From assembly GCA_036378175.1 (NCBI GenBank), contig DASUWY010000017.1:62001-126000 (forward strand): a stretch of DNA of 64,000 bases. The letters are read 5' to 3'. The DNA comes from Thermoleophilaceae bacterium. GTDB lineage: Bacteria; Actinomycetota; Thermoleophilia; Solirubrobacterales; Thermoleophilaceae. The notes below the pieces were generated by a model, which saw nothing but the letters and a program-made list of their open reading frames with translations, was not told where the DNA came from and did no database searches. Made by a program: the position numbers and the translations under genes. Shown here in pieces: positions 1 through 64,000 of this stretch. Positions within the stretch are counted from its first letter, which is position 1; each line of letters starts with the position of its first letter.

Positions 1-2
1 TG

Positions 3-1496
3 AGCCACCGAGTGGGGATCCTGCGCTCGGCTTCGTCGCCGGACCCGTACGCGGGAAAGACCAGCTGGGCGCCCGCGACGGGCACGGCCACCAGCCCGCG
101 GACGATCGCCGAGCCGGTGCTGAGCGAGATCTGCGCGCACCTCCTACCGCCGCCGGGGCGGGTTCACTGGCAGGCGCGCTACGACTCGAGCGATCCGCAC
201 ACGGCGTCGCTGTGGAGGAGCTTCACGCTCGAGAACCTGAACGTGGAGCCGCTCGACGTGGTCTACACCGCCACGCCCACGAGCGCCGCGGCGGCCGGCG
301 AGCTCGAGGCGCGCGCCATGCACGCGGCGCGCGCCGCGGAGCCCGGGTTCCAGGGCGAGATCGAGCTCGTGCTCGAACGCGACCCTCGCTGGGGCGCGAA
401 CGTCCTCACCCTGCCGGAGCTCGCGGAGGTGGTGGCCGCGATCAGGGCGCTCATCGTGGACGGACGGGCGCTCGACGCGCGCGACCTGGCGGGGCCGCTC
501 GACAGCGCCGACCCCGGCGTCGTGATGGCGACGCTCCAGAACGACCGTGCGGAGGCGTGCGCCACCGCGCTCGACACCGCCATCAGCGCGATGGGCAGCG
601 CGAGCGGCGCAGAGGACGTGGCGAAGGCACTGCTCGGCCTGGCAGCGTTCGGCATCCCGGGCGCCGTGCCGGAATCGGAGGACGAGACGGCCCTCGACGC
701 GCAGGCCACACGCGTGCTGGCGCTCGCGAACGACCGCAAGCAGGCATACGACGACCTCGTGACGGGCCTCGACCCCACCGCGACCGGCGCGGCCGCCGCG
801 CTCGTGCAGGCGATCCAGGCGCTGCTCGGCCAGGCGTTCCGCGTGCTGCCGCCCTTCCAGGCGCCGCAGGGCCTCAGCTTCGCGGACTCGCACGCGCTGC
901 TCGGCAACACGCCGCACGCGGTGGAGGACTGGATCGGGAGGCTCGCGCGCGTGCGCGAGGGCATGGGGCGCCTCGCCGAGGTGCGGCTTCACTCTGCGGT
1001 GGTCCAGCCGCTCGGCCGCCGGGGCGCCGCCGGCGACTTCGCGGTGGCGCAGTACCCGCAGCCGGACGCGGGCGAGCTGTGGTGCGCCCTTCCCACGTCC
1101 GACGGCAACCCGCCCGCGGGCGGCCGCACGTCGCTCGTGTTCGAGGGCGCTGAGAACGTGGATCTGTCCGCCCCGGTTGCCGGCCTCTTCGTGGACGAGT
1201 GGATCGAGGTGGTGCCGAACGAGCGCGAGACCACCGCGGTGGCATTTGGCTACGACGCCCCCGCCAGCTGCGCGCCCCAGTCGATCCTGCTCGGCGTGCC
1301 GCCGCGCCAGGCCAAGCAGTGGAGCGTCGCGGCCATCGAGGCGATCGCGCTGGAGGCGCACGAGCTCGCGAAGGTGAGGATGGTGGACCCGGACTCGCTC
1401 GGCGAGCTCGGCCACTTCCTGCCCGCCCTGTTCTTCGCCCACAACCTCCAGCAGGAGACGATCACCACCGATCTGCCCGGGGCCACAAGGTCATGA
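3..1496 (+). CDS. Conserved protein of unknown function, 5' partial
   Basis: I do not recognise a function. The frame is open to the left edge. The first usable start is GTG at 12, but the sequence there does not look like an N-terminus, so the gene probably begins outside the window. The visible 490-odd residues are Ala-rich and mostly helical up to about residue 330. The C-terminal 170 residues look like a compact conserved domain (phrases GLFVDEWIEVVP, CAPQSILLGVPP and LPALFFAHNLQ). There is no signal peptide or membrane segment. The stop overlaps the ATG of the next gene (ATGA), so the two are translationally coupled and their products probably act together. Confidence 0.7.
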   Translation, partial: SHRVGILRSASSPDPYAGKTSWAPATGTATSPRTIAEPVLSEICAHLLPPPGRVHWQARYDSSDPHTASLWRSFTLENLNVEPLDVVYTATPTSAAAAGELEARAMHAARAAEPGFQGEIELVLERDPRWGANVLTLPELAEVVAAIRALIVDGRALDARDLAGPLDSADPGVVMATLQNDRAEACATALDTAISAMGSASGAEDVAKALLGLAAFGIPGAVPESEDETALDAQATRVLALANDRKQAYDDLVTGLDPTATGAAAALVQAIQALLGQAFRVLPPFQAPQGLSFADSHALLGNTPHAVEDWIGRLARVREGMGRLAEVRLHSAVVQPLGRRGAAGDFAVAQYPQPDAGELWCALPTSDGNPPAGGRTSLVFEGAENVDLSAPVAGLFVDEWIEVVPNERETTAVAFGYDAPASCAPQSILLGVPPRQAKQWSVAAIEAIALEAHELAKVRMVDPDSLGELGHFLPALFFAHNLQQETITTDLPGATRS

Positions 1497-3226
1497 CCTC
1501 GATCACCACCTGGAACCGGATCGAGTCGCGCACGCGGGACCGCTCGCTTCCGGGGCTCGACGCCCGGACGGCGGATCCGCTGTGGCTGCTCGGCAGGCAG
1601 TGGCAGGTGGGCGAGTTCCAGGGCGAGGACGCCGGCTCGCCAGCGGTGGCGCGCTTGCGGGCCACCGTGGGACAGCTCAGCCGCGTTGCGCCGGGTGTGC
1701 CCGCCGGCCACGTGACCGGCGCCCCGTACGACGCCACCGCCACCCCGCTCGAAACCGTGGTGGAAAGCGAGCCGGCGCTCGAGCCCGGCGAGACCAACGT
1801 GCGTCTCGCGGCCGAATCGGGGCTCGTGTTCTGGCGCGAGCTCGACGCCGTCGGACTTTCGTTCCGGCGCGAGGACTACCTGCTCGACTGGTGCATCGAG
1901 CGTCCGACGCGCGAGCAGAGGGCGAAGCTGGACGGCGCCACCGCCCGCTTCCTGGACACCGTGGCCGAGCGCGTGCCGGACGGGCTTGCGTTGCGCGACG
2001 CGATCAAGGCGGTGCGGGCCGCCGGCGGCGATCTTCCCGCCACGCCCCGCTACGACGACCGCCACGAGCGCAAGCGCGCGAACAAGGCGGCGGACGCCTT
2101 CCTCGCCTGGTGGGACACGCTCGACGCAGGGGCGGTGCCGGGAAGCTCGGACTCCTGCTGGGCACCCGACCGGCTCGAGTACCGCTTCGCCGCATCGGCG
2201 AACATGGGCGGCGACGAGCTAGTCCTCCAGGCGCCCGAGTACCGCGGCAGCGGACTCGATTGGGCGCAGTTCGACCTCCAGCCGCAGGGGTCCGTGAGCC
2301 TCATGGCGGGCGTTAGCGACCCGGCCGCGGCGAACATCGACAAGTCCACGATGCCGGTGCCCGCCGACTACCGCGGCATGCCGTCGGCCCGCTGGTGGGA
2401 GTTCGAGGACGCTGACGTGCACTTCGGCGGCGTGGACGCCGCGGCAGTGGACCTCACGCGAATGCTGTTCATGGAGTTCGCGCTCATCTACGGGAACGAC
2501 TTCTTCGTCATTCCGCTGGCGCTCGAGGTGGGTTCCGTCTGCCTCACCCACAGCGTGGAGGTGCTCGACACGTTCGGCGGCCTCTGGAGCATCCCGTCGA
2601 TCGACCAGGTGGACGGCGCCTCGGGCCAGTTCCACCTCTTCAAGCTCGAGGGGGCCTCCGCGGGCCGCAACCCGTTCGTGCTCGCCCCCGCGCTCGCGAA
2701 CAGCTTCACGGGACCGCCGCTCGAGGAGGTGGGCTTCGCGCGCGACGACATGGCGAACATGGCCTGGGCGGTCGAGCGGATCGTGCTTGGGCCGGACGGC
2801 CGGCCGGTGCGCCGGATCGAGTCCGAGCGCGAGCTGCGACAGCGGGAGCTGCAGGCGGCGATCGAGGCGGGCACGGCGCCCAACAAGCGCTCGGACGACC
2901 CGCTCCGCTACCGGATCATCGAGCGCCCGCCCGACAGCTGGCTGCCGCTCGTGCCGGTGAAGAGCGGCGTGGACCAGATCGACCTCCAGGTGCGCGCCAT
3001 GCTGGACGAGCAGGACCCGCCGCAGCCGATCATGCCGGAGGGACGCATCGTCACGAACGGCGAGCTGATCAAGGAGGAGGAGGTGCCGCGGCGCGGCCTC
3101 ACGCTGCGGCGCGCCTACCAGTACGCGCGCTGGCGCGGAGGCAGCTCGCAGCTGTGGATCGGCCGCGACCGTGACTGGGGACAGGACGAGGGCTCGAGCG
3201 GGCTGCGCTACGACGTGACCGAGTGA
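1493..3226 (+). CDS. Conserved protein of unknown function, coupled partner of the upstream gene
   Basis: This is a 577-residue protein starting at the ATG that overlaps the previous stop (ATGA). The open frame continues upstream to 1199, but that part is a shadow of the preceding gene. No function is recognised. It is rich in Trp and acidic residues. The N-terminus carries a striking stretch (residues about 23-50) with [21 protein letters not shown], a phrase I have met in uncharacterised bacterial proteins. The middle is aromatic-rich ([14 protein letters not shown]), and the C-terminus ends in another Trp/Arg-rich block. There are no transmembrane or export signals. The pair may belong to a larger operon continuing left of the window. 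Confidence 0.7.
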
Positions 3227-3239
3227 CGACGGGCACGCC

Positions 3240-4478
3240 GTGCATCATGCTGAGGTGCTCGCCGCCCCTCAGGACAAGCTCTCGCTCGCACAGGCCCGGC
3301 GCATAGCGCTCGCGGCGCAGGGCTTCGCCGATCCGCGGCCGCGCGGGCGCGTGACCATGCGCCAGCTCCAGCGCGTGATCGATCGCATCGGCCTGATTCA
3401 GATCGACTCGGTGAACGTGCTCGCACGCAGTCACCTCATGCCTCTCTTCAGCCGCCTCGGCAGCTACGACGTCACGCTCATCGACCGCGCATCGCAGCGC
3501 CGGCCGCGACGCCTCGTGGAGTACTGGGCGCACGAGGCGTCGTTCATCCCACCGGCCACGCACCGGCTGCTGCGCTGGCGGATGGCCGGAGCCGACGACA
3601 ACGCGTGGGGCAGCATGCGCCGCATCGCGCGCGAGCGGCCGGACGTGGTGGCCGCGGTGCTCGAGGAGGTGCGCACGCGGGGCCCGCTCACCGCAAAGGA
3701 GATCGAAGCGGCGCTCAAGCACGACGTTCCGCGGAAGAAGGAGGAGTGGGGCTGGAACTGGTCGGCCACCAAGCGCGCGGTGGAGTACCTCTTCTGGTCC
3801 GGCCAGGTGGCGTCCGCCGGCCGGACCGTGCAGTTCGAGCGCCGCTACGACCTGCCGGAGCGCGTGCTGCCGCCCGAGATAGCGCGCGCCCCGGACCCCG
3901 ATCCGCACGACGCGCGCCGCGAGCTGATCCGCATCGCCGCGCGGGCTCACGGCGTGGGAACCGAGCAGTGCCTGCGCGACTACTTCCGGCTGCGCCCGCA
4001 CGAGGCGCGGCCGGGAATCGCGGACCTGGTGGATGCCGGCGAGCTGATCCCGGTGACGGTGGAGGGCTGGAAGCGGCCGGCGTTCCTTCACCGCGATGCC
4101 CGCCGTCCCCGCCGGGTGTCCGCGCGGGCGCTGCTCTCGCCCTTCGACTCGCTCGTGTTCGAGCGCTGGCGCACCGAGGCGCTGTTCGGCTTCAAGTACC
4201 GGCTCGAGATCTACGTGCCGGCGCCAAAGCGCGTGCATGGCTACTACGTGCTGCCGTTCCTGCTCGGCGACCGGCTGGTGGCCAGGGTGGACCTCAAGGC
4301 GGACCGCCACGCCGGGGTGCTGCGCGTGCAGGCCGCGCACGCCGAGCCACACGCTCCGCCGGACACCGGCGCGGAGCTGGCCGCGGAGCTGCGGCTGATG
4401 GCCGCGTGGCTCGGGCTCGAGTCCGTCGGCCCCGGCCGCGCCGGGGGCCTCGCGCGGAAGTTGGGCGCGGCGCTCTAG
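3240..4478 (+). CDS. AlkX/YcaQ-family winged-helix DNA glycosylase
   Basis: This 412-residue protein belongs to the HTH_42 (formerly DUF1006) family, which includes E. coli YcaQ/AlkX and the actinobacterial AlkZ enzymes. These excise bulky alkylated bases and unhook interstrand crosslinks. It has the tandem winged-helix layout and the catalytic-loop motif Q54-I-D56 ([15 protein letters not shown]). The QxD form marks the AlkX branch; AlkZ has QxQ. The conserved [21 protein letters not shown] block lies near residues 300-320. The start is GTG 3240 or GTG 3255, and no strong ribosome-binding site separates them. Its stop overlaps that of the convergent Gre-like gene by 4 nt. Substrate preference cannot be read from the sequence. 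Confidence 0.88.
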
Positions 4479-4699
4479 GCGGTCACGCCGGTGATCACGA
4501 GGCGTCGCGTGCCGCTCGGCACGTGCACCTCCACCGTGTCGCCGGCCGCGTGGCCGAGCAGCGCACGTCCCACGGGGGAGTCGGCGGCGAGCATGCGGTG
4601 CGCAACGTCGCCCTCACCGGTCGGGACGAGGCGGAAGCTCTCCTCCGCGCCGCTCCTCACGTCGCGGAAGCTCACATCAAGTCCAAGGTCTACGGTCAT
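4475..4699 (-). CDS. Short GreA/GreB C-terminal-domain protein
   Basis: This 74-residue protein matches only the C-terminal FKBP-like domain of transcript-cleavage factors GreA/GreB ([23 protein letters not shown]). It lacks the N-terminal antiparallel coiled coil that enters the RNA polymerase secondary channel, so it should bind polymerase without stimulating cleavage. A functional analogue would be Rnk or other stand-alone Gre C-domain proteins. The frame is open further upstream, but an AGGAGG at 4708-4713, 8 nt before the ATG at 4697-4699, fixes this start. The gene is divergent from typA and convergent with the AlkX-like gene. It is a small gene inside a longer open frame and is easy to misannotate. 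Confidence 0.82.
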
Positions 4700-4838
4700 A
4701 CGTCGCGCCTCCTGGTATCTGTCGCCTTTTACTTCACGTAATCGGCAGAAGCCGGCAGGCGATAAGCCTTCGTGTAACGAGCGTTTCAGCGGTTTTGGCC
4801 GCTCGTACAGGTGCCGCGGACCGGGGTCCCTACTGTAA

Positions 4839-6692
4839 GTGGCCATGCCACTTCGCGAAGACCTCCGCAACATCGCGATCATCGCGCACGTGGACCACGG
4901 CAAGACCACGCTCGTGGACGCCATGCTGCGCCAATCCGGCGTGTTCGCCGCTCACCGTGAGGTGTCCGAGCGCGTGATGGACTCGATGGACCAGGAGCGC
5001 GAGCGGGGAATCACGATCCTCGCGAAGAACGCCTCGGTGCATTACGGGCAGACGAAGATCAACCTCGTGGACACGCCCGGCCACGCCGACTTCGGCGGCG
5101 AGGTGGAGCGCGGGCTGACGATGGTGGACGGCGTGCTGCTGCTCGTGGACTCCTCCGAGGGCCCGCTTCCCCAGACGCGCTTCGTGCTGCGCAAGGCGCT
5201 CGAGCAGCGGCTGCCGGTGATCCTCGTGGTGAACAAGGTCGACCGCCCGGACGCCCGCATCCGCGAGGTGGTGGACGAGGTGTACGAGCTCTTCCTCGAC
5301 CTCGACGCCGACGAGGAGCAGATCGAGTTCCCGATCGTCTACACCAACGCGAAGGCGGGATGGGCGAGCGGGGAGGAGGGCGTGGAGGGTCAGGACCTGC
5401 GGCCGCTGTTCGACCTCATTCTCGGCACGGTGCCGGCGCCCATGTACAGCGAGGGCGTCGGGCTCCAAGCGCTCGTCACGAACCTGGACGCCTCGCCCTA
5501 TGTGGGCCGCCTCGCTCTCTGCCGCGTTCACGAGGGCACGATCCGGCGCGGGCAGACCGTGGCCTGGTGCCGGCGCGACGGCTCGATCGAGCAGGTGAGG
5601 GTCACGGAGCTCTACGTCACCGACGGGATGGAGCGGGTGGACGCCGACGAGGCCGGGCCCGGCGAGATCATCGCGCTGGCCGGCCTGCCGGAGGTGATGA
5701 TCGGCGACACGATCGCGGATCCGGCGGACCCGCAGCCGCTGCCGCCGGTGACGGTGGACGAGCCCGCGCTCGGGATGACGATCGGCATCAACACGTCGCC
5801 CCTCGCCGGCCGGAGCGGGGACAAGCTCACCGCGCGCCTGCTCAAGTCGAGGCTCGACCAGGAGCTCGTCGGCAACGTGTCCATCCGCGTGAAGACCACG
5901 GAGCGGCCGGACACGTGGGAGGTGCAGGGCCGTGGCGAGCTTCAGCTCGCGGTGCTCGTTGAGACGCTGCGGCGCGAAGGGTTCGAGCTCACCGTGGGCA
6001 AGCCGCAGGTGCTCACGCGCGAGATCGACGGGACGCTCCACGAGCCGGTGGAACGCCTCGCCATCGACATTCCCGAGGACTTCCTGGGCGTGACCACGCA
6101 GCTGCTCGCGCTGCGCAAGGGACGCATGGACCAGATGGTCAACCACGGCACGGGCTGGGTGCGGCTCGAGTACCTGATCCCTGCGCGCGGGCTGATCGGC
6201 TTCCGCACCGAGTTCCTCACCGAGACGCGCGGCACAGGAATCCTGCACTCGGTGTTCGAGCAGTACGAGCCCTGGCACGGCGAGATCAAGACGCGCCCCA
6301 CGGGCTCGCTCGTGGCGGACCGTCGCGGCAGCACCTCCGAGTACGCGCTGCTCAAGCTGTCAGACCGCGGGCAGCTCTTCGTCGGCCCCGGCGAGGAGGT
6401 GTACGAGGGCATGATCGTGGGCGAGAACTCGCGCTCCGAGGATCTCGACGTGAACGCGGTGCGCGAGAAGAAGCTCACCAACATGCGCTCCTCCACGGCG
6501 GAGGAGCTGGTGCGCCTCGCGCCGCACCACCAGCTGTCGCTCGACCAGGCGCTCGACTTCATCCGCGGGGACGAGTGCGTGGAGGTCACGCCGGACGCGG
6601 TGCGGCTGCGCAAGGTCGAGCTCGACGCGGGCGCGCGTCAGAGGCTGGCCCGGCGGGCGAAGCCGGACGCGGTCCCCAGCGCCGCCGGCTAG
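4839..6692 (+). CDS. typA: Ribosome-associated translational GTPase TypA/BipA
   Basis: This is a full-length (617 aa; family about 600-615) translation-factor GTPase that acts in 50S assembly and in growth under stress or cold. The GTPase motifs are all present: P-loop AHVDHGKTT at residues 16-24, switch [16 protein letters not shown] and NKVD. They are followed by the EF-G-like domains II, III and V and the BipA-specific C-terminal domain ([26 protein letters not shown]). The start is GTG 4839 or ATG 4845, with no convincing Shine-Dalgarno sequence. The gene appears monocistronic, 46 nt before the GHMP kinase gene and divergent from the Gre-like gene. Confidence 0.95.
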
Positions 6693-6737
6693 CCGGCTCG
6701 GGCGAGCGCATCGACCGTCCTGCGATGCTCCGCCGCC

Positions 6738-7640
6738 ATGGGCAGCAGCGGCAACGGCACTGCATTCGCTCGCGTGGCGCTCGCGGGCAACCCCTCGGAC
6801 GGCTACGGCGGGCGCACGCTCGCGGTGGCCGTGCGCGATTTCACCGCGAGCGCGCGTGCGGTGCCGGCGGCGGCGGACGTGATCTCATCTCCAGGCCCCG
6901 GGGGAGAAGCGTTGATGCGCGCGGCGCTGGAGCGCTTCCGCGAGCGGATCGGTTCAGATCAGCCGGTGGAGCTGAGCTGTGAGACGAACGTGCCGCGCGA
7001 GGTCGGACTGGCGGGCTCCAGCGCGATCGTGATCGCCTGCGCCAGGGCCTTGTGCGATCTGCACGGGGCCGCGCTCGAGCGTGATGAGCTCGCACGCCTT
7101 GCCCTCGCCGTCGAGGCGGAGGACCTTGGCATCGCAGCCGGGCTCCAGGACCGGATCGTGCAGGCGCGCGAGACGCTCGTGGCGATGGACTTCGGCGGCC
7201 GGCCCGTCTATGAGGAGCTCGATCCGGCCCTGCTGCCGCCGCTGTACGTGGCGTGGCACCCGGACGCCGCCGCCCCATCCGGCGTGGCGCACGGCGACCT
7301 GCGCGAGCGCCACGCACGCGGTGACCAAGAGGTGATCGAGGCCCTCGTGCGCCTCGCCGACCTTGCGGCAGCCGCGCGCGACGCGCTCACGGCGGGGGAC
7401 GGCGCCGGTTTCGCTCGCTGCGTGGACGCCTCGTTCGACGAGCGGCTGCGGATCATGCCGGTGGACCCGCTCACAGCGCGGATGGTCGAGAGCGCGCGCT
7501 CGGCGGGCGCATCCGCCAACTCGGCCGGCTCGGGGGGCGCGATAGTGGGCACGCTGAGTGGTGACGGCGACTGGCCGGCCGTGCGCGAGGCACTCGAGCG
7601 GATCGGCGCGCACGCCGTGCGGCCGCGGGTCTGCCCGTAG
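6738..7640 (+). CDS. GHMP-family sugar kinase (glucuronokinase-like)
   Basis: This 300-residue GHMP-superfamily kinase is predicted to phosphorylate a small metabolite, probably a sugar or sugar acid, with ATP in the cytoplasm. The N-terminus has the substrate-binding GNPSDGYGG motif. The ATP-binding motif 2 is PREVGLAGSSAIVIA at residues 86-100. The C-terminal motif 3 is glycine-rich (SAGSGGAIVGTL). The GNPSDGYGG start resembles glucuronokinase and related fructose/mannose-1-P kinase-like members more than galactokinase or mevalonate kinase, but the substrate is unassigned. A perfect 18-nt palindrome 46 nt downstream probably terminates transcription. Confidence 0.82.
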   Translation: MGSSGNGTAFARVALAGNPSDGYGGRTLAVAVRDFTASARAVPAAADVISSPGPGGEALMRAALERFRERIGSDQPVELSCETNVPREVGLAGSSAIVIACARALCDLHGAALERDELARLALAVEAEDLGIAAGLQDRIVQARETLVAMDFGGRPVYEELDPALLPPLYVAWHPDAAAPSGVAHGDLRERHARGDQEVIEALVRLADLAAAARDALTAGDGAGFARCVDASFDERLRIMPVDPLTARMVESARSAGASANSAGSGGAIVGTLSGDGDWPAVREALERIGAHAVRPRVCP

Positions 7641-7685
7641 GACACGGCGATCCAGCCCGACCCTGCCGAGCTGATCGCCGGAGCG

Positions 7686-7703
7686 CCGCGAGCATGCTCG
7701 CGG
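7686..7703. terminator. Perfect 18-nt palindrome between convergent genes
   Basis: The arms CCGCGAGCA and TGCTCGCGG are directly abutting. They lie in the 75-nt gap between the GHMP kinase stop and the convergent Beta-family gene. The position and strength suggest a bidirectional terminator. There is no U-tract on either side, which is usual for high-GC actinobacteria. Confidence 0.55.
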
Positions 7704-7715
7704 GGTGAGGGGCGG

Positions 7716-8747
7716 CTAGCCCACGAGCGGTGTGAGCTCAGCGACGCTCGTCTCGATGTGGTGGCACACGCCGGCTGCGCGCCACCCTTCGAGGCCTCCA
7801 GGTGAATTGCCGGTGGCGAATTCTTCGATCAGCGCACAGCCCCGGCAGTGGCGCGCGCCCTGAAACTCCGGCCGGGCGAGGAGCGCCTGACTCGCGGCGC
7901 GCATCTCATCCGACATCGGCGCCACCCTCCCGCGCTTCACCACGAGCCAGCTGCAGCCGGTGGTGTAGGCGATGGTTGCGCCGCAGCTCGAATCGCTCAT
8001 GCCGGGAGGGCAGACCACGTGATCGCCGAAGCCTGGTGTCCGCGGCAGCTCGCCGCCCGCAACGAGCTTCCACAGCCGCCAGTCGAGCCGGTCCGAGACG
8101 TCCTCGTAGTCGCGGGCTCCATCCTGTGGAACGGCGGGCGACGCCGCTGCCGCCGGCGTGACCGTCCGCCAATCGGGCGCGTGCGGAAGCTCTGAAAGGG
8201 CGTCATGTGCGGCCAGCAGAGCCGATACGTGGCTCGGCTCGCGCAGCTCGCCCAGGTCGATCACCAGATCCACCTGGTCGGGCTCGAGGTCCACGACGGC
8301 GAGCCAGCCGTCGAGGCGGCGCTGGCGGTGCGCGCCGGAGGTGAGGTCCGCGGGCGTGACGCGCAGCGCCGCGCCGCGTCGATGGGCGGCGGCCACGCCG
8401 GCCAGCGCGGCCGTGTGGTCGAGTCCGCGTTCGAGCCCTCCCACGGGTACGGCGCACAGAACCCCGCGGCAGTGCTCGAACAACTCGACCAGTTCGTGCT
8501 CGCGCGTGCGGGTGGCGCCGTGGTCGAGCTGGACCGTGTCGAGAAGGATGGGTTCGGCGCTGCCCCAGGAGGACGCGAGCGCGCGCGGGGTCGACCTGAT
8601 CGCACCCGGTTCGATCTCCACCAGTGGCAGCACGTTCTGTTTCACGCCGTCGGGCAGCCACGCAAGCGCATCCAGCTCACAACGGCGGCCGCGGATGATG
8701 GGCACGTAGGGCTGGGTCCAGGAAGCATCCTTGCGCGAATGTGCCAT
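7716..8747 (-). CDS. Beta family protein (phage T4 beta-protein-like)
   Basis: This 343-residue protein fits the Beta_protein family (Pfam PF14350). The hallmark is the N-terminal WTQPYVPIIRGRRCELDAL followed by a VLPLVEIEP strand, then alternating beta/alpha segments (LDTVQLDH, LRVTPADLT, VDLVIDLGEL) that suggest a TIM-barrel-like fold. The C-terminal third has several Cys residues (CPPGMSDSSC, HCRGC). Family members occur in phages and scattered bacterial islands, and their biochemical role is unknown to me. The start is ATG 8747; an upstream start at 8795 would add 16 residues of atypical sequence. It stands alone between a convergent kinase gene and a methyltransferase gene. A defence or phage-derived role is speculation. 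Confidence 0.75.
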   Translation of the reverse strand: MAHSRKDASWTQPYVPIIRGRRCELDALAWLPDGVKQNVLPLVEIEPGAIRSTPRALASSWGSAEPILLDTVQLDHGATRTREHELVELFEHCRGVLCAVPVGGLERGLDHTAALAGVAAAHRRGAALRVTPADLTSGAHRQRRLDGWLAVVDLEPDQVDLVIDLGELREPSHVSALLAAHDALSELPHAPDWRTVTPAAAASPAVPQDGARDYEDVSDRLDWRLWKLVAGGELPRTPGFGDHVVCPPGMSDSSCGATIAYTTGCSWLVVKRGRVAPMSDEMRAASQALLARPEFQGARHCRGCALIEEFATGNSPGGLEGWRAAGVCHHIETSVAELTPLVG

Positions 8748-8860
8748 TTCAGGTGAGTATTCAAGCGGATTGGCAGGCCTGACGGCAAGCGCCACCCATT
8801 GCGCCCGCCGTCGACCCCCAATTTGGTGGCTTTACGGCTGGATGATCACGGGGGCCTCCT

Positions 8861-9679
8861 TCACGGTTCCTTCCTCGCCAGATAGACGAGCTTCGGGTGC
8901 TCGAGCTCGTCAGCGTGGAGTTGCAGTCGTGCGCCGCGCGCCTGGCCGCGGACGGCCGCGAGCTCGAGGCCCGCGTCGTGGATGGCTGCCTCCACCTCCT
9001 CACGCGGGTGGTGGCGCTGAACGTGGCGGCTGATGGTGCGCCGCCAGCGCCCGTCCACCTCTTCCTCGAACACCTCGATCGCCGCCTCGGCCACGTCTCC
9101 CGGCGCGAAAGAGGCGTCAGCCTGGCCGCGCCAGCACAGGAAGCTGCCCGGGCCGTCCAGCGCGAAGTCCGAGGCGAACGAGCTGCGGTAGGTGGCAAGC
9201 GTGTTCACGTCGAACACGGCGAGCCCGCCCGGCGCGAGGGCTCTCGCCATGGAGGCGAGAGCGGATGCGAGGTCCTCCGGGTTCACGAGGTAGTTCACCG
9301 CGTCGTCGAGGCAGGTGATGAGGTCGGCTGGCCGCGTGGGCGGCAGCATCCGCATGTCGGCCACGAAGAGATCTGCCTCCGCGCCCGCGGCGTCCACCTT
9401 CTCCCGCGCGAGCTCCACCATGGCCGGCGAGACGTCGCAGGCGCTCACCTCATAGCCGCGCGCGAGCATCGGCAGGAAGCTCTTGCCGGTGCCGCAGCCC
9501 ACGTCGAGCAGGCGGCGACCGCGGAGGCCGTGCTCCTGTGCCAGCGCCTCCAGGGCGTCGAGCCAGGTGGGGTGGTCGTAGCCCGCCGTGAGCAGGTCGT
9601 AGACGGGCGCAAGGCGCTCATATGCGTCAAGCGCGGGGGAGTCTTCGCACGCGGCCGCCGGATGGACGTAAACTGGCAT
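8861..9679 (-). CDS. Class I SAM-dependent methyltransferase
   Basis: This is a 272-residue Rossmann-fold methyltransferase. Motif I is LLDVGCGTGKSF at residues 57-68 of the protein started at ATG 9679. It is followed by the acidic motif II (SACDVSPAMV), motif III (ADMRMLP) and the post-motif CLDDAVNYL. ALDAYERLAPVYDLLTAGYD at the N-terminus is typical of small-molecule methyltransferases of this type. The open frame extends to 9880, but that part has shadow-like composition and would overlap the divergent sigma-factor gene. The substrate is unknown. Confidence 0.85.
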   Translation of the reverse strand: MPVYVHPAAACEDSPALDAYERLAPVYDLLTAGYDHPTWLDALEALAQEHGLRGRRLLDVGCGTGKSFLPMLARGYEVSACDVSPAMVELAREKVDAAGAEADLFVADMRMLPPTRPADLITCLDDAVNYLVNPEDLASALASMARALAPGGLAVFDVNTLATYRSSFASDFALDGPGSFLCWRGQADASFAPGDVAEAAIEVFEEEVDGRWRRTISRHVQRHHPREEVEAAIHDAGLELAAVRGQARGARLQLHADELEHPKLVYLARKEP

Positions 9680-9771
9680 CTCAATAGGCAAGACCCGGTG
9701 ACCAGTCCAAACCGTTTCAAAGAGGCGTACATTCCTGAGGCGAAGCACAAGGGAAGGAGCCCGGAGGCGCC

Positions 9772-10260
9772 CTGTCGTCTCAAAATTGGCACTGGGCACG
9801 GCTTCGCGAGCGCTCTCTCCGGGAAGCCCGGCGCATCGTCGGCAACCAGGAGGATGCGGAGGAAGCCGTGCAGGAAGCACTCGCCCGCGCCTGGCGAGCG
9901 CATCGGCGCGCCGGTGGGATCGAGAGTCCCACCGCGTGGCTCCTCCAGATCACGCGCAACGAGTCGCTGCGCGTGCTCGAGCGGAGGGCCCGGCTGCGCA
10001 GGCGCGAGCTGCCCGACCGCTCCGTGGAAGAGCCGTGCGCGGAGGACGGGCAGATCGAGCAGCTCGTGTCCCAGGCGCCCACGCGGCAGGCCCTCCACCG
10101 CCTCGATCCCGCCGACCGGACCCTGCTCCTGCTTCGCTACGGCGAGGATCTCACGCAGCCGGAACTCGCCAAGCGGCTGGATTTACCGGAGGGCACAGTT
10201 AAGGTTCGACTACACAGGATTCGTAAACGATTCGCGGACGCTCTAGAGGAGTGCGCTTGA
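9772..10260 (+). CDS. ECF-type RNA polymerase sigma factor, apparent CTG start
   Basis: The protein has about 162 residues. Region 2 is clear (REARRIVGNQEDAEEAVQEALARAWRAHR, then SPTAWLLQITRNESL), as is region 4 (LDPADRTLLLLRYGEDLTQPELAKRLDLPEGTVKVRLHRIRKRF). The first ATG/GTG/TTG in frame (GTG 9868) would delete the first helix of region 2. The coding pattern continues upstream to an in-frame stop at 9736-9738. The only candidate start in that space is CTG 9772, preceded by AAGGAG (9754-9759) and GGAGG (9763-9767). No anti-sigma factor is adjacent. Instead the gene overlaps a winged-helix regulator gene (TTGA), which may serve as its partner. Confidence 0.78.
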   Translation: MSSQNWHWARLRERSLREARRIVGNQEDAEEAVQEALARAWRAHRRAGGIESPTAWLLQITRNESLRVLERRARLRRRELPDRSVEEPCAEDGQIEQLVSQAPTRQALHRLDPADRTLLLLRYGEDLTQPELAKRLDLPEGTVKVRLHRIRKRFADALEECA

Positions 10261-10895
10261 AACCACACGCCGACATCACCGACACAGAGACCGTAAAGGC
10301 CCTCTCCCACCCCCTGCGGGTGCAGATCCTGCGCCTGCTCGAGGAGAAGGACGCGAGCCCTGTGGAAATCGCCACCGCGCTTGGGCTGCCCGTGAACCGG
10401 GTGAGCTACCACATGCGCCAGCTCGCGCGGTTCGACCTCATCAAGCTCGTGAAGACCACGCCGCGGCGGGGCGCCGTGGAGCATCACTACCGGCTGCAGT
10501 CGCGCCCGCGGATCAGCGACAAGGCGTGGGGCCAGGTGCCGGAGATCGTCAAGCAGGCGATGACGGGCGCTGCCGTGCAGGGCATTCTCGAGCTCGTGCA
10601 CACGAGCGCCGCCGCCGGCGGCTTCGACCGCAAGGACGCGCACCTCAGCCGCTCGGACATGACGCTCGACGAGCGCGGCTGGAAGGAGCTCTCCACGGAG
10701 CTCGAGGCCACGCTCAAGCGGCTCGACAAGATCTCCGGCGCGGCCGCCGACCGGCTGAAGAAGGCGGATCACGACGGGCAGACGCGCGGCACGGTGGTGC
10801 TCGCACTGCTCGAGACGCCCACCGTTCCGGACGCGCCCCCTAAGAGCCTGGGCAAGCCGGGCCGCAAGCGGAGCCGCGCGCGCACGGCCAGCTAG
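10257..10895 (+). CDS. ArsR-like winged helix-turn-helix regulator
   Basis: This is a roughly 212-residue DNA-binding protein. Residues about 8-75 form an ArsR/HTH_20 winged helix (ALSHPLRVQILRLLEEKDASPVEIATALGLPVNRVSYHMRQLARFDLIKLV). The rest is a helical domain ending in a basic tail (GRKRSRARTAS). There is no Cys metal site, so it is not a classical metal sensor. TTG 10257 is chosen because AGAGGA (10245-10250) sits 6 nt upstream and the TTG overlaps the sigma-factor stop as TTGA. GTG 10251 is in frame but has no spacing for a ribosome-binding site. Coupling to the ECF sigma gene suggests a joint regulatory circuit. Confidence 0.82.
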   Translation: MKPHADITDTETVKALSHPLRVQILRLLEEKDASPVEIATALGLPVNRVSYHMRQLARFDLIKLVKTTPRRGAVEHHYRLQSRPRISDKAWGQVPEIVKQAMTGAAVQGILELVHTSAAAGGFDRKDAHLSRSDMTLDERGWKELSTELEATLKRLDKISGAAADRLKKADHDGQTRGTVVLALLETPTVPDAPPKSLGKPGRKRSRARTAS

Positions 10896-10899
10896 CGAT

Positions 10900-12450
10900 C
10901 TAGAACAGGCGCGGGTGCTTCGGCTGCGTGCGCACGTTCGTCACGGTCGAGAACTGGGGCCGGTTGCCGGCCTTGTCGAACGGGATGAGCGTGATCGTGT
11001 AGCTCGTGTTCGGCCTGAGATGCGTCGCGACGATCGTGTAGGTGCCGCCGCTGCCGGCCTTCGCGCGCAGGGTGCGGCGCACCCTCTTGGTGCACCTCTT
11101 CGTCGCGCGGCCGTGCTTCACGCGGCACTTGACCTTGCGCTTGAACGCGAGCGTGGCCTTCACCTTCGCGATCCCTGAGCTGGGCGCGGAGTCGGTCACC
11201 TTCACCTTCACCGTGCACTTCGTCTTCGTGCAGGACTTGCGCGCGATCCGGAGCTTGGGAGCGGTGCTGTCCGTGGCGGGTGGCGGAGGCGGCGGGGGCG
11301 GCGGCGTGACGGGCGGGATCGGCACGAGCACGGAGTTGCTGTCGGCGAAGCCGTAGCCGCCGAGGTTGGCAGCCTTCACCTCACAGAAGATGCGACTGCC
11401 GTAGTCGCTCGCCTGGATCGTGTACGTGCTGCCGCTGCCGAGCGGGGTGCTGCTGCCCTGGCGGAAGAACTGGTACGTGAAGGTGGGGGCGTTGGCGTCG
11501 GTGGGCGTCCAGGCTCCGGGGTCGCAGGTGAGCGTCTGGCCGGGGGAGTTGCCGCCGGTCATCGACGCCGCGCCGGTCTGGACCGGTGCCGGAGGCGGGT
11601 CGGAGGCGACGAAGTCCTTCACGTTGTCCTCGGCGATGCGCGTGTAGATGCCGGGGAACGTGTGTTGCGCGCAGCCGATGCCGGAGTCCACGAGGCCCGC
11701 GAGCTCGTAGGTCGTTGTGGGCGAGGGATCCGTGTCGTAGACGATCGGCCCGCCGCTGTCGCCCTGGCACGAGTCCGGGATGGTGGCCGGATCCGCGCCA
11801 TCGCCGGCGCAGAAGAGCAGAGCCGGGTCAACGGTCACGCTCTGCGCGGCGTAGTCGCTGACGCACGTGTCGTCGGCCACGAGCGGGACGTTGACCGCCT
11901 GCAGGGTGTTGCTGAAGGTAGGCGTTGCCGAGCCGTCCGGAGGCTCGGCGGTCATATTGCCCCAGCCGCTGACGGTGAGCGTGGTCGCCGAGGAGAACAG
12001 CCCGTTGAAAGTGGTTTTGTCGAGGATGTTGATTGGGGCCACCGTCGAGCCCAGCGTCAGTGGGCTCGACAGCGTGAGTACCGCCACGTCGTGCACGTTC
12101 GTGCTCGGGTCGTAGCGTGGGTCGAACGACAAGGCCGAAACACTCGCCGTTTGCCCAGGCGTGGTGTCTAGATTGTCTGTTCCCACGCGTACCTCGTAGT
12201 CCCCAGGGCTCGATGCCTGGTTCGTGCGGAACACGTCGTAGACGCAGTGCGCCGCCGTGATGATGTGGGTGTCGTTGATGATCACGCCACCGCAGATCCT
12301 GTCGCCGCCGGGGGCGGTGGGAGTACTCGTGGGATCGCCGCCTGCCTTGTAGAGCAGCGCCTGGAACGGGAAGTCGGTAGCCGACGCGTCAGCCCCGTTC
12401 ACGATCTTCGGCGATACGCCCGCGCGCGCCACCGGCGCCAGCGCGAGCAC
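10900..12450 (-). CDS. Secreted trypsin-like serine protease with beta-domain C-terminus
   Basis: This S1A protease has an intact triad: His68 in TAAHC, Asp121 in HDVAVL and Ser232 in CQGDSGGP. Asp226 at the S1-pocket base implies cleavage after Lys or Arg. The activation-type N-terminus is IVNGADA. After the catalytic domain (to about 280) come an Ig/fibronectin-like segment (290-378), a proline linker (379-391) and a very basic, Cys-containing beta domain (398-516) that may bind the cell wall or polyanions. The reported start, GTG 12450, truncates the signal peptide. An in-frame hydrophobic stretch continues upstream to about 12480 with only CTG as a possible start. The stop lies 5 nt from the convergent ArsR-like gene. 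Confidence 0.88.
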   Translation of the reverse strand: MLALAPVARAGVSPKIVNGADASATDFPFQALLYKAGGDPTSTPTAPGGDRICGGVIINDTHIITAAHCVYDVFRTNQASSPGDYEVRVGTDNLDTTPGQTASVSALSFDPRYDPSTNVHDVAVLTLSSPLTLGSTVAPINILDKTTFNGLFSSATTLTVSGWGNMTAEPPDGSATPTFSNTLQAVNVPLVADDTCVSDYAAQSVTVDPALLFCAGDGADPATIPDSCQGDSGGPIVYDTDPSPTTTYELAGLVDSGIGCAQHTFPGIYTRIAEDNVKDFVASDPPPAPVQTGAASMTGGNSPGQTLTCDPGAWTPTDANAPTFTYQFFRQGSSTPLGSGSTYTIQASDYGSRIFCEVKAANLGGYGFADSNSVLVPIPPVTPPPPPPPPPATDSTAPKLRIARKSCTKTKCTVKVKVTDSAPSSGIAKVKATLAFKRKVKCRVKHGRATKRCTKRVRRTLRAKAGSGGTYTIVATHLRPNTSYTITLIPFDKAGNRPQFSTVTNVRTQPKHPRLF

Positions 12451-12568
12451 GAGCGCAAGCGCGGCTAGCGCCAGCAGAAACGGGCGAGTCCATGGACGGT
12501 GCGGGGCCAGAGCACCATGTAAACACGACTTCGCCGGATTTGGTGCGCCAGGTCGGCAAACGGACGAG

Positions 12569-13699
12569 TCAGCGCGGAAGGGCGGGCGCCAGGATGCGGT
12601 ACGCCTTGATGCCCACGCCGAGTCGCTCGCGATGCTCGCTGCGAGCGGGATCGAGCTCGGTGAGCTCGCGGATGCGGTCGAGCCGGTAGCTCACCGTGTG
12701 CCGGTGAGCGTGGATGGCGGCGGCGGTGGCCTTCATGTTGCAGTCGTTCGACAGGTAGGCGTCGAGCGTGTGGAGAAGGTCGGTGGAGTACTGCTCGTCG
12801 TAGCGCACGAGCGGGGCGACGGTGTCCTCGTAGAAGCTCCGCACCTCCTCGGGGTCGGAGGCAAACGCGCGGAAGAGCAGCCGGTAGGTGCCGCCCTCGA
12901 GCGCCTCGGGATCGGGATGACCGCCCACGAGGCGAACGTCGAGCACGAGCTCCGCCTCCTCCACGGCCTGACGCAGCTCGCGCGCGCTCGAGTAGCGGGA
13001 GGACATGCCCACCGTGGCCTGAGCGCTCAAGCGTGCCGCCAGCTTGCGCGCGTGCTCGAAGCTGCCGGGCAGGATCGCGTACACGCGGTCCCCGCCCACC
13101 GCTTCGGCGAGAGCGTCGGGCCGCTCGGCGGCGATCACCGCGAGCAGGCGGCCCGGCGCGCGGTTGCGCGGCACCGCGCACAGGGCCACAGCGCCGTCGG
13201 AGAGGTCGGTGCCGAGCCGCCGGGCCCGCCGCAGCAGATCGGCCTCGTCCACCTCGTCCACGCGCAACAGCTCCTCGATGAACGACCCTCGCAGCTGATG
13301 CTCCGTCTCCTCGCGGGCCTCCACCACCGCCACCTCCGTCAGAGCGGCCACCGCGGCCACATGCAGGTACTCGCCGGCGTTGGTCACGCCGTGCCCGAGC
13401 ATGAGCACCGAGCCGAGCTCCTTGCCACCCGAGCTGATCGGCACCTCGGCCACGACGTCGTCGGGCATCTCCGGGCGGCCGCCCGCGAGCTTCGAGGACA
13501 CGTAGCGCTCGTAGCGCGCCCACGCGTCCACCGGCACGCCCACACGCGGCACCACCACCGCCACCGGAGCGCCCACGTGCTCCGCGGCTATCGCGGCGAT
13601 CCGCTCGAGTCCCTCACCCGCCAGCACGGCGCCCACCATCTGGAGGTGGGCGCCGCGTGGCGATGGAAGAGGCTCTGGACTGGTCACGGACAGAGTCAC
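12569..13699 (-). CDS. PucR/CdaR-family transcriptional regulator coupled to glnA
   Basis: This is a 376-residue regulator. The N-terminal half resembles a GAF-like sensor (LERIAAIAAEHVGAPVAVVVP). The C-terminus is the HTH_30 domain of PucR/CdaR proteins (LLHTLDAYLSNDCNMKATAAAIHAHRHTVSYRLDRI). The GTG start at 13697-13699 overlaps the glnA stop as GTGA, so the two genes are translationally coupled. This suggests a role in nitrogen or amino-acid control, perhaps autoregulating the amt-glnA block. That is inferred from position only. A longer frame upstream to 14110 lies antisense-like within glnA and was rejected. Confidence 0.87.
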   Translation of the reverse strand: MTLSVTSPEPLPSPRGAHLQMVGAVLAGEGLERIAAIAAEHVGAPVAVVVPRVGVPVDAWARYERYVSSKLAGGRPEMPDDVVAEVPISSGGKELGSVLMLGHGVTNAGEYLHVAAVAALTEVAVVEAREETEHQLRGSFIEELLRVDEVDEADLLRRARRLGTDLSDGAVALCAVPRNRAPGRLLAVIAAERPDALAEAVGGDRVYAILPGSFEHARKLAARLSAQATVGMSSRYSSARELRQAVEEAELVLDVRLVGGHPDPEALEGGTYRLLFRAFASDPEEVRSFYEDTVAPLVRYDEQYSTDLLHTLDAYLSNDCNMKATAAAIHAHRHTVSYRLDRIRELTELDPARSEHRERLGVGIKAYRILAPALPR

Positions 13700-15039
13700 G
13701 TCACCGCCAGATAGCGATCGAGCTCCCACGGCGTCACCTGCACGCGGTAGTCCGACCACTCCGCCCTCTTCAGATCGATGTAGCGGGAGAAGATGTGCTC
13801 CCCGAGCGCCCGCTCCACGAGCGCCGACTGCGCCATCTCCTCGATCGCCTCTCCCAGGGTCTCGGGCAGCTGGCCAACTCCCATGGCCGCCCGCTCCGAC
13901 TCGCTGAGGTCGTACAGGTTGCTCTCGATCGGATCGGGCAGCTCGTAGCCCCGCTCGATCCCCTCGAGTCCCGCCTGCAGCAGAGCTGCGAACGTGAGGT
14001 ACGGATTGCACGACGGGTCCGGACAGCGCAGCTCGGCCCGCGTCGCCGCCTCCTTGCCGGGGTGGTACAGCGGCACCCGCACGAGCGCCGAGCGGTTGCG
14101 CCGCGACCACGCGATGTACACCGGCGCCTCGTAGCCCGGCACGAGCCTCTTGTACGAGTTCACCGACGGCGCGAACAGCGCAGCAAGCTCACGCGCGTGC
14201 CGCAGCTGCCCGGCGATGAACGACTTGCCGACGTCCGAAAGGAAGTACTGGTCGTCCGGATCGAAGAATGCGTTGCGCCCGCCGGTGAACAGCGACTGGT
14301 GCGTGTGCATTCCCGAGCCGTTCTCGCCGAACAGCGGCTTGGGCATGAAGGTCGCGTAGCAGCCGTGCTGCATCGCCACCTCCTTCACCGCGATCCGGTA
14401 GGTCATCGTGGCGTCCGCCATCGTCAGGCCCTCGGCGTAGCGCATGTCGATCTCGTGCTGGGAGGGACCGACCTCGTGGTGCGTGTACTCCACCGGGATG
14501 CCGAGGTCGCGCAGCGTGCGCACCACGTCGCGGCGGAAGTCGGAGGCCACGTCGAGGGTGGTGAGGTCGAAGTAGCCGCCCCTGTCGAGCACCTCCGTGC
14601 CCCTGTCGTCCTTGAACAGGAAGAACTCGAGCTCGGGTCCGAGGTAGTAGTGGTCGAAGCCCATCTCGGCCGCGCGCTCGAGCGCACGCTTCATCACGTA
14701 GCGCGGATCGCCCTCGTACGGCTCGCGGTCCGGCGTGAGTACGTCGCAGAACATGCGCCCCACCGGGTTCTCCTTGCGCCAGGGCAGGAGCTTGAACGTG
14801 GACGGGTCGGGCATCGCGACCATGTCCGACTCCTCGATCCGGTTGAAGCCGGTGATCGACGAGCCGTCGAAGCCCATGCCCTCCTCGAGCGCGCCCGGCA
14901 GCTCCTCGGCGCCGACCGCGAATGACTTGATCTGGCCGAGGATGTCCGTGAACCAGAAGCGGACGAACTCGACTCCCTCGGCCTCGACGCGCGCGAGAAC
15001 GTCGCCTGCGCTGTCGTGGGTCTCTTCGATTGTGGCCAT
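13696..15039 (-). CDS. glnA: Glutamine synthetase, type I-alpha
   Basis: This 447-residue cytoplasmic enzyme condenses ammonia and glutamate to glutamine with ATP. Signature blocks: GFDGSSITGF (residues about 56-65), the Mg/glutamate site LGPELEFF, the ATP-site KPLFGENGSGMHTHQSLF, and RAELRCPDPSCNPYLTFA. The length and the pattern around the NLYDL loop (Tyr376, followed by SESERAAMG) fit GSI-alpha (Bacillus-like, about 440 aa). GSI-beta enzymes of 470 aa are the adenylylated type, so control by adenylylation is unlikely. The start is ATG 15039, with a purine-rich AGGAAAGGA upstream. It lies downstream of amt on the same strand, with a strong hairpin between them, and is coupled to a PucR gene. 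Confidence 0.95.
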   Translation of the reverse strand: MATIEETHDSAGDVLARVEAEGVEFVRFWFTDILGQIKSFAVGAEELPGALEEGMGFDGSSITGFNRIEESDMVAMPDPSTFKLLPWRKENPVGRMFCDVLTPDREPYEGDPRYVMKRALERAAEMGFDHYYLGPELEFFLFKDDRGTEVLDRGGYFDLTTLDVASDFRRDVVRTLRDLGIPVEYTHHEVGPSQHEIDMRYAEGLTMADATMTYRIAVKEVAMQHGCYATFMPKPLFGENGSGMHTHQSLFTGGRNAFFDPDDQYFLSDVGKSFIAGQLRHARELAALFAPSVNSYKRLVPGYEAPVYIAWSRRNRSALVRVPLYHPGKEAATRAELRCPDPSCNPYLTFAALLQAGLEGIERGYELPDPIESNLYDLSESERAAMGVGQLPETLGEAIEEMAQSALVERALGEHIFSRYIDLKRAEWSDYRVQVTPWELDRYLAVT

Positions 15040-15147
15040 TCGGTGTGTGTTTCCTTTCCTTCGGTGCGGGTCTCGAGCTGGACGCTAGGGCTGGATTCCC
15101 TGAGGGTCTTTGTCCCGATGTCCAAGAATTCGGGCCGCGTTTCCGCC

Positions 15148-15167
15148 CCGGGGGCGACCGCCCCCGG
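15148..15167 (-). terminator. GC-rich hairpin after amt
   Basis: The arms CCGGGGGCG and CGCCCCCGG fold into a strong stem, starting a few nucleotides after the amt stop on the minus strand and about 110 nt before the glnA start. There is no U-tract. It could terminate amt transcription, protect the message end, or set the amt:glnA ratio by partial read-through. Confidence 0.55.
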
Positions 15168-15171
15168 AGCC

Positions 15172-16536
15172 CTAGCTGGGCTCCGGAAGCGGCGTGTGCG
15201 GGGGTGGCGTGACGGGTCGCTCGGCGGTTCCGGACGGGAACGCCAGCGACGGCACGTCGGACGGATACACCTCGTGACCGTGCACGGCGAGGTCGCCCGT
15301 CTCCATGTCGTTCTCCGTCATGCGAAGGGGAACGAAGATGCCCACGAGCTTGAGGAGAACGAACGTGCCGATCGCCGAGAACGCGATCACCCACAGTGCG
15401 GTGAGCGCCTGCCAGCCGAGCAGGTGCCCGCCGTCGCCCGAGATGAGCCCGGGCGCGGCGCCCATCGCCGAGTTGGCGAAGATGCCGGTGAGCAATCCGC
15501 CGGCCAGGCCGGCGAAGCCGTGCGTGTACACCACGCCCAGCGTGTCGTCCACGTTGCGGAACAGCGCCGTGCGGCTCAGGTAGTTGAGCGCGAAGTACAC
15601 GATCGTCGCCGCGATCACGCCGATGATCAGCGCGCCCCAGCCGTTCACGAAGCCGGCCGCGGGCGTGATCGCCACGAGGCCGGTGATCATGCCGTTCACG
15701 CTGCCGATCAGGCTCGGCTTGTTGCCGGTGGCGTAGTCCCAGCCCACCCACACGAGGAACGCCACCGCCGTGCAGAGGTTGGTGTTGAGAACGGCGGCCG
15801 AGGCGATGTCGTTCACGAGATACGGGTCGCCGCCGTTGAAGCCGTTCCAGCCGAGCCACAGGAGCCCGGCGCCAACCGCCACCATCGCGAGGTTGTTGGG
15901 CGCGTCCACCTCACGGTCGCGCTGGAGGCGCGGCCCGATCACTGCCGCGGCCACGAAGCCCGACACGCCGGCCGCGAGGTGAATCACGTAGCCGCCTGAG
16001 AAGTCGAGCGCGCCGTGCTGGGCGAAGAAGCCGCCGCCCCAGATGAGGAACGCGTTGACGGTGTAGATCAGGCTCGTCCACAGCACCACGAACGGGATCC
16101 ACGCCTTGAAGTTGATACGGCCGAGAACGGAGCCGAGCATGAGGATCGGCGTGATCGCCGCGAACACGATCTGGAAGTACGCGAGTGTGGACTGCGGGAA
16201 CACGACCTTCCCGACGTTCGGGATGTTGCCCTGCTCTCGCAGACCGATGCTGCTGAGGATCGAGCCCGGCTTGCCGATGAGGTTCGCGAAGAAGCCGTGC
16301 TTCGCGCCGAAGATGTGGACGGGCTCGCCGAACCCCGCCTTGAAGCCGTACAGCACCCATACGACGAGCACGAGCGCGAACGCGATGAAGGCCATCATCA
16401 TCGAGTTCACGGACCAGCGCTTCTGCATCACGCCGCCGTAGAGCACCACGAGCCCCGGCACGCTCATCAGGCCGACGAGCGTCGCGGCGGTGAGCTGCCA
16501 CGACGTGTCGCCCGGACTCAACCAGTGCAGATCCAT
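15172..16536 (-). CDS. amt: Ammonium transporter Amt
   Basis: This 454-residue Amt/Mep/Rh channel has about 11 membrane helices. Recognisable features are GLVVLYGGVMQKRW in the first helices, DFSGGYVIHLAAGVSGFVAA (the conserved D-x-x-GG...H block) and the twin-His pore signature region TLGVVYTHGFAGLAGGLLTGI. The cytoplasmic tail is proline-rich (PVTPPPHTPLPEP). ATG 16536 gives a proper N-terminus (MDLHWLSPGDTSWQLTAATLVG); the frame upstream to 16605 is spurious. No glnK/PII gene is adjacent, although amt-glnK pairing is common. The neighbour is glnA with its PucR regulator, so uptake and assimilation sit together. Confidence 0.94.
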   Translation of the reverse strand: MDLHWLSPGDTSWQLTAATLVGLMSVPGLVVLYGGVMQKRWSVNSMMMAFIAFALVLVVWVLYGFKAGFGEPVHIFGAKHGFFANLIGKPGSILSSIGLREQGNIPNVGKVVFPQSTLAYFQIVFAAITPILMLGSVLGRINFKAWIPFVVLWTSLIYTVNAFLIWGGGFFAQHGALDFSGGYVIHLAAGVSGFVAAAVIGPRLQRDREVDAPNNLAMVAVGAGLLWLGWNGFNGGDPYLVNDIASAAVLNTNLCTAVAFLVWVGWDYATGNKPSLIGSVNGMITGLVAITPAAGFVNGWGALIIGVIAATIVYFALNYLSRTALFRNVDDTLGVVYTHGFAGLAGGLLTGIFANSAMGAAPGLISGDGGHLLGWQALTALWVIAFSAIGTFVLLKLVGIFVPLRMTENDMETGDLAVHGHEVYPSDVPSLAFPSGTAERPVTPPPHTPLPEPS

Positions 16537-16696
16537 AGCCCCTTGTCTTCCTTTCTTTCGACCAGCCCCTAGATGACGCCGCAAGCCTGCGGGGCGGGCC
16601 GTCACGGGACTACGTACGGCGGGCCAAAGATCGGCGTGCGGATTTCGCCCGCGTGTCGGTACCGGGGTGCGTTACGCGCCCATAAGGTGCTTCGCG

Positions 16697-17008
16697 ATGC
16701 CTCTCGAGGGACATTGGAAGCGGGTGAACACGCCGTTGCGCCGGCTCACGCCGCGGGAGCGCCGGGTGGGGCTGGCGGCGTTTGCGATCAGCGTGGTGAC
16801 GGTGCTCGCCCTGGTGCTCGCAACCGTCGGCGATTCGCGCCCGGGACCGAAGCCCGGCTGCATCTACGCGATCGTTCCAGGCGTGATGGGCGCCACGCCG
16901 GTGGACGAATGCGGCGCACACGCGGGGCGCACGTGCGCCCTGCACGTCTCGCTGCACGATCCAGGCTCGAAGGCCATCCGCGAGAGCTGCCGGCGGGCGG
17001 GCCTGTGA
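16697..17008 (+). CDS. Small membrane protein of unknown function
   Basis: This is a 103-residue protein from ATG 16697 (GTG 16667 would add 10 residues). A basic cytoplasmic N-terminus (LRRLTPRERR) precedes one transmembrane helix (VGLAAFAISVVTVLALVLATVG). An extracytoplasmic domain of about 60 residues follows, with four Cys residues (PGCIYAIVPG, VDECGAHAGRTCAL, RESCRRAG) that could form two disulfides. No family is recognised. Its stop overlaps the GTG of the following zinc-ribbon gene (GTGA), so the two are coupled. Confidence 0.65.
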   Translation: MPLEGHWKRVNTPLRRLTPRERRVGLAAFAISVVTVLALVLATVGDSRPGPKPGCIYAIVPGVMGATPVDECGAHAGRTCALHVSLHDPGSKAIRESCRRAGL

Positions 17009-17268
17009 CCTCACTTCCCGGGCTGCCCGACGACCGCGCGTTCTCGCGCGAGGTGTTCCAGCACGCCCTGGACCGCAAGGGCGCGGTGCACAAGTGCGAG
17101 GCGTGCGGCAGCGACAAGTGGGTGGTGTCGCAGAGCCTGATGCTGCTGCAGGCGCTGCTGCCCGACGGCGCCGTGCAGCCGGGGCACGGCGTGGAGGTGG
17201 TGCCGGTGTTCTGCAACCACTGCGGCCTCATCCGCCTGCACGCGACGTCGATCCTCGTGGCGGATTAG
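17005..17268 (+). CDS. Small zinc-ribbon protein
   Basis: This 87-residue protein begins at GTG 17005, which overlaps the previous stop as GTGA. It carries two CxxC knuckles, CEACGSDKWVV (about residues 31-41) and CNHCGLIRLHA (about 70-80), spaced like a rubredoxin/zinc-ribbon fold. The intervening segment is hydrophobic (SLMLLQALLPDG). The function is not recognised. Co-translation with a one-helix membrane protein suggests a small membrane-associated module. A longer frame in the same phase reaches 16573, but coding features begin here. Confidence 0.68.
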   Translation: MTSLPGLPDDRAFSREVFQHALDRKGAVHKCEACGSDKWVVSQSLMLLQALLPDGAVQPGHGVEVVPVFCNHCGLIRLHATSILVAD

Positions 17269-17281
17269 TGGCGCGAAGCGT

Positions 17282-17343
17282 TGCGTTGGATGTTGTCCAT
17301 GACATGCATGGTTAAGTCCCAACGCATGAGGTTCAGCCCTCAT
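17282..17343. terminator. Inverted repeats between convergent genes
   Basis: In the 84-nt convergent gap, TGCGTTGG (17282-17289) pairs perfectly with CCAACGCA (17319-17326) across 29 nt. ATGAGG (17326-17331) pairs with CCTCAT (17338-17343) across 7 nt. They probably end transcription of the zinc-ribbon gene and the LysR gene. No U-tract is seen. Confidence 0.4.
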
Positions 17344-17352
17344 TGCTGCAGT

Positions 17353-18279
17353 TCAAGCCGCGTCACGAACAGGCCCGCGGAGCGCAGCCACCTCACGCAA
17401 CACGTCGAGCATCGGCGCCGCCGCGGGTGACACGCCGGCCGACCGCGGCGTAGCGGCCAGCACCCGCCGAACCACACCACGCCCCGCCAGCTCCCGCACC
17501 TCCACGTCCTCACGCGCCCCCGCAAGCGCCAGCTCCGGGATCAGCGCCACGCCCACGCCGGCCGCCACGAGCCCCAGCACCGTCTGGTAGTCGTCGCTCT
17601 CGAACGACACGGTGGGGTCGAAGCCCGCCTCGTGGCACGAGCGCACCACGTGCCGGGCGCAGGCACTCGCGGCGCTCGTCTGGATCCACGCCTCACAGCG
17701 GAGGTCGGCCAGCTCGAGCGAAGAACGCGCGGCGAGGGGATGCCCCGAAGGCAGCACCACATGCATCGGGTCCTCGCGCAGCTCGACCGTGCGCAAACCG
17801 CTCGTGATCTTTCCGGCGGCCGCGCCGCGGAACTCGAACAGCAGCGCGAGGTCGAACTCGCCCGCGCGCACGCGCGGCGCCACGTCCTCCGGCTCTCCCT
17901 CCGCGAGGCTGAGCTGCACCTCCGGGTGCCCGGCGCGAAAGCGCGCAACAGCCAGGGGCATCAGCGTCGAGCCGGCCGATGGGAACGACGCCATCCGCAG
18001 CCGCCCGCCACGCACGCCGAGCACGGATGCGAGCGCGTCCTCCGCGGCGTCGATGCGGGCGAAGATCCCGTCCGCGTGAGACAGCAGCGCCTCGCCCGCG
18101 GCGGTGGGCCGCACACCGCGCCGGTCGCGCTCGATCAAGGTCGCGCCGGTCTCCGCTTCAAGCGTCGCAACCGCCTGCGACACCGCCGACTGCGTGTACG
18201 AGAGGGCGTCAGCCGCGGCCGAGAAGGAGCCCTGCGCCGCCACTTCCTTCAGCACCCGAAGACGCTGCACATTCAGCAT
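17353..18279 (-). CDS. LysR-family transcriptional regulator
   Basis: This is a roughly 308-residue LysR regulator. The N-terminal winged HTH spans residues 1-60 (NVQRLRVLKEVAAQGSFSAAADALSYTQSAVSQAVATLE). A linker helix and a two-lobe periplasmic-binding-like effector domain follow. ATG 18279 is preferred over GTG 18288 because GAGGA then lies at a workable distance. The gene is divergent from a universal stress protein gene, with about 100 nt between them. LysR regulators commonly control the divergent gene, so UspA is the likely target. The effector is unknown. Confidence 0.9.
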   Translation of the reverse strand: MLNVQRLRVLKEVAAQGSFSAAADALSYTQSAVSQAVATLEAETGATLIERDRRGVRPTAAGEALLSHADGIFARIDAAEDALASVLGVRGGRLRMASFPSAGSTLMPLAVARFRAGHPEVQLSLAEGEPEDVAPRVRAGEFDLALLFEFRGAAAGKITSGLRTVELREDPMHVVLPSGHPLAARSSLELADLRCEAWIQTSAASACARHVVRSCHEAGFDPTVSFESDDYQTVLGLVAAGVGVALIPELALAGAREDVEVRELAGRGVVRRVLAATPRSAGVSPAAAPMLDVLREVAALRGPVRDAA

Positions 18280-18325
18280 AAGCAACACCGATCCTCAGTA
18301 TCAGGACGTTCATTGGTGCTTATGC
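18276..18325. promoter_or_regulatory. Divergent LysR/Usp control region with inverted repeats
   Basis: GCATAAGCA (18276-18284, covering the LysR start codon) and TGCTTATGC (18317-18325) form a perfect 9-bp inverted repeat 32 nt apart. Between them lies TCCTCAGTATCAGGA (about 18292-18306), a short dyad of the size of a LysR box. This is the expected arrangement for an autoregulated LysR protein with recognition and activation sites. The repeat is visible; the role is inferred. Confidence 0.5.
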
Positions 18326-18380
18326 AGGCGCGGTGACATCCTCGCCGTAACCACACGGAAACGAGCGAGGAGCACCCGCA

Positions 18381-19073
18381 ATGGCTACCCACATCATCGT
18401 CTCATACGACAACACGGAAAACGATCGCGACGCGCTCGCGCTCGGGCGGCGCCTGCGCGACGCCGGCGCGCACGTGGCGCTCGGGTACGTTCGCCACATC
18501 CAGCTCGAGGAGGCCGACCGCGAGGCGCTCGAGGAGAACGAGGCGCAGCGCCTGCTCGCCGAAGGCGCCGAGCTGCTGGGCGATCCGGATGTGACGCGGC
18601 ACGTGGTGGTGGACGCGTCCACCGGCGAGGGGCTGATCGCACTCGCCGAGCGTGAGGGAGCCGACCTCGTGGTGTTCGGCTCGGACTACCGCACCGCCAC
18701 CGGCAGCGTGCAGCCGGGGAACTCGGCGCGCCGCCTGCTCGACGGCGGGCGCACCGCCGTCGCGATCGCGCCCGCGGGCTTCCGTGACAACGTGGACGAG
18801 CTCGCCACGATCGGCTTCATCCCCGGGGCCGACGACGCGAGCGCCGAGCGCACCGCGCGCTCGCTGGCAGAGCAAACCGGCGCGGTGGTGGTGCGCGACG
18901 ACGCCCGCACGCCGGACCTCCTCGTGGTGGGGTCGAGGCCAGAGGCGCGCGACGGTCAGTTGCTCATCAGCGCCGCGGCCGAGTACGCCATCGAGACGTC
19001 GGGCTGCCCCGTGGTAGTGCTGCCGCGCGCGGCCGCTCTCACCTTCTCGCCGGTTTCAGCGCACGCGCTTTGA
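18381..19073 (+). CDS. Universal stress protein (UspA family)
   Basis: This is a 230-residue protein. The first half (1-140) is a Usp domain (HIIVSYDNTENDRDALALGRRLRDAGAHVALGYV, then GADLVVFGSDYRTATGSVQPGNSARRLLDGG). The second half repeats the fold in degenerate form (IGFIPGADDASAERTARSLAEQTGA, then PDLLVVGSRPE). The first domain keeps the GS-x9-GNSARRLL-like ATP-binding loop. ATG 18381 has GAGGAG 9 nt upstream. It is probably controlled by the divergent LysR protein. A strong 13-bp hairpin follows the stop. Confidence 0.88.
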   Translation: MATHIIVSYDNTENDRDALALGRRLRDAGAHVALGYVRHIQLEEADREALEENEAQRLLAEGAELLGDPDVTRHVVVDASTGEGLIALAEREGADLVVFGSDYRTATGSVQPGNSARRLLDGGRTAVAIAPAGFRDNVDELATIGFIPGADDASAERTARSLAEQTGAVVVRDDARTPDLLVVGSRPEARDGQLLISAAAEYAIETSGCPVVVLPRAAALTFSPVSAHAL

Positions 19074-19077
19074 CAGG

Positions 19078-19114
19078 GACGGGTCGGCCGGCCGCCGCGG
19101 TCGGCCGACCCGTC
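19078..19114. terminator. Strong 13-bp hairpin between convergent genes
   Basis: GACGGGTCGGCCG (19078-19090) and CGGCCGACCCGTC (19102-19114) are perfectly complementary across an 11-nt loop. The hairpin fills the 45-nt gap between the Usp stop and the convergent mannosyltransferase stop. It is a convincing bidirectional terminator. Confidence 0.75.
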
Positions 19115-19118
19115 ACCT

Positions 19119-20540
19119 CTACCCGCCCTTCCCCAGCAGGCGGGGACCGGGAAGCCCGGCCTGGTGGGACACGTGGGCGTGCAGTTGTTTCAGCTGGCGC
19201 TCCGCGTGGACGTCGTAGATGTGGATCTGGATGGCGACCATGACGGCGGTCAGCGCCATCACACCCACGGGCAACCACCGCTGCCGGGCGAGCGGTGCGA
19301 GCGGCAGCACCCACACGACGTACCACGGGAGCAGCCAGCCGAGCGTGACGAGGAGCAACAGCAGCGCGGCAGCACCGGCCGCGAGCCAGTCCCGCCGCCT
19401 CCACGCCACGACGAGCAGGAGAAGCGCGCCCGCGTCAAATACGAGCTCGAGCACGTGGTGACCGGCAGGCGTCAGAGTGCCGTGGTCGAGCGCATACGAC
19501 AGATAGCCGGGCACGTTGAGGATCGGCTTGGTGAATTGGTCGTGGTGCTGAAGGAGGTTGACCACCGAGAGCACGTGGGGACCGAAGGCGGCGAACGCGA
19601 GCACCGCCACCACCGCCGCCGTCACCGCCGCGCCCGCGAGCACCCGCCAGCGCTGACTCGATGCCACGAGCACGAAGGGCAGCACCACGCCCGCCGTGAC
19701 CTTGATCGCGATCGCCGCGGCGAGAGCGGCCCCGCCCAGCTCCGGCTTGCCATCGAGAATGAGGAACGCGCCTGCGAGCAGTGGCAGCGCCATCAGCACG
19801 TCGTTATGCCCGCCGCCCACCGCGTAGACGAGCAGCAACGGGTTGAGCACGAAGAAGAGCATCGCCGGCACCGGGCGCACGCCGAGGCGCCTCGCGCACA
19901 ACCACACCAGCGCCGCGCAGCCCAGCGCGGCCACTCCCACCAGCCCCTTGAGCGCCCACATGGTGCCGGCCACCCCCAGCGGCACGAACGCGTAGCTCAC
20001 GAGCGTGAACAGCGGCCCGTAGGCCGTGGGCGTGTGCATCCAGATCCTTCCGCTCAACGGCACGGAAGGGTCGCCCCCGATTGCCGCCGGGCCGTACACG
20101 TACGGGTTGATGTGATGGAGCGTGCCCATGCGCGCGTACGCCACGTAGTTGAAGATGTCGGTGGAGAACAGCGGCGGCGCCACCGTGAACAGCACCACCA
20201 TCACGACGGCCCCTGTGATCGCGGCCCACACCGGGATCCAGCGCGAGCAGACGAGCACGAGCAGGTAGAGCGCGCCCATCGCGATGAGCAGGGTGCTCAA
20301 CCCGCGCAGCCCCAGCGGCGAGCCGTAGCCGCGCAGCGGTCCCGCCATCCAGTCGGGAAGCCCATGCCGGCCGGACGGCACGTACGTCTTCGGGCGATGC
20401 GCCGCGGCCGTGACGATCCTCAGCGAGATGATCGCCATGGCGGCCATCGCCGCGCTGCCCACGCCGCCGGCGGTAAGCGCCAGCGCGCGGCGGGGGAGCC
20501 ACGGGGCGGTGAGCGTGGGAACTTGCGGTTGAACGGCCAT
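19119..20540 (-). CDS. GT-C mannosyltransferase, MptB/GT87-like
   Basis: This 473-residue polytopic membrane protein resembles polyprenol-phosphate-mannose-dependent alpha-1,6-mannosyltransferases. The first extracytoplasmic loop holds the catalytic-type block LFSTDIFNYVAYARMGTLHHINPYVYGP (residues about 125-150) and HTPTAYGPLFTLVSYAFVPLG. The putative catalytic Asp is in STDIF. About 12 transmembrane segments follow. In mycobacteria such enzymes build lipomannan cores; here the product is unknown. Its ATG abuts a large hairpin that spans the gap to the upstream htrA gene. The enzyme may contribute to envelope glycan away from the main polysaccharide locus. Confidence 0.82.
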   Translation of the reverse strand: MAVQPQVPTLTAPWLPRRALALTAGGVGSAAMAAMAIISLRIVTAAAHRPKTYVPSGRHGLPDWMAGPLRGYGSPLGLRGLSTLLIAMGALYLLVLVCSRWIPVWAAITGAVVMVVLFTVAPPLFSTDIFNYVAYARMGTLHHINPYVYGPAAIGGDPSVPLSGRIWMHTPTAYGPLFTLVSYAFVPLGVAGTMWALKGLVGVAALGCAALVWLCARRLGVRPVPAMLFFVLNPLLLVYAVGGGHNDVLMALPLLAGAFLILDGKPELGGAALAAAIAIKVTAGVVLPFVLVASSQRWRVLAGAAVTAAVVAVLAFAAFGPHVLSVVNLLQHHDQFTKPILNVPGYLSYALDHGTLTPAGHHVLELVFDAGALLLLVVAWRRRDWLAAGAAALLLLLVTLGWLLPWYVVWVLPLAPLARQRWLPVGVMALTAVMVAIQIHIYDVHAERQLKQLHAHVSHQAGLPGPRLLGKGG

Positions 20541-20614
20541 AAGCGGACTCGGCTCTCCCCTTACCCGAGAGCAAACGGGGAGAGCCTTAAGTCCGCTTAA
20601 GACACGCGTTAAGC
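20541..20614 (-). promoter_or_regulatory. Structured leader with mutually exclusive hairpins
   Basis: AAGCGGACT (20541-20549) plus GGCTCTCCCC (20551-20560) pair with GGGGAGAGCC (20577-20586) plus AGTCCGCTT (20590-20598), giving a 19-bp interrupted stem with a 16-nt loop. One foot is directly at the ATG of the downstream minus-strand gene. GCTTAA (20595-20600), part of the far arm, can instead pair with TTAAGC (20609-20614). The element could terminate htrA transcription, hide the ribosome-binding site, or act as an attenuator. Confidence 0.5.
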
Positions 20615-20633
20615 GTGCATGAGCGTTATTCCG

Positions 20634-21716
20634 CTAGCCCGCGCTTGGCGCCTGGCTTGGCTGCTGGCCGAGCGTGACCGTGACGCTGTGGCTGCTGCCG
20701 CCGCGCTCCAGCACGATCGTGACCTTCGTGCCGGCCGCCCGGCTCTCGATCATCGACACCACGTCCTCCGAGGAGTTCACGGTCTTGCCGTCGATCGAGC
20801 GAATCACATCGCCCTGCTGGATGCCGGCGCTCTCCGCCGGGCTGCCCGACTGGACCGTGGCCACGGTGGCGCCGCCCTGGTTGTTGTCCGCGGTCGCGAT
20901 GCCGAGGTAGCCGTGCGACACGTGGCCGGTCTGCTCGAGCTGAGCGACCGCTGCCTTGGCGGTATTGATCGGAATCGCGAAGCCCACTCCGTTGTTCTGG
21001 CCCTCGCCGCCGGCGTTCGAGCCGTTGCTCGCGATCTGAGCGTTGATGCCCACAACCTCGCCGCTCGCGTTGAGCAGCGGGCCGCCGGAGTTGCCGGGGT
21101 TGATCGCGGCGTCGGTCTGGATCGAGTGACCGATCGTGAAGCCGTTGGGCGCGGTCATGCTGCGATCGAGACCGGACACGATCCCCTCGCTGAAGCTGTT
21201 CGTGTAGCCGAACGGGTTGCCGAGCGCGTACACGGTGTCGCCCACCTGCACGGTGCTCGAGTCGCCGAGCGTGAGCGGGTGGAGGTTGAGGCCGGAGGGG
21301 TTGATCTTGACCACCGCGAGGTCATCCGAGGGATCCGTGCCCACGAGCGTGGCGGTGTGGGTGGTGCCGGACGAGTCAAAGCTCACGTTGAAGCGGCTCG
21401 CTCCTTCCACCACGTGATCGTTCGTGAGGATGTCGCCCTTCTTGTCGAGCACTATGCCGGTGCCGAGTCCGCTCTCCGTCGTGATCTTCACCACGCCTGA
21501 GTGGGTGCTGTTGTAGATCTGCGTCGGCGTGGAGTTCGTGGAGACGGTGCGCGCCGCGGGCGGAGCCGTGTTGAGCAGAGCGGTCTCCGCCCCGGAGTCC
21601 TTGGCGGAGCCGCCGTTGCGGAGAGCCACGATGCCCACCACGAGCGCCAGCACCGCCATCACTGCGATGAACGTGGAGAGCCTGAGGCTCGATCCTCTGT
21701 GGGGCTTGAGGTTCAT
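20634..21716 (-). CDS. Membrane-anchored HtrA/DegP-type serine protease with PDZ domain
   Basis: This is a 360-residue S1C protease for extracytoplasmic protein quality control. A cytoplasmic basic N-terminus and one transmembrane helix (residues 15-32) precede a Ser/Thr-rich linker. The triad is complete: His101 in TNDHVV, Asp132 in DDLAVV and Ser210 in NPGNSGGPLL. A single PDZ domain spans about 265-350 (YLGIATAD, GSPAESAGIQQGDVIRSIDG). ATG 21716 with AAAGGA 8-13 nt upstream is the start. The frame upstream is open but not coding-like. It may share a transcript with the MptB-like gene, separated by the structured leader. Confidence 0.92.
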   Translation of the reverse strand: MNLKPHRGSSLRLSTFIAVMAVLALVVGIVALRNGGSAKDSGAETALLNTAPPAARTVSTNSTPTQIYNSTHSGVVKITTESGLGTGIVLDKKGDILTNDHVVEGASRFNVSFDSSGTTHTATLVGTDPSDDLAVVKINPSGLNLHPLTLGDSSTVQVGDTVYALGNPFGYTNSFSEGIVSGLDRSMTAPNGFTIGHSIQTDAAINPGNSGGPLLNASGEVVGINAQIASNGSNAGGEGQNNGVGFAIPINTAKAAVAQLEQTGHVSHGYLGIATADNNQGGATVATVQSGSPAESAGIQQGDVIRSIDGKTVNSSEDVVSMIESRAAGTKVTIVLERGGSSHSVTVTLGQQPSQAPSAG

Positions 21717-21772
21717 GCCGGTCCTTTCAAGTTGGTCTGGACCGAACATGGCCGCGGTTACTGAGCGCCCTC

Positions 21773-22951
21773 TCAAAGGCGTGTAAGAACTTGCGAAGAG
21801 CGGCGCGCCACCCGTAGCGCGAGCGCAAGCTCGAGCCGCCCGCGCGGGTCATCGAGCGCGGAACCCAGCAGATCGCGCAGCTGGCCGAGGCGGTAGCGCA
21901 CCGTCTGCACGTGCACATGCAGGCGCTCGGCCGCGGGACGCGCCTCGCCCTGCGCGTCGAGCCACGCGGCGAGCGTGTCGAGCAGCCGCTCGCGCGCGGC
22001 CGGCGGGAGCTGGTCGAGAGGCGCGAGCCGGCGCCGAGCGAGGTCCTCGCTCAGCGAGCCGCCGCTGTGCAGGATCAGCTCGAGCAGGTGCTCGTCCGCG
22101 AGCACGAGCCCGCGCCGCGGCTCACGTGCAACCGCCTCCAGCGCGAGCCGCGCCCGCTGCGCCGACTCGGGCGCGCGTTCGGGAGCCACCGCCGGGCCGA
22201 TGGCGGCGCTGGCGTCGCGCAGCGCCGCTCGCAGCTCGGCGTGGCGGCCGGGTGCGCCTGGGTCGGGCACGATCGCCCAGCCGAGCCCCTCGAAGCTGGC
22301 GAACCGAACCGGCTCCGCCAGCCGAGCTCCCGTCCGGTCGAGGTTGTCCGACTCGAAGGCGAGCACGCCGAGCGCATCGGGCAGCGCCCACTCGGCCGCC
22401 TCCGCCATTCGCTGCAGCTCAGCGGCCGGCGGTTGCGGCTCCGCGAGCAGCGCCTCGATCAGCCGGCGCGTTTGCTCGTGGCGTTCCCGCAGCGCGAGTG
22501 ACTGCTCGTAGGTGTAGCCCTCGGCCGTGACCGCCGAGATCTCGTCGATGTACGCGAAGATGCCCTCGGCGACGGTGTACAGCTCCTGCGGATCCACCCC
22601 CGCGGCGTCACCGGCCCGAGCCATTCCGCGCCAGGCCACCCGCGCGCCCGCGCGATAGGCGCTGAGCAGCGCGTCGAGCGAGCGGCCGCTGCGCGCCTCG
22701 CCACGGCCGAACGAGAAGTAGACGTCGTGGCCCGGGAGCTGAGTCTCATCCCCGCCCGCCACCAGCTCGAGGAAGCCCTCGAGCGCCTGCTGCACGCCGA
22801 TGCGGACGTTGCGGTCGAGGCCGCGCTCGTACGCGGGAACCGCCGTCTGAACCGCCTCGATGATCTCCTCGACGAGAGCCGGCAGCGAGGGCTGGAGCCG
22901 ACTCGCCACGTCGGGCGAAATCGCCTCCCAGGGTGCGGCTGCTTTGTTCAA
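21773..22951 (-). CDS. PucR-like helix-turn-helix regulator
   Basis: This 392-residue protein starts at TTG 22951. The N-terminal two-thirds is helical and resembles the RsbR/PucR-type sensory region (DVASRLQPSLPALVEEIIEAVQTAVPAYERGL, FSFGRGEARSGRSLDALLSAYRAGARVAWRGM). The C-terminus is the PucR HTH_30 domain (LLDTLAAWLDAQGEARPAAERLHVHVQTVRYRLGQLRDLLG). It is divergent from the acyl desaturase gene with a 75-nt gap. Actinobacterial regulators of this layout are often next to desaturase or transporter genes, so control of membrane fluidity is a reasonable inference. Confidence 0.83.
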   Translation of the reverse strand: MNKAAAPWEAISPDVASRLQPSLPALVEEIIEAVQTAVPAYERGLDRNVRIGVQQALEGFLELVAGGDETQLPGHDVYFSFGRGEARSGRSLDALLSAYRAGARVAWRGMARAGDAAGVDPQELYTVAEGIFAYIDEISAVTAEGYTYEQSLALRERHEQTRRLIEALLAEPQPPAAELQRMAEAAEWALPDALGVLAFESDNLDRTGARLAEPVRFASFEGLGWAIVPDPGAPGRHAELRAALRDASAAIGPAVAPERAPESAQRARLALEAVAREPRRGLVLADEHLLELILHSGGSLSEDLARRRLAPLDQLPPAARERLLDTLAAWLDAQGEARPAAERLHVHVQTVRYRLGQLRDLLGSALDDPRGRLELALALRVARRSSQVLTRL

Positions 22952-23026
22952 TCGCTCAAATTCACTGCCTGATGTTGTGGCCCAACGCTCTAGAAGGGCC
23001 CGGAATACGTCCGTACGCTCAAAAGC

Positions 23027-23953
23027 ATGTCAAGACTAGAGCGCAATGCCAACATCACCGCGGCGATCCTGCCGTTCGTCGGCTTCGTGGCGGCCGTGGT
23101 GCTGCTCTGGAACACGGCGGTGAGCTGGCGCGACCTTGCGATCTTCGGCGGCATGTACTTCGTCACCGCGACCGGCGTGACGATCGGCTACCACCGCCTC
23201 TTCACCCACCGCGCCTTCGACGCCCCGCGGCCCGTGCGCTACGCGTTCGCCGTGCTCGGCTCGATGGCGGTGCAGGGGCCGCTGATCGACTGGGTGGCCG
23301 ACCATCGCAAGCACCACGCCTTCACGGACACCGAGGGCGATCCGCACTCGCCCCACCACGACCACGGCGAGGGCTTCAAGGGCGCGCTCGAGGGACTCTG
23401 GTACGCGCACATGGGCTGGCTGTTCGTCACGCAGGGCACCGCCGAGAAGCGCCGCTTCGCGCGCGACCTGCTCGAGGATCGCGGCATGCGCAAGATCAGC
23501 CGCATGTTCCCGTGGCTCGTGCTGCTCGGCCTCGCGATCCCGTTCGCGCTCGGCTACGGACTGAGCGGCTCGATCGCCGGCGGTCTCACCGCGCTCCTGT
23601 GGGGAGGATTCGTCCGCATCTTCCTCGTCCACCACGTCACCTGGAGCGTGAACTCGGTGTGCCACTTCTTCGGCCGCCGCCGCTTCGACACCGACGACTA
23701 CTCCACCAACGTCTTCTGGCTCTCGCTCCTGTCGCTCGGCGAGTCCTGGCACCACAACCACCATGCCTTCCCACGCTCGGCCTTCCACGGGCTGCGCTGG
23801 TGGGAGATCGACCTCTCGGGCCTGATCATCCTGGGGATGAAGAAGGTTGGGCTGGCACACAACGTCGTGCTCGTGAGCCGCGAACGGCAGCTCGAGCGCG
23901 CCGCCGGTGCACCGCCCGCCCGCCGGGGCGCGCTCGTCAGCGGTCGGTCGTAA
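23027..23953 (+). CDS. Acyl-CoA/acyl-lipid delta-9-type fatty acid desaturase
   Basis: This 308-residue integral membrane di-iron desaturase introduces a cis double bond in fatty acyl chains. All three histidine boxes are present: HRLFTH (56-61), HRKHHAF (93-99) and HHNHH (242-246). Hydrophobic helix pairs lie at about 11-50 and 160-200. The FGGMYFVTATGVTIGYHRLFTHRAF start matches the OLE1/DesC class. It is divergent from the PucR-like regulator gene. The last 17 nt overlap the convergent RidA gene. Confidence 0.93.
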   Translation: MSRLERNANITAAILPFVGFVAAVVLLWNTAVSWRDLAIFGGMYFVTATGVTIGYHRLFTHRAFDAPRPVRYAFAVLGSMAVQGPLIDWVADHRKHHAFTDTEGDPHSPHHDHGEGFKGALEGLWYAHMGWLFVTQGTAEKRRFARDLLEDRGMRKISRMFPWLVLLGLAIPFALGYGLSGSIAGGLTALLWGGFVRIFLVHHVTWSVNSVCHFFGRRRFDTDDYSTNVFWLSLLSLGESWHHNHHAFPRSAFHGLRWWEIDLSGLIILGMKKVGLAHNVVLVSRERQLERAAGAPPARRGALVSGRS

Positions 23954-24317
23954 GCACGGCCACGCAGTCGATCTCCACGGCGGCGCCGAGCGCGAGCGCG
24001 CTGCAGCCCACCGTGATCCGCGCCGGCGGGTCGTCGCCGAACACGCTCACGTAGGCCTCGTTCATGTCCCCGAACGTGCTCATGTCGGTGAGGTACACGT
24101 TCACCTTCACCACGTCGTCGAGCGACGCGCCGCATTCCTCGAGGATGCGCTTGATGTACTCGAGCGCCTGAAGCGTCTGGCCCTTCACGTTGCCCACGAG
24201 GTTGAAGTCCGCGTCGGTGCCGAGCGTGCCGGCCACGTGGATCAGGTCCCCCACCTGCACGGCGTGGGAGAAGGCGGGGAGCCGGGGCACGCCTTCCACG
24301 TTCACTCGGCGCTTCAT
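23937..24317 (-). CDS. RidA/YjgF-family reactive-intermediate deaminase
   Basis: This is a 126-residue protein from ATG 24317 (an upstream extension to 24374 is not typical). RidA proteins hydrolyse enamine/imine intermediates released by PLP enzymes. Diagnostic segments are PAFSHAVQVGDLIHVAGTLG, NVKGQTLQALEYIKRILEECGASLDDVVKVNVYLTD and PARITVGCSALALGAAVEID, the last carrying the substrate-binding Arg and Cys. It overlaps the end of the desaturase gene by 17 nt. Confidence 0.92.
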   Translation of the reverse strand: MKRRVNVEGVPRLPAFSHAVQVGDLIHVAGTLGTDADFNLVGNVKGQTLQALEYIKRILEECGASLDDVVKVNVYLTDMSTFGDMNEAYVSVFGDDPPARITVGCSALALGAAVEIDCVAVLTTDR

Positions 24318-24407
24318 GGCGTGAAGAATGACGGAATGGGGCGGCCCGCCCGATCCCGGGCCGCCCTCATCCATATGACGCGCGCGCGGGGGAGAAGCTT
24401 CCAGCCG

Positions 24408-25049
24408 CTATACGGGCTTTCGTCCCACACCCAGGATGTGCGCGATCTTCGGCATGGGAAAGCCGGGGCTGAAGCCGAAGCGGTCGCAGCGCTCCACCTC
24501 GAAGCCGGCGGCCGCGATGGCGGCGGCAGTGTCCCGATTCGGATGGCAGCCGCCGGCGATGTGCGGCCACACGTGATCCATCAGGTCCTCGATCCGCGCC
24601 TGCCGCGGATTGTTCGAATGCACGTGCTCGAGGAAGCGCAGCTCGCCGCCCGGCTTGATCACCCGCCGTAGTTCGGCGAGCGCTCCCGGCTGGTCCGGCA
24701 CGGTGCACAGCACGAGCGATGCCACGGCGGCGTCCACGCTCGCGTCCTCGGCCGGCAGCCGGTCGGCCACGCCCGCCACCACCGTCACCTTCACGCGCGC
24801 CTCCCGAGCCGCCGCCTCCGCGTGCTCGCGCAGGTACGGCTCGGGCTCCACGGCCAGCACCTCGGTCACCTCCGGCGGGTAGAGGGCGAAGTTGCGACCG
24901 TCGCCGGCGCCGAGCTCGAGCACCCTCCCCGACAGGCCGGCGAGGTTCTGCCGGCGGTGCTCCACCTGCTCCTCGTTGTCCTTCAGCCGCACCCACATGC
25001 GGGAGAAGAAGCGATTGCGGACTTCATTTGTGTCGCGAGTTTGGGCCAT
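24408..25049 (-). CDS. Class I SAM-dependent methyltransferase, METTL7-like
   Basis: This is a 213-residue methyltransferase. Motif I is VLELGAGDGRNFALYPPEVTEVLAVEPEPYLRE; the NFxLYPP element is characteristic of the METTL7/thiol-methyltransferase-like subgroup. Later motifs are DAAVASLVLCTVPD and LAELRRVIKPGGELRFLEHVHS. The substrate is unknown, and no membrane anchor is visible. The start ATG 25049 lies 41 nt from the divergent secreted-protein gene. Confidence 0.86.
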   Translation of the reverse strand: MAQTRDTNEVRNRFFSRMWVRLKDNEEQVEHRRQNLAGLSGRVLELGAGDGRNFALYPPEVTEVLAVEPEPYLREHAEAAAREARVKVTVVAGVADRLPAEDASVDAAVASLVLCTVPDQPGALAELRRVIKPGGELRFLEHVHSNNPRQARIEDLMDHVWPHIAGGCHPNRDTAAAIAAAGFEVERCDRFGFSPGFPMPKIAHILGVGRKPV

Positions 25050-25090
25050 GGCGCCTATTCTGCACGGTCCAAATTGACAGGGGAGGACTC

Positions 25091-26818
25091 GTGAAGGTCA
25101 AGGATCGACTGAGGATTGGAGTGCTCGCGACCGCTGGAGCCGCCGCGCTCGCGCTGCCGGGAATCGCTCGCGCCGACGTGACGGTGTCGAGTTTCAGCGT
25201 CACGCCTTCGACCACCGCCGCCGGAGCGCACCCGGACGTGGTGGTGAACGAGCAGTTCTCCTACGGCTCGAGCACCACTGACAGCGTGAAGACCACGACG
25301 CTGCACTTTCCCGCGGGCCTGCTCGGCAACCCGCAGGCAACCGCGAAGTGCTCCGAGACCGACTTCGAGGCGGACGCCTGCCCGGCCAACACGCAGGTGG
25401 GCGAGACGACGGTGGGCGCCAATGTCTCGGGCTTGCCCGCTCCACCATCCCCCGGTTCGATCTACAACCTCGTTCCCGACGGCGTCCATCCTGCGGTCCT
25501 CGGCATCGTCGTGTCGCCGACTGTTGGGAACAAGATCTTCCTCAAGTCACCGATCAGCCTCCGAACGTCCGGCGACTTCGGGATCGAGTCACCTGTGGAC
25601 AACCAGCCCGACACGATCACCCCGCTGTCGCTGCCCCTCCAGATCACCTCCACCACGCTCACGCTCTACGGCGCTCGTCCGGGGATGCTCGCGCCGTTCA
25701 TGACCAACCCCACGTCGTGCAAGCCGGCCACGACCAACCTCGACGCCGTCTCGTACGAGTCGCCGTCCAAGACGGCCACGGCCTCGAGCACGTTCACGCC
25801 CACCGCTTGCGACAAGCTGCCGTTCGCGCCGCAGCTCACCGCCTCGATGGGCGCGCCGGGTGCGACGGCGAGGAACTCGCACGTGCCGTTCGTGGCCACG
25901 ATCACCCAGGCGGCTGGCGAGAGCGCGCAGCTGAGCGCGGCGGTCACGCTGCCGGCCTCGCTCTCCTCAGGCGTGAGCGCGGTGCCCACGCTCTGCACGG
26001 CGGATCAGCTCGCGGCGGCCGCATGTCCCGACGCTGCACGCCTCGGTACCGCCACGATCTCGAGCCCACTTCTGCCCGACGCGATCCAGGGACCCGTGTT
26101 CGCGGTGCTGCGCCCCGGGCAGCTGCCCGGAGTGGGCGTGGAGTTCGGGGGCGTGCTGCCGTTCGTGCTTAGCGGCAACTCCGGCCTCGCCGGCGGGCGG
26201 CTGCAGAACGTGTTCACCGGACTTCCCGACGTGCCGCTCATGAGCTTCTCGCTCGCCATCGACGGCGGGGCGCACGGGCTTCTGGTGGCCACGCGCGACC
26301 TCTGCACCGGCCCGGCCCCCACTGTGAGCGGCGCCTTCACCGGTCAGAGCGGAGCCACCTCCAGCGCCACGGCGCCGGTCACGGTCGTGGGCTGCGGACC
26401 GGCAGCCGCGAAGAGGCCTCGCGCGAAGATCGTGGCCCGCGGGCTCGGCGGCCGCCATGCGCGGCTGCAGATCACCGTGCTCAAGGGCGCCGCGAAGCTG
26501 CGCACCGTGTCCGTCACGCTGCCGAAGAGCATCGTCGTCGGCCACTCGCGCCGCGGCGTGAGCGCCGTGGGCGCCCGCTTCAAGCTGTCGAAGAAGAAGA
26601 TCAGCCTCACCCGCAGGGGCCGCCTCACGCTCCGCCTCCCATCCCGCGGCGCCAGCCGCGTGACGGCCAAGCTGAGCGGCGGCGCGATCCACGCGAGCAA
26701 GGGCCTGAAGAAGAAGCTCCGCCACCACCGCACAGCGAAGCTGCGCATGACGGTGCGCACCTTCGACGTGCGCGGCAAGCACACAACACTGCACGTGAAG
26801 TTCACAGCGCACCGCTAG
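25091..26818 (+). CDS. Large secreted repeat protein of unknown function
   Basis: This is a 575-residue protein from GTG 25091, with GGGGAGG about 4 nt before the start. The signal peptide is clear (basic VKVKDRLR, hydrophobic core, cut after ALPGIARA). The body has two related segments marked by C-x6-9-CP...VG/LG-T motifs (AKCSETDFEADACPANTQVG and LCTADQLAAAACPDAARLG), separated by a beta-rich region. The last 170 residues are strongly basic and beta-rich (LSKKKISLTRRGRLTLRLP). I associate this layout with Solirubrobacterales exoproteins. The function is unknown; surface adhesion or wall binding is possible. The frame is open upstream to 24719 but is antisense to a methyltransferase gene there. 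Confidence 0.75.
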   Translation: MKVKDRLRIGVLATAGAAALALPGIARADVTVSSFSVTPSTTAAGAHPDVVVNEQFSYGSSTTDSVKTTTLHFPAGLLGNPQATAKCSETDFEADACPANTQVGETTVGANVSGLPAPPSPGSIYNLVPDGVHPAVLGIVVSPTVGNKIFLKSPISLRTSGDFGIESPVDNQPDTITPLSLPLQITSTTLTLYGARPGMLAPFMTNPTSCKPATTNLDAVSYESPSKTATASSTFTPTACDKLPFAPQLTASMGAPGATARNSHVPFVATITQAAGESAQLSAAVTLPASLSSGVSAVPTLCTADQLAAAACPDAARLGTATISSPLLPDAIQGPVFAVLRPGQLPGVGVEFGGVLPFVLSGNSGLAGGRLQNVFTGLPDVPLMSFSLAIDGGAHGLLVATRDLCTGPAPTVSGAFTGQSGATSSATAPVTVVGCGPAAAKRPRAKIVARGLGGRHARLQITVLKGAAKLRTVSVTLPKSIVVGHSRRGVSAVGARFKLSKKKISLTRRGRLTLRLPSRGASRVTAKLSGGAIHASKGLKKKLRHHRTAKLRMTVRTFDVRGKHTTLHVKFTAHR

Positions 26819-26840
26819 GTCGCAGGCGCAGGTCTATTGC

Positions 26841-26875
26841 CCCTATGCCCCATGCCCTATGCCCTATGCCCTGTA
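26841..26875. repeat. Heptanucleotide tandem repeat, five units
   Basis: The units CCCTATG, CCCCATG, CCCTATG, CCCTATG and CCCTGTA run in tandem between the secreted-protein stop and the MarR operator. A related 7-nt tract (GGCCTAT units) occurs at 62499-62533. The role is unknown; slippage there would change the spacing upstream of marR. Confidence 0.7.
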
Positions 26876-26880
26876 GTTCT

Positions 26881-26899
26881 TCGCTAAACTAATTAGCGA
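26881..26899. promoter_or_regulatory. Probable MarR operator overlapping the start codon
   Basis: TCGCTAA (26881-26887) and TTAGCGA (26893-26899) are a perfect 7-bp inverted repeat with a 5-nt spacer. The last A is the first base of the marR ATG. TAAACT (26885-26890) fits an actinobacterial -10 hexamer for a leaderless transcript starting at the ATG, so bound MarR would cover the promoter. Autoregulation is inferred. Confidence 0.62.
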
Positions 26900-27339
26900 T
26901 GCGAACGATTACACGGGTTGACTTGGCAGATCTTTCCCCCCGTCTTCGCCTCGCCATCACCCGCACCGCCCGCCGCCTGCGGCAGGAGGCGGACGCCGGG
27001 CTGTCGCCGTCGCTCACCGCGGCACTCGCCACGCTCGAGCGCCACGGCCCGCTCACGCCCAGCCGCCTCGCGGAGGTGGAGCGCATTCAGCGCCCCACGG
27101 TCACCCGCCTGGTCGCGACGCTCGAGGAGGACGGACTCGTCACGCGCGAGCCGGACCCCGACGACCGTCGCGTATCGCACATTCGCATCACCAAGGAGGG
27201 CAGGGCGCTCGTTAAGAAGCTTCGCTCGCGCAAGAACGCGTACCTCTCGCGCCGGCTGCGAAACCTGGACGACGAGGAGCTCGAGACGCTCGAGCGCGCC
27301 ACCACGATCCTGGAGCGGATCCTGGAGGAACCCGAGTGA
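26899..27339 (+). CDS. MarR-family transcriptional regulator
   Basis: This is a 146-residue winged-helix repressor. Core elements: LATLERHGPLTPSRLAEVERIQRPTVTRLVATLEEDGLVTREPDPDDRRVSHIRITKEG, with the conserved DxRR wing (DPDDRR), flanked by N- and C-terminal dimerisation helices. There is no Shine-Dalgarno sequence; the ATG lies at the edge of a 19-nt palindrome, consistent with a leaderless autoregulated message. Its stop overlaps the GTG of the MFS exporter gene (GTGA), so it probably represses the exporter until a toxic ligand binds. Confidence 0.93.
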   Translation: MRTITRVDLADLSPRLRLAITRTARRLRQEADAGLSPSLTAALATLERHGPLTPSRLAEVERIQRPTVTRLVATLEEDGLVTREPDPDDRRVSHIRITKEGRALVKKLRSRKNAYLSRRLRNLDDEELETLERATTILERILEEPE

Positions 27340-28727
27340 GAGCCGTGAGGCTCAAGCTCGGGAAACCGTTCGCCTCACTCGCGCTACCCAACTACCGGCG
27401 CTACTTCGCCGGTCAGGTGGTCTCGCTCAGCGGCAACTGGATGCAGACGGTTGGCGAGCTCTGGCTCGTGCTCTCGCTCACGAGCAACCCGCTCGCGGTG
27501 GGCGTGACCACGGCGCTTCAGTTCACGCCGATGCTGCTGTTCGGGGCCTGGGGCGGCGTGATCGCAGACAGGCTCGACAAGCGGCGGCTGCTCGTGTTCA
27601 CGCAGGCGGCAATGGCGCTCCCCGCTCTCGCGCTCTGGCTGCTGGCGGCAAGGGGCGTGGTGCAGCCGTGGATGATCTTCGCGCTCGTGTTCGCCCGAGG
27701 CTCTGTGAACGCGATCGACAACCCCGCGCGCCAGGCCTTCCTCGTGGAGCTCGTGAGCTCGTCCCGGCTCGTGAACGCCGTGGGACTGAACAGCGCGCTC
27801 GTGCAGGTGGCTCGCGTGGCGGGTCCCGCACTCGCGGGCCTGACGATCGCCACCGTGGGCGTGGCCACCTGCTTCCTCATCAACGCGGCGTCGTTCGCCG
27901 CGATGATCGTCGCGCTGCGGCGCATGGATCCGGCGCAGCTGCACACCGACGAGCCGGCGCCGCGCAAGAGCGGACAGCTGGGATCCGCGCTGCGCTACGT
28001 GAGGGCCACGCCCGGCCTCCTGATCCCGCTGGCGCTGATGGCTGTGATCGGGACCTTCTCCTACAACTTCCAGACGCTCCTCCCGCTGCTCGCGAAGTTC
28101 ACCTTCGACGGCCGCGCGAGCACCTATGCGGCTCTCACCACGTCGATGGGCATAGGCGCGGTGGTGGGCGCGCTCGCCGCCAGCACCCGTCGCGAGGTGG
28201 GCCCGAAGCTGCTGGTGGCCTCTGCGGTCGCATTCGGCGGCGGCCTTCTGCTGGCCGCCGCGGCGCCTTCGCTCGACACCGAGGCGGTATCGCTCGCGAT
28301 CACGGGGGCGGCCAGCGTCACGTTCGCGTCCAGCGTCAACTCGAGCCTGCAGCTGCGCGTCCGGCCGAGCATGCGCGGGCGCGTGATGGCGCTCTACTCG
28401 GTGGTCCTGCTTGGCAGCACGCCGATCGGCGGCCCGCTGATGGGGTGGATCTCCGGCTCGGCGGGCCCTCGTGCCGGGCTGCTGCTGGGCGCGGCGGCCG
28501 CGATCGCGGGCGGCCTGGCGGCCCGGGCGGCGTTCGCTCGGATGCCGGACACGAACACCGGCGAGCACCGCGTTGCGGCAGTCACTCCGGGCAGGGCGCG
28601 AGGGGACACACCACGCGCACGAACGGCGGACCGCAGCCACAGGGGTTCGGAGGCGGTGGCGCTGGCGGGGAGACGTCCTTCACCTCAAGCGTTGCTCCGC
28701 TCGAGGACTTCGCGGCGAGGGTCTTGA
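27336..28727 (+). CDS. MFS exporter (MFS_3/EntS-like)
   Basis: This is a 463-residue, 12-helix major facilitator, similar to the enterobactin-exporter/MFS_3 group (LALPNYRRYFAGQVVSLSGNWMQTVGELWLVL; loop 2-3 GVIADRLDKRRLL; RGSVNAIDNPARQAFLVELV). It is predicted to extrude a small toxic compound or metabolite under MarR control, and is coupled by GTGA to marR. The last helix ends near residue 402. The final 60 Arg/Ser-rich residues look non-native, and nearly all lie over the convergent secreted-protein gene (146-nt overlap). The true C-terminus may be shorter, or an indel may have removed the native stop. Confidence 0.88.
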   Translation: MRAVRLKLGKPFASLALPNYRRYFAGQVVSLSGNWMQTVGELWLVLSLTSNPLAVGVTTALQFTPMLLFGAWGGVIADRLDKRRLLVFTQAAMALPALALWLLAARGVVQPWMIFALVFARGSVNAIDNPARQAFLVELVSSSRLVNAVGLNSALVQVARVAGPALAGLTIATVGVATCFLINAASFAAMIVALRRMDPAQLHTDEPAPRKSGQLGSALRYVRATPGLLIPLALMAVIGTFSYNFQTLLPLLAKFTFDGRASTYAALTTSMGIGAVVGALAASTRREVGPKLLVASAVAFGGGLLLAAAAPSLDTEAVSLAITGAASVTFASSVNSSLQLRVRPSMRGRVMALYSVVLLGSTPIGGPLMGWISGSAGPRAGLLLGAAAAIAGGLAARAAFARMPDTNTGEHRVAAVTPGRARGDTPRARTADRSHRGSEAVALAGRRPSPQALLRSRTSRRGS

Positions 28728-29124
28728 CCCCCGTGCTGCCGGCGTGCCGGCCCGCCCAGAAGCGCATGTGCGCTCGGCCCCTGTAGCGGCTTCCGCGCTT
28801 GGTCCTCATGGTGAGTTGCTTGCCGTCGGTGAACGTGGCCACCACCTTCGCCGCGTCCCGCCGGACGACGCCGCCCACGAAGGTTGCGCCGTCGTGCTGA
28901 AAGGCGACGAAGTCCAGGCTGCCCGGCGCGTCGCACGCCGCCAGGTTCGCTGAGCCCGACCGCAGGCGGAAGCAGAGCCGCTTCCCGCGGTCCCACGCGC
29001 TCAGGCTGAAGCCGTGGCCGCGCACCACCGTCACGTGGCGCTTCTGGGTCCGGGCGAGCGCCGGCGGCACGGCCGCCAGAGCGACCACCAGCCCGACAAG
29101 CATGAGCCTCCCGGCTCTCACCAC
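28582..29124 (-). CDS. Small secreted protein of unknown function
   Basis: This is a 180-residue protein with a signal peptide (VRAGRLMLVGLVVALAAVPPALA; GTG 29124 keeps the positive n-region, whereas ATG 29103 would lose it). The mature part is beta-rich and basic, with a pair of Cys (RLCFRLRSGSANLAACD). The C-terminal tail is Pro/Cys-rich (PPAPPPPNPCGCGPPF, CPLAPCPE) and could be disulfide-bonded. No family is recognised. The 3' end overlaps the MFS gene by 146 nt on the opposite strand. It is 8 nt from the HtrA-like gene stop and possibly co-transcribed with it. Confidence 0.65.
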   Translation of the reverse strand: MVRAGRLMLVGLVVALAAVPPALARTQKRHVTVVRGHGFSLSAWDRGKRLCFRLRSGSANLAACDAPGSLDFVAFQHDGATFVGGVVRRDAAKVVATFTDGKQLTMRTKRGSRYRGRAHMRFWAGRHAGSTGVKTLAAKSSSGATLEVKDVSPPAPPPPNPCGCGPPFVRVVCPLAPCPE

Positions 29125-29131
29125 CCAAAGG

Positions 29132-30097
29132 CTACGACGTAACGAGCTCCACGGGGACGATCTCGAGCCGCAGCGTCCGTCCCGCGCGGATCACACTCGC
29201 CTCCACGCGCGCGCCGATCAGCTCCGCGACCATCATGCGCTGGAGGTCGCCGACGTCGCCGATGCGCTGTCCGTCGAGCTCCACGAGCAGATCCTCGGGT
29301 CGCAGCCCGGCGTGCGCGGCTGGACTCACGTCCACCACCTCCACCACCTCCACGCACGTGCCGGCGCCCCACTCCGCGGCCGCCTGCGGCGGCAGCGGCC
29401 GCACGCCGCCGGCGATGCCCAGGTAGGCGCGACGCACGCGGCCCTCGCTCATCAGCGAGCCGATGATCTTCCGCGTGGCCGGGTTGATCGGCACGGCCAG
29501 GCCGAGGCCAACGCCCGCCACCGCCGTGTTCACGCCCACCACGCGACCCACGCTGTCCACGAGTGCGCCGCCGGAGTTGCCTGGGTTGAGGGACGCGTCC
29601 GTCTGGATGAGGTTGTCGATCACTCGGACCGCCTGGCCGGAGCGGGCCGGGAGCGACCGCCCCAGCGCGGACACCACGCCGGCAGTCACCGAGCCAGCGA
29701 AGCCGTGCGGGTTGCCGATCGCCACCACGAGCTGCCCCACGCGAAGGTCGTCCGCCTCGCCAAGGTGGGCGGGCTCGAGATCCGCGGCATCGGCGCGCAG
29801 GACGGCCAGGTCCGACAGCGGGTCGCTCCCCACCACCTGGAAGCCGAAGTCGCGGCCGTCCGTGAACTGCGCCCGGCCGCGCCTCTGCCGGCCCGCCACC
29901 ACGTGGGCGGACGTGAGCAGGAAGCCGTCCGGCGTGAGCACCACTCCCGAGCCGGCGCCAACCGGCACGTTGCCCGCGCGCGTGCGGCGGGTCACGCGCA
30001 GGTTCGCCACCGATGGTCCCACGCGCTCCGCCACGCCGACGACGGTGCGCGAATAGGCGTCGAGCGCCTCGATCTCCTCGTGCGTGGGCGCGGTCAT
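29132..30097 (-). CDS. Cytoplasmic HtrA-like serine protease with PDZ domain (first of a pair)
   Basis: This is a 321-residue S1C protease with no signal peptide or transmembrane helix, so it is probably cytoplasmic. The triad is intact: His65 in TSAHVV, Asp96 in LSDLAV and Ser175 in NPGNSGGALV. The PDZ domain spans about 225-315 (YLGIAGG, SPAAHAGLRPEDLLVELDGQRIGDVGD). It overlaps the upstream HtrA-like gene by 4 nt (ATGA), forming a coupled pair. The pair is divergent from an HxlR regulator gene around a strong palindrome. Confidence 0.88.
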   Translation of the reverse strand: MTAPTHEEIEALDAYSRTVVGVAERVGPSVANLRVTRRTRAGNVPVGAGSGVVLTPDGFLLTSAHVVAGRQRRGRAQFTDGRDFGFQVVGSDPLSDLAVLRADAADLEPAHLGEADDLRVGQLVVAIGNPHGFAGSVTAGVVSALGRSLPARSGQAVRVIDNLIQTDASLNPGNSGGALVDSVGRVVGVNTAVAGVGLGLAVPINPATRKIIGSLMSEGRVRRAYLGIAGGVRPLPPQAAAEWGAGTCVEVVEVVDVSPAAHAGLRPEDLLVELDGQRIGDVGDLQRMMVAELIGARVEASVIRAGRTLRLEIVPVELVTS

Positions 30098-30978
30098 CGG
30101 AACGCCACCTCGAGCTCGCGCTCTTCGGTGCCGCGCACCACCGTGAGCGGCAGCCTGCCGTCCTCAGGGAGCGAGTCGAGCGCCGCGTAGAGCGCGTCCA
30201 CGCTCGCGAGCGGCTTTTCGCCGGCGGCCGCGATCAGGTCGCCGCTCTCGATTCCGGCCACCGCGGCGGGACTGCCGTCCTGCACGCCGCGGACGAGCAG
30301 CCCGTCGCGCTCCGGCAGACCCACGGCGCGCCTCATCCGGCGCGCCACGCGCGGCGGGGCAACCGCCACGCCCAGGCGCGGCGTGTCCTTCGTCTCCCCG
30401 CGCGCGAGTGCCTCCACGCGCTCGCGCAGCGAGGCCACCGGGAGCGCCAGGATCAGGTTCCCGTCGGTGCGGATCGTGTTGATGCCGATGAGGCGGCCCT
30501 CGATGTCGAGCAGCGGCCCGCCCGACGAGCCGCGCGGCAGCGCGGCCGTGTGCTCGATCGCGCCGGTGACCCGGCGCCCGCGCTGGCCGCGGAAGCTGCG
30601 CGGGCCGGAGGAGACGAAGCCGAGCGTGACCCGCAGGCCGCGCCCTCCGGGATTGCCCAGGGCGACCACCGCGGCGCCGATCGCCGGGCCGGTCGCCTCG
30701 CCCCACTCAAACGGCGGCCTGCCGTTCGTCTTCACGTCGATCACAGCGAGGTCGAGATCCGGGTCCACACCGGCCACCGTGCCGGTCTCACGCGTGCCGT
30801 CGGAGAAGGTCACCGCCACGTCCTCGCGCCGCAGGTTGTGCGCGTTCGTGAGCACGCGGTCCTTGCCGATGATCGTCCCCGACCCGAGTCCCCAGCCGCG
30901 TCCGAGGCCGACCACCGAATGGCCGTGCTGCTGGGCGGCTCCTGAAATCACCTGCTGAAGCTCTTCAAGTACTGCCAT
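30094..30978 (-). CDS. Cytoplasmic HtrA-like serine protease with PDZ domain (second of a pair)
   Basis: This is a 294-residue S1C protease without export signal. The triad is His47 in TNAHNL, Asp76 in LDLAVI and Ser152 in RGSSGGPLL. The usual NPGNSGGP has become LPRGSSGGP, and the active-site His is followed by Asn-Leu, so it is more divergent than its partner. The PDZ domain covers about 200-285 (GVQDGSPAAVAGIESGDLIAAAGEKPL). ATG 30978 has AAGGA 8-12 nt upstream. It is the first gene of the pair. Its start lies 16 nt from the 25-bp palindrome shared with hxlR. Confidence 0.87.
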   Translation of the reverse strand: MAVLEELQQVISGAAQQHGHSVVGLGRGWGLGSGTIIGKDRVLTNAHNLRREDVAVTFSDGTRETGTVAGVDPDLDLAVIDVKTNGRPPFEWGEATGPAIGAAVVALGNPGGRGLRVTLGFVSSGPRSFRGQRGRRVTGAIEHTAALPRGSSGGPLLDIEGRLIGINTIRTDGNLILALPVASLRERVEALARGETKDTPRLGVAVAPPRVARRMRRAVGLPERDGLLVRGVQDGSPAAVAGIESGDLIAAAGEKPLASVDALYAALDSLPEDGRLPLTVVRGTEERELEVAFR

Positions 30979-30993
30979 TTTCGCTTCCTTCTG

Positions 30994-31018
30994 AGTAACT
31001 TGCAGATTGCAAGTGACT
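30994..31018. promoter_or_regulatory. 25-bp palindrome, probable HxlR operator
   Basis: The core is ACTTGCA-GAT-TGCAAGT (30998-31014), extended by AGT/ACT flanks with one mismatch, so 10 of 11 flanking base pairs match around a 3-nt centre. It lies between the divergent protease pair and the hxlR gene. Its form resembles known HxlR/YodB-type operators, and it could repress both directions. Confidence 0.72.
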
Positions 31019-31054
31019 AGTTATACCACCCTAGGCGAGAGTAGGATCGAGTCC

Positions 31055-31489
31055 GTGGCAGAACCGACCGAGAGCCCCGTTTCGCCGCTCTCCGAGGCGC
31101 TCGCCAGCGTCGGCGACCGCTGGACGCTCCTGATCGTGGCCGCGCTTCTCGACGGTCCGCGCCGCTTCGGCGACCTCGAGAAGGAGCTCCCGGGGATCGC
31201 GCCCAACGTGCTCACCCAGCGGCTGCGCAACCTGGAGTCGCAGGGCCTGGTGCGCGCCGAGCGTTACTCCGAGCGGCCCCCCCGCTTCGTCTACGAGCTC
31301 GCCGAGTCGGGCCGCGAGCTGGCGGGTGCGCTGCGGCTGCTGGCCGACTGGGGCGCGCGTCACACGGGCGACGTGGACGCCCCGCGGCACTCGGTCTGCG
31401 GCACGCCGCTCGAGGCCGTCTGGTACTGCCCCACGTGCGAGACGCCGGTGGAGGACGAGGGCGCCGAAGAGGACGTGCACTACGCCTGA
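31055..31489 (+). CDS. HxlR-family transcriptional regulator with C-terminal CxxC
   Basis: This is a 144-residue protein from GTG 31055; the TTG at 31007 would start inside the operator. The HxlR winged helix covers about 10-95 (SEALASVGDRWTLLIVAALLDGPRRFGDLEKELPGIAPNVLTQRLRNLESQGLVRAERY). HxlR/YodB/HypR regulators sense quinones, aldehydes or thiol stress. The C-terminus carries Cys residues in CGTPLEAVWYCPTCETPV, a possible zinc or redox site absent from the classic short members. It is divergent from the protease pair across the palindrome. Confidence 0.9.
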   Translation: MAEPTESPVSPLSEALASVGDRWTLLIVAALLDGPRRFGDLEKELPGIAPNVLTQRLRNLESQGLVRAERYSERPPRFVYELAESGRELAGALRLLADWGARHTGDVDAPRHSVCGTPLEAVWYCPTCETPVEDEGAEEDVHYA

Positions 31490-31511
31490 CGAGCGGAGAT
31501 ACTGCGCCCGG

Positions 31512-31910
31512 ATGTCGCAGCAGAAGGTGGACATCGCGCGCGACGGACTCGAGCGGTTTCTCGCGACGGGCGAGCCCGACCTGGAGCTACTCGACGAGCA
31601 CGCCGTGATCCGCGATCACGACATTCCGGACCCACGCGACTACCGCGGGCGGAGAGGCTTCGTCAAATGGCTGCAGGACTGGGGCGAGGCGTGGGAGGAG
31701 TGGACAATCGAGCCCCTCGAGTACCTCGACGCGGGCGATCAGGTGGTGATCGTCTGCCGCATGAAGGCGAGAGGGCGCGGAAGCGGTCTCGAGATCGACC
31801 GGCAGGACGCCCTCGTCTACGGCTTCCGCGATGGCAAGGTCGTGAGCATCGACTACTTCAACAGTCGCGAGCAGGGGCTCGCGGCGGCGGGTCTCGCAGC
31901 GTCGAACTGA
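31512..31910 (+). CDS. SnoaL/NTF2-like fold protein
   Basis: This is a 132-residue protein starting at ATG 31512. The alpha+beta cone fold is evident: helices at the start (KVDIARDGLERFLATGEPDLELLDEHAVIRDHDIPDPRDYRG), then FVKWLQDWGEAWEEWTIEPLEYLDAGDQVVIVCRMKARGRGSG and a final FRDGKVVSIDYFNSREQGLAA. Such proteins are small isomerases, hydrolases or ligand binders; the substrate is unassigned. It begins 22 nt after hxlR, probably on the same transcript. Confidence 0.82.
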   Translation: MSQQKVDIARDGLERFLATGEPDLELLDEHAVIRDHDIPDPRDYRGRRGFVKWLQDWGEAWEEWTIEPLEYLDAGDQVVIVCRMKARGRGSGLEIDRQDALVYGFRDGKVVSIDYFNSREQGLAAAGLAASN

Positions 31911-31931
31911 CCTGACGGTAAGTTTCGGACC

Positions 31932-33128
31932 GTGGACTCCACCGTGCTCGTAGTCGGCGCAGGCATCCTCGGGCTGGCCACGGCGCGCGAGCTGCTCGCG
32001 CGGCAACCGGACAGGCGCGTGGTGGTACTCGAGCGCGAGCCCGAGGTGGGCTTCCACCAAACGGGCCACAACAGCGGCGTGATCCATGGCGGGATCTACT
32101 ACGCGCCCGGGTCGCTCAAGGCGCGGCTGTGCGTGCAGGGCGCGCGCGAGATGTACGAGTACTGCGAAGAGCACGGGATCGGCGCCAAGCGCTGCGGCAA
32201 GCTGATCATCGCGACGCGCGAGGAGGAGCTGCCCGGGCTGGACGAGCTCGAGCGGCGCGGCAAGGCGAATCAGGTGCCGGGTCTCCGGCGGGTGGGAGCG
32301 GAGGAGATCCAGGAGATCGAGCCGCACGCGCACGGCATTGCCGCGCTGCATTCGCCCGCCACCGGAGTGGTGGACTTCCGTGCTGTGGCACGGGCGCTGG
32401 CCGACGACGTTCGCGCGGCCGGAGGGGAATTGCGCCTCGGTTACGATGTGAGTGCCGTGGACGCAAGCAACGGCGACGTACGGCTGCGTTCGCGTGGCGG
32501 CGACGAGGTAGCCGCGGACACGGCTGTTTTTTGTGCAGGGGGGTGGTCGGACCGGCTGGCACGTGACGCCGGTGCCGGCGATGACCCTCGCATCGTCCCC
32601 TTCCGCGGCGCGTACCTCACCCTCAGGCCTGAGCGCGCGGACCTCGTGAGGTCGCTCATCTACCCCGTGCCCGACCCCACGCTGCCCTTCCTGGGCGTGC
32701 ACCTGAGCCGGCACGTGGATGACGAGGTGACGGTGGGTCCCACGGCGCTGCTCGCCGCCACGCGGGACCCCCGCCGAAAGCTTTCGGCCGCCGATGTTGC
32801 GGCCACTCTGTCCTGGCCCGGAAGCTGGAAGATGATGCGCCGCTGGTGGCGCACGGGGCTCACCGAGCTGAAGCACGCGGTGAGCACCCGGGCGCTCGTC
32901 CGCGAGGCGCAGCGCTACGTCCCCGAGATTGAGCCGGACGACGTCCGGCCCGGCCACTCGGGCATACGCGCGCAGGCACTCGCGCGCGACGGGCGCTTGA
33001 TCGACGACTTCGTGTTCGACCAGACGGGTCGCGTGCTGCACGTGCGGAATGCGCCGTCGCCCGGGGCCACGGCGTCGCTGGCGATTGCCAGGGAGATTGT
33101 GGAGCGGTTGGAGCGAACCGCCGCCTGA
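31932..33128 (+). CDS. lhgO: L-2-hydroxyglutarate oxidase/dehydrogenase
   Basis: This is a 398-residue FAD-dependent DAO-family enzyme that oxidises L-2-hydroxyglutarate to 2-oxoglutarate (metabolite repair). The N-terminal dinucleotide fold is VLVVGAGILGLATARELLARQPD. The family signature is FHQTGHNSGVIHGGIYYAPGSLKARLCVQG, with KLIIAT and ATGVVDFRAVARAL following. The C-terminal RPGHSGIRAQAL and DFVFDQTGRVLHVRNAPSPGATASLAIA match LhgO closely. It starts at GTG 31932, 21 nt after the SnoaL-like gene. It may donate electrons to the membrane quinone pool. Confidence 0.92.
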   Translation: MDSTVLVVGAGILGLATARELLARQPDRRVVVLEREPEVGFHQTGHNSGVIHGGIYYAPGSLKARLCVQGAREMYEYCEEHGIGAKRCGKLIIATREEELPGLDELERRGKANQVPGLRRVGAEEIQEIEPHAHGIAALHSPATGVVDFRAVARALADDVRAAGGELRLGYDVSAVDASNGDVRLRSRGGDEVAADTAVFCAGGWSDRLARDAGAGDDPRIVPFRGAYLTLRPERADLVRSLIYPVPDPTLPFLGVHLSRHVDDEVTVGPTALLAATRDPRRKLSAADVAATLSWPGSWKMMRRWWRTGLTELKHAVSTRALVREAQRYVPEIEPDDVRPGHSGIRAQALARDGRLIDDFVFDQTGRVLHVRNAPSPGATASLAIAREIVERLERTAA

Positions 33129-33164
33129 CGCGCGAGTCTGCCGAATCGCGGCTCTCGATACGTT

Positions 33165-33983
33165 GTGCGCTTGCGCAACTGCCTGGTGATGGGGAGCGGA
33201 CGAGGCGGCACGAGCCTGCTCGCGGGCACGATTGCCCGTGCCGGCTATTACGCCGGCGACCAGCTCCACCCGCCGCGCGACACCAACCCGCGAGGGTTCT
33301 TCGAGGACGTGGAGATCAACTCGATAAACGAGGCGCTGCTCGAACCCCTCATGCCACACATGAGCGGTGGTCGCCAGTGGCTCTCCGAGTTGCCGCTGGA
33401 TGCGTCGATCCCGCATCCGGACGCCGTTCTCGAGCAGCGCATGAAGGAGCAGTTGGCACGCACGCCGTACTGCTTCAAGGATCCTCGCTTCTGCTACACG
33501 CTCGACACCTGGCGTCCGTATCTGGAAGCGGCCGTGTTCCTGTGCGTGTTCCGCCCGCCGCTCGCCACCGCGCGCAGCATCGTCGCCGAGGTACAGGCGC
33601 AGGACTACCTCGCTCCGCTGCGGGACGAAATGACTGTTGAGCGGGCGCTATCGGTGTGGAACTCGATGTTCCGATGGGTGCTCGAGCGACAGGCGGCCAC
33701 GGGAGAATGGTTCTTCGTTCACTACGAGCAGCTCCTCGACGGGTCAGCGATCCGGCCGCTCGAGCAACTCCTGCAAACCCGCGTGGACAGAGGATTCGCG
33801 GACCCCTCGCTGAACCGGAGCGCGCGACGCGGCCGCCCGCCCGCCGCCACTCGCGAGATCTACCGCGAGCTCTGCGAGCGGGCTGGATACGGACCGTTGC
33901 GCGCTCGCCCGCGACGTCTGGCTGCCTGCCTTGCTCACCCGCGCCGCACACTCGCGAACCTGCAGGCTCGCTCCAGCTCGTAG
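33165..33983 (+). CDS. Sulfotransferase-family protein
   Basis: This is a 272-residue protein whose N-terminal VMGSGRGGTSLLAGTIARAGYYAGD is the 5'-phosphosulfate-binding loop of PAPS-dependent sulfotransferases. KDPRFCYTLDTWRPYLEAAVFLCVFRPPLATARSIV supplies the 3'-phosphate-binding Arg/Ser region. It is predicted to sulfate a glycan or small molecule. It starts at GTG 33165, 36 nt after lhgO, and opens the polysaccharide locus, so glycan sulfation is the likely role. The basic C-terminal tail (RARPRRLAACLAHPRRTLANL) may touch the membrane. Confidence 0.8.
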   Translation: MRLRNCLVMGSGRGGTSLLAGTIARAGYYAGDQLHPPRDTNPRGFFEDVEINSINEALLEPLMPHMSGGRQWLSELPLDASIPHPDAVLEQRMKEQLARTPYCFKDPRFCYTLDTWRPYLEAAVFLCVFRPPLATARSIVAEVQAQDYLAPLRDEMTVERALSVWNSMFRWVLERQAATGEWFFVHYEQLLDGSAIRPLEQLLQTRVDRGFADPSLNRSARRGRPPAATREIYRELCERAGYGPLRARPRRLAACLAHPRRTLANLQARSSS

Positions 33984-33995
33984 CCAAAGGTCCCC

Positions 33996-35150
33996 GTGCG
34001 GCGACGGTCAAATCCCCTCGTATCGCTCTGCATGTACACCGGCGGACCGGCGGCTCGCGTGCGGGCGCTGCTCGAACTGTGTCGCGCCGCAGTGGACGAG
34101 ATCGTGCTGGCGGTCGACAGGAACGGGGACCCGGAGATGGTCGAGGCGTGTGCTGGGATCGCCGACAGGACGGTGATGGTCGGCTCGCACATGATCGAGC
34201 GGGTGCTCGGCTGGATGATGCTGCAGTGCAGCGGAGCGTGGATCTTCCGGCTCGACGGCGACGAGATCCCGAGTCCCGAACTGCTCCGCGCTTTGCCGGA
34301 GTTCGCGAACGATCGCTTCCCCGTTTGCATCCAGGTGCCGCGGCGCTGGCTGTATCCGGACGCGAGGTCCTACATCGTCGCCGCGCCGTGGCAGCCGGAC
34401 TACCAAGTCCGGATCGTGCGGAACATCCCCGGGCTCTGGCGCCTGCCGGGGATCGCCCACTCGAGCGTTGAGCTGCCCGGTGACCATCATCTAACCGATC
34501 TGCCGCTGTACCACGCCGATCTCGTGGTGAATCCGCGCGAGCAGCGGGAGGCAAAGGCGGCCGAGTACGAGCAGCGCCGGCCAGGTCACAACTTCGATGG
34601 CTTCTCGGTGAACGAGATGTACGTGCCTGAGCGTCATCAACCTGAGACCGCTGCCGTACCGGCGAACGCGCTCCAGTCGATCGAGCGGGTGCTCGCCGGT
34701 GCGACCTGGAGGAAGCAGCGCTGGAGGCGGCCCTCGGTGTCAGCCGCCGATGACGATGCGCTCCGTGGCCTTGACGAGACCCGGACGGTCGATGTGGCGG
34801 ACCTGCACGCCGGAGTCGCCTGGGCCAATCCGCCAACGACCCTCAAGGCCGGCACGAAGACGAACCATCTGCTGGTCGTCGAGAACCGCGGACGCGAGTG
34901 GTGGCCCCGAGCGGACGGCCTTCCCGAGATCCGCATCGGCTATCGCTTCTTCGATCCCGCGGCGGACGAGGTGAGAGCGGAGGGTCGCGGCACGTTCACA
35001 GAGACCGTGCGCGCGGGCCACACTACGCGCCTCATGGTTCCCCTTGCTGCGCCGGATGCTCCCGGCGAATACCTTCTCGAGGTCGGGCTGGTGCTCGAGC
35101 ACGTTCAATGGTGCGAAACCGACCGTCGCACCATCACAGTCGAAAGGTGA
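33996..35150 (+). CDS. GT2-like glycosyltransferase with C-terminal beta-sandwich
   Basis: This is a 384-residue protein. The N-terminal half resembles a GT-A transferase (VDEIVLAVDRNGDPEMVEACAGIADRT, then AWIFRLDGDEIPSPELLRAL with the DGDE metal site). The C-terminal 130 residues form an Ig-like module (LVVENRGREWWPRADGLPEIRIGYRFFD, ending GEYLLEVGLVLEHVQWCE), which I have seen attached to other polysaccharide enzymes and may bind product. GTG 33996 starts 12 nt after the sulfotransferase stop. The sugar donor is unknown. Confidence 0.78.
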   Translation: MRRRSNPLVSLCMYTGGPAARVRALLELCRAAVDEIVLAVDRNGDPEMVEACAGIADRTVMVGSHMIERVLGWMMLQCSGAWIFRLDGDEIPSPELLRALPEFANDRFPVCIQVPRRWLYPDARSYIVAAPWQPDYQVRIVRNIPGLWRLPGIAHSSVELPGDHHLTDLPLYHADLVVNPREQREAKAAEYEQRRPGHNFDGFSVNEMYVPERHQPETAAVPANALQSIERVLAGATWRKQRWRRPSVSAADDDALRGLDETRTVDVADLHAGVAWANPPTTLKAGTKTNHLLVVENRGREWWPRADGLPEIRIGYRFFDPAADEVRAEGRGTFTETVRAGHTTRLMVPLAAPDAPGEYLLEVGLVLEHVQWCETDRRTITVER

Positions 35151-35160
35151 CGCGCGGCGG

Positions 35161-35715
35161 ATGAAAGTGATCGAAACCCGGCTTGAGGGCCCCCTCCTCA
35201 TTCAGCCGACCGTCCACGGGGATGCCCGCGGCTTCTTCCTCGAGAGCTACCGCAGGAACGCGTATGCGCAGTGTGGGATCGACGACGAGTTCGTGCAGGA
35301 CAACCACTCGCGCTCGAGCCGCGGCGTGGTGCGGGGGATCCACTTCCAGCTGCCTCCAGGCCAAGCGAAGCTCGTGCGCTGTGCGCGCGGAGCGATCTTC
35401 GATGTGGTCGTTGATCTCCGGCGCGGCTCACCCAGCTTCGGCGAGTGGGAGGGACACGAGCTGTCTGACGAGAACAACCGGCAGCTGTACGTGCCGATCG
35501 GGTTCGGGCATGGCTTCTGCGTGCTCAGCGACGTCGCGGACGTGATCTACAAGACATCCGGCTACTACGACGCGTCGATCGAAGCCGAAATCGCCTGGAA
35601 CGATCCCGACGTCGGCATCGCCTGGCCATCAGGCATCGAGTTCGCCGTGTCCGATCGCGACGCGAACGCTGCCTCGCTCGCGGCCGTCGCGGACGATCTG
35701 CCGTTCACGTACTGA
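35161..35715 (+). CDS. rmlC: dTDP-4-dehydrorhamnose 3,5-epimerase
   Basis: This 184-residue cupin enzyme is the third step of dTDP-L-rhamnose synthesis. Conserved elements: DARGFFLESYRRN, VQDNHSRSSRGVVRGIHFQ (catalytic His in GIHFQ), AIFDVVVDLRRGSPSFGEWEGHELS, PIGFGHGFCVLSD and the catalytic Tyr region YKTSGYYD. It starts at ATG 35161, 11 nt after the GT gene; a longer in-phase frame upstream is a shadow. RmlA, RmlB and RmlD are not in the window, so they must be encoded elsewhere. RmlC-like epimerases for other deoxysugars are possible but less likely. Confidence 0.93.
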   Translation: MKVIETRLEGPLLIQPTVHGDARGFFLESYRRNAYAQCGIDDEFVQDNHSRSSRGVVRGIHFQLPPGQAKLVRCARGAIFDVVVDLRRGSPSFGEWEGHELSDENNRQLYVPIGFGHGFCVLSDVADVIYKTSGYYDASIEAEIAWNDPDVGIAWPSGIEFAVSDRDANAASLAAVADDLPFTY

Positions 35716-35721
35716 GCGCGA

Positions 35722-36795
35722 TCAGCGCGCGGTGGCCAGCCAGTGGTCGCGATTGCGTTCGAAGATCTCCCGCAGGATGCCGTCGATGTCGTACTCGAGA
35801 CGCCATTCCGGATAGTCCCGCCGGAACGGACTCAGGTCGCTGATCCACCACCTGTGATCCCCCACTCGGTTGTCGCTCGCGAGCTTCCAGTCGAGCTTGC
35901 TACCGGCGATCTGCTCGCACAACGCGATCGCCTCCAGCATCGAGCAGTTGCTTTCCCTGCCGCCGCCGATGTTGTAGACGGCGGCCGGCCGGGGCGCGTT
36001 GTGGAATGCCTCGAACGCGCGCACCAGATCGGCGCTGTGGATGTTGTCGCGGACCTGTTTGCCGCCGTAGCCGAAGACCGTGTAGGGCGCGCCGGTGACG
36101 GTGCATCGCATCAGGTAAGCCAGGAAGCCGTGTAGCTGAGTGCCGGCGTGGTTTGGGCCCGTCAGGCAGCCGCCTCGAAAACACACCGTAGGCATGTGGA
36201 AGTAGCGGCCGTACTCCTGTACGAGCAGGTCGGCGGCGGCCTTCGACACCCCGAAGAGAGAGTGGGTGGACGCGTCGATGGACATCGTGGTGTCGATGCC
36301 ATCCCAGAACTGGTGCGACCGAGGCAGCTCGAGCCGCTGCTCGTGTTCCTCGAGCGGCAGCCGGTTGGGCGTGTCCCCGTAGACCTTGTTCGTCGAGCAG
36401 AACACGAAGGTGGCGTCCGGGCAGTGCTCGCGCGCCGCCTGGAGGAGGTTGAGCGTGGCGTTCGCGTTGACGGAGAAGTCCGTGTGCGGGTCCTTCGCGG
36501 CCCAGTCGTGTGACGGCTGGGCGGCGGTGTGGATCACCAGCTCGATCGAGCGCGCATGCTCCGCGAACACGCGCTCCACCACGTCACGGTCGCGGATGTC
36601 GATGTCGAGCCAGCGGAAGGAATCGAGCTCCGCCGCCAAGCGCTCGCTTGTACGCCGGGTGGACGCCTCGGGTCCGAAGAAGCGGGCGCGCATGTCGTTC
36701 TCGAGCCCGATCACGTCGTACCCCTGCTCGGCAAAGTGCCGTGCCGACTCCGAGCCGATCAGGCCGCCCGATCCCGTGATGATGGCCGTCGGCAT
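35722..36795 (-). CDS. Extended SDR sugar-nucleotide epimerase, CDP-tyvelose (paratose) 2-epimerase-like
   Basis: This is a 357-residue extended short-chain dehydrogenase. It has the NAD fold [14 protein letters not shown] (residues 8-21), [68 protein letters not shown] and [13 protein letters not shown]. This pattern is the CDP-paratose/tyvelose 2-epimerase-like group. The usual catalytic YxxxK appears as FGVSK (Phe181-Lys185), so the Tyr is replaced. The substrate is uncertain. It is convergent with rmlC (6-nt gap) and followed upstream by a methyltransferase gene on the same strand. Confidence 0.85.
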
Positions 36796-36801
36796 TTCTT
36801 C

Positions 36802-37551
36802 CTACGCTTCCCGACCGTCGGCCGCGGAGGCCGGCCGCGACCTTGCGAGAACCCCGATGAAGTGGGCGTGGCGCGGGTCGCGGTCTGCGAGCTTCGAGCC
36901 GACGGCGCCCCAGGCGGGGTAGTAGCCCGACGCGAACACGTCCTCGATCTCGAAGCCGCCGCGGAGGAAGACATCGCGCAGGGCGTCGAGCGACATCACG
37001 TGAATGTGCTGCCACGACTCGAAGCTCGATTCCTCGTGCAGCGCAAGAGGGTTGCCGACATTTCCGCGACCGCTGATGTTCGTGACCGAGAACGGTTGGT
37101 AGCCGAGCACGAGGGCGGCGACGTTGTGCCAGCTCGCGAGATTCTCCGTGCAGATGAGCGCCAGGCCGCCGGGCCGGAGGACCCGCTTGCATTCGTCGAC
37201 GAAGTGGTCGAGGCGCTTCACGTGCTCGATCACCTGGTTGGCGTGGACGAGATCAAAGCTGCCGGGGTCGAACGGCCAGCTCTGCTCGATGTCCCCCGCA
37301 CGAACGTCGAAGCCGCGTGCCTGCGCCTGCTCGCGTCGCTCGTCGACGATCTCGATGCCCGCCACCTGGCTGGGCGGGATGCCGAGGCGCGCCGCCAGCT
37401 CAGCGGTCCAGGCTCCGTCGTCGCAGCCGACGTCGAGCAATCTCGAGCGCGGATCCCGCGGCAGGATGTCGAGGATCTTGCGGTGGTAGTCGGCGTCGAC
37501 CTGCTCGAACAGTGCCTCCATCCGCGTCTTTGCCCATGTGGGGAGCGGCAT
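36802..37551 (-). CDS. Class I SAM-dependent methyltransferase
   Basis: This is a 249-residue protein from ATG 37551 (a longer frame to 37608 would overlap the divergent gene start). Motif I is LLDVGCDDGAWTAELAARLG and motif II is VAGIEIVDERREQAQARGFDV. FDLVHANQVIEHVKRLDHFVDECKRVLRPGGLALICTEN matches the Methyltransf_11/23 class. It is likely to methylate a sugar or lipid-linked glycan, given its position. It lies 6 nt upstream of the epimerase gene on the same strand. Confidence 0.86.
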   Translation of the reverse strand: MPLPTWAKTRMEALFEQVDADYHRKILDILPRDPRSRLLDVGCDDGAWTAELAARLGIPPSQVAGIEIVDERREQAQARGFDVRAGDIEQSWPFDPGSFDLVHANQVIEHVKRLDHFVDECKRVLRPGGLALICTENLASWHNVAALVLGYQPFSVTNISGRGNVGNPLALHEESSFESWQHIHVMSLDALRDVFLRGGFEIEDVFASGYYPAWGAVGSKLADRDPRHAHFIGVLARSRPASAADGREA

Positions 37552-37606
37552 CGCAGCGGGTGAGACTAGCGGGCTACCATCGGGGCCCCCGAGGCGCCGA
37601 AGGACC

Positions 37607-38323
37607 ATGCCGAATACCGAAACCCGTACGCCAGAGCAGTTCTACTCGCACGTCGAGACCGCCAACCTCGAGTTGAACCCGCGGCTGCGGGTGTTCATCG
37701 ACGAGTACCGTCGGGTGCAGTCATCGGCCGGCAGGCCCCTTCGCGTGCTGGACGTGGGCTGTGGCCGGCGCGCGCTCCTGTCGAAGGAGGTCGCCGGCGT
37801 GGACGAGTACTGGGGCTGCGACATCGCGCCGGATCAGGAGGTCGATCTCGATCACTACCGGCGCGTGGACATCAACGAGCGAAGCCTGAAGGAGCTGTTC
37901 GACGGCCGCTTCGACGTGATCTTCTGCGGCGAGGTGGTGGAGCACGTGTTCAACCCGGACGCGCTCATCGCCGACCTGCGGGACATGCTGGCCGACGGCG
38001 GCGTGCTGGTGCTCTCCACTCCAAACCTCGGCTACTGGCTGAACCGACTGATGCTGCTGGTCGGGATCTCGCCGTTCTTCCTCGAGAACTCGGCTCACAA
38101 GAAGCTCGGGCGACGATTCACGTTCTTCGGCCAGGGCAACGAAACGCAGGGCCACATCCGGCTCTTCACCTACCGTGCGATGCGCGACCTCGCCGCGGAT
38201 CTCGGCCTTCGCCTGGTCCGCGCCCGTGCGGTGCCGGTATGGGCGAACCCCGTGGACCGGCTGATCTGCCGGGTGTCGAGAAGCCTCTCGCCCGACGTCG
38301 TCTACGTGCTCGTCAGGCGCTGA
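37607..38323 (+). CDS. Class I SAM-dependent methyltransferase
   Basis: This is a 238-residue protein from ATG 37607 with GAAGGA just upstream. Motif I is LRVLDVGCGRRALL, followed by WGCDIAPDQEVDLDHYRRVDI and FDVIFCGEVVEHVFNPDALIADLRDMLADGGVLVLSTPN. The C-terminal half (YWLNRLMLLVGISPFFLENSAHKKLGRRF...GHIRLFTYRAMRDLA) is typical of methyltransferases in O-antigen clusters. It is divergent from another methyltransferase gene and 1 nt from the next glycosyltransferase gene. Confidence 0.87.
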   Translation: MPNTETRTPEQFYSHVETANLELNPRLRVFIDEYRRVQSSAGRPLRVLDVGCGRRALLSKEVAGVDEYWGCDIAPDQEVDLDHYRRVDINERSLKELFDGRFDVIFCGEVVEHVFNPDALIADLRDMLADGGVLVLSTPNLGYWLNRLMLLVGISPFFLENSAHKKLGRRFTFFGQGNETQGHIRLFTYRAMRDLAADLGLRLVRARAVPVWANPVDRLICRVSRSLSPDVVYVLVRR

Positions 38324-38324
38324 G

Positions 38325-39503
38325 TTGCGGCAGATCGCGGACAGCACCTTCGCGGTGGTCGCGAATGGGACGGCCGACCAGCCACCCGCCTCGGGCCTGC
38401 ACGAGTTCCTCCGCGCCGAGGGCGCGCGCAAGGTCACGACGATCTTCCACCCGCTCGAGCCGGAAGACGAGCCGTATCACGAGATCACGGTCTACGAACG
38501 AGGAAGGCGCACGCGCACCCGGCGGGTGCCACTCCCATCCAAGCCCCCCTACACGTTCGCGCTCGATCCGCTCGTCCCGCCGTGGCCGGGGCGCGTGGAC
38601 GGCTGGTTCGCGTTCAACAACCTCGCCGCGGCGCGGGGCCTCCTCGCGCGGCGCCTCGGCCGCGCGGGAAAGGTCGTCTACTGGGCCGTGGACTTCGTGC
38701 CGGACCGCTTCGGCACGGGCGCGCTCACCCGCCTCTACGACTCGCTCGATGCATACTGCTGCCGCACGGTCGACGGTCGCATCGAGCTTTCGCAGCCCGC
38801 ACTGTCGGGGCGGAATGAGCGGCACGGCCTGACCGACGGGGCCGCCGCGCCCGCTCAGATCGTTCCTATCGGCGTATGGCTCGACCGGGTGCCTCACGCA
38901 CCCGAGGACGCGCTCGCCAAGCGGCGGATCGTGTTCATCGGCCACCTGGTGAAGCGTCAGGGAGTGGGCCTGCTCCTGGAGGCACTGCAGCTGCTCGGCG
39001 AGCGGGGAGCCGAGTTCGAGTGCGAGATCGCCGGGCACGGTCCGCTGGCCGAGGAGCTGCGCGCGGATGCGCAGCGTCGTGGGCTCGATTCGAGGGTGCG
39101 CTTTGTCGGCTTCCTCGACGACCACCGCGACGTCGAGGCGTTCCTGGCCGGCGGAACCGTGGCCGTGGCTCCCTATGACCCCACGGGGCAGACGTTCACT
39201 CGCTACGCCGACCCCTCGAAGCTCAAGTCGTACCTCGCGGCGGGGCTCCCGATCCTGACGACGGACGTACCGCCAAACGCCGAAGAGCTGGTGGACAAAG
39301 CGGGCGCGGAGATCTTCGGGTGGGACCCGGAGGCGCTGGCAGGTTCGATCGAGCGGCTTCTCGCCGACGAGGTCGAATGGCAGCGGCGACGTGCGGCCGC
39401 CCTCCACTACATAGGCGGGTATGACTGGGCCAACCTGCTCGCGCCCGCGCTCGAGCGCATCGGCTTCTTCTCTAGCCGGAGGAACGGAGACGCGCCGCAA
39501 TGA
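38325..39503 (+). CDS. GT-B glycosyltransferase (GT4-like)
   Basis: This is a 392-residue cytoplasmic GT-B enzyme from TTG 38325, beginning 1 nt after the methyltransferase stop. The N-terminal acceptor domain is divergent. The C-terminal donor domain is recognisable: RRIVFIGHLVKRQGVGLLLEALQLL, EIAGHGPLAEELRADAQRRGLDSRVRFVGFLDDH and the donor E-x7-E region KLKSYLAAGLPILTTDVPPNAEELVDKAG. The sugar is unknown. Its last 32 nt overlap the convergent GT2 gene. Confidence 0.82.
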   Translation: MRQIADSTFAVVANGTADQPPASGLHEFLRAEGARKVTTIFHPLEPEDEPYHEITVYERGRRTRTRRVPLPSKPPYTFALDPLVPPWPGRVDGWFAFNNLAAARGLLARRLGRAGKVVYWAVDFVPDRFGTGALTRLYDSLDAYCCRTVDGRIELSQPALSGRNERHGLTDGAAAPAQIVPIGVWLDRVPHAPEDALAKRRIVFIGHLVKRQGVGLLLEALQLLGERGAEFECEIAGHGPLAEELRADAQRRGLDSRVRFVGFLDDHRDVEAFLAGGTVAVAPYDPTGQTFTRYADPSKLKSYLAAGLPILTTDVPPNAEELVDKAGAEIFGWDPEALAGSIERLLADEVEWQRRRAAALHYIGGYDWANLLAPALERIGFFSSRRNGDAPQ

Positions 39504-40287
39504 GCCCCGCCGCGCCGGCCGCCAGCTCGCACGCCTTCATGAAGAGCATGCCTGCCGCCGCCACTGGATCGCTGGCGAGGCGTCGCCACTGCCGGAAGAA
39601 GGCCGGGCGCAGCACCGTCAGCTGCTGCCGGGCGAGCGCGCCGTGCTTGCGGATGTACTGCTCCGTGGCCTTGCCGTAGTAGTACTTCGTGGCCACGGTC
39701 TCGCCGAGGCCGAGGCGGCCCTCGTCGTGATGGATCATCGAGCGGGTTCGGCCCACGCGTCCGCCGCTCGCCCGGACCCGCGCGTGGATGTCCCAATCCT
39801 CCGGCCCGTACGGGATCGACTCGTCATAGCCGCCGACCGCCTCGAACGTGTCGCGCGTGAAGAACCGCGCGGCCTCAATCGTCTCGTCGCCCAGGTAGCA
39901 GCTGCGTTCGAGGGCCTTGCAGCGCGCCCAGTAGCCGCTGCCAAAGCTCGTCTCGGGGATCACCACAGCGGCATGGCCCTCGTCGGCGAGCTCGACGCAT
40001 TCGGCCACCACCCCCTGCTCCAGGTTCATGTCGCTGTCGATGAACATCAGATGCGCTCCGCTCGCTACGGAGGCTCCTGCGTTGCGCTGCGCGCTTCGCT
40101 CCGGACCCTTGTCGAGCACCGCGTCCGCGAACCGCGCCGCGATCTGCTTCGTGCCGTCGCTTGACGAGTTGTCCACGACGATCAGCTCGACCTCCGGATG
40201 GGTCTGGCGCCTGATGCTCTCGAGACATGGGCCGATAGTGTCCGCCGAGTTGCGGGTGGGCACGATGACGCTGACCAGGCCAGACAC
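39472..40287 (-). CDS. GT2 glycosyltransferase
   Basis: This is a 271-residue GT-A family 2 enzyme from GTG 40287. The fold begins directly: LVSVIVPTRNSADTIGPCLESIRRQTHPEVELIVVDNSSSDGT. The metal-binding motif is HLMFIDSDMN. The acceptor side is YGPEDWDIHARVRASGGRVGRTRSMIHHDEGRLGLGET. A terminal amphipathic/hydrophobic helix (PVAAAGMLFMKACELAAGAAGLIA) may tether it to the membrane. The same-phase frame extends far upstream across a divergent gene and is spurious. It overlaps the convergent GT gene by 32 nt. Confidence 0.88.
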   Translation of the reverse strand: MSGLVSVIVPTRNSADTIGPCLESIRRQTHPEVELIVVDNSSSDGTKQIAARFADAVLDKGPERSAQRNAGASVASGAHLMFIDSDMNLEQGVVAECVELADEGHAAVVIPETSFGSGYWARCKALERSCYLGDETIEAARFFTRDTFEAVGGYDESIPYGPEDWDIHARVRASGGRVGRTRSMIHHDEGRLGLGETVATKYYYGKATEQYIRKHGALARQQLTVLRPAFFRQWRRLASDPVAAAGMLFMKACELAAGAAGLIAARLRSSG

Positions 40288-40326
40288 GACGCGGTGTATA
40301 GCAACGGCGGCCTCGCCGACCGCCGG

Positions 40327-41436
40327 ATGAAGCTGCTCATGCTCTCGTGGCGCTACCTCGGGCACCCGGCCGGGGGAGGCGCCGAGGTGCTCACGCACGA
40401 GACGCTCGCGCGGCTGGTGGCCGCCGGCCACAGCGCCACCTGCTTCACGGCTGCCCATCCCTCGGCACCGGCGCGCGAGCACATCGACGGCGTCGAGGTG
40501 ATCCGAAACGGCCGGCAGTGGACCGTGCATGTGCACGCCTGGCGCTGGCTGCGGCGGCGAGTTGACGACTACGACGTGGTGATCGATCAGATCAACACGA
40601 TCCCGTTCTTCACTCCGCTGTACGTGCCGGCGGAGCGCCGGCGCTTCCTCATCTTCCAGCAGGCGCGCGAGTACTGGTGGCGTCAGGCGCCCGGCCCTTT
40701 CAAGCTCATGGCGCCGATCGGTTATCTCGCAGAGCCGCACTATCTCAAGCTCTACCGGCGCACCTGCGGCATGACGATCTCCGACTCGACCAGGCGCGAG
40801 CTTGAGGAAATCGGGATCCCGCTGTCGCAGGTGGACGTGATCCCAACCGCGCTGAACGTCGATCCCCTGGACGAGATCGGGCCGCGGAGTGGCCCGTTCA
40901 CCGTGATCATGCTCAGCCGGCTGATGCCGGCGAAGTTCGTGGAGGAGGGCATCGAGGCATTCGGCCTTCTCCAGGGTCGTGCGCCCGAGGCTCGACTGCA
41001 CATCGTCGGCGACGGGGCGCCGAGCTATCGCGCGCGGTTGGAGCGCCTCGTGGAGAAACGCGCGATGCGCCACGTGGTCTTCCACGGACGCGTGGACGAT
41101 CGCACCAAGATGCGCCTGCTCGCCCAGGCTCACGTTCACCTGTTCACCTCGCACAGGGAGGGGTGGGGATTGGTCGTCTCGGAGGCAGCCGCCGTCGGCA
41201 CGCCCACCGTGGCATACGACGCTCCGGGCGTCCGCGACTCAGTGCAGGACCCTCGGATGCTTGCCCCGATCGGCGACGTGAGCGGCCTCGCCGAGCGTCT
41301 CGCGCTTCTTCACCACGATCCCGCGCTGTGGGAAGAAGTCAGGGCTGCTGCTTGGAGCCGCGCACGCGAGATGTCGTACGACAACGCTACGCGGCTGTTC
41401 CGCGAATCGCTCGAACGTCCGTGCGCGGCGTCCTAG
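40327..41436 (+). CDS. GT4 glycosyltransferase
   Basis: This is a 369-residue GT-B retaining transferase from ATG 40327. The N-domain begins KLLMLSWRYLGHPAGGGAEVLTHETLARLVAAGH. The C-domain has PFTVIMLSRLMPAKFVEEGIEAF, LHIVGDGAPSYRARLERLVEKRAMRHVVFHGRVDD and the E-x7-E donor motif SHREGWGLVVSEAAAVGTPTVAYDAPGVRDSV. It is divergent (39 nt) from the preceding GT2 gene and overlaps the convergent GT2 gene by 4 nt. Confidence 0.9.
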   Translation: MKLLMLSWRYLGHPAGGGAEVLTHETLARLVAAGHSATCFTAAHPSAPAREHIDGVEVIRNGRQWTVHVHAWRWLRRRVDDYDVVIDQINTIPFFTPLYVPAERRRFLIFQQAREYWWRQAPGPFKLMAPIGYLAEPHYLKLYRRTCGMTISDSTRRELEEIGIPLSQVDVIPTALNVDPLDEIGPRSGPFTVIMLSRLMPAKFVEEGIEAFGLLQGRAPEARLHIVGDGAPSYRARLERLVEKRAMRHVVFHGRVDDRTKMRLLAQAHVHLFTSHREGWGLVVSEAAAVGTPTVAYDAPGVRDSVQDPRMLAPIGDVSGLAERLALLHHDPALWEEVRAAAWSRAREMSYDNATRLFRESLERPCAAS

Positions 41437-42269
41437 GACAGCAGCGCCTGCTCGTGGTCGGCCTCCGCAGCCGTCGTGTGGGCGCCATCGCTCTGTGCTC
41501 GCCTATCCATCCGGTCTCGCTGCAGTGACGCGAACCGGCGCACATACCAATGCCGGATGTGGATCCGGTACGCGATCGCGAGGGTGTCCACGAACATCCT
41601 CCAGACCGCGTCGCGATTGATGCCGCTGCCGCTGAAGCGGTAGCTGAGGGCGATCGGAGCCTCCTGCACGCGGTCGAATCCGAACTCGGCCGCGACGGCA
41701 AGCACCTCGAGGTCGAAGGCGTAGCGCTTGACGAGGAGCAACGGACCCACGGTCTCGATCAACTCGCGCCTGAACACCTTGGCGCCCACCTGGGTGTCCC
41801 GGGCCTTCACCCGGAACAACAGGCGAACCAGCAGCTGGAACCCCCACGAGTAGAAGCGCCTGATCCACGGGTAGTCCACCTGGCTGGCCGGATGACGCTT
41901 GCTGCCGATCACGGCGTCCACCGGGTCGTGATCGAACGCGGTGACGGCTGCGACCACGAACCTGGGATCGATGTCGAGATCGCTGTCCAGCCATGCCACG
42001 AGTCGCCCGTGAGCGACAGCGGAACCGTGCAGCAGGGCATGGCCCTTCCCCTGGTTGACCGGATAGCGCAGGACGCGCACGCGCGGATCGCCCACGGCCT
42101 CAGCGCATGCCGCCGTCCCGTCCACGCTCCCGTCGCACACGACGATCAGCTCAAACGAGCGCCCAAGCTCCTCGAGCGCGCCGAGGATCGCGCGGACGTT
42201 GTCAGAGATGAAGTGCTCGCCGTTGTATACCGGCGTGACCACGGAGACGCATGGGCTGATCTCGCTCAC
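41433..42269 (-). CDS. GT2 glycosyltransferase, dolichyl/polyprenyl-phosphate sugar synthase-like
   Basis: This is a 278-residue GT-A enzyme. GTG 42269 overlaps the flippase stop as GTGA. The core is CVSVVTPVYNGEHFISDNVRAILGALEELGRSFELIVVCDGSVDGT, GRLVAWLDSDLDIDPRF (DSD metal site) and VKARDTQVGAKVFRRELI. Its similarity is to DPM1/GtrB-type enzymes that charge polyprenyl phosphate, though it lacks C-terminal membrane helices. If so, it would feed the GT-C-like membrane proteins of this locus. Confidence 0.87.
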   Translation of the reverse strand: MSEISPCVSVVTPVYNGEHFISDNVRAILGALEELGRSFELIVVCDGSVDGTAACAEAVGDPRVRVLRYPVNQGKGHALLHGSAVAHGRLVAWLDSDLDIDPRFVVAAVTAFDHDPVDAVIGSKRHPASQVDYPWIRRFYSWGFQLLVRLLFRVKARDTQVGAKVFRRELIETVGPLLLVKRYAFDLEVLAVAAEFGFDRVQEAPIALSYRFSGSGINRDAVWRMFVDTLAIAYRIHIRHWYVRRFASLQRDRMDRRAQSDGAHTTAAEADHEQALLS

Positions 42270-43612
42270 TTGCGACCGAAGCGTCTGGCCGGTGCCTTCG
42301 TGGGAAAGACGATCGAGTGGAACCACAGCTCGTTCAGCGCGAGCACGACGAGGGCAACGCAGGCCTGCACCGTCGCAACCTGCGTGGGCGATCCGTGGAA
42401 GAGGCCGATCCCTACGACCTGGAGCGTCACGCCGACCACGAGCAGGAGCGTCCAGCGCTTGTCCCTGATCGCAACGGCATACACCACGAGCAGGTTCGTC
42501 ATCGCGAGCGCCCCGCCGGCGACCACCATCGGGAGGATGCCCTGGGCCGCCTCGGAGTACTTGCTGCCGAACATCAGATCGATCACGAGGTGGGGCGCCA
42601 CCACGGCCGGGATGGCGGCCACAAGGGCGATGCCGCCGACGAACATGGCGGCGATACGCAGCACGCGGCTGCTCTCGCCGGCCGACAGCTCAGCGCGGGC
42701 CGCGTTCGGGACCATGACCACCGCCACCGCCGCGGGAAGGAAGAGCACGACCTTGCCGATGGTCGCGAGCGCGGCATAGATGCCCGAGTCATGACCGCTC
42801 ATGAAGATCTTCGCCAGCACGATGTCCAGGTTGCTGATCACGGCGAAGCAGACGAACGCAGCGCTCGCCGACACCGTGCGCGTGTCTGGCTTCCTCTTGA
42901 AGCCAGATCTGGCAGCTCCGCTGCCCCGGGGAAGCAGAAGGTCGCGCATGAGCCAGCCGGCCGTGAGCAGCACCACGAACATCCCGAGCGCCTGACCGGC
43001 CAGCGCGCCGCCGGCTCCGCCACCGGCGAGCGCCCAGGGCAGGCCGAACGCGATGCGGCCCACCGCGATGCACAGGAGCATCACGCCGAAGGCTCGGAAG
43101 CGGTCGAGCCCCTGCAGCACACCGAGGGCGACGGGTTGGACGAAGGCGAGCACGATGAGCGGAGCGAGAGCGGCTGCCGGACCCCAATGCTCGAGCGAGA
43201 ACGCCTTGACGACCAGCGGGATGGCCGCGACGTAGATCGCGCCGCCGAGCAGGGCGATGACCCCAACGTGCGCCAACGCGTGCCTCACGAGATAGCGGAC
43301 GCGATCGATCCGGCCGTCGGCCATGTGGACGGCCACGCGCTCGGCGATCACGGTCTGCGCCGCCCCCGTGGGCACCGCCAGCACGACCGAGAACGCAAGC
43401 AGAGCGGTGAGCTCGCCGTATCCCGTGGTGCTGAGCACGCGACTGAACGCAAGGTTCGAGGCGTAGTTCAGCGCGCTGGCGACACCCGTGAGGATCACCA
43501 TGAACGATGCGCCGCGCCGGATCGCGCGGGCGTCGACCGCCCCGGCCGTAAGCGCCGAGGCAGCCTCGCCTGGCTGCGCTATCGCTTTCGGAGTGATTGC
43601 CTGCAAACGCAA
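42266..43612 (-). CDS. Wzx-like polysaccharide flippase (MOP superfamily)
   Basis: This is a 448-residue protein with about 12-14 transmembrane helices (first helix ASFMVILTGVASALNYASNLAFSRVLSTTGYGELTALLAFSVVLAVPTGAAQ). It has the repeated MATE/Wzx topology and the typical late segment VAAIPAVVAPHLVIDLMFGSKYSEAAQGILPMVVAGGALAMTNLLVVY. It is predicted to flip lipid-linked oligosaccharide across the membrane. It starts at TTG 43612, with no clear ribosome-binding site. It is coupled to the following GT2 gene (GTGA). No Wzy polymerase is obvious nearby. Confidence 0.86.
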   Translation of the reverse strand: MRLQAITPKAIAQPGEAASALTAGAVDARAIRRGASFMVILTGVASALNYASNLAFSRVLSTTGYGELTALLAFSVVLAVPTGAAQTVIAERVAVHMADGRIDRVRYLVRHALAHVGVIALLGGAIYVAAIPLVVKAFSLEHWGPAAALAPLIVLAFVQPVALGVLQGLDRFRAFGVMLLCIAVGRIAFGLPWALAGGGAGGALAGQALGMFVVLLTAGWLMRDLLLPRGSGAARSGFKRKPDTRTVSASAAFVCFAVISNLDIVLAKIFMSGHDSGIYAALATIGKVVLFLPAAVAVVMVPNAARAELSAGESSRVLRIAAMFVGGIALVAAIPAVVAPHLVIDLMFGSKYSEAAQGILPMVVAGGALAMTNLLVVYAVAIRDKRWTLLLVVGVTLQVVGIGLFHGSPTQVATVQACVALVVLALNELWFHSIVFPTKAPARRFGRK

Positions 43613-43746
43613 GGAAGGCTCCTCAGGAAGGGTTGCCGCAGAGCCGCGGGATTACCCAAAGCGCGGCTAACCCCCCTACGCCGTGCAACCCACGTGGACG
43701 CCCAAAAGTTGCTCAGACGCGCCCCCACTATAGCCGGGCTGCTGCG

Positions 43747-46029
43747 CTATCCAGGCAGGATTTGGGGCGTTTCGACGCGGATCGCGAGCGGCCTCGGATC
43801 GCCATCGTGGAGGACCGAGTCGGCCACCACGGGGCCCGGCGTGACCTTGATCTTCACGACGTTGGTGCCCTTGTGCAGCCGGACGGGCACCTTCACCGTC
43901 TGGTAGATCGGCTGCCCTTGCACCGTCCGGGCAGCGAAGCGCCGGCCATCGCTATAGAAGCTGACCCGTCGCGGGCCCGCGATGGATGTCGCATAGAAGC
44001 TGAGCACGGCTCGCCGCTTGTCCGGCGAGACCACGGTGAAGGTGCCGCTCGGAGAGGTGAGCCAGTGGAAGATGACCTTGTTCTCCACCTCCGGGCCGCC
44101 GAAGCCGATCCCGTACTGGGCGAGCGGGGCCTGCAGCGGCCGGGGGGCCGGTAGCACCTTGTAGATCACCGCGTCCGGTACCGCCTTCACCCGTTGCAGC
44201 CACGGATTCTGGGACGCCGTGGCGGCACTCAACGAGTCGGGCGGCAGATTCCCCTGGTAGACGGGGTCCGCCGGTGGCGGGAGCTGCGTGTGTATCACCA
44301 CGTACCGGAGGCCCGACCGGTGAAGCGCGGCGCCGGCCCCAACCTGGTTCGGATCCTCGATCGCAAGTGTGAGCTTTGCCGCCTGCGGCGTGACCACCGG
44401 ATTCTGCGTGGGGTGATGGTGCTTGGTTTGCCAGAACTCGTAATAGAGGCCGCGCGGAGAGTTGAGTCCCCGTATCGGATAGTCGACGATCGACGCGCCC
44501 TTCGGAAGCGCGGCCACCGCCTTTACCCATGGCTTGGGAGTTGTGTCGAGCCAGGTGGGGTCCGCGCTCGGCCGGTTCTCGAATTCGACGAGCACGAGCG
44601 CGGCGAGCAGCCCCGCAGCGAGGAGAGGAGCTATCCGGCCGAGCCTCCGGAGCCTCGGTTCAAGGACCGCAAATCCGATCGCGGCCAGCGCGGCGAGGCA
44701 GACGCTCGTGAAGACGAATGCGCGGCCGTAGTAGCGGAAGCTCGCGCTGATCTTGAAGAGGTAGTACGGGAAGTTGTTGATGTGGCTGACGCTCGCGGTA
44801 TTGACCCACGCGTTCACCGAGAAGACGTTCACCGGGATGTACGGACCGAGCGCGAGGAGGATGCAGAAGAGCCCTCCGACCACGAGCAGCGGCCACGCGT
44901 AGCGCGCGGAGCCAAGCATGCGCCTCCGGAGCACGATCGCGACGATCGTGAGCACCACCGGAATGAAGCCGAGGTAGACGGCCTGCTCGTAGTTGGGGAG
45001 GGAACCGAGGTGTGTCTCTATGAACGTGCGCGTGAGTCCGCCGAAGACCGGGCTGTCATGCGGCGGAAGCACGAACTGCCACGGCCGGACCGAGCCCTGA
45101 TAGAGGTCCGCGAGGGTCCGCTGGAACGCTCCGCCGTTCGACGACACCTGCACGGTCAACGCGAGCAGCGCAGGCACGGCGAGAACGAGGAATGCGACAG
45201 CGGCAACGCTTCCACGCTTCACGAGAAATGCGGCGCCGTCTCGCATCGTGCTCGCAATCCGTCTGGCGCGGGCGCCGTTGAAGAGCGCGCGTATTCCGGC
45301 CGCCACGAGCACCGCCAGCGCGAACCAGACCCCCATCCAGCCGTAGTAGTAGGACGAGTACCAGACCCCCGCGAATGCAAGCCCGGCCAGAGCCGCGTGC
45401 TTCGCGCGCTTGGTCTGCAGCGCGAGCACGAGCGCCCAGACGAACAGCGGGACCAGCTCGATCGTCGCGTGCGCCGGATATTGCATCGCGTACGCGAGGT
45501 GGAAGGGCGAGGCGGTGAAGATCACGCCCGCCAGCGCGGCCCCGAGCCTGCTGCCGGTGAGCCAGCGGGCGAAGGCGTACATCGACAACCCCGCGAGCAC
45601 GAAGCTCAGGAAGATCTGGAGGTTGTAGGCCACGAGGCCGTCGCTGAGCCCGCCGAAGACGATCGCGAAGAAGCGGTCGATCGGCTGGATCGTGTTCTGA
45701 CCGACCGCCAGCCCGAACGGCGCCTGCAGCTCAGGGCTGAAGCTCGCCTTGCCGGGACCCCAGAACGCCTCGTGCAGCCAGTGGTAGACCCAGATGCCAC
45801 CCCAGTTGTCGTTGCCGAAGCCGTAGATCGAGCTACCCATCCGGATAGCGATCGGCCATGTGAGCAGAACTGCGAGCGCGAGGTAGAGCAGGCTGACCAG
45901 ACCCCACTCGACCAAGCCCTCCCGGCGCGCGAGCGCAGCCAGCCACGAGCTGCGCCGGCGCTGGTTCACCGCCGCAACAGGCTGCCTACCGGCGATGTCC
46001 CCGGCTGATGTCGCTCTGGCTTCCGCCAT
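43747..46029 (-). CDS. Large polytopic membrane protein, GT-C-like with extracytoplasmic C-domain
   Basis: This is a 760-residue protein. After a 40-residue cytoplasmic N-terminus come about 12 transmembrane helices to roughly residue 490. The first outer loop has GNDNWGGIWVYHWLHEAF, and helices carry SPFHLAYAMQYPAHATIELVPLFVWALV. The C-terminal 270 residues are soluble and outside, with beta-rich character (RYVVIHTQLPPPADPVY, GTFTVVSPDKRRAVLSFYATSIAGPRRVSFYSDGRRF). The layout resembles GT-C transferases of the YfhO/DUF6311 kind that use polyprenyl-phosphate sugars. The donor and acceptor are unknown. It is divergent (46 nt) from the next GT gene. Confidence 0.75.
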   Translation of the reverse strand: MAEARATSAGDIAGRQPVAAVNQRRRSSWLAALARREGLVEWGLVSLLYLALAVLLTWPIAIRMGSSIYGFGNDNWGGIWVYHWLHEAFWGPGKASFSPELQAPFGLAVGQNTIQPIDRFFAIVFGGLSDGLVAYNLQIFLSFVLAGLSMYAFARWLTGSRLGAALAGVIFTASPFHLAYAMQYPAHATIELVPLFVWALVLALQTKRAKHAALAGLAFAGVWYSSYYYGWMGVWFALAVLVAAGIRALFNGARARRIASTMRDGAAFLVKRGSVAAVAFLVLAVPALLALTVQVSSNGGAFQRTLADLYQGSVRPWQFVLPPHDSPVFGGLTRTFIETHLGSLPNYEQAVYLGFIPVVLTIVAIVLRRRMLGSARYAWPLLVVGGLFCILLALGPYIPVNVFSVNAWVNTASVSHINNFPYYLFKISASFRYYGRAFVFTSVCLAALAAIGFAVLEPRLRRLGRIAPLLAAGLLAALVLVEFENRPSADPTWLDTTPKPWVKAVAALPKGASIVDYPIRGLNSPRGLYYEFWQTKHHHPTQNPVVTPQAAKLTLAIEDPNQVGAGAALHRSGLRYVVIHTQLPPPADPVYQGNLPPDSLSAATASQNPWLQRVKAVPDAVIYKVLPAPRPLQAPLAQYGIGFGGPEVENKVIFHWLTSPSGTFTVVSPDKRRAVLSFYATSIAGPRRVSFYSDGRRFAARTVQGQPIYQTVKVPVRLHKGTNVVKIKVTPGPVVADSVLHDGDPRPLAIRVETPQILPG

Positions 46030-46075
46030 GCCCGGCGAGCAAAGCTAGCGTCCTCACGCTCTAGGCTGCGGCGCC

Positions 46076-47995
46076 ATGCGAACCGTGGTGTGCCTCGTCG
46101 GCGGCGGGAATGACGAAACGGCGGCCGCCAACCTGAGGGCGCATCTGCCGCGCGATGTGGATCTGGTCTTCGACCTGACGCAGGTGCCGCCGGGTGACGT
46201 TGTGCTCGTGGAGGCCGGTTGCGCCGTCGCCCCGGGCTGGTTCGAGTTGCTGAGAGACGCGGCCTACTCGGACTCCATCATCGCTACGGCCAGCGCCCTC
46301 GCGGATCACTGCCCGGAGGCCGCGGTGGCCGAGCGAGCGAGAATCGCGGCAGGCGCCTCGCTGAGACTCCGGCCGCGGCTGCTCGGGGCCACCGGTCCGT
46401 GTGTATACGTGCGCCGGACCGCGATCGAGCTTGCAGGCGCGCCTCAGGGCGGTATGGACGACTTCTCGCGGCGATGCGCCGCCGCGGGCCTGAGCCACGT
46501 ACTTGCGGATGACGTGCTGGTGGGCGGCGGCCCGCCCGGCGCTCTCGGCCCGCGGCGAGGCGCACCGGCAACCCTGATGCGTTCCCTCGCCGCTGTGCGC
46601 AGCGCGCTCGACGGACTGTCCGTGACGATCGACTGCCGGCATCTCACCGGCACGCTCACCGGGATCCAGGTGCACACCCTCGAGCTGATGGCCGCGCTCG
46701 CCAGGCGGGGGCGTTTTCGCATCCGGGCGCTCACCTCGCCACTGGTCTCGGACGAGGCGCGCGAGATCCTCGCGGCCGTTGACGGCGTCGAGGAGCTCGA
46801 CTACGACGCACTGGGGCCGGACACCCCGCTGTCGGACATCTTTCACCGTCCCTATCAGGTGACGAATGAGGATGATCTGCGCGTGTCTCACCTAACGGGC
46901 GAACGCTTCGTGGTGACCCAGCACGATCTGATCGGCTACCGGAATCCGGCGTACTCCGGCTCCGATGAGGGCTGGCACGCCTACCGCGAGCTCACGCGGC
47001 GAGCTCTCGCCGGCGCGGACCGAGTGGCGTTCGTCTCGCGGCACGCGGCAGCCGATGCCCTGGCCGACGACCTCGTGGATGCCGACGCGATCCGCGTTGT
47101 CCCGAACGGTGTGGACCATGCGGCCGTTACGCCGCCCGAAGGCGTGCGGCCGCCGGCCGCGCCGGAGCCTGGGTTTCTCATCTGCCTGGGCACCAACTTC
47201 CGTCACAAGAACCGGCCCTTCGCGCTCGCCCTGCTCGCGGAGCTGCGCTCACGGCACGGCTTCGGCGGGGGTCTGGTACTCGCCGGCCCGCACATGGAGC
47301 ACGGCTCATCCGCCGACGAGGAGGCCGCCTTCATGGCGGCGCATCCGCACCTCCTCGACCATGTAACCGACCTCGGCGCTGTGAGCGAGGCCGAAAAGGC
47401 TTGGCTTTACGCGAATGCCGCCGCCGTGGTGTACCCGAGCGTGTACGAGGGCTTTGGGCTGATCCCGTTCGAGGCGGCGGCCGCCGGCGTGCCGTGCCTG
47501 TTCGCGCCTCAGGCCGCGCTGTCCGAGGTGCTGCCGCCCGATACCGCGCTGCTCGTCCCGTGGGACGCGGCCGCGAGCGCCGACCGCTGCGCGGACGTGC
47601 TGCGGGAGGGACGCCCAAGGCGCCGGCTCGTGAAGCAGTTGCGAACGGCGGCCGAGCCCTTCACGTGGGACGCGGCCGCCGAGGCGGTGCAGGCGCTGTA
47701 CGACGAGACCGTGGTGGCGCCGCGCCGTGAAGCTGGAGCGTTCGCGCGCGAGGCGATCGGCCTGCGTGAGGAGCGCAATCGCTTCAAGTGGGAGCTGGAC
47801 GCCCTCCAGGCGCAGCACGACGCTCTCATCGAAGCCATCGGCGAGGACGGCCTGAGGCTCGTGGGACACGGTGGGCTGCTGCCGAACGAGGTCCGGGCGT
47901 CGCTGCGAGCGGTGGCCTTGCGGCCGCGGCTCGCCCAGCGCCTGTACGCATTGATCGGGCTCCTGTCGCGGCTGCCCCGCAGGGGAGCGGGATGA
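46076..47995 (+). CDS. GT4 glycosyltransferase with degenerate N-terminal GT2-like segment
   Basis: This is a 639-residue protein. Residues 1-165 resemble the metal-site half of a GT2 (VVLVEAGCAVAPGWFELLRDAAYSDSIIATASAL) but lack an intact nucleotide-binding start, so this part is probably a relic. Residues about 180-530 are a complete GT4 module: GTLTGIQVHTLELMAALARRGRFRIRAL, RVVPNGVDHAAV, GFLICLGTNFRHKNRPFALALLAEL, donor motif YPSVYEGFGLIPFEAAAAGVPCLFAPQAALSEVLP. A coiled coil (REAIGLREERNRFKWELDALQAQHDALIEAIG) and a helical tail follow. The stop overlaps the FkbM-like gene (ATGA). Confidence 0.86.
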   Translation: MRTVVCLVGGGNDETAAANLRAHLPRDVDLVFDLTQVPPGDVVLVEAGCAVAPGWFELLRDAAYSDSIIATASALADHCPEAAVAERARIAAGASLRLRPRLLGATGPCVYVRRTAIELAGAPQGGMDDFSRRCAAAGLSHVLADDVLVGGGPPGALGPRRGAPATLMRSLAAVRSALDGLSVTIDCRHLTGTLTGIQVHTLELMAALARRGRFRIRALTSPLVSDEAREILAAVDGVEELDYDALGPDTPLSDIFHRPYQVTNEDDLRVSHLTGERFVVTQHDLIGYRNPAYSGSDEGWHAYRELTRRALAGADRVAFVSRHAAADALADDLVDADAIRVVPNGVDHAAVTPPEGVRPPAAPEPGFLICLGTNFRHKNRPFALALLAELRSRHGFGGGLVLAGPHMEHGSSADEEAAFMAAHPHLLDHVTDLGAVSEAEKAWLYANAAAVVYPSVYEGFGLIPFEAAAAGVPCLFAPQAALSEVLPPDTALLVPWDAAASADRCADVLREGRPRRRLVKQLRTAAEPFTWDAAAEAVQALYDETVVAPRREAGAFAREAIGLREERNRFKWELDALQAQHDALIEAIGEDGLRLVGHGGLLPNEVRASLRAVALRPRLAQRLYALIGLLSRLPRRGAG

Positions 47996-48972
47996 ACGAG
48001 CACGGCACGAACGCCGATCCGGTGTCCAACTTCCTGCGCTCCGCTGCGGCGCCGGGAATGGCCGGCCTTGACGCAGGCGCCGGGGCCGGCCGGTTCACCC
48101 GTGCGCTCGCGGAAGCCGTGACTGCCAGCGGGTCGGTCCTGGCCCTCGAGCCGGACGCGGCCAGCGCGGCGATGATCGAGCAGAACACCGCGGGGCAGGG
48201 CGCACCGGTGAGGGTGGAGCAGGCCGCGGCATGGAGAGAGCCCGGCACCGCGAAGGTGAGCATGTCGGGCGGCGCCCTGGTTCCGACCGTGCGCGTGGAT
48301 GACCTCGTGCAGACGCTCGACATCGCCCGGATCGACAACGACGGCACGGAGCACGTGGCCATCCAGGGGATGGAGCGCGTGATCGCGCGCTGCCGCCCGG
48401 TGATGCTCGTGGCCTTTTGGCCGCGCGGGATACAGAAGCTCGGCGACAACCCGGCCGCGGTGCTCGACTACTACCGGGAGCTGGGCTACGACCTTGCGCT
48501 GCTCGAGGCTCCGGAGCTGCCGAGACTGCCGGCGGCGGACGACCTGATCGAAGCAGCGAGCACGGCGCCCGGCGGCCGCGGGTGGCTCACGCTCACCCCA
48601 AGCGCCGCGCGGCGCGGCACTCTGGTTGAGCTCCGGACCGCGGCGGAGCTGATCGAGCGCGGGCCAGCCGCGGCAGCGGGCCGGCTCGGTGGGGCGGGCG
48701 GGCGGCTGCGGGTGCTGATCCTGCGGCTGATGCGCCCCTACACCGCTCACCAGAACGAGGTGGATCGCCACCTGCTCGACGCGATCGAAGAGGTACGTCG
48801 CGCACTGCTCGAGGCGCGCGGCCGGGCGGAGGAGCAACGCTCCAGTCAGAGGCGCGGGCTGCGTTCGCTGGAGCAGCTCCGGGCCGAGCTCGAGCGGGTG
48901 CGTGGTGCCGCGGCCGAGCTCGAGGTGATCAAGGCGCGGCTGGAGGCGCTGGAGCAGCGGCGTCCCGACTGA
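47992..48972 (+). CDS. FkbM-like methyltransferase with C-terminal coiled coil
   Basis: This is a 326-residue protein from ATG 47992 (ATGA overlap; AGGGGAG upstream). SAM motif I is divergent (GLDAGAGAGRFTRALAEAVTASGSVLALEPDAASAAMIEQN). The FkbM core is IARIDNDGTEHVAIQGMERVIARCRPVMLVAFWPRG (residues 111-146). Residues about 238-272 carry LRVLILRLMRPYTAHQNEVDRHLLDAIEEV, which recurs at the end of the 827-residue GT downstream. A Gln/Glu-rich coiled coil finishes the protein. It is predicted to O-methylate a sugar. The last 44 nt overlap a convergent gene. Confidence 0.78.
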   Translation: MNEHGTNADPVSNFLRSAAAPGMAGLDAGAGAGRFTRALAEAVTASGSVLALEPDAASAAMIEQNTAGQGAPVRVEQAAAWREPGTAKVSMSGGALVPTVRVDDLVQTLDIARIDNDGTEHVAIQGMERVIARCRPVMLVAFWPRGIQKLGDNPAAVLDYYRELGYDLALLEAPELPRLPAADDLIEAASTAPGGRGWLTLTPSAARRGTLVELRTAAELIERGPAAAAGRLGGAGGRLRVLILRLMRPYTAHQNEVDRHLLDAIEEVRRALLEARGRAEEQRSSQRRGLRSLEQLRAELERVRGAAAELEVIKARLEALEQRRPD

Positions 48973-49894
48973 TCCACCAGAACGCCCCGCCATGCCCCTC
49001 CGCCTCGCGCAGGCGCGGATGGCTCCAGAGAGGAGCGATCACGTCGCCGAACTCGGAGCGGACGCTCACGTACCAGGCGGCCAGCACGGGCTCGATGGCC
49101 ACGTTCCCCGCCAGCAGGTGCGCGGCGAGCATGTACTGCTCGGAGTAGTAGCGGTCGGCGAACTCCTGCGGATAGTCGAACGGGAGGTAGATGTCGTGCA
49201 CTCCCACGAGCACGCCGGCCGGCAGGCGCGGGACCACCTCGCAGAAGAAGACGGTCACGTCCGAGTTCATGAACGTCCTGTGCGAGCCGTCGAAGAAGAG
49301 GACATCGCCCTCCCGCAGCTCGCTGAACACGCTCTGATCTGCAGCCTCGAGCGGCGCCCTCACCACGCGGTCGCAGATCGCGTCAACCTCGGCACGTGGA
49401 TGCGGATCGATCGAGACGATGCGGGTGCGCAGCTCGCCGTCGCGGCGCGCTCTGTGAGCGACCAGGGTGGAGTTGCCCGAACCGATCTCGAGGTAGAGCG
49501 CCGGCGAGCGGGCGCGAAGGAACGCATAGATGGCAGCGGTGTCGAGCCCGGGCAGGTAGCCGTTGACCCATGACGGCTCGGCAGGGTCGTGGCTGTGCAG
49601 GGCGATCTCGGCGAGCTGATCGCGGTAGTGGACGATCGTCTCGAGCGATTGCCTATAGGCACGCGCGTGGCTGCCGATCAGCTCGTTGAGCTCCGGATGC
49701 GGGTCCCAGCGCGGCTCGTTGAGCGCGGAGGTTGGGTAGTCGATGCGGATGAAGTTCTGGCCGCGGTAATCGAGAGCGACGAACTGCTTGCCCGTGTAGT
49801 GCTCCGCGAGCCCGAGACCGGTGCGACCAAGCCACGCCGACGCGGTCGCGCGCAGCCGGGCGGGCAGAAGGCGTTGTCGGAGCTCACGTGGCAA
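48929..49894 (-). CDS. Class I SAM-dependent methyltransferase (Methyltransf_24-like)
   Basis: This is a 321-residue protein from TTG 49894, which lies 10 nt after the upstream stop with TAGGA before it; the frame further up (to 49999) overlaps the previous gene. The methyltransferase core is in the second half: LYLEIGSGNSTLVAHRARRDGEL (motif I), IVSIDPHPRAEVDAICDRVVRAPLE, LREGDVLFFDGSHRTFMNSDVTVFFCEVVPRL and GVLVGVHDIYLPFDYP. The N-terminal 120 residues are specific to this subgroup. The likely target is a glycan sugar. It is third in a minus-strand operon with two GT genes. Confidence 0.82.
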   Translation of the reverse strand: MPRELRQRLLPARLRATASAWLGRTGLGLAEHYTGKQFVALDYRGQNFIRIDYPTSALNEPRWDPHPELNELIGSHARAYRQSLETIVHYRDQLAEIALHSHDPAEPSWVNGYLPGLDTAAIYAFLRARSPALYLEIGSGNSTLVAHRARRDGELRTRIVSIDPHPRAEVDAICDRVVRAPLEAADQSVFSELREGDVLFFDGSHRTFMNSDVTVFFCEVVPRLPAGVLVGVHDIYLPFDYPQEFADRYYSEQYMLAAHLLAGNVAIEPVLAAWYVSVRSEFGDVIAPLWSHPRLREAEGHGGAFWWISRDAAAPAPPAAP

Positions 49895-49904
49895 GTGGGC
49901 GATC

Positions 49905-50639
49905 CTAGGGCAGGGCGCGCAGCGCGCGGTCGACGATGGGCGCGTCTGGATCGGCGCCGAGCTCGTGGAGACGATCCAGCACAAGCCGCTCGCCGGCATT
50001 GCCCGCTCGGAGCAGGCCCAACTCGACCGCGAGGCCGCGAGCCACCCGGCTCGCGTCGTGCTCTCGTTCCACGAGCAGCCGGCCAGCGCGGGACATGCGC
50101 GTGGCCCGCTCCATGTCCCCGCCGAGCTCGCTTGCCAAGCGGGCGAAGTCCTCCGGCCTTCCCACCACCACCTCCCGACCGTGCTTCGCGCCGACCATCT
50201 CGGCCCCGGCTGAGTCGGTCACACAGGGCACGCCGAGCGCGAGGAACCGCAGCAGCGACTCCCCCCGGGTCACGGCGGCCGAGGCGAGCTTCTCCTCGAG
50301 GGCATCGGCCTCGTCCTCCCCGACGACGAGCAGAGACGGAAGGCCGAGCAGCGTGCGCCAGCGAGATCGCACGAACGGCGTCGTCCATTGCATTGCCGAC
50401 GCATCGATCGTGCCGCAGGGCGGCGCCACCGCGCAGGGCCGGCCATCGCGCGGATCGAGTCCCGTCCTCGACGCAAGCCACGCGTCCGGATCCTGGTCGT
50501 GGCCCGCCCGGGGGCGGCACCAGCGCTCGAGAGCGCCCACCAGGACCTCGAAGCCGCGCGGCGGCGGCCCGTCCACCAGCAGGCCGAGGACCGGCAGCTC
50601 GCTCAGCGCGCCAGCAGACGTTCGACCACCCGCTCCCAA
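49905..50639 (-). CDS. Reduced GT-B-like protein (donor-domain part only)
   Basis: This is a 244-residue protein at most. Only the C-terminal half of a GT-B transferase is visible: RTLLGLPSLLVVGEDEADALEEKLASAAVTRGESLLRFLALGVPCVTDSAGAEMVGAKHGREVVVGRPEDFARLASELG, ending in a helical tail. The first 100 residues are short and atypical, so an acceptor domain is missing or minimal. GTG 50639 overlaps the upstream GT4 gene by 37 nt; GTG 50576 is an alternative start. It may be a decayed gene, or a subunit working with the adjacent complete GT4. Confidence 0.68.
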   Translation of the reverse strand: MGAGGRTSAGALSELPVLGLLVDGPPPRGFEVLVGALERWCRPRAGHDQDPDAWLASRTGLDPRDGRPCAVAPPCGTIDASAMQWTTPFVRSRWRTLLGLPSLLVVGEDEADALEEKLASAAVTRGESLLRFLALGVPCVTDSAGAEMVGAKHGREVVVGRPEDFARLASELGGDMERATRMSRAGRLLVEREHDASRVARGLAVELGLLRAGNAGERLVLDRLHELGADPDAPIVDRALRALP

Positions 50640-51616
50640 CCCAGGTTCTCCACTCGCTGGCGGCCCGCTTCACCCATTCGCCGCGCAAGCTCGCGATCCG
50701 CGGCGAGCGAATCGATTGCGCTCGCCACCCCGGCGGCGCCGCCGTCCGTGACGATGCCCGTCACCCCATCCTCGACCCACTCGAGCACGCCGCCCGAGTC
50801 GCTCGCTGTGATCACTGGCTTCCCCGCACAGAACGCCTGCAGCGTGCCATAGCCGTAGTCCTCGTCGTGGGGCGCGTACACCACGGCCAGGCAGGACCTG
50901 TACAGCTCGACCAGCCGGTCGTCGGGTACGAAGCCGAGCAGCTCCACGCGGTCAGCCGCGCCGAGTCGCTTCACCGTGGCGCGCAGGGCCGTCTCCATGG
51001 AACCGCTCCCGGCGAGGACCCCTCGCACCGCCCCGCTGGACGACGCGACTCCCTCGACGAGCAGCTCGGGGCGCTTGTTCGCCTCAAGCCGCGACACACA
51101 CAGGACGTAGTCGTCGAACGGGCCCGGCCCCAGCCGATCGTGCAGCGGGGGAGGGTGATACAGCGGCGCACCCTCCACGCCGTTGAATCGCGCAAGCCGG
51201 TCCGCCACAACTCGGGACGTGGTGTAGATCTGCGTCGCCTCCTCGAGCGCCCTGGCGTCCCACTCGCTCAGCAGCCGCTGCGTGGCGAGCGCTTCCGGGT
51301 CCAGGCCGAAGTCGGACCAGGGTGAGTCCACCGCGTCGTACGCCGAGCGGTGCTGGTGGAAGAGCCAGACCACCTTCCGTGGGTGCCGGACGAAGTAGGA
51401 GGGAAAGTTCGTCGCGATCACGACGTCGGCGTCGATCGGAAGGAGACGCCAGGCGAGGGGCGCGTCAAGGATCCGCTTGCGGTCCCAGACCACGGGAAGT
51501 CGCACCAGGTCGGCGCGGTGACCCGCAACCTCCAGGGCATTCACGAGGTTCTCCATGTGGAGCTCCGCCCCACCACGCATGTAGGGGACGTGCGCGCCGC
51601 AGACGACGATGTCCAT
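50603..51616 (-). CDS. GT4 glycosyltransferase
   Basis: This is a 337-residue GT-B enzyme from ATG 51616. The N-domain is MDIVVCGAHVPYMRGGAELHMENLVNALEVAGHRADLVRLP. The C-domain is YVLCVSRLEANKRPELLVEGVA, RVELLGFVPDDRLVELYRSCLAVVYAPHDEDYGYGTLQAFCAGKPVITASDSGGVLEWV, which carries the donor-binding E-x7-E-like region (here with Tyr/Gly substitutions). It is the first gene of a three-gene minus-strand operon and nearly head-to-head with the next plus-strand GT gene. Confidence 0.89.
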   Translation of the reverse strand: MDIVVCGAHVPYMRGGAELHMENLVNALEVAGHRADLVRLPVVWDRKRILDAPLAWRLLPIDADVVIATNFPSYFVRHPRKVVWLFHQHRSAYDAVDSPWSDFGLDPEALATQRLLSEWDARALEEATQIYTTSRVVADRLARFNGVEGAPLYHPPPLHDRLGPGPFDDYVLCVSRLEANKRPELLVEGVASSSGAVRGVLAGSGSMETALRATVKRLGAADRVELLGFVPDDRLVELYRSCLAVVYAPHDEDYGYGTLQAFCAGKPVITASDSGGVLEWVEDGVTGIVTDGGAAGVASAIDSLAADRELARRMGEAGRQRVENLGWERVVERLLAR

Positions 51617-51638
51617 GAGGGTTCGACAGGATAAGCCG

Positions 51639-52820
51639 GTGGCACACCGCGGAAAGCTCGGGTTCGTCCCACCACGCTACGGTCGTGAGGTGGTTGGTGG
51701 CGCAGAGGCGATTCTGCGCGATGCCGCCCACGGCCTGGCGGCGCGCGGTTACGAGGTGGAAGTGCTCACGAGCTGCGTGCGCGACCACTACACGTGGCGG
51801 GACGAGTACGAGCCGGGCTCGAGCCGTGATGGCGATGTGACGGTTCGCCGCTTCCCCGGCGTTGTGAGCGACCGCTCGGAGCGCTTCCGCTACGAGTCCG
51901 CGATCCACGCAGGGCACAAGCTCAGCCTCGCCGAGCAGCAGGAGTGGATGAACGACGACTTTCGGTCGCCCGAGCTCTTCCATTACCTGCTCCGGCACCG
52001 GCGTGAGTTCCGGGGCCTCTTCTTCGCGCCCTATATGTTCTGGTCGACCTTCGCCTGCTCGCAGGTGGCTCCGGAGCGGACGGTTCTCGTGCCGTGCCTC
52101 CACGACGAGCCGTACGCCAGGCTCGAGATCTTCCGGCCGGAGTTTTCGGGGCCTCGCGGGATGCTCTTCCTCTCCGACCCCGAGGCCGCCGTGGCGCGTC
52201 GTCTGTTCAGTCTCCCGGCTCGGCAGGCGATCACCGGCGCGGGCGTGCATGTGCCCGCGCGCTACGACCCAGAGGGCTTCAGACAGCGTCACGACATCAC
52301 GGATCCGTTCGTCCTGTACGCGGGCAGGCGCGAGGGAGGCAAAGGCTGGGAGCTCCTGCTCGAGGCGTTCGCTCGCGCGGTTCACGTGCACGACCTGCCG
52401 TTCAAGTTCGTAACGATGGGCACCGGGCCGGTGCACCCGCCAGCGGAGATCGCCGACCGTGTGGTGGATCTCGGATTCGCCCCCGCGCGCGATCGGGACG
52501 ATGCATTCGCGGCGGCCGACGTCTACATACAGCCGAGCGCCTACGAGAGCTTTTCGCTGACAGTCATGGAGGCCTGGCTCGCCGGCACGCTCGTGGTGGC
52601 CAACGCGGCGAGCGAGGTGGTGAGCTGGCACTGCGAACGCTCCGGCGCGGGCCTGACCTACCGAAACGGGCTCGAGCTCGGACAGTGCCTCAGCTTCGCC
52701 GCCGAGGCGCCGGACGTGGCCGCATCGCTGGCCTCCCGCGGGCGTGAGTACGTGCTGGAGAACTACACCTGGGATGCCGTCCTCGATCGCATGGAGACCG
52801 CGGTGGAGGAATGGCTGTGA
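51639..52820 (+). CDS. GT4 glycosyltransferase
   Basis: This is a 393-residue GT-B enzyme. GTG 51639 is chosen because AGGA lies 7 nt upstream and because ATG 51609 would overlap the divergent gene start. The N-domain is KLGFVPPRYGREVVGGAEAILRDAAHGLAARGYEVEVLTS. The C-domain is FVLYAGRREGGKGWELLLEAFARAV and YIQPSAYESFSLTVMEAWLAGTLVVANAASEVVSWHCERS (E-x7-E donor motif). It overlaps the next gene by 10 nt, beginning a co-directional run of GT, Wzt and Wzm genes. Confidence 0.89.
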   Translation: MAHRGKLGFVPPRYGREVVGGAEAILRDAAHGLAARGYEVEVLTSCVRDHYTWRDEYEPGSSRDGDVTVRRFPGVVSDRSERFRYESAIHAGHKLSLAEQQEWMNDDFRSPELFHYLLRHRREFRGLFFAPYMFWSTFACSQVAPERTVLVPCLHDEPYARLEIFRPEFSGPRGMLFLSDPEAAVARRLFSLPARQAITGAGVHVPARYDPEGFRQRHDITDPFVLYAGRREGGKGWELLLEAFARAVHVHDLPFKFVTMGTGPVHPPAEIADRVVDLGFAPARDRDDAFAAADVYIQPSAYESFSLTVMEAWLAGTLVVANAASEVVSWHCERSGAGLTYRNGLELGQCLSFAAEAPDVAASLASRGREYVLENYTWDAVLDRMETAVEEWL

Positions 52821-55294
52821 GGATCCTGATGGTCAGCCCCTATCCGCCCGTGCGCGACGGCATCGCGAACTATGCGGTGCAGTCAGTCGCGCGATTGCTG
52901 GATGAGGGCAATGACGTCGAGGTGGTGTCGCCCTGGCCCTCGGCGGCGCACCACCATGTGGACCTGAGAGATCCCGAGAAGCTCGCCGAACTGGCCAGCC
53001 TGGCGCGTGACCGTGATCGGCTGATCCTCCAGTTCCAGCCGGAGATGTTCCGCACGGCGGGGTTCTCGCCCGAACGCCGCGCCGAGGTGTACGACGCCCT
53101 TGCCTCCGCGCTGAGGGCGGCGGCGCGCTCCGAGGTGCGCGTGCACGAGTTCGACTACACGGAGGCGAACGCCGAGTCCGAGAGGCTGCGAGCCGCTGCG
53201 CGAGCTTTTTGGCAGACACCAAGCGCGATCGAGGTGCACACGCCCTCTGAACGCGACGATCTCACGCGGCTCTTCGGCGTGGAGCCGGCGCGGATCGCCG
53301 TGGTGGAGCACGGCGCGGACTTCGAGCGGCGCACGAAGTCCTCGAAGGCGGAGGCCAGGAAGGCGCTCGGCCTGCCGGCCGACGAGCGGATGCTGCTCGC
53401 GATCGGGTTCATCCAGCCGCACAAGGGGTTCGACCGCGCTGTCAGGGCTTTCGACGGACTTGCCGGCGAGGGCGCACGGCTCGACGTGGTCGGCTCCGTG
53501 CGCGTGGACGAGCCGGAGTGGCTGTCTTACAGGGACGGGCTCGCCGCCCAGATCGCGTCCACGCCGGGCGCTTACCTGCACGAGGGCTACGTGAGCGACC
53601 AGGCCTTTGACGAATGGCTGGTGGCGGCCGACGCGGTGGTGCTCCCCTATCGCCACATCTGGTCATCCGGCGTGCTCGAGCGCGCCGCTCTCTACGGCAC
53701 CCCGGTGATCTCCACGGACGTGGGGAACCTGGCTCAGCAGGCCGGGACGCGCGGTAGCGTGACGCTCGTGAGCGACGATCAGGAGCTCGCGGCCGCGATG
53801 CGGGAGGCGGTGGGCGCCGCGCCGGAGCCGAGCTCGGCGGCACAGCCATGGCCCGCTGGAAGCCGGGAGACGGTGACGGCGGAGGTGCGCAGGCGGGCAG
53901 CTGCGGAGCGCACCCTCGAGCTCGACCCTGCCGCCCCCAGCGTGCGCGTTATGGGGTATCTGAGCGACAGCCTCGGAGTTGGCCAGGCAGCTCGCCTGTA
54001 TCTAATGGCGCTGCAGGCCGCGGGCCTCCCGGTGTCGACTATCAGCGTGGATCCCGACCCTCCGGACAGCGGCGTGACCAGAGCGGGACGGCAGCGATTC
54101 ACGGACATCCCCGGAACGGCCGATCCCGACTTCAACCTCATCTGCGTGAACGGCGACCAGCTGCCGCGCTTCGCCCGCGAACTGGGTGACGGGTTCTTCG
54201 CCGGACGCACCAACGTCGGCGTGTGGGCGTTTGAAACGGACGTGCTCCCAAGCGGCTGGGTGGAGGCCGCGGCGCCGCTCGACGAGGTCTGGGTGAACTC
54301 GCGGTTCATGGCCGGCAACCTCGGCCGCCTCTTGCCGCTGCCGGTGGTGGCCGTGCCGCCTCCGGTCCCGGCGCCGCCGGTGGATGCGGAGGACCCGCTC
54401 GGGCTCGAGGGCGCGTTCAGCTTCCTGTTCACGCTCGACCTGATGAGCACGATCCGTCGCAAGAATCCCCTCGGTGTGATGGAGGCATATCGGCGTGCCT
54501 TCGATCCTGGCGACGGCGCTGCGCTCGTGATCAAGACCGTCAACGGCGAGCTCCGGCCAGACGCGTTGGCCGAGCTCGAGAGCGCGGCCGGCGGGCGTGA
54601 GGACATCAGGGTCGTCGATCTCCACGTGAGCGACCCGGAGAAGGGAGCGATGCTCAGCGCGTGCGGCGCCTACGTGTCGCTGCACCGGAGTGAGGGCTTC
54701 GGGCTGATGCTCGCGGAGGCGATGGCCTTGGGAAAACCTGTGATCGCAACCGGGTGGTCGGGCAACCTGGACTTCATGAATGAGGGGAACTCGTTCCTCG
54801 TCGACTCGAAGCTCGTGGAGGTGGGCCCTGGCGACGAGATCTACCCGGCCGCCGGCCAATGGGCCGAGCCAGAGCTGGATCACGCGGCCACACTCATGCG
54901 GCGTGTCTTCGACAATCCCGAGGAAGCCACCCGCCGCGGCGAGCGTGCGCGCGCGGACATAGCCGAGTTGCTTTCCCCGCGACGATCTGGCGAGATCGCC
55001 CGCGCGCGCCTCGAGCGGTTACGTGTGGAACGTCCGGTCTCCGCCCCTGCCGTGACGCAGCGAGAGCTCGGCGCGTCGTTCCAGGAGCTCCAGGCCCGGC
55101 TCGACTTCGACCTGCGCCGAGGGGCGGAATCCGGCCGCGGAGGGCTCGCTTCCGTGCTCCGCCGGATCGTCCTCCGGCTGATGCTGCCGTTCACGACCCA
55201 CGAACGCCAGCTCGATCGCGCGCTCGTCGACGCGCTGGCTGAGCTGGACGAGCGCCTTCGTGCGCTGGAATCGAACAGTGACCGCCGCCGCTAG
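52811..55294 (+). CDS. Tandem GT4-GT4 glycosyltransferase with shared C-terminal module
   Basis: This is an 827-residue protein with two complete GT-B modules. The first (1-365) is RILMVSPYPPVRDGIANYAVQSVARLL, LLAIGFIQPHKGFDRAVRAFDGL, IWSSGVLERAALYGTPVISTDVGNLAQQ. The second (385-730) is VRVMGYLSDSLGVGQAARLYLMALQAAGLPVSTISVD, FLFTLDLMSTIRRKNPLGVMEAYRRAF, LHRSEGFGLMLAEAMALGKPVIATGWSGNLDFM. It probably adds two sugars in sequence. Residues about 782-820 (LRRIVLRLMLPFTTHERQLDRALVDALAEL) match the tail of the FkbM-like protein. It overlaps the preceding gene by 10 nt; Wzt follows 12 nt later. Confidence 0.9.
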   Translation: MAVRILMVSPYPPVRDGIANYAVQSVARLLDEGNDVEVVSPWPSAAHHHVDLRDPEKLAELASLARDRDRLILQFQPEMFRTAGFSPERRAEVYDALASALRAAARSEVRVHEFDYTEANAESERLRAAARAFWQTPSAIEVHTPSERDDLTRLFGVEPARIAVVEHGADFERRTKSSKAEARKALGLPADERMLLAIGFIQPHKGFDRAVRAFDGLAGEGARLDVVGSVRVDEPEWLSYRDGLAAQIASTPGAYLHEGYVSDQAFDEWLVAADAVVLPYRHIWSSGVLERAALYGTPVISTDVGNLAQQAGTRGSVTLVSDDQELAAAMREAVGAAPEPSSAAQPWPAGSRETVTAEVRRRAAAERTLELDPAAPSVRVMGYLSDSLGVGQAARLYLMALQAAGLPVSTISVDPDPPDSGVTRAGRQRFTDIPGTADPDFNLICVNGDQLPRFARELGDGFFAGRTNVGVWAFETDVLPSGWVEAAAPLDEVWVNSRFMAGNLGRLLPLPVVAVPPPVPAPPVDAEDPLGLEGAFSFLFTLDLMSTIRRKNPLGVMEAYRRAFDPGDGAALVIKTVNGELRPDALAELESAAGGREDIRVVDLHVSDPEKGAMLSACGAYVSLHRSEGFGLMLAEAMALGKPVIATGWSGNLDFMNEGNSFLVDSKLVEVGPGDEIYPAAGQWAEPELDHAATLMRRVFDNPEEATRRGERARADIAELLSPRRSGEIARARLERLRVERPVSAPAVTQRELGASFQELQARLDFDLRRGAESGRGGLASVLRRIVLRLMLPFTTHERQLDRALVDALAELDERLRALESNSDRRR

Positions 55295-55306
55295 CTTTAG
55301 ACCGCG

Positions 55307-56569
55307 ATGAGCAGCGAAGCACAGCGTGTGCCCGCGGTGGTCGTCGACGGGGTCAGCAAGCGCTTCCGCATCCCCCAAGAGAGGGTGCACACACTCAAGG
55401 AGCGTGCCCTACACCCGTTCCGGCGCCGCCGCTTCAACTACCTGGACGCACTAGAGCAGATTTCCTTCGCGGTCGAGCCCGGGGAGTTCTTCGGCATCGT
55501 CGGGCGCAACGGCTCGGGCAAGAGCACGCTGCTCAAGTGCCTGGCCGGCATCTACCGCGCGGACACCGGCTCGATCTACGTGAACGGGCGCGTCGCAACG
55601 TTCATCGAGCTGGGTGTGGGCTTCAACCCGGATCTCGTCGCGCGCGACAACATCACTCTCAACGCGATCATGCTCGGGCTGTCCCCCCGCGAAGCGCGTG
55701 AACGGGTGGACGAAGTGGTCGAGTTCGCGGAGCTCCAGGACTTCACCGACCTGAAGCTCAAGAACTACTCCTCCGGCATGCAGGTGCGGCTCGCCTTCTC
55801 GGTGATGCTCCAGGTGGACGCCGACATTCTGCTCATCGACGAGGTGCTCGCCGTCGGCGACGCCGCGTTCCAGCAGAAGTGCTACGACCAGTTCCACCGC
55901 CTGCGCGACGAGCACAAGACGATCCTCTTTGTCACGCACGACATGCCGGCGGTGAACCGCTTCTGCGATCGCGCGATGCTGCTCGAGAAGGGCGAGATGG
56001 TCGGGATCGGCGAGCCCGACCAGATCACGGACGACTACATCCGCCTGAACTTCCCGAACGAGACGCTTGCGGCCGCAATGTCAGGCGTTGGCGAAGCAAA
56101 GGACCAGGACGTGCAGGTGCTGGAGGGCTGGTTCGAGGACGAGCATGGGAACCGCCAGGAGTACCTGCCGCAGGGTCGTCCGACCACCTTCCGCGCGCTC
56201 GTGGCCTTCCACCGCGATGTGCGCCACCCCGTGTTCTCGATGTCCATCGAGGACGAGGACGAGCACAAGGTGTTCGCGACATCCACGGTCTGGACCGAGC
56301 AGGACACGGGACTGTTCCAAGCGGGCGATCGTGCGCTCATGGGCGTGACGTTCGAGAATCTGCTCACGCCCGGGCGGTACTTCGTAACGGTGCAAATCGC
56401 GCAGCGCGGCACGGGGGCCGTCGTCCTCGACCGGCGGGAACGCGCCGCCACGATGGTTACCACGGGCACTCAAAATCCTGGCGGCTTTGTCGCACTCCCG
56501 CACGAGCTCGAGATCAGGCGGCCGATGCGGGTGGAGCAGCCCACGGCGCCGGAAGAGACCATCGCTTGA
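55307..56569 (+). CDS. wzt: Polysaccharide ABC exporter ATP-binding subunit with carbohydrate-binding tail
   Basis: This is a 420-residue ATPase of the O-antigen/teichoic acid export family. It has Walker A GRNGSGKST (66-74), signature YSSGMQ (154-159), Walker B ILLIDEVLAVGD (174-185) and H-loop FVTHD. Residues about 285-410 form a Wzt C-terminal beta-sandwich (VQVLEGWFEDEHGNRQEYLPQGRPTTFRALVAF, GRYFVTVQIAQRGTGAVVLDRR), which in known systems reads the glycan's non-reducing-end modification. Its stop overlaps the Wzm start (TTGA). The nearby methyltransferases could provide the terminal cap it recognises. Confidence 0.94.
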   Translation: MSSEAQRVPAVVVDGVSKRFRIPQERVHTLKERALHPFRRRRFNYLDALEQISFAVEPGEFFGIVGRNGSGKSTLLKCLAGIYRADTGSIYVNGRVATFIELGVGFNPDLVARDNITLNAIMLGLSPREARERVDEVVEFAELQDFTDLKLKNYSSGMQVRLAFSVMLQVDADILLIDEVLAVGDAAFQQKCYDQFHRLRDEHKTILFVTHDMPAVNRFCDRAMLLEKGEMVGIGEPDQITDDYIRLNFPNETLAAAMSGVGEAKDQDVQVLEGWFEDEHGNRQEYLPQGRPTTFRALVAFHRDVRHPVFSMSIEDEDEHKVFATSTVWTEQDTGLFQAGDRALMGVTFENLLTPGRYFVTVQIAQRGTGAVVLDRRERAATMVTTGTQNPGGFVALPHELEIRRPMRVEQPTAPEETIA

Positions 56570-57435
56570 GCAGCCAGGCGGAGATGGCCTCTATTCCCAC
56601 GGAGAGCCTCGGCCGGCCGATCAAGGGCCCCTCAGCTCTTGCGGGCGATCGCCGCCGGATGCTCAGTCTCACCTGGACGCTCGCGATCACCGACTTCCGG
56701 CTGAAGTTCTTCGGGTCGGTGCTCGGCTATCTCTGGCAGCTCGGGCGGCCGCTACTTCTTTTCGGGATCCTCTACACCGTGTTCACCCACGTCGTGAAGC
56801 TCGGCAGCGGGGTGAACTACTACCCGGTGGTCCTGCTCACGGGGATCGTGATGTTCTCCTTCGTGGCTGAGTGCACGGCCGGAGCGGTCTCGTCGGTGGT
56901 CGATCGCGAGGGAATCGTCCGGAAGATTCAGTTCCCCCGGCTTGCGATCCCCCTCGCGGTGGTCGTAACCGGCTATCTCAACCTTGGGCTGAATCTCATC
57001 GCCGTGCTCGTGTTCATGTTCGCCTCGGGCGTATCGATCGGTGTGCGGTGGCTTGAGCTTCCGCTGATCCTCCTCTTCGGAGGAGTCTTCGTCAGCGGCA
57101 TCGCGATGATGCTGTCCGCCCTCTACGTGCGCTTTCGCGACGTCCGGCCGATCTGGGACGTGGTACTGCAGATGCTGTTCTACGCGGCGCCGGTGCTCTA
57201 CCCGATTGAGAAGGTCTCTGCCGGCCCTCTCCGGACGCTGATGATGTGCAACCCGTTGGCGGTGATGATCCAGCAGACGCGGCACGCGCTCATCGACCCC
57301 ACCGCGCCGTCGGCGGCCGACGCGATTGGGGGCGCGGTCCGGCTACTCATTCCGTTCGGGATCACCGCCGGGCTCCTGGTGCTTGGATTCTGGATCTTCA
57401 ACCGCGAGGCGCCGCGCATAGCGGAGGAGCTGTGA
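56566..57435 (+). CDS. wzm: Polysaccharide ABC exporter permease subunit
   Basis: This is a 289-residue ABC-2 type permease from TTG 56566 (TTGA overlap); ATG 56584 is an in-frame alternative with a CGGAG upstream. Six transmembrane helices. Conserved features: LTWTLAITDFRLKFFGSVLGYLWQLGRPLLLFGILYTVFTHVV, the coupling-helix region EGIVRKIQFPRLAIPLAVV, and LYVRFRDVRPIWDVVLQMLFYAAPVLYPIEKV. With Wzt it forms the channel that exports the finished lipid-linked glycan. It overlaps the small coiled-coil gene by 4 nt. Confidence 0.93.
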   Translation: MSSQAEMASIPTESLGRPIKGPSALAGDRRRMLSLTWTLAITDFRLKFFGSVLGYLWQLGRPLLLFGILYTVFTHVVKLGSGVNYYPVVLLTGIVMFSFVAECTAGAVSSVVDREGIVRKIQFPRLAIPLAVVVTGYLNLGLNLIAVLVFMFASGVSIGVRWLELPLILLFGGVFVSGIAMMLSALYVRFRDVRPIWDVVLQMLFYAAPVLYPIEKVSAGPLRTLMMCNPLAVMIQQTRHALIDPTAPSAADAIGGAVRLLIPFGITAGLLVLGFWIFNREAPRIAEEL

Positions 57436-57656
57436 GCGAGCCGTCGCTCGACACCGAGCTCGACCAGCTTCGCCGTGAGCGGGCCCGGCTCTGGGAGCAG
57501 CTTCATGAGCAGCGGGCGGCCGAGCGCGAGGTCGAGTTCCTGCGGGCGGAGGTCGCGCGCATCGAGTCGTCGCTCTCCTGGCGGATCACGAAGCCGCTGC
57601 GTGACGTGAAGACGCAGTGGCGCAAGCTCAAGCGACGGCTGTCCTCCACCGACTGA
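57432..57656 (+). CDS. Small coiled-coil protein with SWRITKPLR motif
   Basis: This is a 74-residue protein from GTG 57432, overlapping the wzm stop as GTGA, and 2 nt before the next GT gene. Residues 7-48 are a heptad coiled coil (LDTELDQLRRERARLWEQLHEQRAAEREVEFLRAEV). Then SSLSWRITKPLRDVKTQWRKLKRRL gives a basic amphipathic end. The SWR-x-TxPLR phrase is one I have seen at the ends or hinges of bacterial glycosyltransferases and O-antigen methyltransferases. As a stand-alone protein it could tether or measure the glycan-assembly complex at the exporter. The function is inferred. Confidence 0.75.
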   Translation: MSEPSLDTELDQLRRERARLWEQLHEQRAAEREVEFLRAEVARIESSLSWRITKPLRDVKTQWRKLKRRLSSTD

Positions 57657-57658
57657 CC

Positions 57659-59854
57659 ATGGCCGCGGGCGTCGTGACCGTGGCGATCCCGGTGCTCAAC
57701 GGGGCTCGCTATCTCGAGGAGGTGCTCACCGCGGTGCGGGCGCAGGAGCTGCCCGAGGGCACCGAGCTCGAGATCCTCGTGATCGACTCGGGCTCCACAG
57801 ACGGCTCCCTCTCGATCGCCGAGCGCCACGGCGTGCGCATCCACAGGATCGCGAAGAGCGAGTTCTCCCACGGGGGCACGCGCAACCTGGCGATGAAGAT
57901 CGCTCGCGGTGACCACGTGGCGTTCATCACCCAGGACGCCACGCCGGCGCACGAGCGCTGGCTCGCGTCCCTGCTCGCGGGCTTCGGCAGGGCTGACGAC
58001 GTGGCGCTCGTGTTCGGCCCGCACGACCCGCGCCCGGACGCGAGCCACATGATCAAGTGCGAGATGGAGCGCCACTTCGCCCTCTGGCCCGACGGCGACG
58101 TCCAGCGGCTGGACCGCTCGCCCCAAGGGCTTCTCGACTACCGCGCGTATCCCGGAAAGATCAGCTTCTTCAGCGACGTGAACGGCTGTGTGGCGCGCTG
58201 GGCGTGGGAGCAGATCCAGTACCGCGAGGTGCCATACGCCGAGGACCAATTGCTCGGGCGCGAGATGATCGAGGCGGGCTTCTCGAAGGTGTACATGGCG
58301 GACGCCGCCGTGCTGCATTCGCACGACTACCCGGCCGGTCAGTTTCTCCGTCGCTACTTCGACGAGTTCCGCGCGATGCGCGAGGTGCTCGGGCACCGGG
58401 AGCCGTGGGGCATCAAGCGAACTCCGTGGGCAGTGCGCGGCCTATCGGGGGCGGACAAGCGCTGGCTGCGGGCGCGCGGCGTGCACGGCAAGGACCTGGT
58501 GAAGCCGCTGTCGCGCTCGGTCCTCCACCACACGATCCGCATGACGGGAGCGATTGTGGGCTCGCGAGCCGACAAACTCCCGGCACCAGTGCGAGGGAAG
58601 CTCTCCTTGGAAGGACGCTCGACGTTCACTCCGTATGACGTGCCCGCCAGCCCGCTGCTCGAGCAGACCACCGGGAGCTGGCTGCGCAGACGGCCCGAGC
58701 GCACGAAGTTCACCACCAATTGGTGGTTCGACTTCGTGCGCCATGCGTATCCGCGCAAGCCCTTGCGGATCGACTCCGACGGCGTGCCGCGGGGCGAGGG
58801 ACCCTGGACCATCGCCTGGGTGGTACCCGCCTGGAAGATCGGCTCCGGCGGCCACACCACGATCTTCCGCCTCGTTCGCCAGATGGAGCTGCGCGGGCAC
58901 CGCTGCGCGATCTTCGTGTTCGACCACAAGGGTCAGCTCAACGAGTCGGGCAGCCAGCTGCGCGACCAGATCCGCGAGCACTTCATCCCGATCGACGCCC
59001 CCGTGTTCAAGGGGCTCGACGACTTCGACTCCGCGGACGTGGCCATCGCCACCGAATGGTCCACCGCCTTCCCGGTGCGCGACCTGCCGCGCTGCCGCGA
59101 GAAGGTCTACCTCGTGCAGGACGACGAGCCGCGCTTCTTCGCCACCTCGTCCGAGTCCATCTGGGCGGAGGAGACATACCGGATGGGCTACCGCTGCATC
59201 GCCTACACGCCCTGGATGGCGGAGATCCTCGAGCGCGATTACGGCCTGGAGGCGCGCTGGTTCGAGTGCGGGACGGACCTCGGCACCTACACCTTCGCCG
59301 GCGAGGAGGGGCGCGAGCCGGGACATGTGGCGGTGTACGGCCGGCGCGAGACCCCGCGCCGCGCCGTCGAGCTCGCCCTCGCCGGCATCGCGAACCTCTT
59401 CGAGCGGCGGCCGGGCATGCGCGTGACGCTGTTCGGGTCGAACATCAGGGGCAGCGCGCCCGTCCCCTGCCAGGACCTCGGGGTGGTGTCGCCGCGCGAG
59501 CTGGCGGCGCTCTACCGCCGCGCGAGCGCGGGCGTGGTGTTCTCACTCACCACGCACTCGCTCGTGGCTCAGGAGATGATGGCCAGCGGCCTGCCGGTGG
59601 TGGAGCTCGAGGGCGACAACGTGGCGTCGGCTCTCGGCGAGTCGGGCGAGCACGTGATGCTCGCCGAGCACACGCCGGACTCGATCGCCGACGCCCTCGA
59701 GCGCGTGCTGGACGACCGCGAGGCGGCGGCTGCGATGGCGCGCCGTGCGCGAGCGTTCGTGGAGGAACGCACGTGGGACCGCGCGGGCGATCAGGTGGAG
59801 AGCGCGCTGCGGGAGTACCTGGCGAACCCGCGCGAGTCCGTCGCGCAGCGGTGA
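57659..59854 (+). CDS. GT2-GT4 fusion glycosyltransferase, WsaF-like C-domain
   Basis: This is a 731-residue protein from ATG 57659. Residues 1-240 are a GT2 of rhamnosyltransferase type (VTVAIPVLNGARYLEEVLTAVRAQELPEGTELEILVIDSGSTDGS, HVAFITQDATPAHERWL, GCVARWAWEQIQYREVPYAEDQLLGREMIEAG). After a linker, residues 385-720 form a GT4 similar to WsaF (IAWVVPAWKIGSGGHTTIFRLVRQMELRGHRCAIFVFDH, KVYLVQDDEPRFFATSSESIWAEETYRMGYRCIAYTPWM, VFSLTTHSLVAQEMMASGLPVVEL). WsaF makes rhamnan in S-layer glycans, which fits rmlC in this locus. Rhamnose as donor is inferred. Confidence 0.88.
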   Translation: MAAGVVTVAIPVLNGARYLEEVLTAVRAQELPEGTELEILVIDSGSTDGSLSIAERHGVRIHRIAKSEFSHGGTRNLAMKIARGDHVAFITQDATPAHERWLASLLAGFGRADDVALVFGPHDPRPDASHMIKCEMERHFALWPDGDVQRLDRSPQGLLDYRAYPGKISFFSDVNGCVARWAWEQIQYREVPYAEDQLLGREMIEAGFSKVYMADAAVLHSHDYPAGQFLRRYFDEFRAMREVLGHREPWGIKRTPWAVRGLSGADKRWLRARGVHGKDLVKPLSRSVLHHTIRMTGAIVGSRADKLPAPVRGKLSLEGRSTFTPYDVPASPLLEQTTGSWLRRRPERTKFTTNWWFDFVRHAYPRKPLRIDSDGVPRGEGPWTIAWVVPAWKIGSGGHTTIFRLVRQMELRGHRCAIFVFDHKGQLNESGSQLRDQIREHFIPIDAPVFKGLDDFDSADVAIATEWSTAFPVRDLPRCREKVYLVQDDEPRFFATSSESIWAEETYRMGYRCIAYTPWMAEILERDYGLEARWFECGTDLGTYTFAGEEGREPGHVAVYGRRETPRRAVELALAGIANLFERRPGMRVTLFGSNIRGSAPVPCQDLGVVSPRELAALYRRASAGVVFSLTTHSLVAQEMMASGLPVVELEGDNVASALGESGEHVMLAEHTPDSIADALERVLDDREAAAAMARRARAFVEERTWDRAGDQVESALREYLANPRESVAQR

Positions 59855-59933
59855 GCCTGCGTCCGCGCCGATGCTAATCTCGCCGCTCTTCCGTCGCGAC
59901 ACGAGACGTTGATGCGCGCGGAAATCTGGTTCC

Positions 59934-61058
59934 GTGCCCCACATCGGCCTCAACCTCGTGTTCCTCGTGCCCGGGGAGACCGGCGGCATGGAGGTGTACG
60001 CGCGCAACCTGATCGAGTCGCTCGGGCGTGTGCGGCCCGACCTGCGGCTCACCGCGTTCGTGAACCGCAACGCGGCGGGCGCGCCCGGGCCGTGGAGGGA
60101 GATCGAGTGCGTGACCGTGCCGGTGGATTCGCGCAGCCGCGTGCAGTGGGTGGTCGGGGAGCAGCTGCTGCTGCCGCCGAAGGCGAGGCGCGCGCGGATC
60201 GACCTGCTGCACAGCCCGGCCAACCTCGCGCCGGCGTGGGGCGGCTTCACCCGGATCCTCACGGTGCACGACCTGATCCACCGCACCTTCCCCGAGGCCC
60301 ACGCCGGAGTGCGGGCGAAGGTGCTCGGCGTGATCATGCCGCTCGGCATCCGGCGCTCGCACCGCCTGATCGCCGACTCGCGCGCCACCCGTGACGACCT
60401 CGTGAAGCTCCTCCACGAACGCGAGGAGAAGATCGACGTGGTGCCGCTCGGCCTCGGCGAGGCGCATCCGGAGCGCGCGCTGCCTGAGGCGGAGCTGCGC
60501 GACAAGCTGCGGCTCGGCGACCGCCCCGTGGCCCTCTCCCTCTCCGCCAAGCGCCCGCACAAGAACCTGATCCGGCTGCTCGACGCGCTCGCGAGCATCC
60601 CGAGCGAGCGCCGTCCGGTGCTGGTGATCCCCGGCTACATCACGTGGCACGAGCGGGAGCTGGAGGAGCACGCGCGCAGGCTCGGAATCGAGGACGACGT
60701 GCGGCTGCTCGGCTGGGTGGAAGAGGCCGAGATCGAGGCGCTCTACGCGGCGGCCGGCTGCTTCGTGTTCCCCTCGCTGTACGAGGGCTTCGGCCTACCG
60801 GTGCTCGAGGCGATGCAGCGCGGCGTGCCGGTGGCCTGCTCGGATCGCACCTCGCTCCCCGAAGTGGCCGGCGGGGCGGCGCTGATGTTCGATCCGGAGC
60901 GCCCCGATGAGATCGCGGGGGCGATTCACAAGCTGCTCCACGACCCGGCCGAGGCGGACCGGCTGCGAGAGGCCGGACGCGCGCGAGCCGCCGAGTTCAG
61001 CTGGGAGACCACAGCGAGGCTCACCGCCGAGAGCTACGAGCGCGCACTCGCCCGGTAG
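59934..61058 (+). CDS. GT4 glycosyltransferase (mannosyltransferase-like)
   Basis: This is a 374-residue GT-B enzyme from GTG 59934. It begins PHIGLNLVFLVPGETGGMEVYARNLIESL and has LLLPPKARRARIDLLHSPANLAPAWGGFTRILTVHDLIHRTFPEAH, RLIADSRATRDDLVKLL and PVALSLSAKRPHKNLIRLLDALASI. The donor motif is FPSLYEGFGLPVLEAMQRGVPVACSDRTSLPEVAGGAALMFD. This is the WbaZ/MtfB-like subgroup that often transfers mannose. It lies 79 nt after the fusion GT gene. Its end overlaps the convergent GT4 gene by 25 nt. Confidence 0.9.
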   Translation: MPHIGLNLVFLVPGETGGMEVYARNLIESLGRVRPDLRLTAFVNRNAAGAPGPWREIECVTVPVDSRSRVQWVVGEQLLLPPKARRARIDLLHSPANLAPAWGGFTRILTVHDLIHRTFPEAHAGVRAKVLGVIMPLGIRRSHRLIADSRATRDDLVKLLHEREEKIDVVPLGLGEAHPERALPEAELRDKLRLGDRPVALSLSAKRPHKNLIRLLDALASIPSERRPVLVIPGYITWHERELEEHARRLGIEDDVRLLGWVEEAEIEALYAAAGCFVFPSLYEGFGLPVLEAMQRGVPVACSDRTSLPEVAGGAALMFDPERPDEIAGAIHKLLHDPAEADRLREAGRARAAEFSWETTARLTAESYERALAR

Positions 61059-62188
61059 GCCTCCGCCACGACGTCTATCGAGTGCGCGAGCGAGAGGCGC
61101 TCCGCATTCTCGGCGAACCAGTCGGCGGTGGACTCGCGCAGACCCTGCCCCGCCTCGTGCACGCGCAGGATCGCGTCGGCGAGATCGTCGGCCGAGGCGG
61201 ACTCGGCGATGAACCCGTTCACGCCCTCCTGCACGAGCTCCGTGGCCGCGTTGTCCGGATCGCGCACCACCACGCTCGGCGTGCCCTTGGCAGACGCCTC
61301 CACCACGATCAGGCCGTAGCCCTCCCGCCGCGAGGGCAGCACCATGCAGAGGGCGCTGCGGAGGGCGTCCTCCACCCGCTCCGCGGACACGAACCCCGGA
61401 ACCTCCACCGCGCCGTTGGCGTCCAGCTCCCGCACCCGGCGAAGCACCTCGGGGCGCTCGGGGCCGTCGCCGAACAGCTTGAGGCGGAGCTCTGGCATGC
61501 GCTCGCGGGCGCGGGCGAATGCGCTGACGAGCGCGGGCGCGCGCTTCTCCGGGATGTGGCGTCCGGCGAACACCACCACCGGAAGAGCCTCCTGAGGACG
61601 GTGCGGGTCGAGCGGGCCCGCGTACTCGCCCTCGAGCACGGTGGGCTCGCCCCGCAGGCCGAGCTCACGCAGGCGGGCGGCGTGCAGCCGAGAGAAGCAG
61701 AAGGCGGACTGCGGCACTCGCAGGCAGAGCCGCTGGACGGCGTGGCCAATCGCGCCTCCGGCGCGGCCGAGGTACTCCCGCCAGTAGGCGAGCGTCCACA
61801 CCTCGTGCCAGTCCACCACCAGGCGATAGCGGTGACGAGGCCGCAACAAAGCGGCCATCAGGAGGTGGAAGTAGGGAAACGATGCCGTGTGCACAACGTC
61901 ATAGGCACGGCCGTGCCTGAGCAGATGCAGGAACACGCCCGCGCCGAACACGAGCGGCTCGGTGACGCTGCGCCTGCCGCTCCTCACGTAGAGGGGCAGC
62001 CCCGGAGCCACAGCAATAACCTTGACCCCCGTTACGCCATGATCAGCGCCGCGGGGCCACTGCCGTCGCGTCAGGTAGGTGACGTCGTGCCCGTCAGCCG
62101 CAAGGCGCTCGGCGAGATTCCGGTACCACCGTTCCGCCCCTCCGACGGTGTGGGGATAGAGGCAGTCGTAGATCACACAGATACGCAT
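61034..62188 (-). CDS. GT4 glycosyltransferase
   Basis: This is a 384-residue GT-B enzyme from ATG 62188. The N-domain is RICVIYDCLYPHTVGGAERWYRNLAERLAADGHDVTYLT, with VVHTASFPYFHLLMAALL and RLVVDWHEVWTLAYWREYLG. The C-domain is VVVFAGRHIPEKRAPALVSAFARAR, GFVSAERVEDALRSALCMVLPSRREGYGLIVVEASAKGTPSVVVRDPDNAATELV. It is divergent (34 nt) from the truncated membrane-protein gene and overlaps the preceding GT4 gene tail-to-tail by 25 nt. Confidence 0.9.
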   Translation of the reverse strand: MRICVIYDCLYPHTVGGAERWYRNLAERLAADGHDVTYLTRRQWPRGADHGVTGVKVIAVAPGLPLYVRSGRRSVTEPLVFGAGVFLHLLRHGRAYDVVHTASFPYFHLLMAALLRPRHRYRLVVDWHEVWTLAYWREYLGRAGGAIGHAVQRLCLRVPQSAFCFSRLHAARLRELGLRGEPTVLEGEYAGPLDPHRPQEALPVVVFAGRHIPEKRAPALVSAFARARERMPELRLKLFGDGPERPEVLRRVRELDANGAVEVPGFVSAERVEDALRSALCMVLPSRREGYGLIVVEASAKGTPSVVVRDPDNAATELVQEGVNGFIAESASADDLADAILRVHEAGQGLRESTADWFAENAERLSLAHSIDVVAEAYRASARS

Positions 62189-62222
62189 GCGTAATCAGCG
62201 CGAGAGGATCAGAGGTTCGTAG

Positions 62223-64000
62223 GTGAGCATCTTCATCTGCTGGGTCCTGTTTCCCTTGCTGTACTGCCTGCTTTCGGTGGGTTGCGGCCTGCTCGTCCAG
62301 CGGGCGTCGGGGTTCCGCATGTCCGGCGTCCTGCTCCTGCCGGTGGGCTACGCGACGATCGTCGTGGCCTCGCAGTGCACAACCTACTTCCAGGCCACCA
62401 CATTTCTAGCCACGCCCTTGGTAATAGCGCTCGCCGTAGCCGGCTACGCGCTCGCAGTAGCGGGAAGGCGCACGGCGAACGGCGACCGCTGGAGCAACGG
62501 CCTATGGCCTATGGCCTATGACCTATGGCCTGGCCTGGCAGCACTCGCCACCTTCGCGGTCTACGCGGCGCCGGTGGTGCTGTCAGGCCAAGCCACCTTC
62601 CTCGGCTACACCCTGCTCGGCGACACCTCGATCCACTTCGTCCTGATCGACCGCGTGATGAGCCACGGGCACTCGGCGGCGGGCCTGGCCCCCTCGTCCT
62701 ACCACTCAGTCGTGAGCGGCTACTACACCACGGCGTATCCCCTCGGAGCGCATACCGCACTGGGCGCGGTGCGGCCGCTCGTGGGGCAGGACGTGGCCTG
62801 GGTGTTCCAGCCCTACCTGGCGCTGCTCGCCGCGTTCAGCGCGCTGTCGATCTACGCGCTCCTGGCCCGGACGTTCGCGCCGCGCTGGCTCGTGGCCCTC
62901 GGGGCGTTCCTCGCCGCGCAGAGCGGGCTCATGTACGCGTACGCGCTCGAGGGCAGCATCAAGGAGCTCGCCACCGTGGCATTGATCGCCACGCTGGTGG
63001 CGGTGGGCGCCGAGTACGTGAGCCGCCGCGGCGGCGTGCGCGCGGTGATCCCGCTCGCCCTGGTGGCCGCGGCCGGGATGGGCGTGCTCAACGCGTCCGT
63101 GCTGCCGTGGTTCGGTCCGGTGCTGCTCGCCGTGCTGGTGGCCACGCTGGCCCTCCGAGGCACGCGGAGCTGGCGCTCGATCGCACTCGAGATCGCCGTG
63201 TTCGCCGGGCTCGGCGCGCTGCTCTCCTACCAGGCACTCGCCATGGAGGGCACCTTCATCCACCAGACCACGGTCACCTTCAGCCTCACGAGCGGCAGCA
63301 ACCTGGGCAACCTGCTCGCCCCGCTCAGCAAGTGGCACGGCTTCGGGATCTGGCCCACGGGCGACTTCCGGCTCGGGCTCAGCTCGCACGTGGCCGCCAC
63401 CTACGCGCTCATCGGTCTGGAGATCGGGGCCATCGTGCTCGGCGTGCTGTGGGCATTGCGGTGGGGAACCGGCTGGCCGCTCGTGTTCCTCGGCGCGTCA
63501 CTCGTGGGGTGGGCGTACGTGACCGCTCGAACCAACGCGTGGGGTGACGCCAAGGCGCTGATGATCCTCTCCCCCGCGCTGCTGGCGGTCGCGATCCTCG
63601 GGCCGGCGTCACTGTGGCGGTCCGAGCGCCGGATAGAAGGGTTGCTACTGGCCGCGGCGATTGCCTTCGGTGTGCTCTGGACGAACGCGCTCGCCTACCA
63701 CGGAGTGGACCTTGCGCCCCGCGGCCGCTTCGACGAGCTGGCGAGCATCGGCCAGAGGTTCGCCGGTCAGGGCCCGGCCCTGTACACCGAGTTCGAGGAG
63801 TTCGGCAAGCACTTCCTGCGCCAGGCGGATCCGAGCGGCTCGAACGAGTCGTGGCAGGACGAGCCGCGGGCCACGCTCGTGGACGGCGCGGGCACGCGCT
63901 TCGGATTCTCGAGCGACATCGACGAGCTGTCGAACGCGTACGTCCAGCGATTCCGCCTGCTCGTGCTGCGGCGGTCGGGCTCGGCCAGTCGGCCGCCGTC
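62223..64000 (+). CDS. Polytopic membrane protein, 3' partial (GT-C-like or polymerase-like)
   Basis: The frame from GTG 62223 stays open to the window end (about 592 residues). The coding start is VSIFICWVLFPLLYCLLSVGCGLLVQRASG. At least ten transmembrane helices follow, with an outer loop LGDTSIHFVLIDRVMSHGHSAAGLAPSSYHSVVSGYYTTAYPLGAH. The region past residue about 500 is soluble (GQRFAGQGPALYTEFEEFGKHFLRQADPSGSNESWQDEP). The architecture resembles GT-C transferases or exopolysaccharide membrane proteins. A GGCCTAT heptad tract sits in its early coding region. The product and C-terminus are unknown because the gene leaves the window. Confidence 0.75.
   Translation, partial: MSIFICWVLFPLLYCLLSVGCGLLVQRASGFRMSGVLLLPVGYATIVVASQCTTYFQATTFLATPLVIALAVAGYALAVAGRRTANGDRWSNGLWPMAYDLWPGLAALATFAVYAAPVVLSGQATFLGYTLLGDTSIHFVLIDRVMSHGHSAAGLAPSSYHSVVSGYYTTAYPLGAHTALGAVRPLVGQDVAWVFQPYLALLAAFSALSIYALLARTFAPRWLVALGAFLAAQSGLMYAYALEGSIKELATVALIATLVAVGAEYVSRRGGVRAVIPLALVAAAGMGVLNASVLPWFGPVLLAVLVATLALRGTRSWRSIALEIAVFAGLGALLSYQALAMEGTFIHQTTVTFSLTSGSNLGNLLAPLSKWHGFGIWPTGDFRLGLSSHVAATYALIGLEIGAIVLGVLWALRWGTGWPLVFLGASLVGWAYVTARTNAWGDAKALMILSPALLAVAILGPASLWRSERRIEGLLLAAAIAFGVLWTNALAYHGVDLAPRGRFDELASIGQRFAGQGPALYTEFEEFGKHFLRQADPSGSNESWQDEPRATLVDGAGTRFGFSSDIDELSNAYVQRFRLLVLRRSGSASRPP
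62499..62533. repeat. Heptanucleotide tandem repeat inside a coding region, five units
   Basis: The units GGCCTAT, GGCCTAT, GGCCTAT, GACCTAT and GGCCTGG run in tandem inside the truncated membrane-protein gene and encode the unusual peptide GLWPMAYDLWPGL between two helices. Because 7 is not a multiple of 3, loss or gain of one unit would shift the frame. It is related in sequence and period to the tract at 26841-26875. Confidence 0.7.

What the first reader, a model, noticed from the sequence alone, without database searches (positions are those of the whole stretch)
48706..55258. A shared C-terminal module on two unrelated polysaccharide enzymes
The FkbM-like methyltransferase (48706-48804: LRLMRPYTAH, then D-x-L-DA-x-x-E) and the tandem GT4 (55154-55258: LRLMLPFTTH, then DRALVDALAEL) end in clearly homologous segments of about 35 residues (pattern L-R-x4-LRLM-x-P-[FY]-T-x-H-x4-DR-x-L-x-DA). 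Catalytic domains, lengths and neighbours differ, so the segment behaves as a portable tag, perhaps a membrane-surface helix or docking peptide for the assembly complex at Wzm/Wzt.
Basis: seen in the sequence. Interest (0 to 1): 0.6.

Follow-up and report, generated by a model that had tools for sequence, protein, structure and literature searches.

The report
Shared helix tag on polysaccharide enzymes
Two different sugar-chain enzymes in this actinobacterium end in the same short helical segment, an unnamed movable part that related bacteria carry on chain-building and methyl-adding enzymes beside a sugar-chain exporter, where it most likely holds them together at the membrane.

Summary
An FkbM-type methyltransferase (segment 48697-48819) and a tandem GT4 glycosyltransferase (55148-55270) carry a homologous segment of about 41 residues (39% identical; shuffle z = 10). 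The own genome shows only these two copies. They are no closer to each other than to copies in other genomes, so recent local recombination is excluded. The segment occurs in 37 of 232 genomes of the order and, wherever the context is intact, sits beside a GT4 domain, a SAM methyltransferase or both. It is not strictly C-terminal: it is also found N-terminal and between GT4 and methyltransferase domains. FkbM homologues carry it C-terminally (window), N-terminally (one relative) or not at all. Tagged genes usually lie 1-23 kb from Wzt. AlphaFold predicts a helix running into a coiled coil. A diverged version precedes the same methyltransferase family in Acidobacteria and other phyla. No Pfam or PDB match. 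That methyltransferase is homologous to the one next to an O8-family wzm-wzt pair in E. coli, where the terminator WbdD is expected. Best reading: a membrane-proximal helix plus coiled coil that co-localises polymerase and terminator, working like WbdD's C-terminal region. Membrane binding and docking are inferred, not shown.

The parts
47992..48972 (+). FkbM-type methyltransferase carrying copy A; ATG overlaps the stop of the upstream GT4 gene (ATGA)
   Evidence: PF05050 E 3.4e-7, TIGR01444 above cut-off; start codon
48604..48960 (+). Whole helical tail of the methyltransferase: short helix (residues 203-221), then helix 237-321 containing copy A and the coiled coil
   Evidence: AlphaFold, pLDDT 76-98 over the long helix
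48697..48819 (+). Copy A of the 41-residue segment
52811..55294 (+). Tandem GT4 protein carrying copy B
   Evidence: two GT4 stretches; GT-B matches in the PDB
55145..55288 (+). Helical tail of the GT4 protein (residues 779-826)
   Evidence: AlphaFold, pLDDT about 50-71
55148..55270 (+). Copy B of the 41-residue segment
55307..56569 (+). Wzt, ATP-binding subunit with Wzt_C domain, directly downstream of the tagged GT4 gene
   Evidence: PF14524 E 2.1e-20 at G000:C17:118102-118491
57432..57656 (+). 74-residue coiled-coil protein ending in S-x-SWRITxPLR, a second kind of helical tail in the same locus; it does not carry the segment
   Evidence: sequence, and conserved copy in the same-genus genome L038 12039-12482

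Best explanation
The segment is a portable membrane-proximal helix that runs into a coiled coil. It is carried by chain-extending GT4 enzymes and chain-modifying methyltransferases of ABC-transporter (Wzm/Wzt) polysaccharide loci. A basic helix (about +4 net, ending at the conserved RP[YF]T) probably lies on the inner membrane surface. The acidic heptad stretch that follows (HQxxVDxxLLxALxxL) starts a coiled coil that oligomerises the enzymes and spaces their catalytic domains. Where polymerase and methyltransferase are one protein, the segment sits between them. Where they are separate, as in this window, both carry a copy, so both are held at the same membrane site beside the exporter. Shown: homology, recurrence, positions, host enzymes, nearness to Wzt, predicted helix. 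Inferred: membrane contact, oligomerisation, co-assembly, role in chain length or termination.
For: Homology and recurrence. All 46 copies with intact context adjoin a GT4 and/or SAM methyltransferase. Fused GT4-segment-methyltransferase proteins and split pairs with a copy on each occur in related loci. Tag within about 23 kb of Wzt_C in 24 of the 34 tagged genomes that have Wzt_C, usually 1-9 kb. Continuous helix predicted; net charge +4 then -1.7; heptad periodicity near 103 degrees after the segment in A, L081 and L038. The methyltransferase of the fused proteins is homologous (E 5e-25 to 7e-29) to the one next to E. coli O8-family wzm-wzt, and the GT4 domains are homologous to the GT4 protein after it. 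[quoted passage not shown] PMC3482155).
Against: Membrane reading is weak: 6.6% of control stretches reach the mean moment of helix 1, and column shuffles of helix 1 are not significant. Partner tags of one genome are no more alike than tags of different genomes, so no sign of matched pairing. The E. coli O8-family methyltransferase lacks the segment. The window's methyltransferase is FkbM, not the WbdD-like family. G026, G156 and G166 have a tag but no Wzt_C match.
Confidence: 0.55

Rival explanations
1. A plain oligomerisation coiled coil: it makes a dimer or trimer of each enzyme on its own, with no membrane or partner role.
For: Heptad pattern and one long predicted helix; removal of the C-terminal helix makes WbdD monomeric (PMC3482155).
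Against: The most conserved columns (R5, L9, R10, P14, Q19) lie in the basic part before the coil, which plain coiled coils do not conserve.
Confidence: 0.22
2. A docking peptide that binds the Wzm/Wzt transporter directly.
For: Nearness of tagged genes to Wzt_C.
Against: Many untagged GT4 genes share these loci, three tagged genomes have no Wzt_C match, and Wzt_C is present in 130 of 195 untagged genomes.
Confidence: 0.12
3. An evolutionary leftover: a linker of an ancestral GT4-methyltransferase fusion that remained on each half after splitting, without a function of its own.
For: Fused proteins are common, and GT4 tags resemble GT4 tags more than methyltransferase tags (0.61 against 0.39).
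Against: FkbM and Methyltransf_11 enzymes carry it too, FkbM at either end; the conserved motif would decay without selection.
Confidence: 0.09
4. Chance resemblance or recent local copying.
For: A weak two-row profile also hit lysyl-tRNA synthetase, so short matches do occur.
Against: z = 10.2, DNA identity only 53%, recurrence at E down to 3e-21 on the same enzyme types.
Confidence: 0.02

Closest known systems
C-terminal region of WbdD (chain terminator of E. coli O8/O9a and Klebsiella O3/O5 antigens)
   Same: Coiled coil with a membrane-associated amphipathic helix on a methyltransferase of a Wzm/Wzt pathway (PMC11231755, PMC3482155); the methyltransferase next to E. coli O8-family wzm-wzt is homologous to the one in the fused tagged proteins.
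   Different: No sequence match of the segment to that E. coli protein; here the helix precedes the coil, is shared with the GT4, and can be N-terminal or internal.
Multi-module polymerase-terminators: Klebsiella O7 ORF6 and WbbB, Geobacillus WsaE
   Same: Methyltransferase or other terminator and GT modules joined in one chain, with a central coiled coil in O7 ORF6 (PMC11231755; PMC2943079 for WsaE).
   Different: Module order here is GT4 - segment - methyltransferase; the segment was not compared with those proteins.
Helix element before the same methyltransferase family in Acidobacteria, Nitrospirota and others (unnamed)
   Same: Collinear over 32-34 columns with P, Q and N/D in register; hhalign 92.8% and 87.8%; same place relative to a homologous enzyme.
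   Different: Diverged sequence (GLKGRLRGFIWRLIGPxLxRQxxFNxxLVDHLNRN); mostly on the methyltransferase, sometimes on ORFs without a recognised catalytic domain.

Membership tests
WbdD-type terminator tail | Coiled coil attached to the enzyme | tested here: met
   Long predicted helix with heptad periodicity in A; no dedicated coiled-coil predictor was available
WbdD-type terminator tail | Membrane-associated amphipathic helix | tested here: inconclusive
   Basic and moderately amphipathic; control stretches reach the same moment in 6.6% of cases
WbdD-type terminator tail | Recruits the polymerase | not testable with these tools
   Needs complexes or pull-downs
WbdD-type terminator tail | Sequence homology of the tail to the WbdD-type protein | tested here: not met
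   No significant match of either profile to the E. coli O8-family methyltransferase
WbdD-type methyltransferase | Catalytic domain homologous to the methyltransferase next to O8-family wzm-wzt | tested here: not met
   Met for the fused relatives (E 5e-25 and 7e-29), not for the window's FkbM enzyme
Wzm/Wzt-dependent glycan locus | wzm and wzt beside GT genes | tested here: met
   Wzt_C directly downstream of the tagged GT4 gene
Known domain family (Pfam, NCBIfam, PDB sequences) | Match over the segment | tested here: not met
   None

The most novel reading that the evidence does not exclude
The segment is an exchangeable assembly helix: copies on the chain extender and on the chain-modifying enzyme form mixed oligomers on the membrane, so different glycosyltransferases and methyltransferases can be combined into one chain-length-controlling complex, and the diverged versions in Acidobacteria and other phyla do the same.
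Probability: 0.25. Interest if true: 0.68.

Novelty: new variant of a known kind. Interest (0 to 1): 0.5.

Why it matters
How separate enzymes of ABC-transporter-dependent glycan pathways are held together, and how the terminator measures the chain, is known for only a few Gram-negative O antigens. A short conserved element that marks both extender and modifier in an actinobacterial order, with a likely diverged relative in several phyla, gives a sequence handle for finding such pairs and a small target for testing how the complex is built.

Tried and rejected
Hits at E about 1e-3 in many relatives were lysyl-tRNA synthetase (RPFTTHHNALDR), dropped as chance. L003 (flagellar) and L004 (NrnA/DHH) hits dropped as chance. 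Recent local recombination rejected: 53% DNA identity, no extra A-B similarity. Similarity of partner tags within a genome tested and not found. Homology of the segment to the E. coli O8-family methyltransferase tested and not found. No solved structure by sequence. The AlphaFold model of A is poor in its catalytic part (mean pLDDT 57) and is used only for the tail; that of B is good only for its second GT4 domain. The 'of' option did not take a locus, so other phyla were searched through 31 genomes already hit. Five literature searches found no description of this segment; the library lacks most subscription journals.

Full report
Check. The window lies in a draft genome of the order that includes Thermoleophilaceae and Solirubrobacteraceae; the same-genus genome G001 corresponds to a MAG titled Thermoleophilaceae bacterium. 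The FkbM methyltransferase ORF (47992-48972) and the tandem GT4 ORF (52811-55294) each contain one copy of the segment, at 48697-48819 and 55148-55270. Identity is 39% over 41 ungapped residues. The local score of the two C-termini is 115, against a maximum of 76 in 2000 shuffles. With A alone as query, B is the best other match in the 4.3-Mb genome (E 5.9e-6); the remaining hits are chance.

Not recent recombination. DNA identity between A and B is 53% (44% at third codon positions). A is as similar to copies in other genomes (up to 44%) as to B; B is closest (51%) to two copies at the C-termini of GT4 proteins in other genomes. In eight loci with two copies, the partners are no more alike (mean 0.387) than copies from different loci (0.389), whereas GT4 copies resemble GT4 copies (0.61). 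The segment mostly travels with its host enzyme.

Spread. A 12-row profile finds it in 37 of 232 genomes of the order at E <= 0.001, with E down to 3e-21. Among 396 genomes spread over the phylum only two outside the order match, both of one genus, corresponding to Rubrobacteraceae records. The consensus of 49 copies is RGAaRRAaLRaMRPYTahQreVDreLLrALreLdeRL; R5, L9, R10, P14, Q19 and the pair at 22-23 are the most conserved.

Where it sits. 46 of the 49 copies adjoin a recognised GT4 and/or methyltransferase domain; the other three are cut by contig ends. Arrangements: GT4-segment; GT4-segment-methyltransferase; segment-methyltransferase; methyltransferase (Methyltransf_11)-segment; FkbM-segment (this window only). 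Eight proteins counted in the first class have long extra C-terminal regions, of which at least three match a methyltransferase weakly (L081, L094, L098). The Rubrobacteraceae protein has two copies in a row. 'C-terminal module' is too narrow.

FkbM. Homologues of the window's FkbM domain are rare in the order. In G226 the homologue carries a segment-like stretch at its N-terminus (SRFGAAGLAARRVALRAGRPLSVPAERRASLLADAVAEI; 20.7 bits against a maximum of 11.4 in 20,000 shuffles). Two others (L220, L221) have none detectable. The same catalytic family with the element at either end or absent is the clearest sign of portability, though the G226 copy is diverged.

Other phyla. The methyltransferase of the fused proteins belongs to a wide family. 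In Acidobacteria, Nitrospirota, a Firmicute and others it is preceded by GLKGRLRGFIWRLIGPxLxRQxxFNxxLVDHLNRN. Profile-profile comparison with the segment is collinear over 32 columns: score 28.3, probability 92.8%, against a best score of 14.8 in 60 column shuffles. Smaller alignments give 87.8%. Four ORFs carry this version without a recognised catalytic domain: L203, L206, L213 and L216; L206 may be a frameshifted neighbour of a methyltransferase. The relationship is likely but rests on a short element; the shared position before homologous enzymes strengthens it.

Wzm/Wzt. Wzt_C is found in 34 of the 37 tagged genomes and 130 of 195 untagged ones (p = 0.0014, uncorrected for relatedness or completeness). 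In 24 of the 34 the tag lies within about 23 kb of Wzt_C on the same contig, usually 1-9 kb; these distances were read from the listed matches, and the other tags are mostly on other or short contigs. As a rough control in 12 genomes, 7 of roughly 150 listed GT4 matches lie within 9 kb of a Wzt_C and 26 within 22 kb. The 12 were chosen because tag and Wzt_C share a contig, so only the control figure should be used from them. Nearness shows membership in such loci, not binding to the transporter.

Structure. AlphaFold models the tail of A as one helix, residues 237-321 (pLDDT 76-98), after a short helix 203-221. In B the second GT4 domain is confident and is followed by a low-confidence linker and a helix 779-826 (pLDDT about 50-71). 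The B model matches GT-B enzymes in the PDB. Columns 1-14 carry about +4 net charge and columns 19-41 about -1.7. The best 11-residue moment averages 0.66 against 0.40 elsewhere in the same proteins, but 6.6% of control stretches reach it and column shuffles of helix 1 are not significant. The helix is well supported; the membrane reading is only suggested.

Mechanism. In E. [quoted passage not shown] PMC3482155). On an E. coli plasmid with an O8-family wzm-wzt pair, the next gene encodes a methyltransferase homologous to that of the fused actinobacterial proteins (E 5e-25 and 7e-29), followed by a GT4 protein homologous to the tagged GT4s. I take these to be WbdD and the polymerase from their place in the locus; the record does not name them. 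The actinobacterial GT4-segment-methyltransferase proteins then look like polymerase and terminator in one chain, and split pairs with a segment on each look like the same machine in two pieces. I infer that the segment keeps them together at the membrane. The window's tagged methyltransferase is FkbM, so what it methylates, and whether it ends chains, is open.

Novelty. Coiled coils and amphipathic helices in such complexes are known. This particular element has no Pfam, NCBIfam or PDB sequence match, and no description was found in the papers searched. I file it as a new variant of a known kind.

Noticed in passing
57432-57656: The 74-residue coiled-coil protein ends in SLSWRITKPLRDVKTQWRKLKRRL, and the E. 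coli O8-family methyltransferase has SRSWRITQPLRWLSLQRQLLR after its coil (L190). A near-identical copy lies in the same-genus locus L038 12039-12482. It may be a second kind of portable tail.
   Followed up: partly
L108 and L109 (Rubrobacteraceae): Two different copies of the segment in tandem between GT4 and methyltransferase.
   Followed up: no
57617-59854: A GT2 domain fused to a WsaF-like GT domain.
   Followed up: no
48929-49999 (-) against 47992-48972 (+): A Methyltransf_24 ORF on the opposite strand overlaps the end of the tagged methyltransferase gene by about 44 bases.
   Followed up: no
L128: Contig titled Bifidobacterium breve MAG encodes a GT4-methyltransferase protein resembling those of this actinobacterial group; probably misbinned.
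   Followed up: no
L218 (G222): An FkbM domain in one ORF behind a hexapeptide-repeat, acetyltransferase-like region.
   Followed up: no
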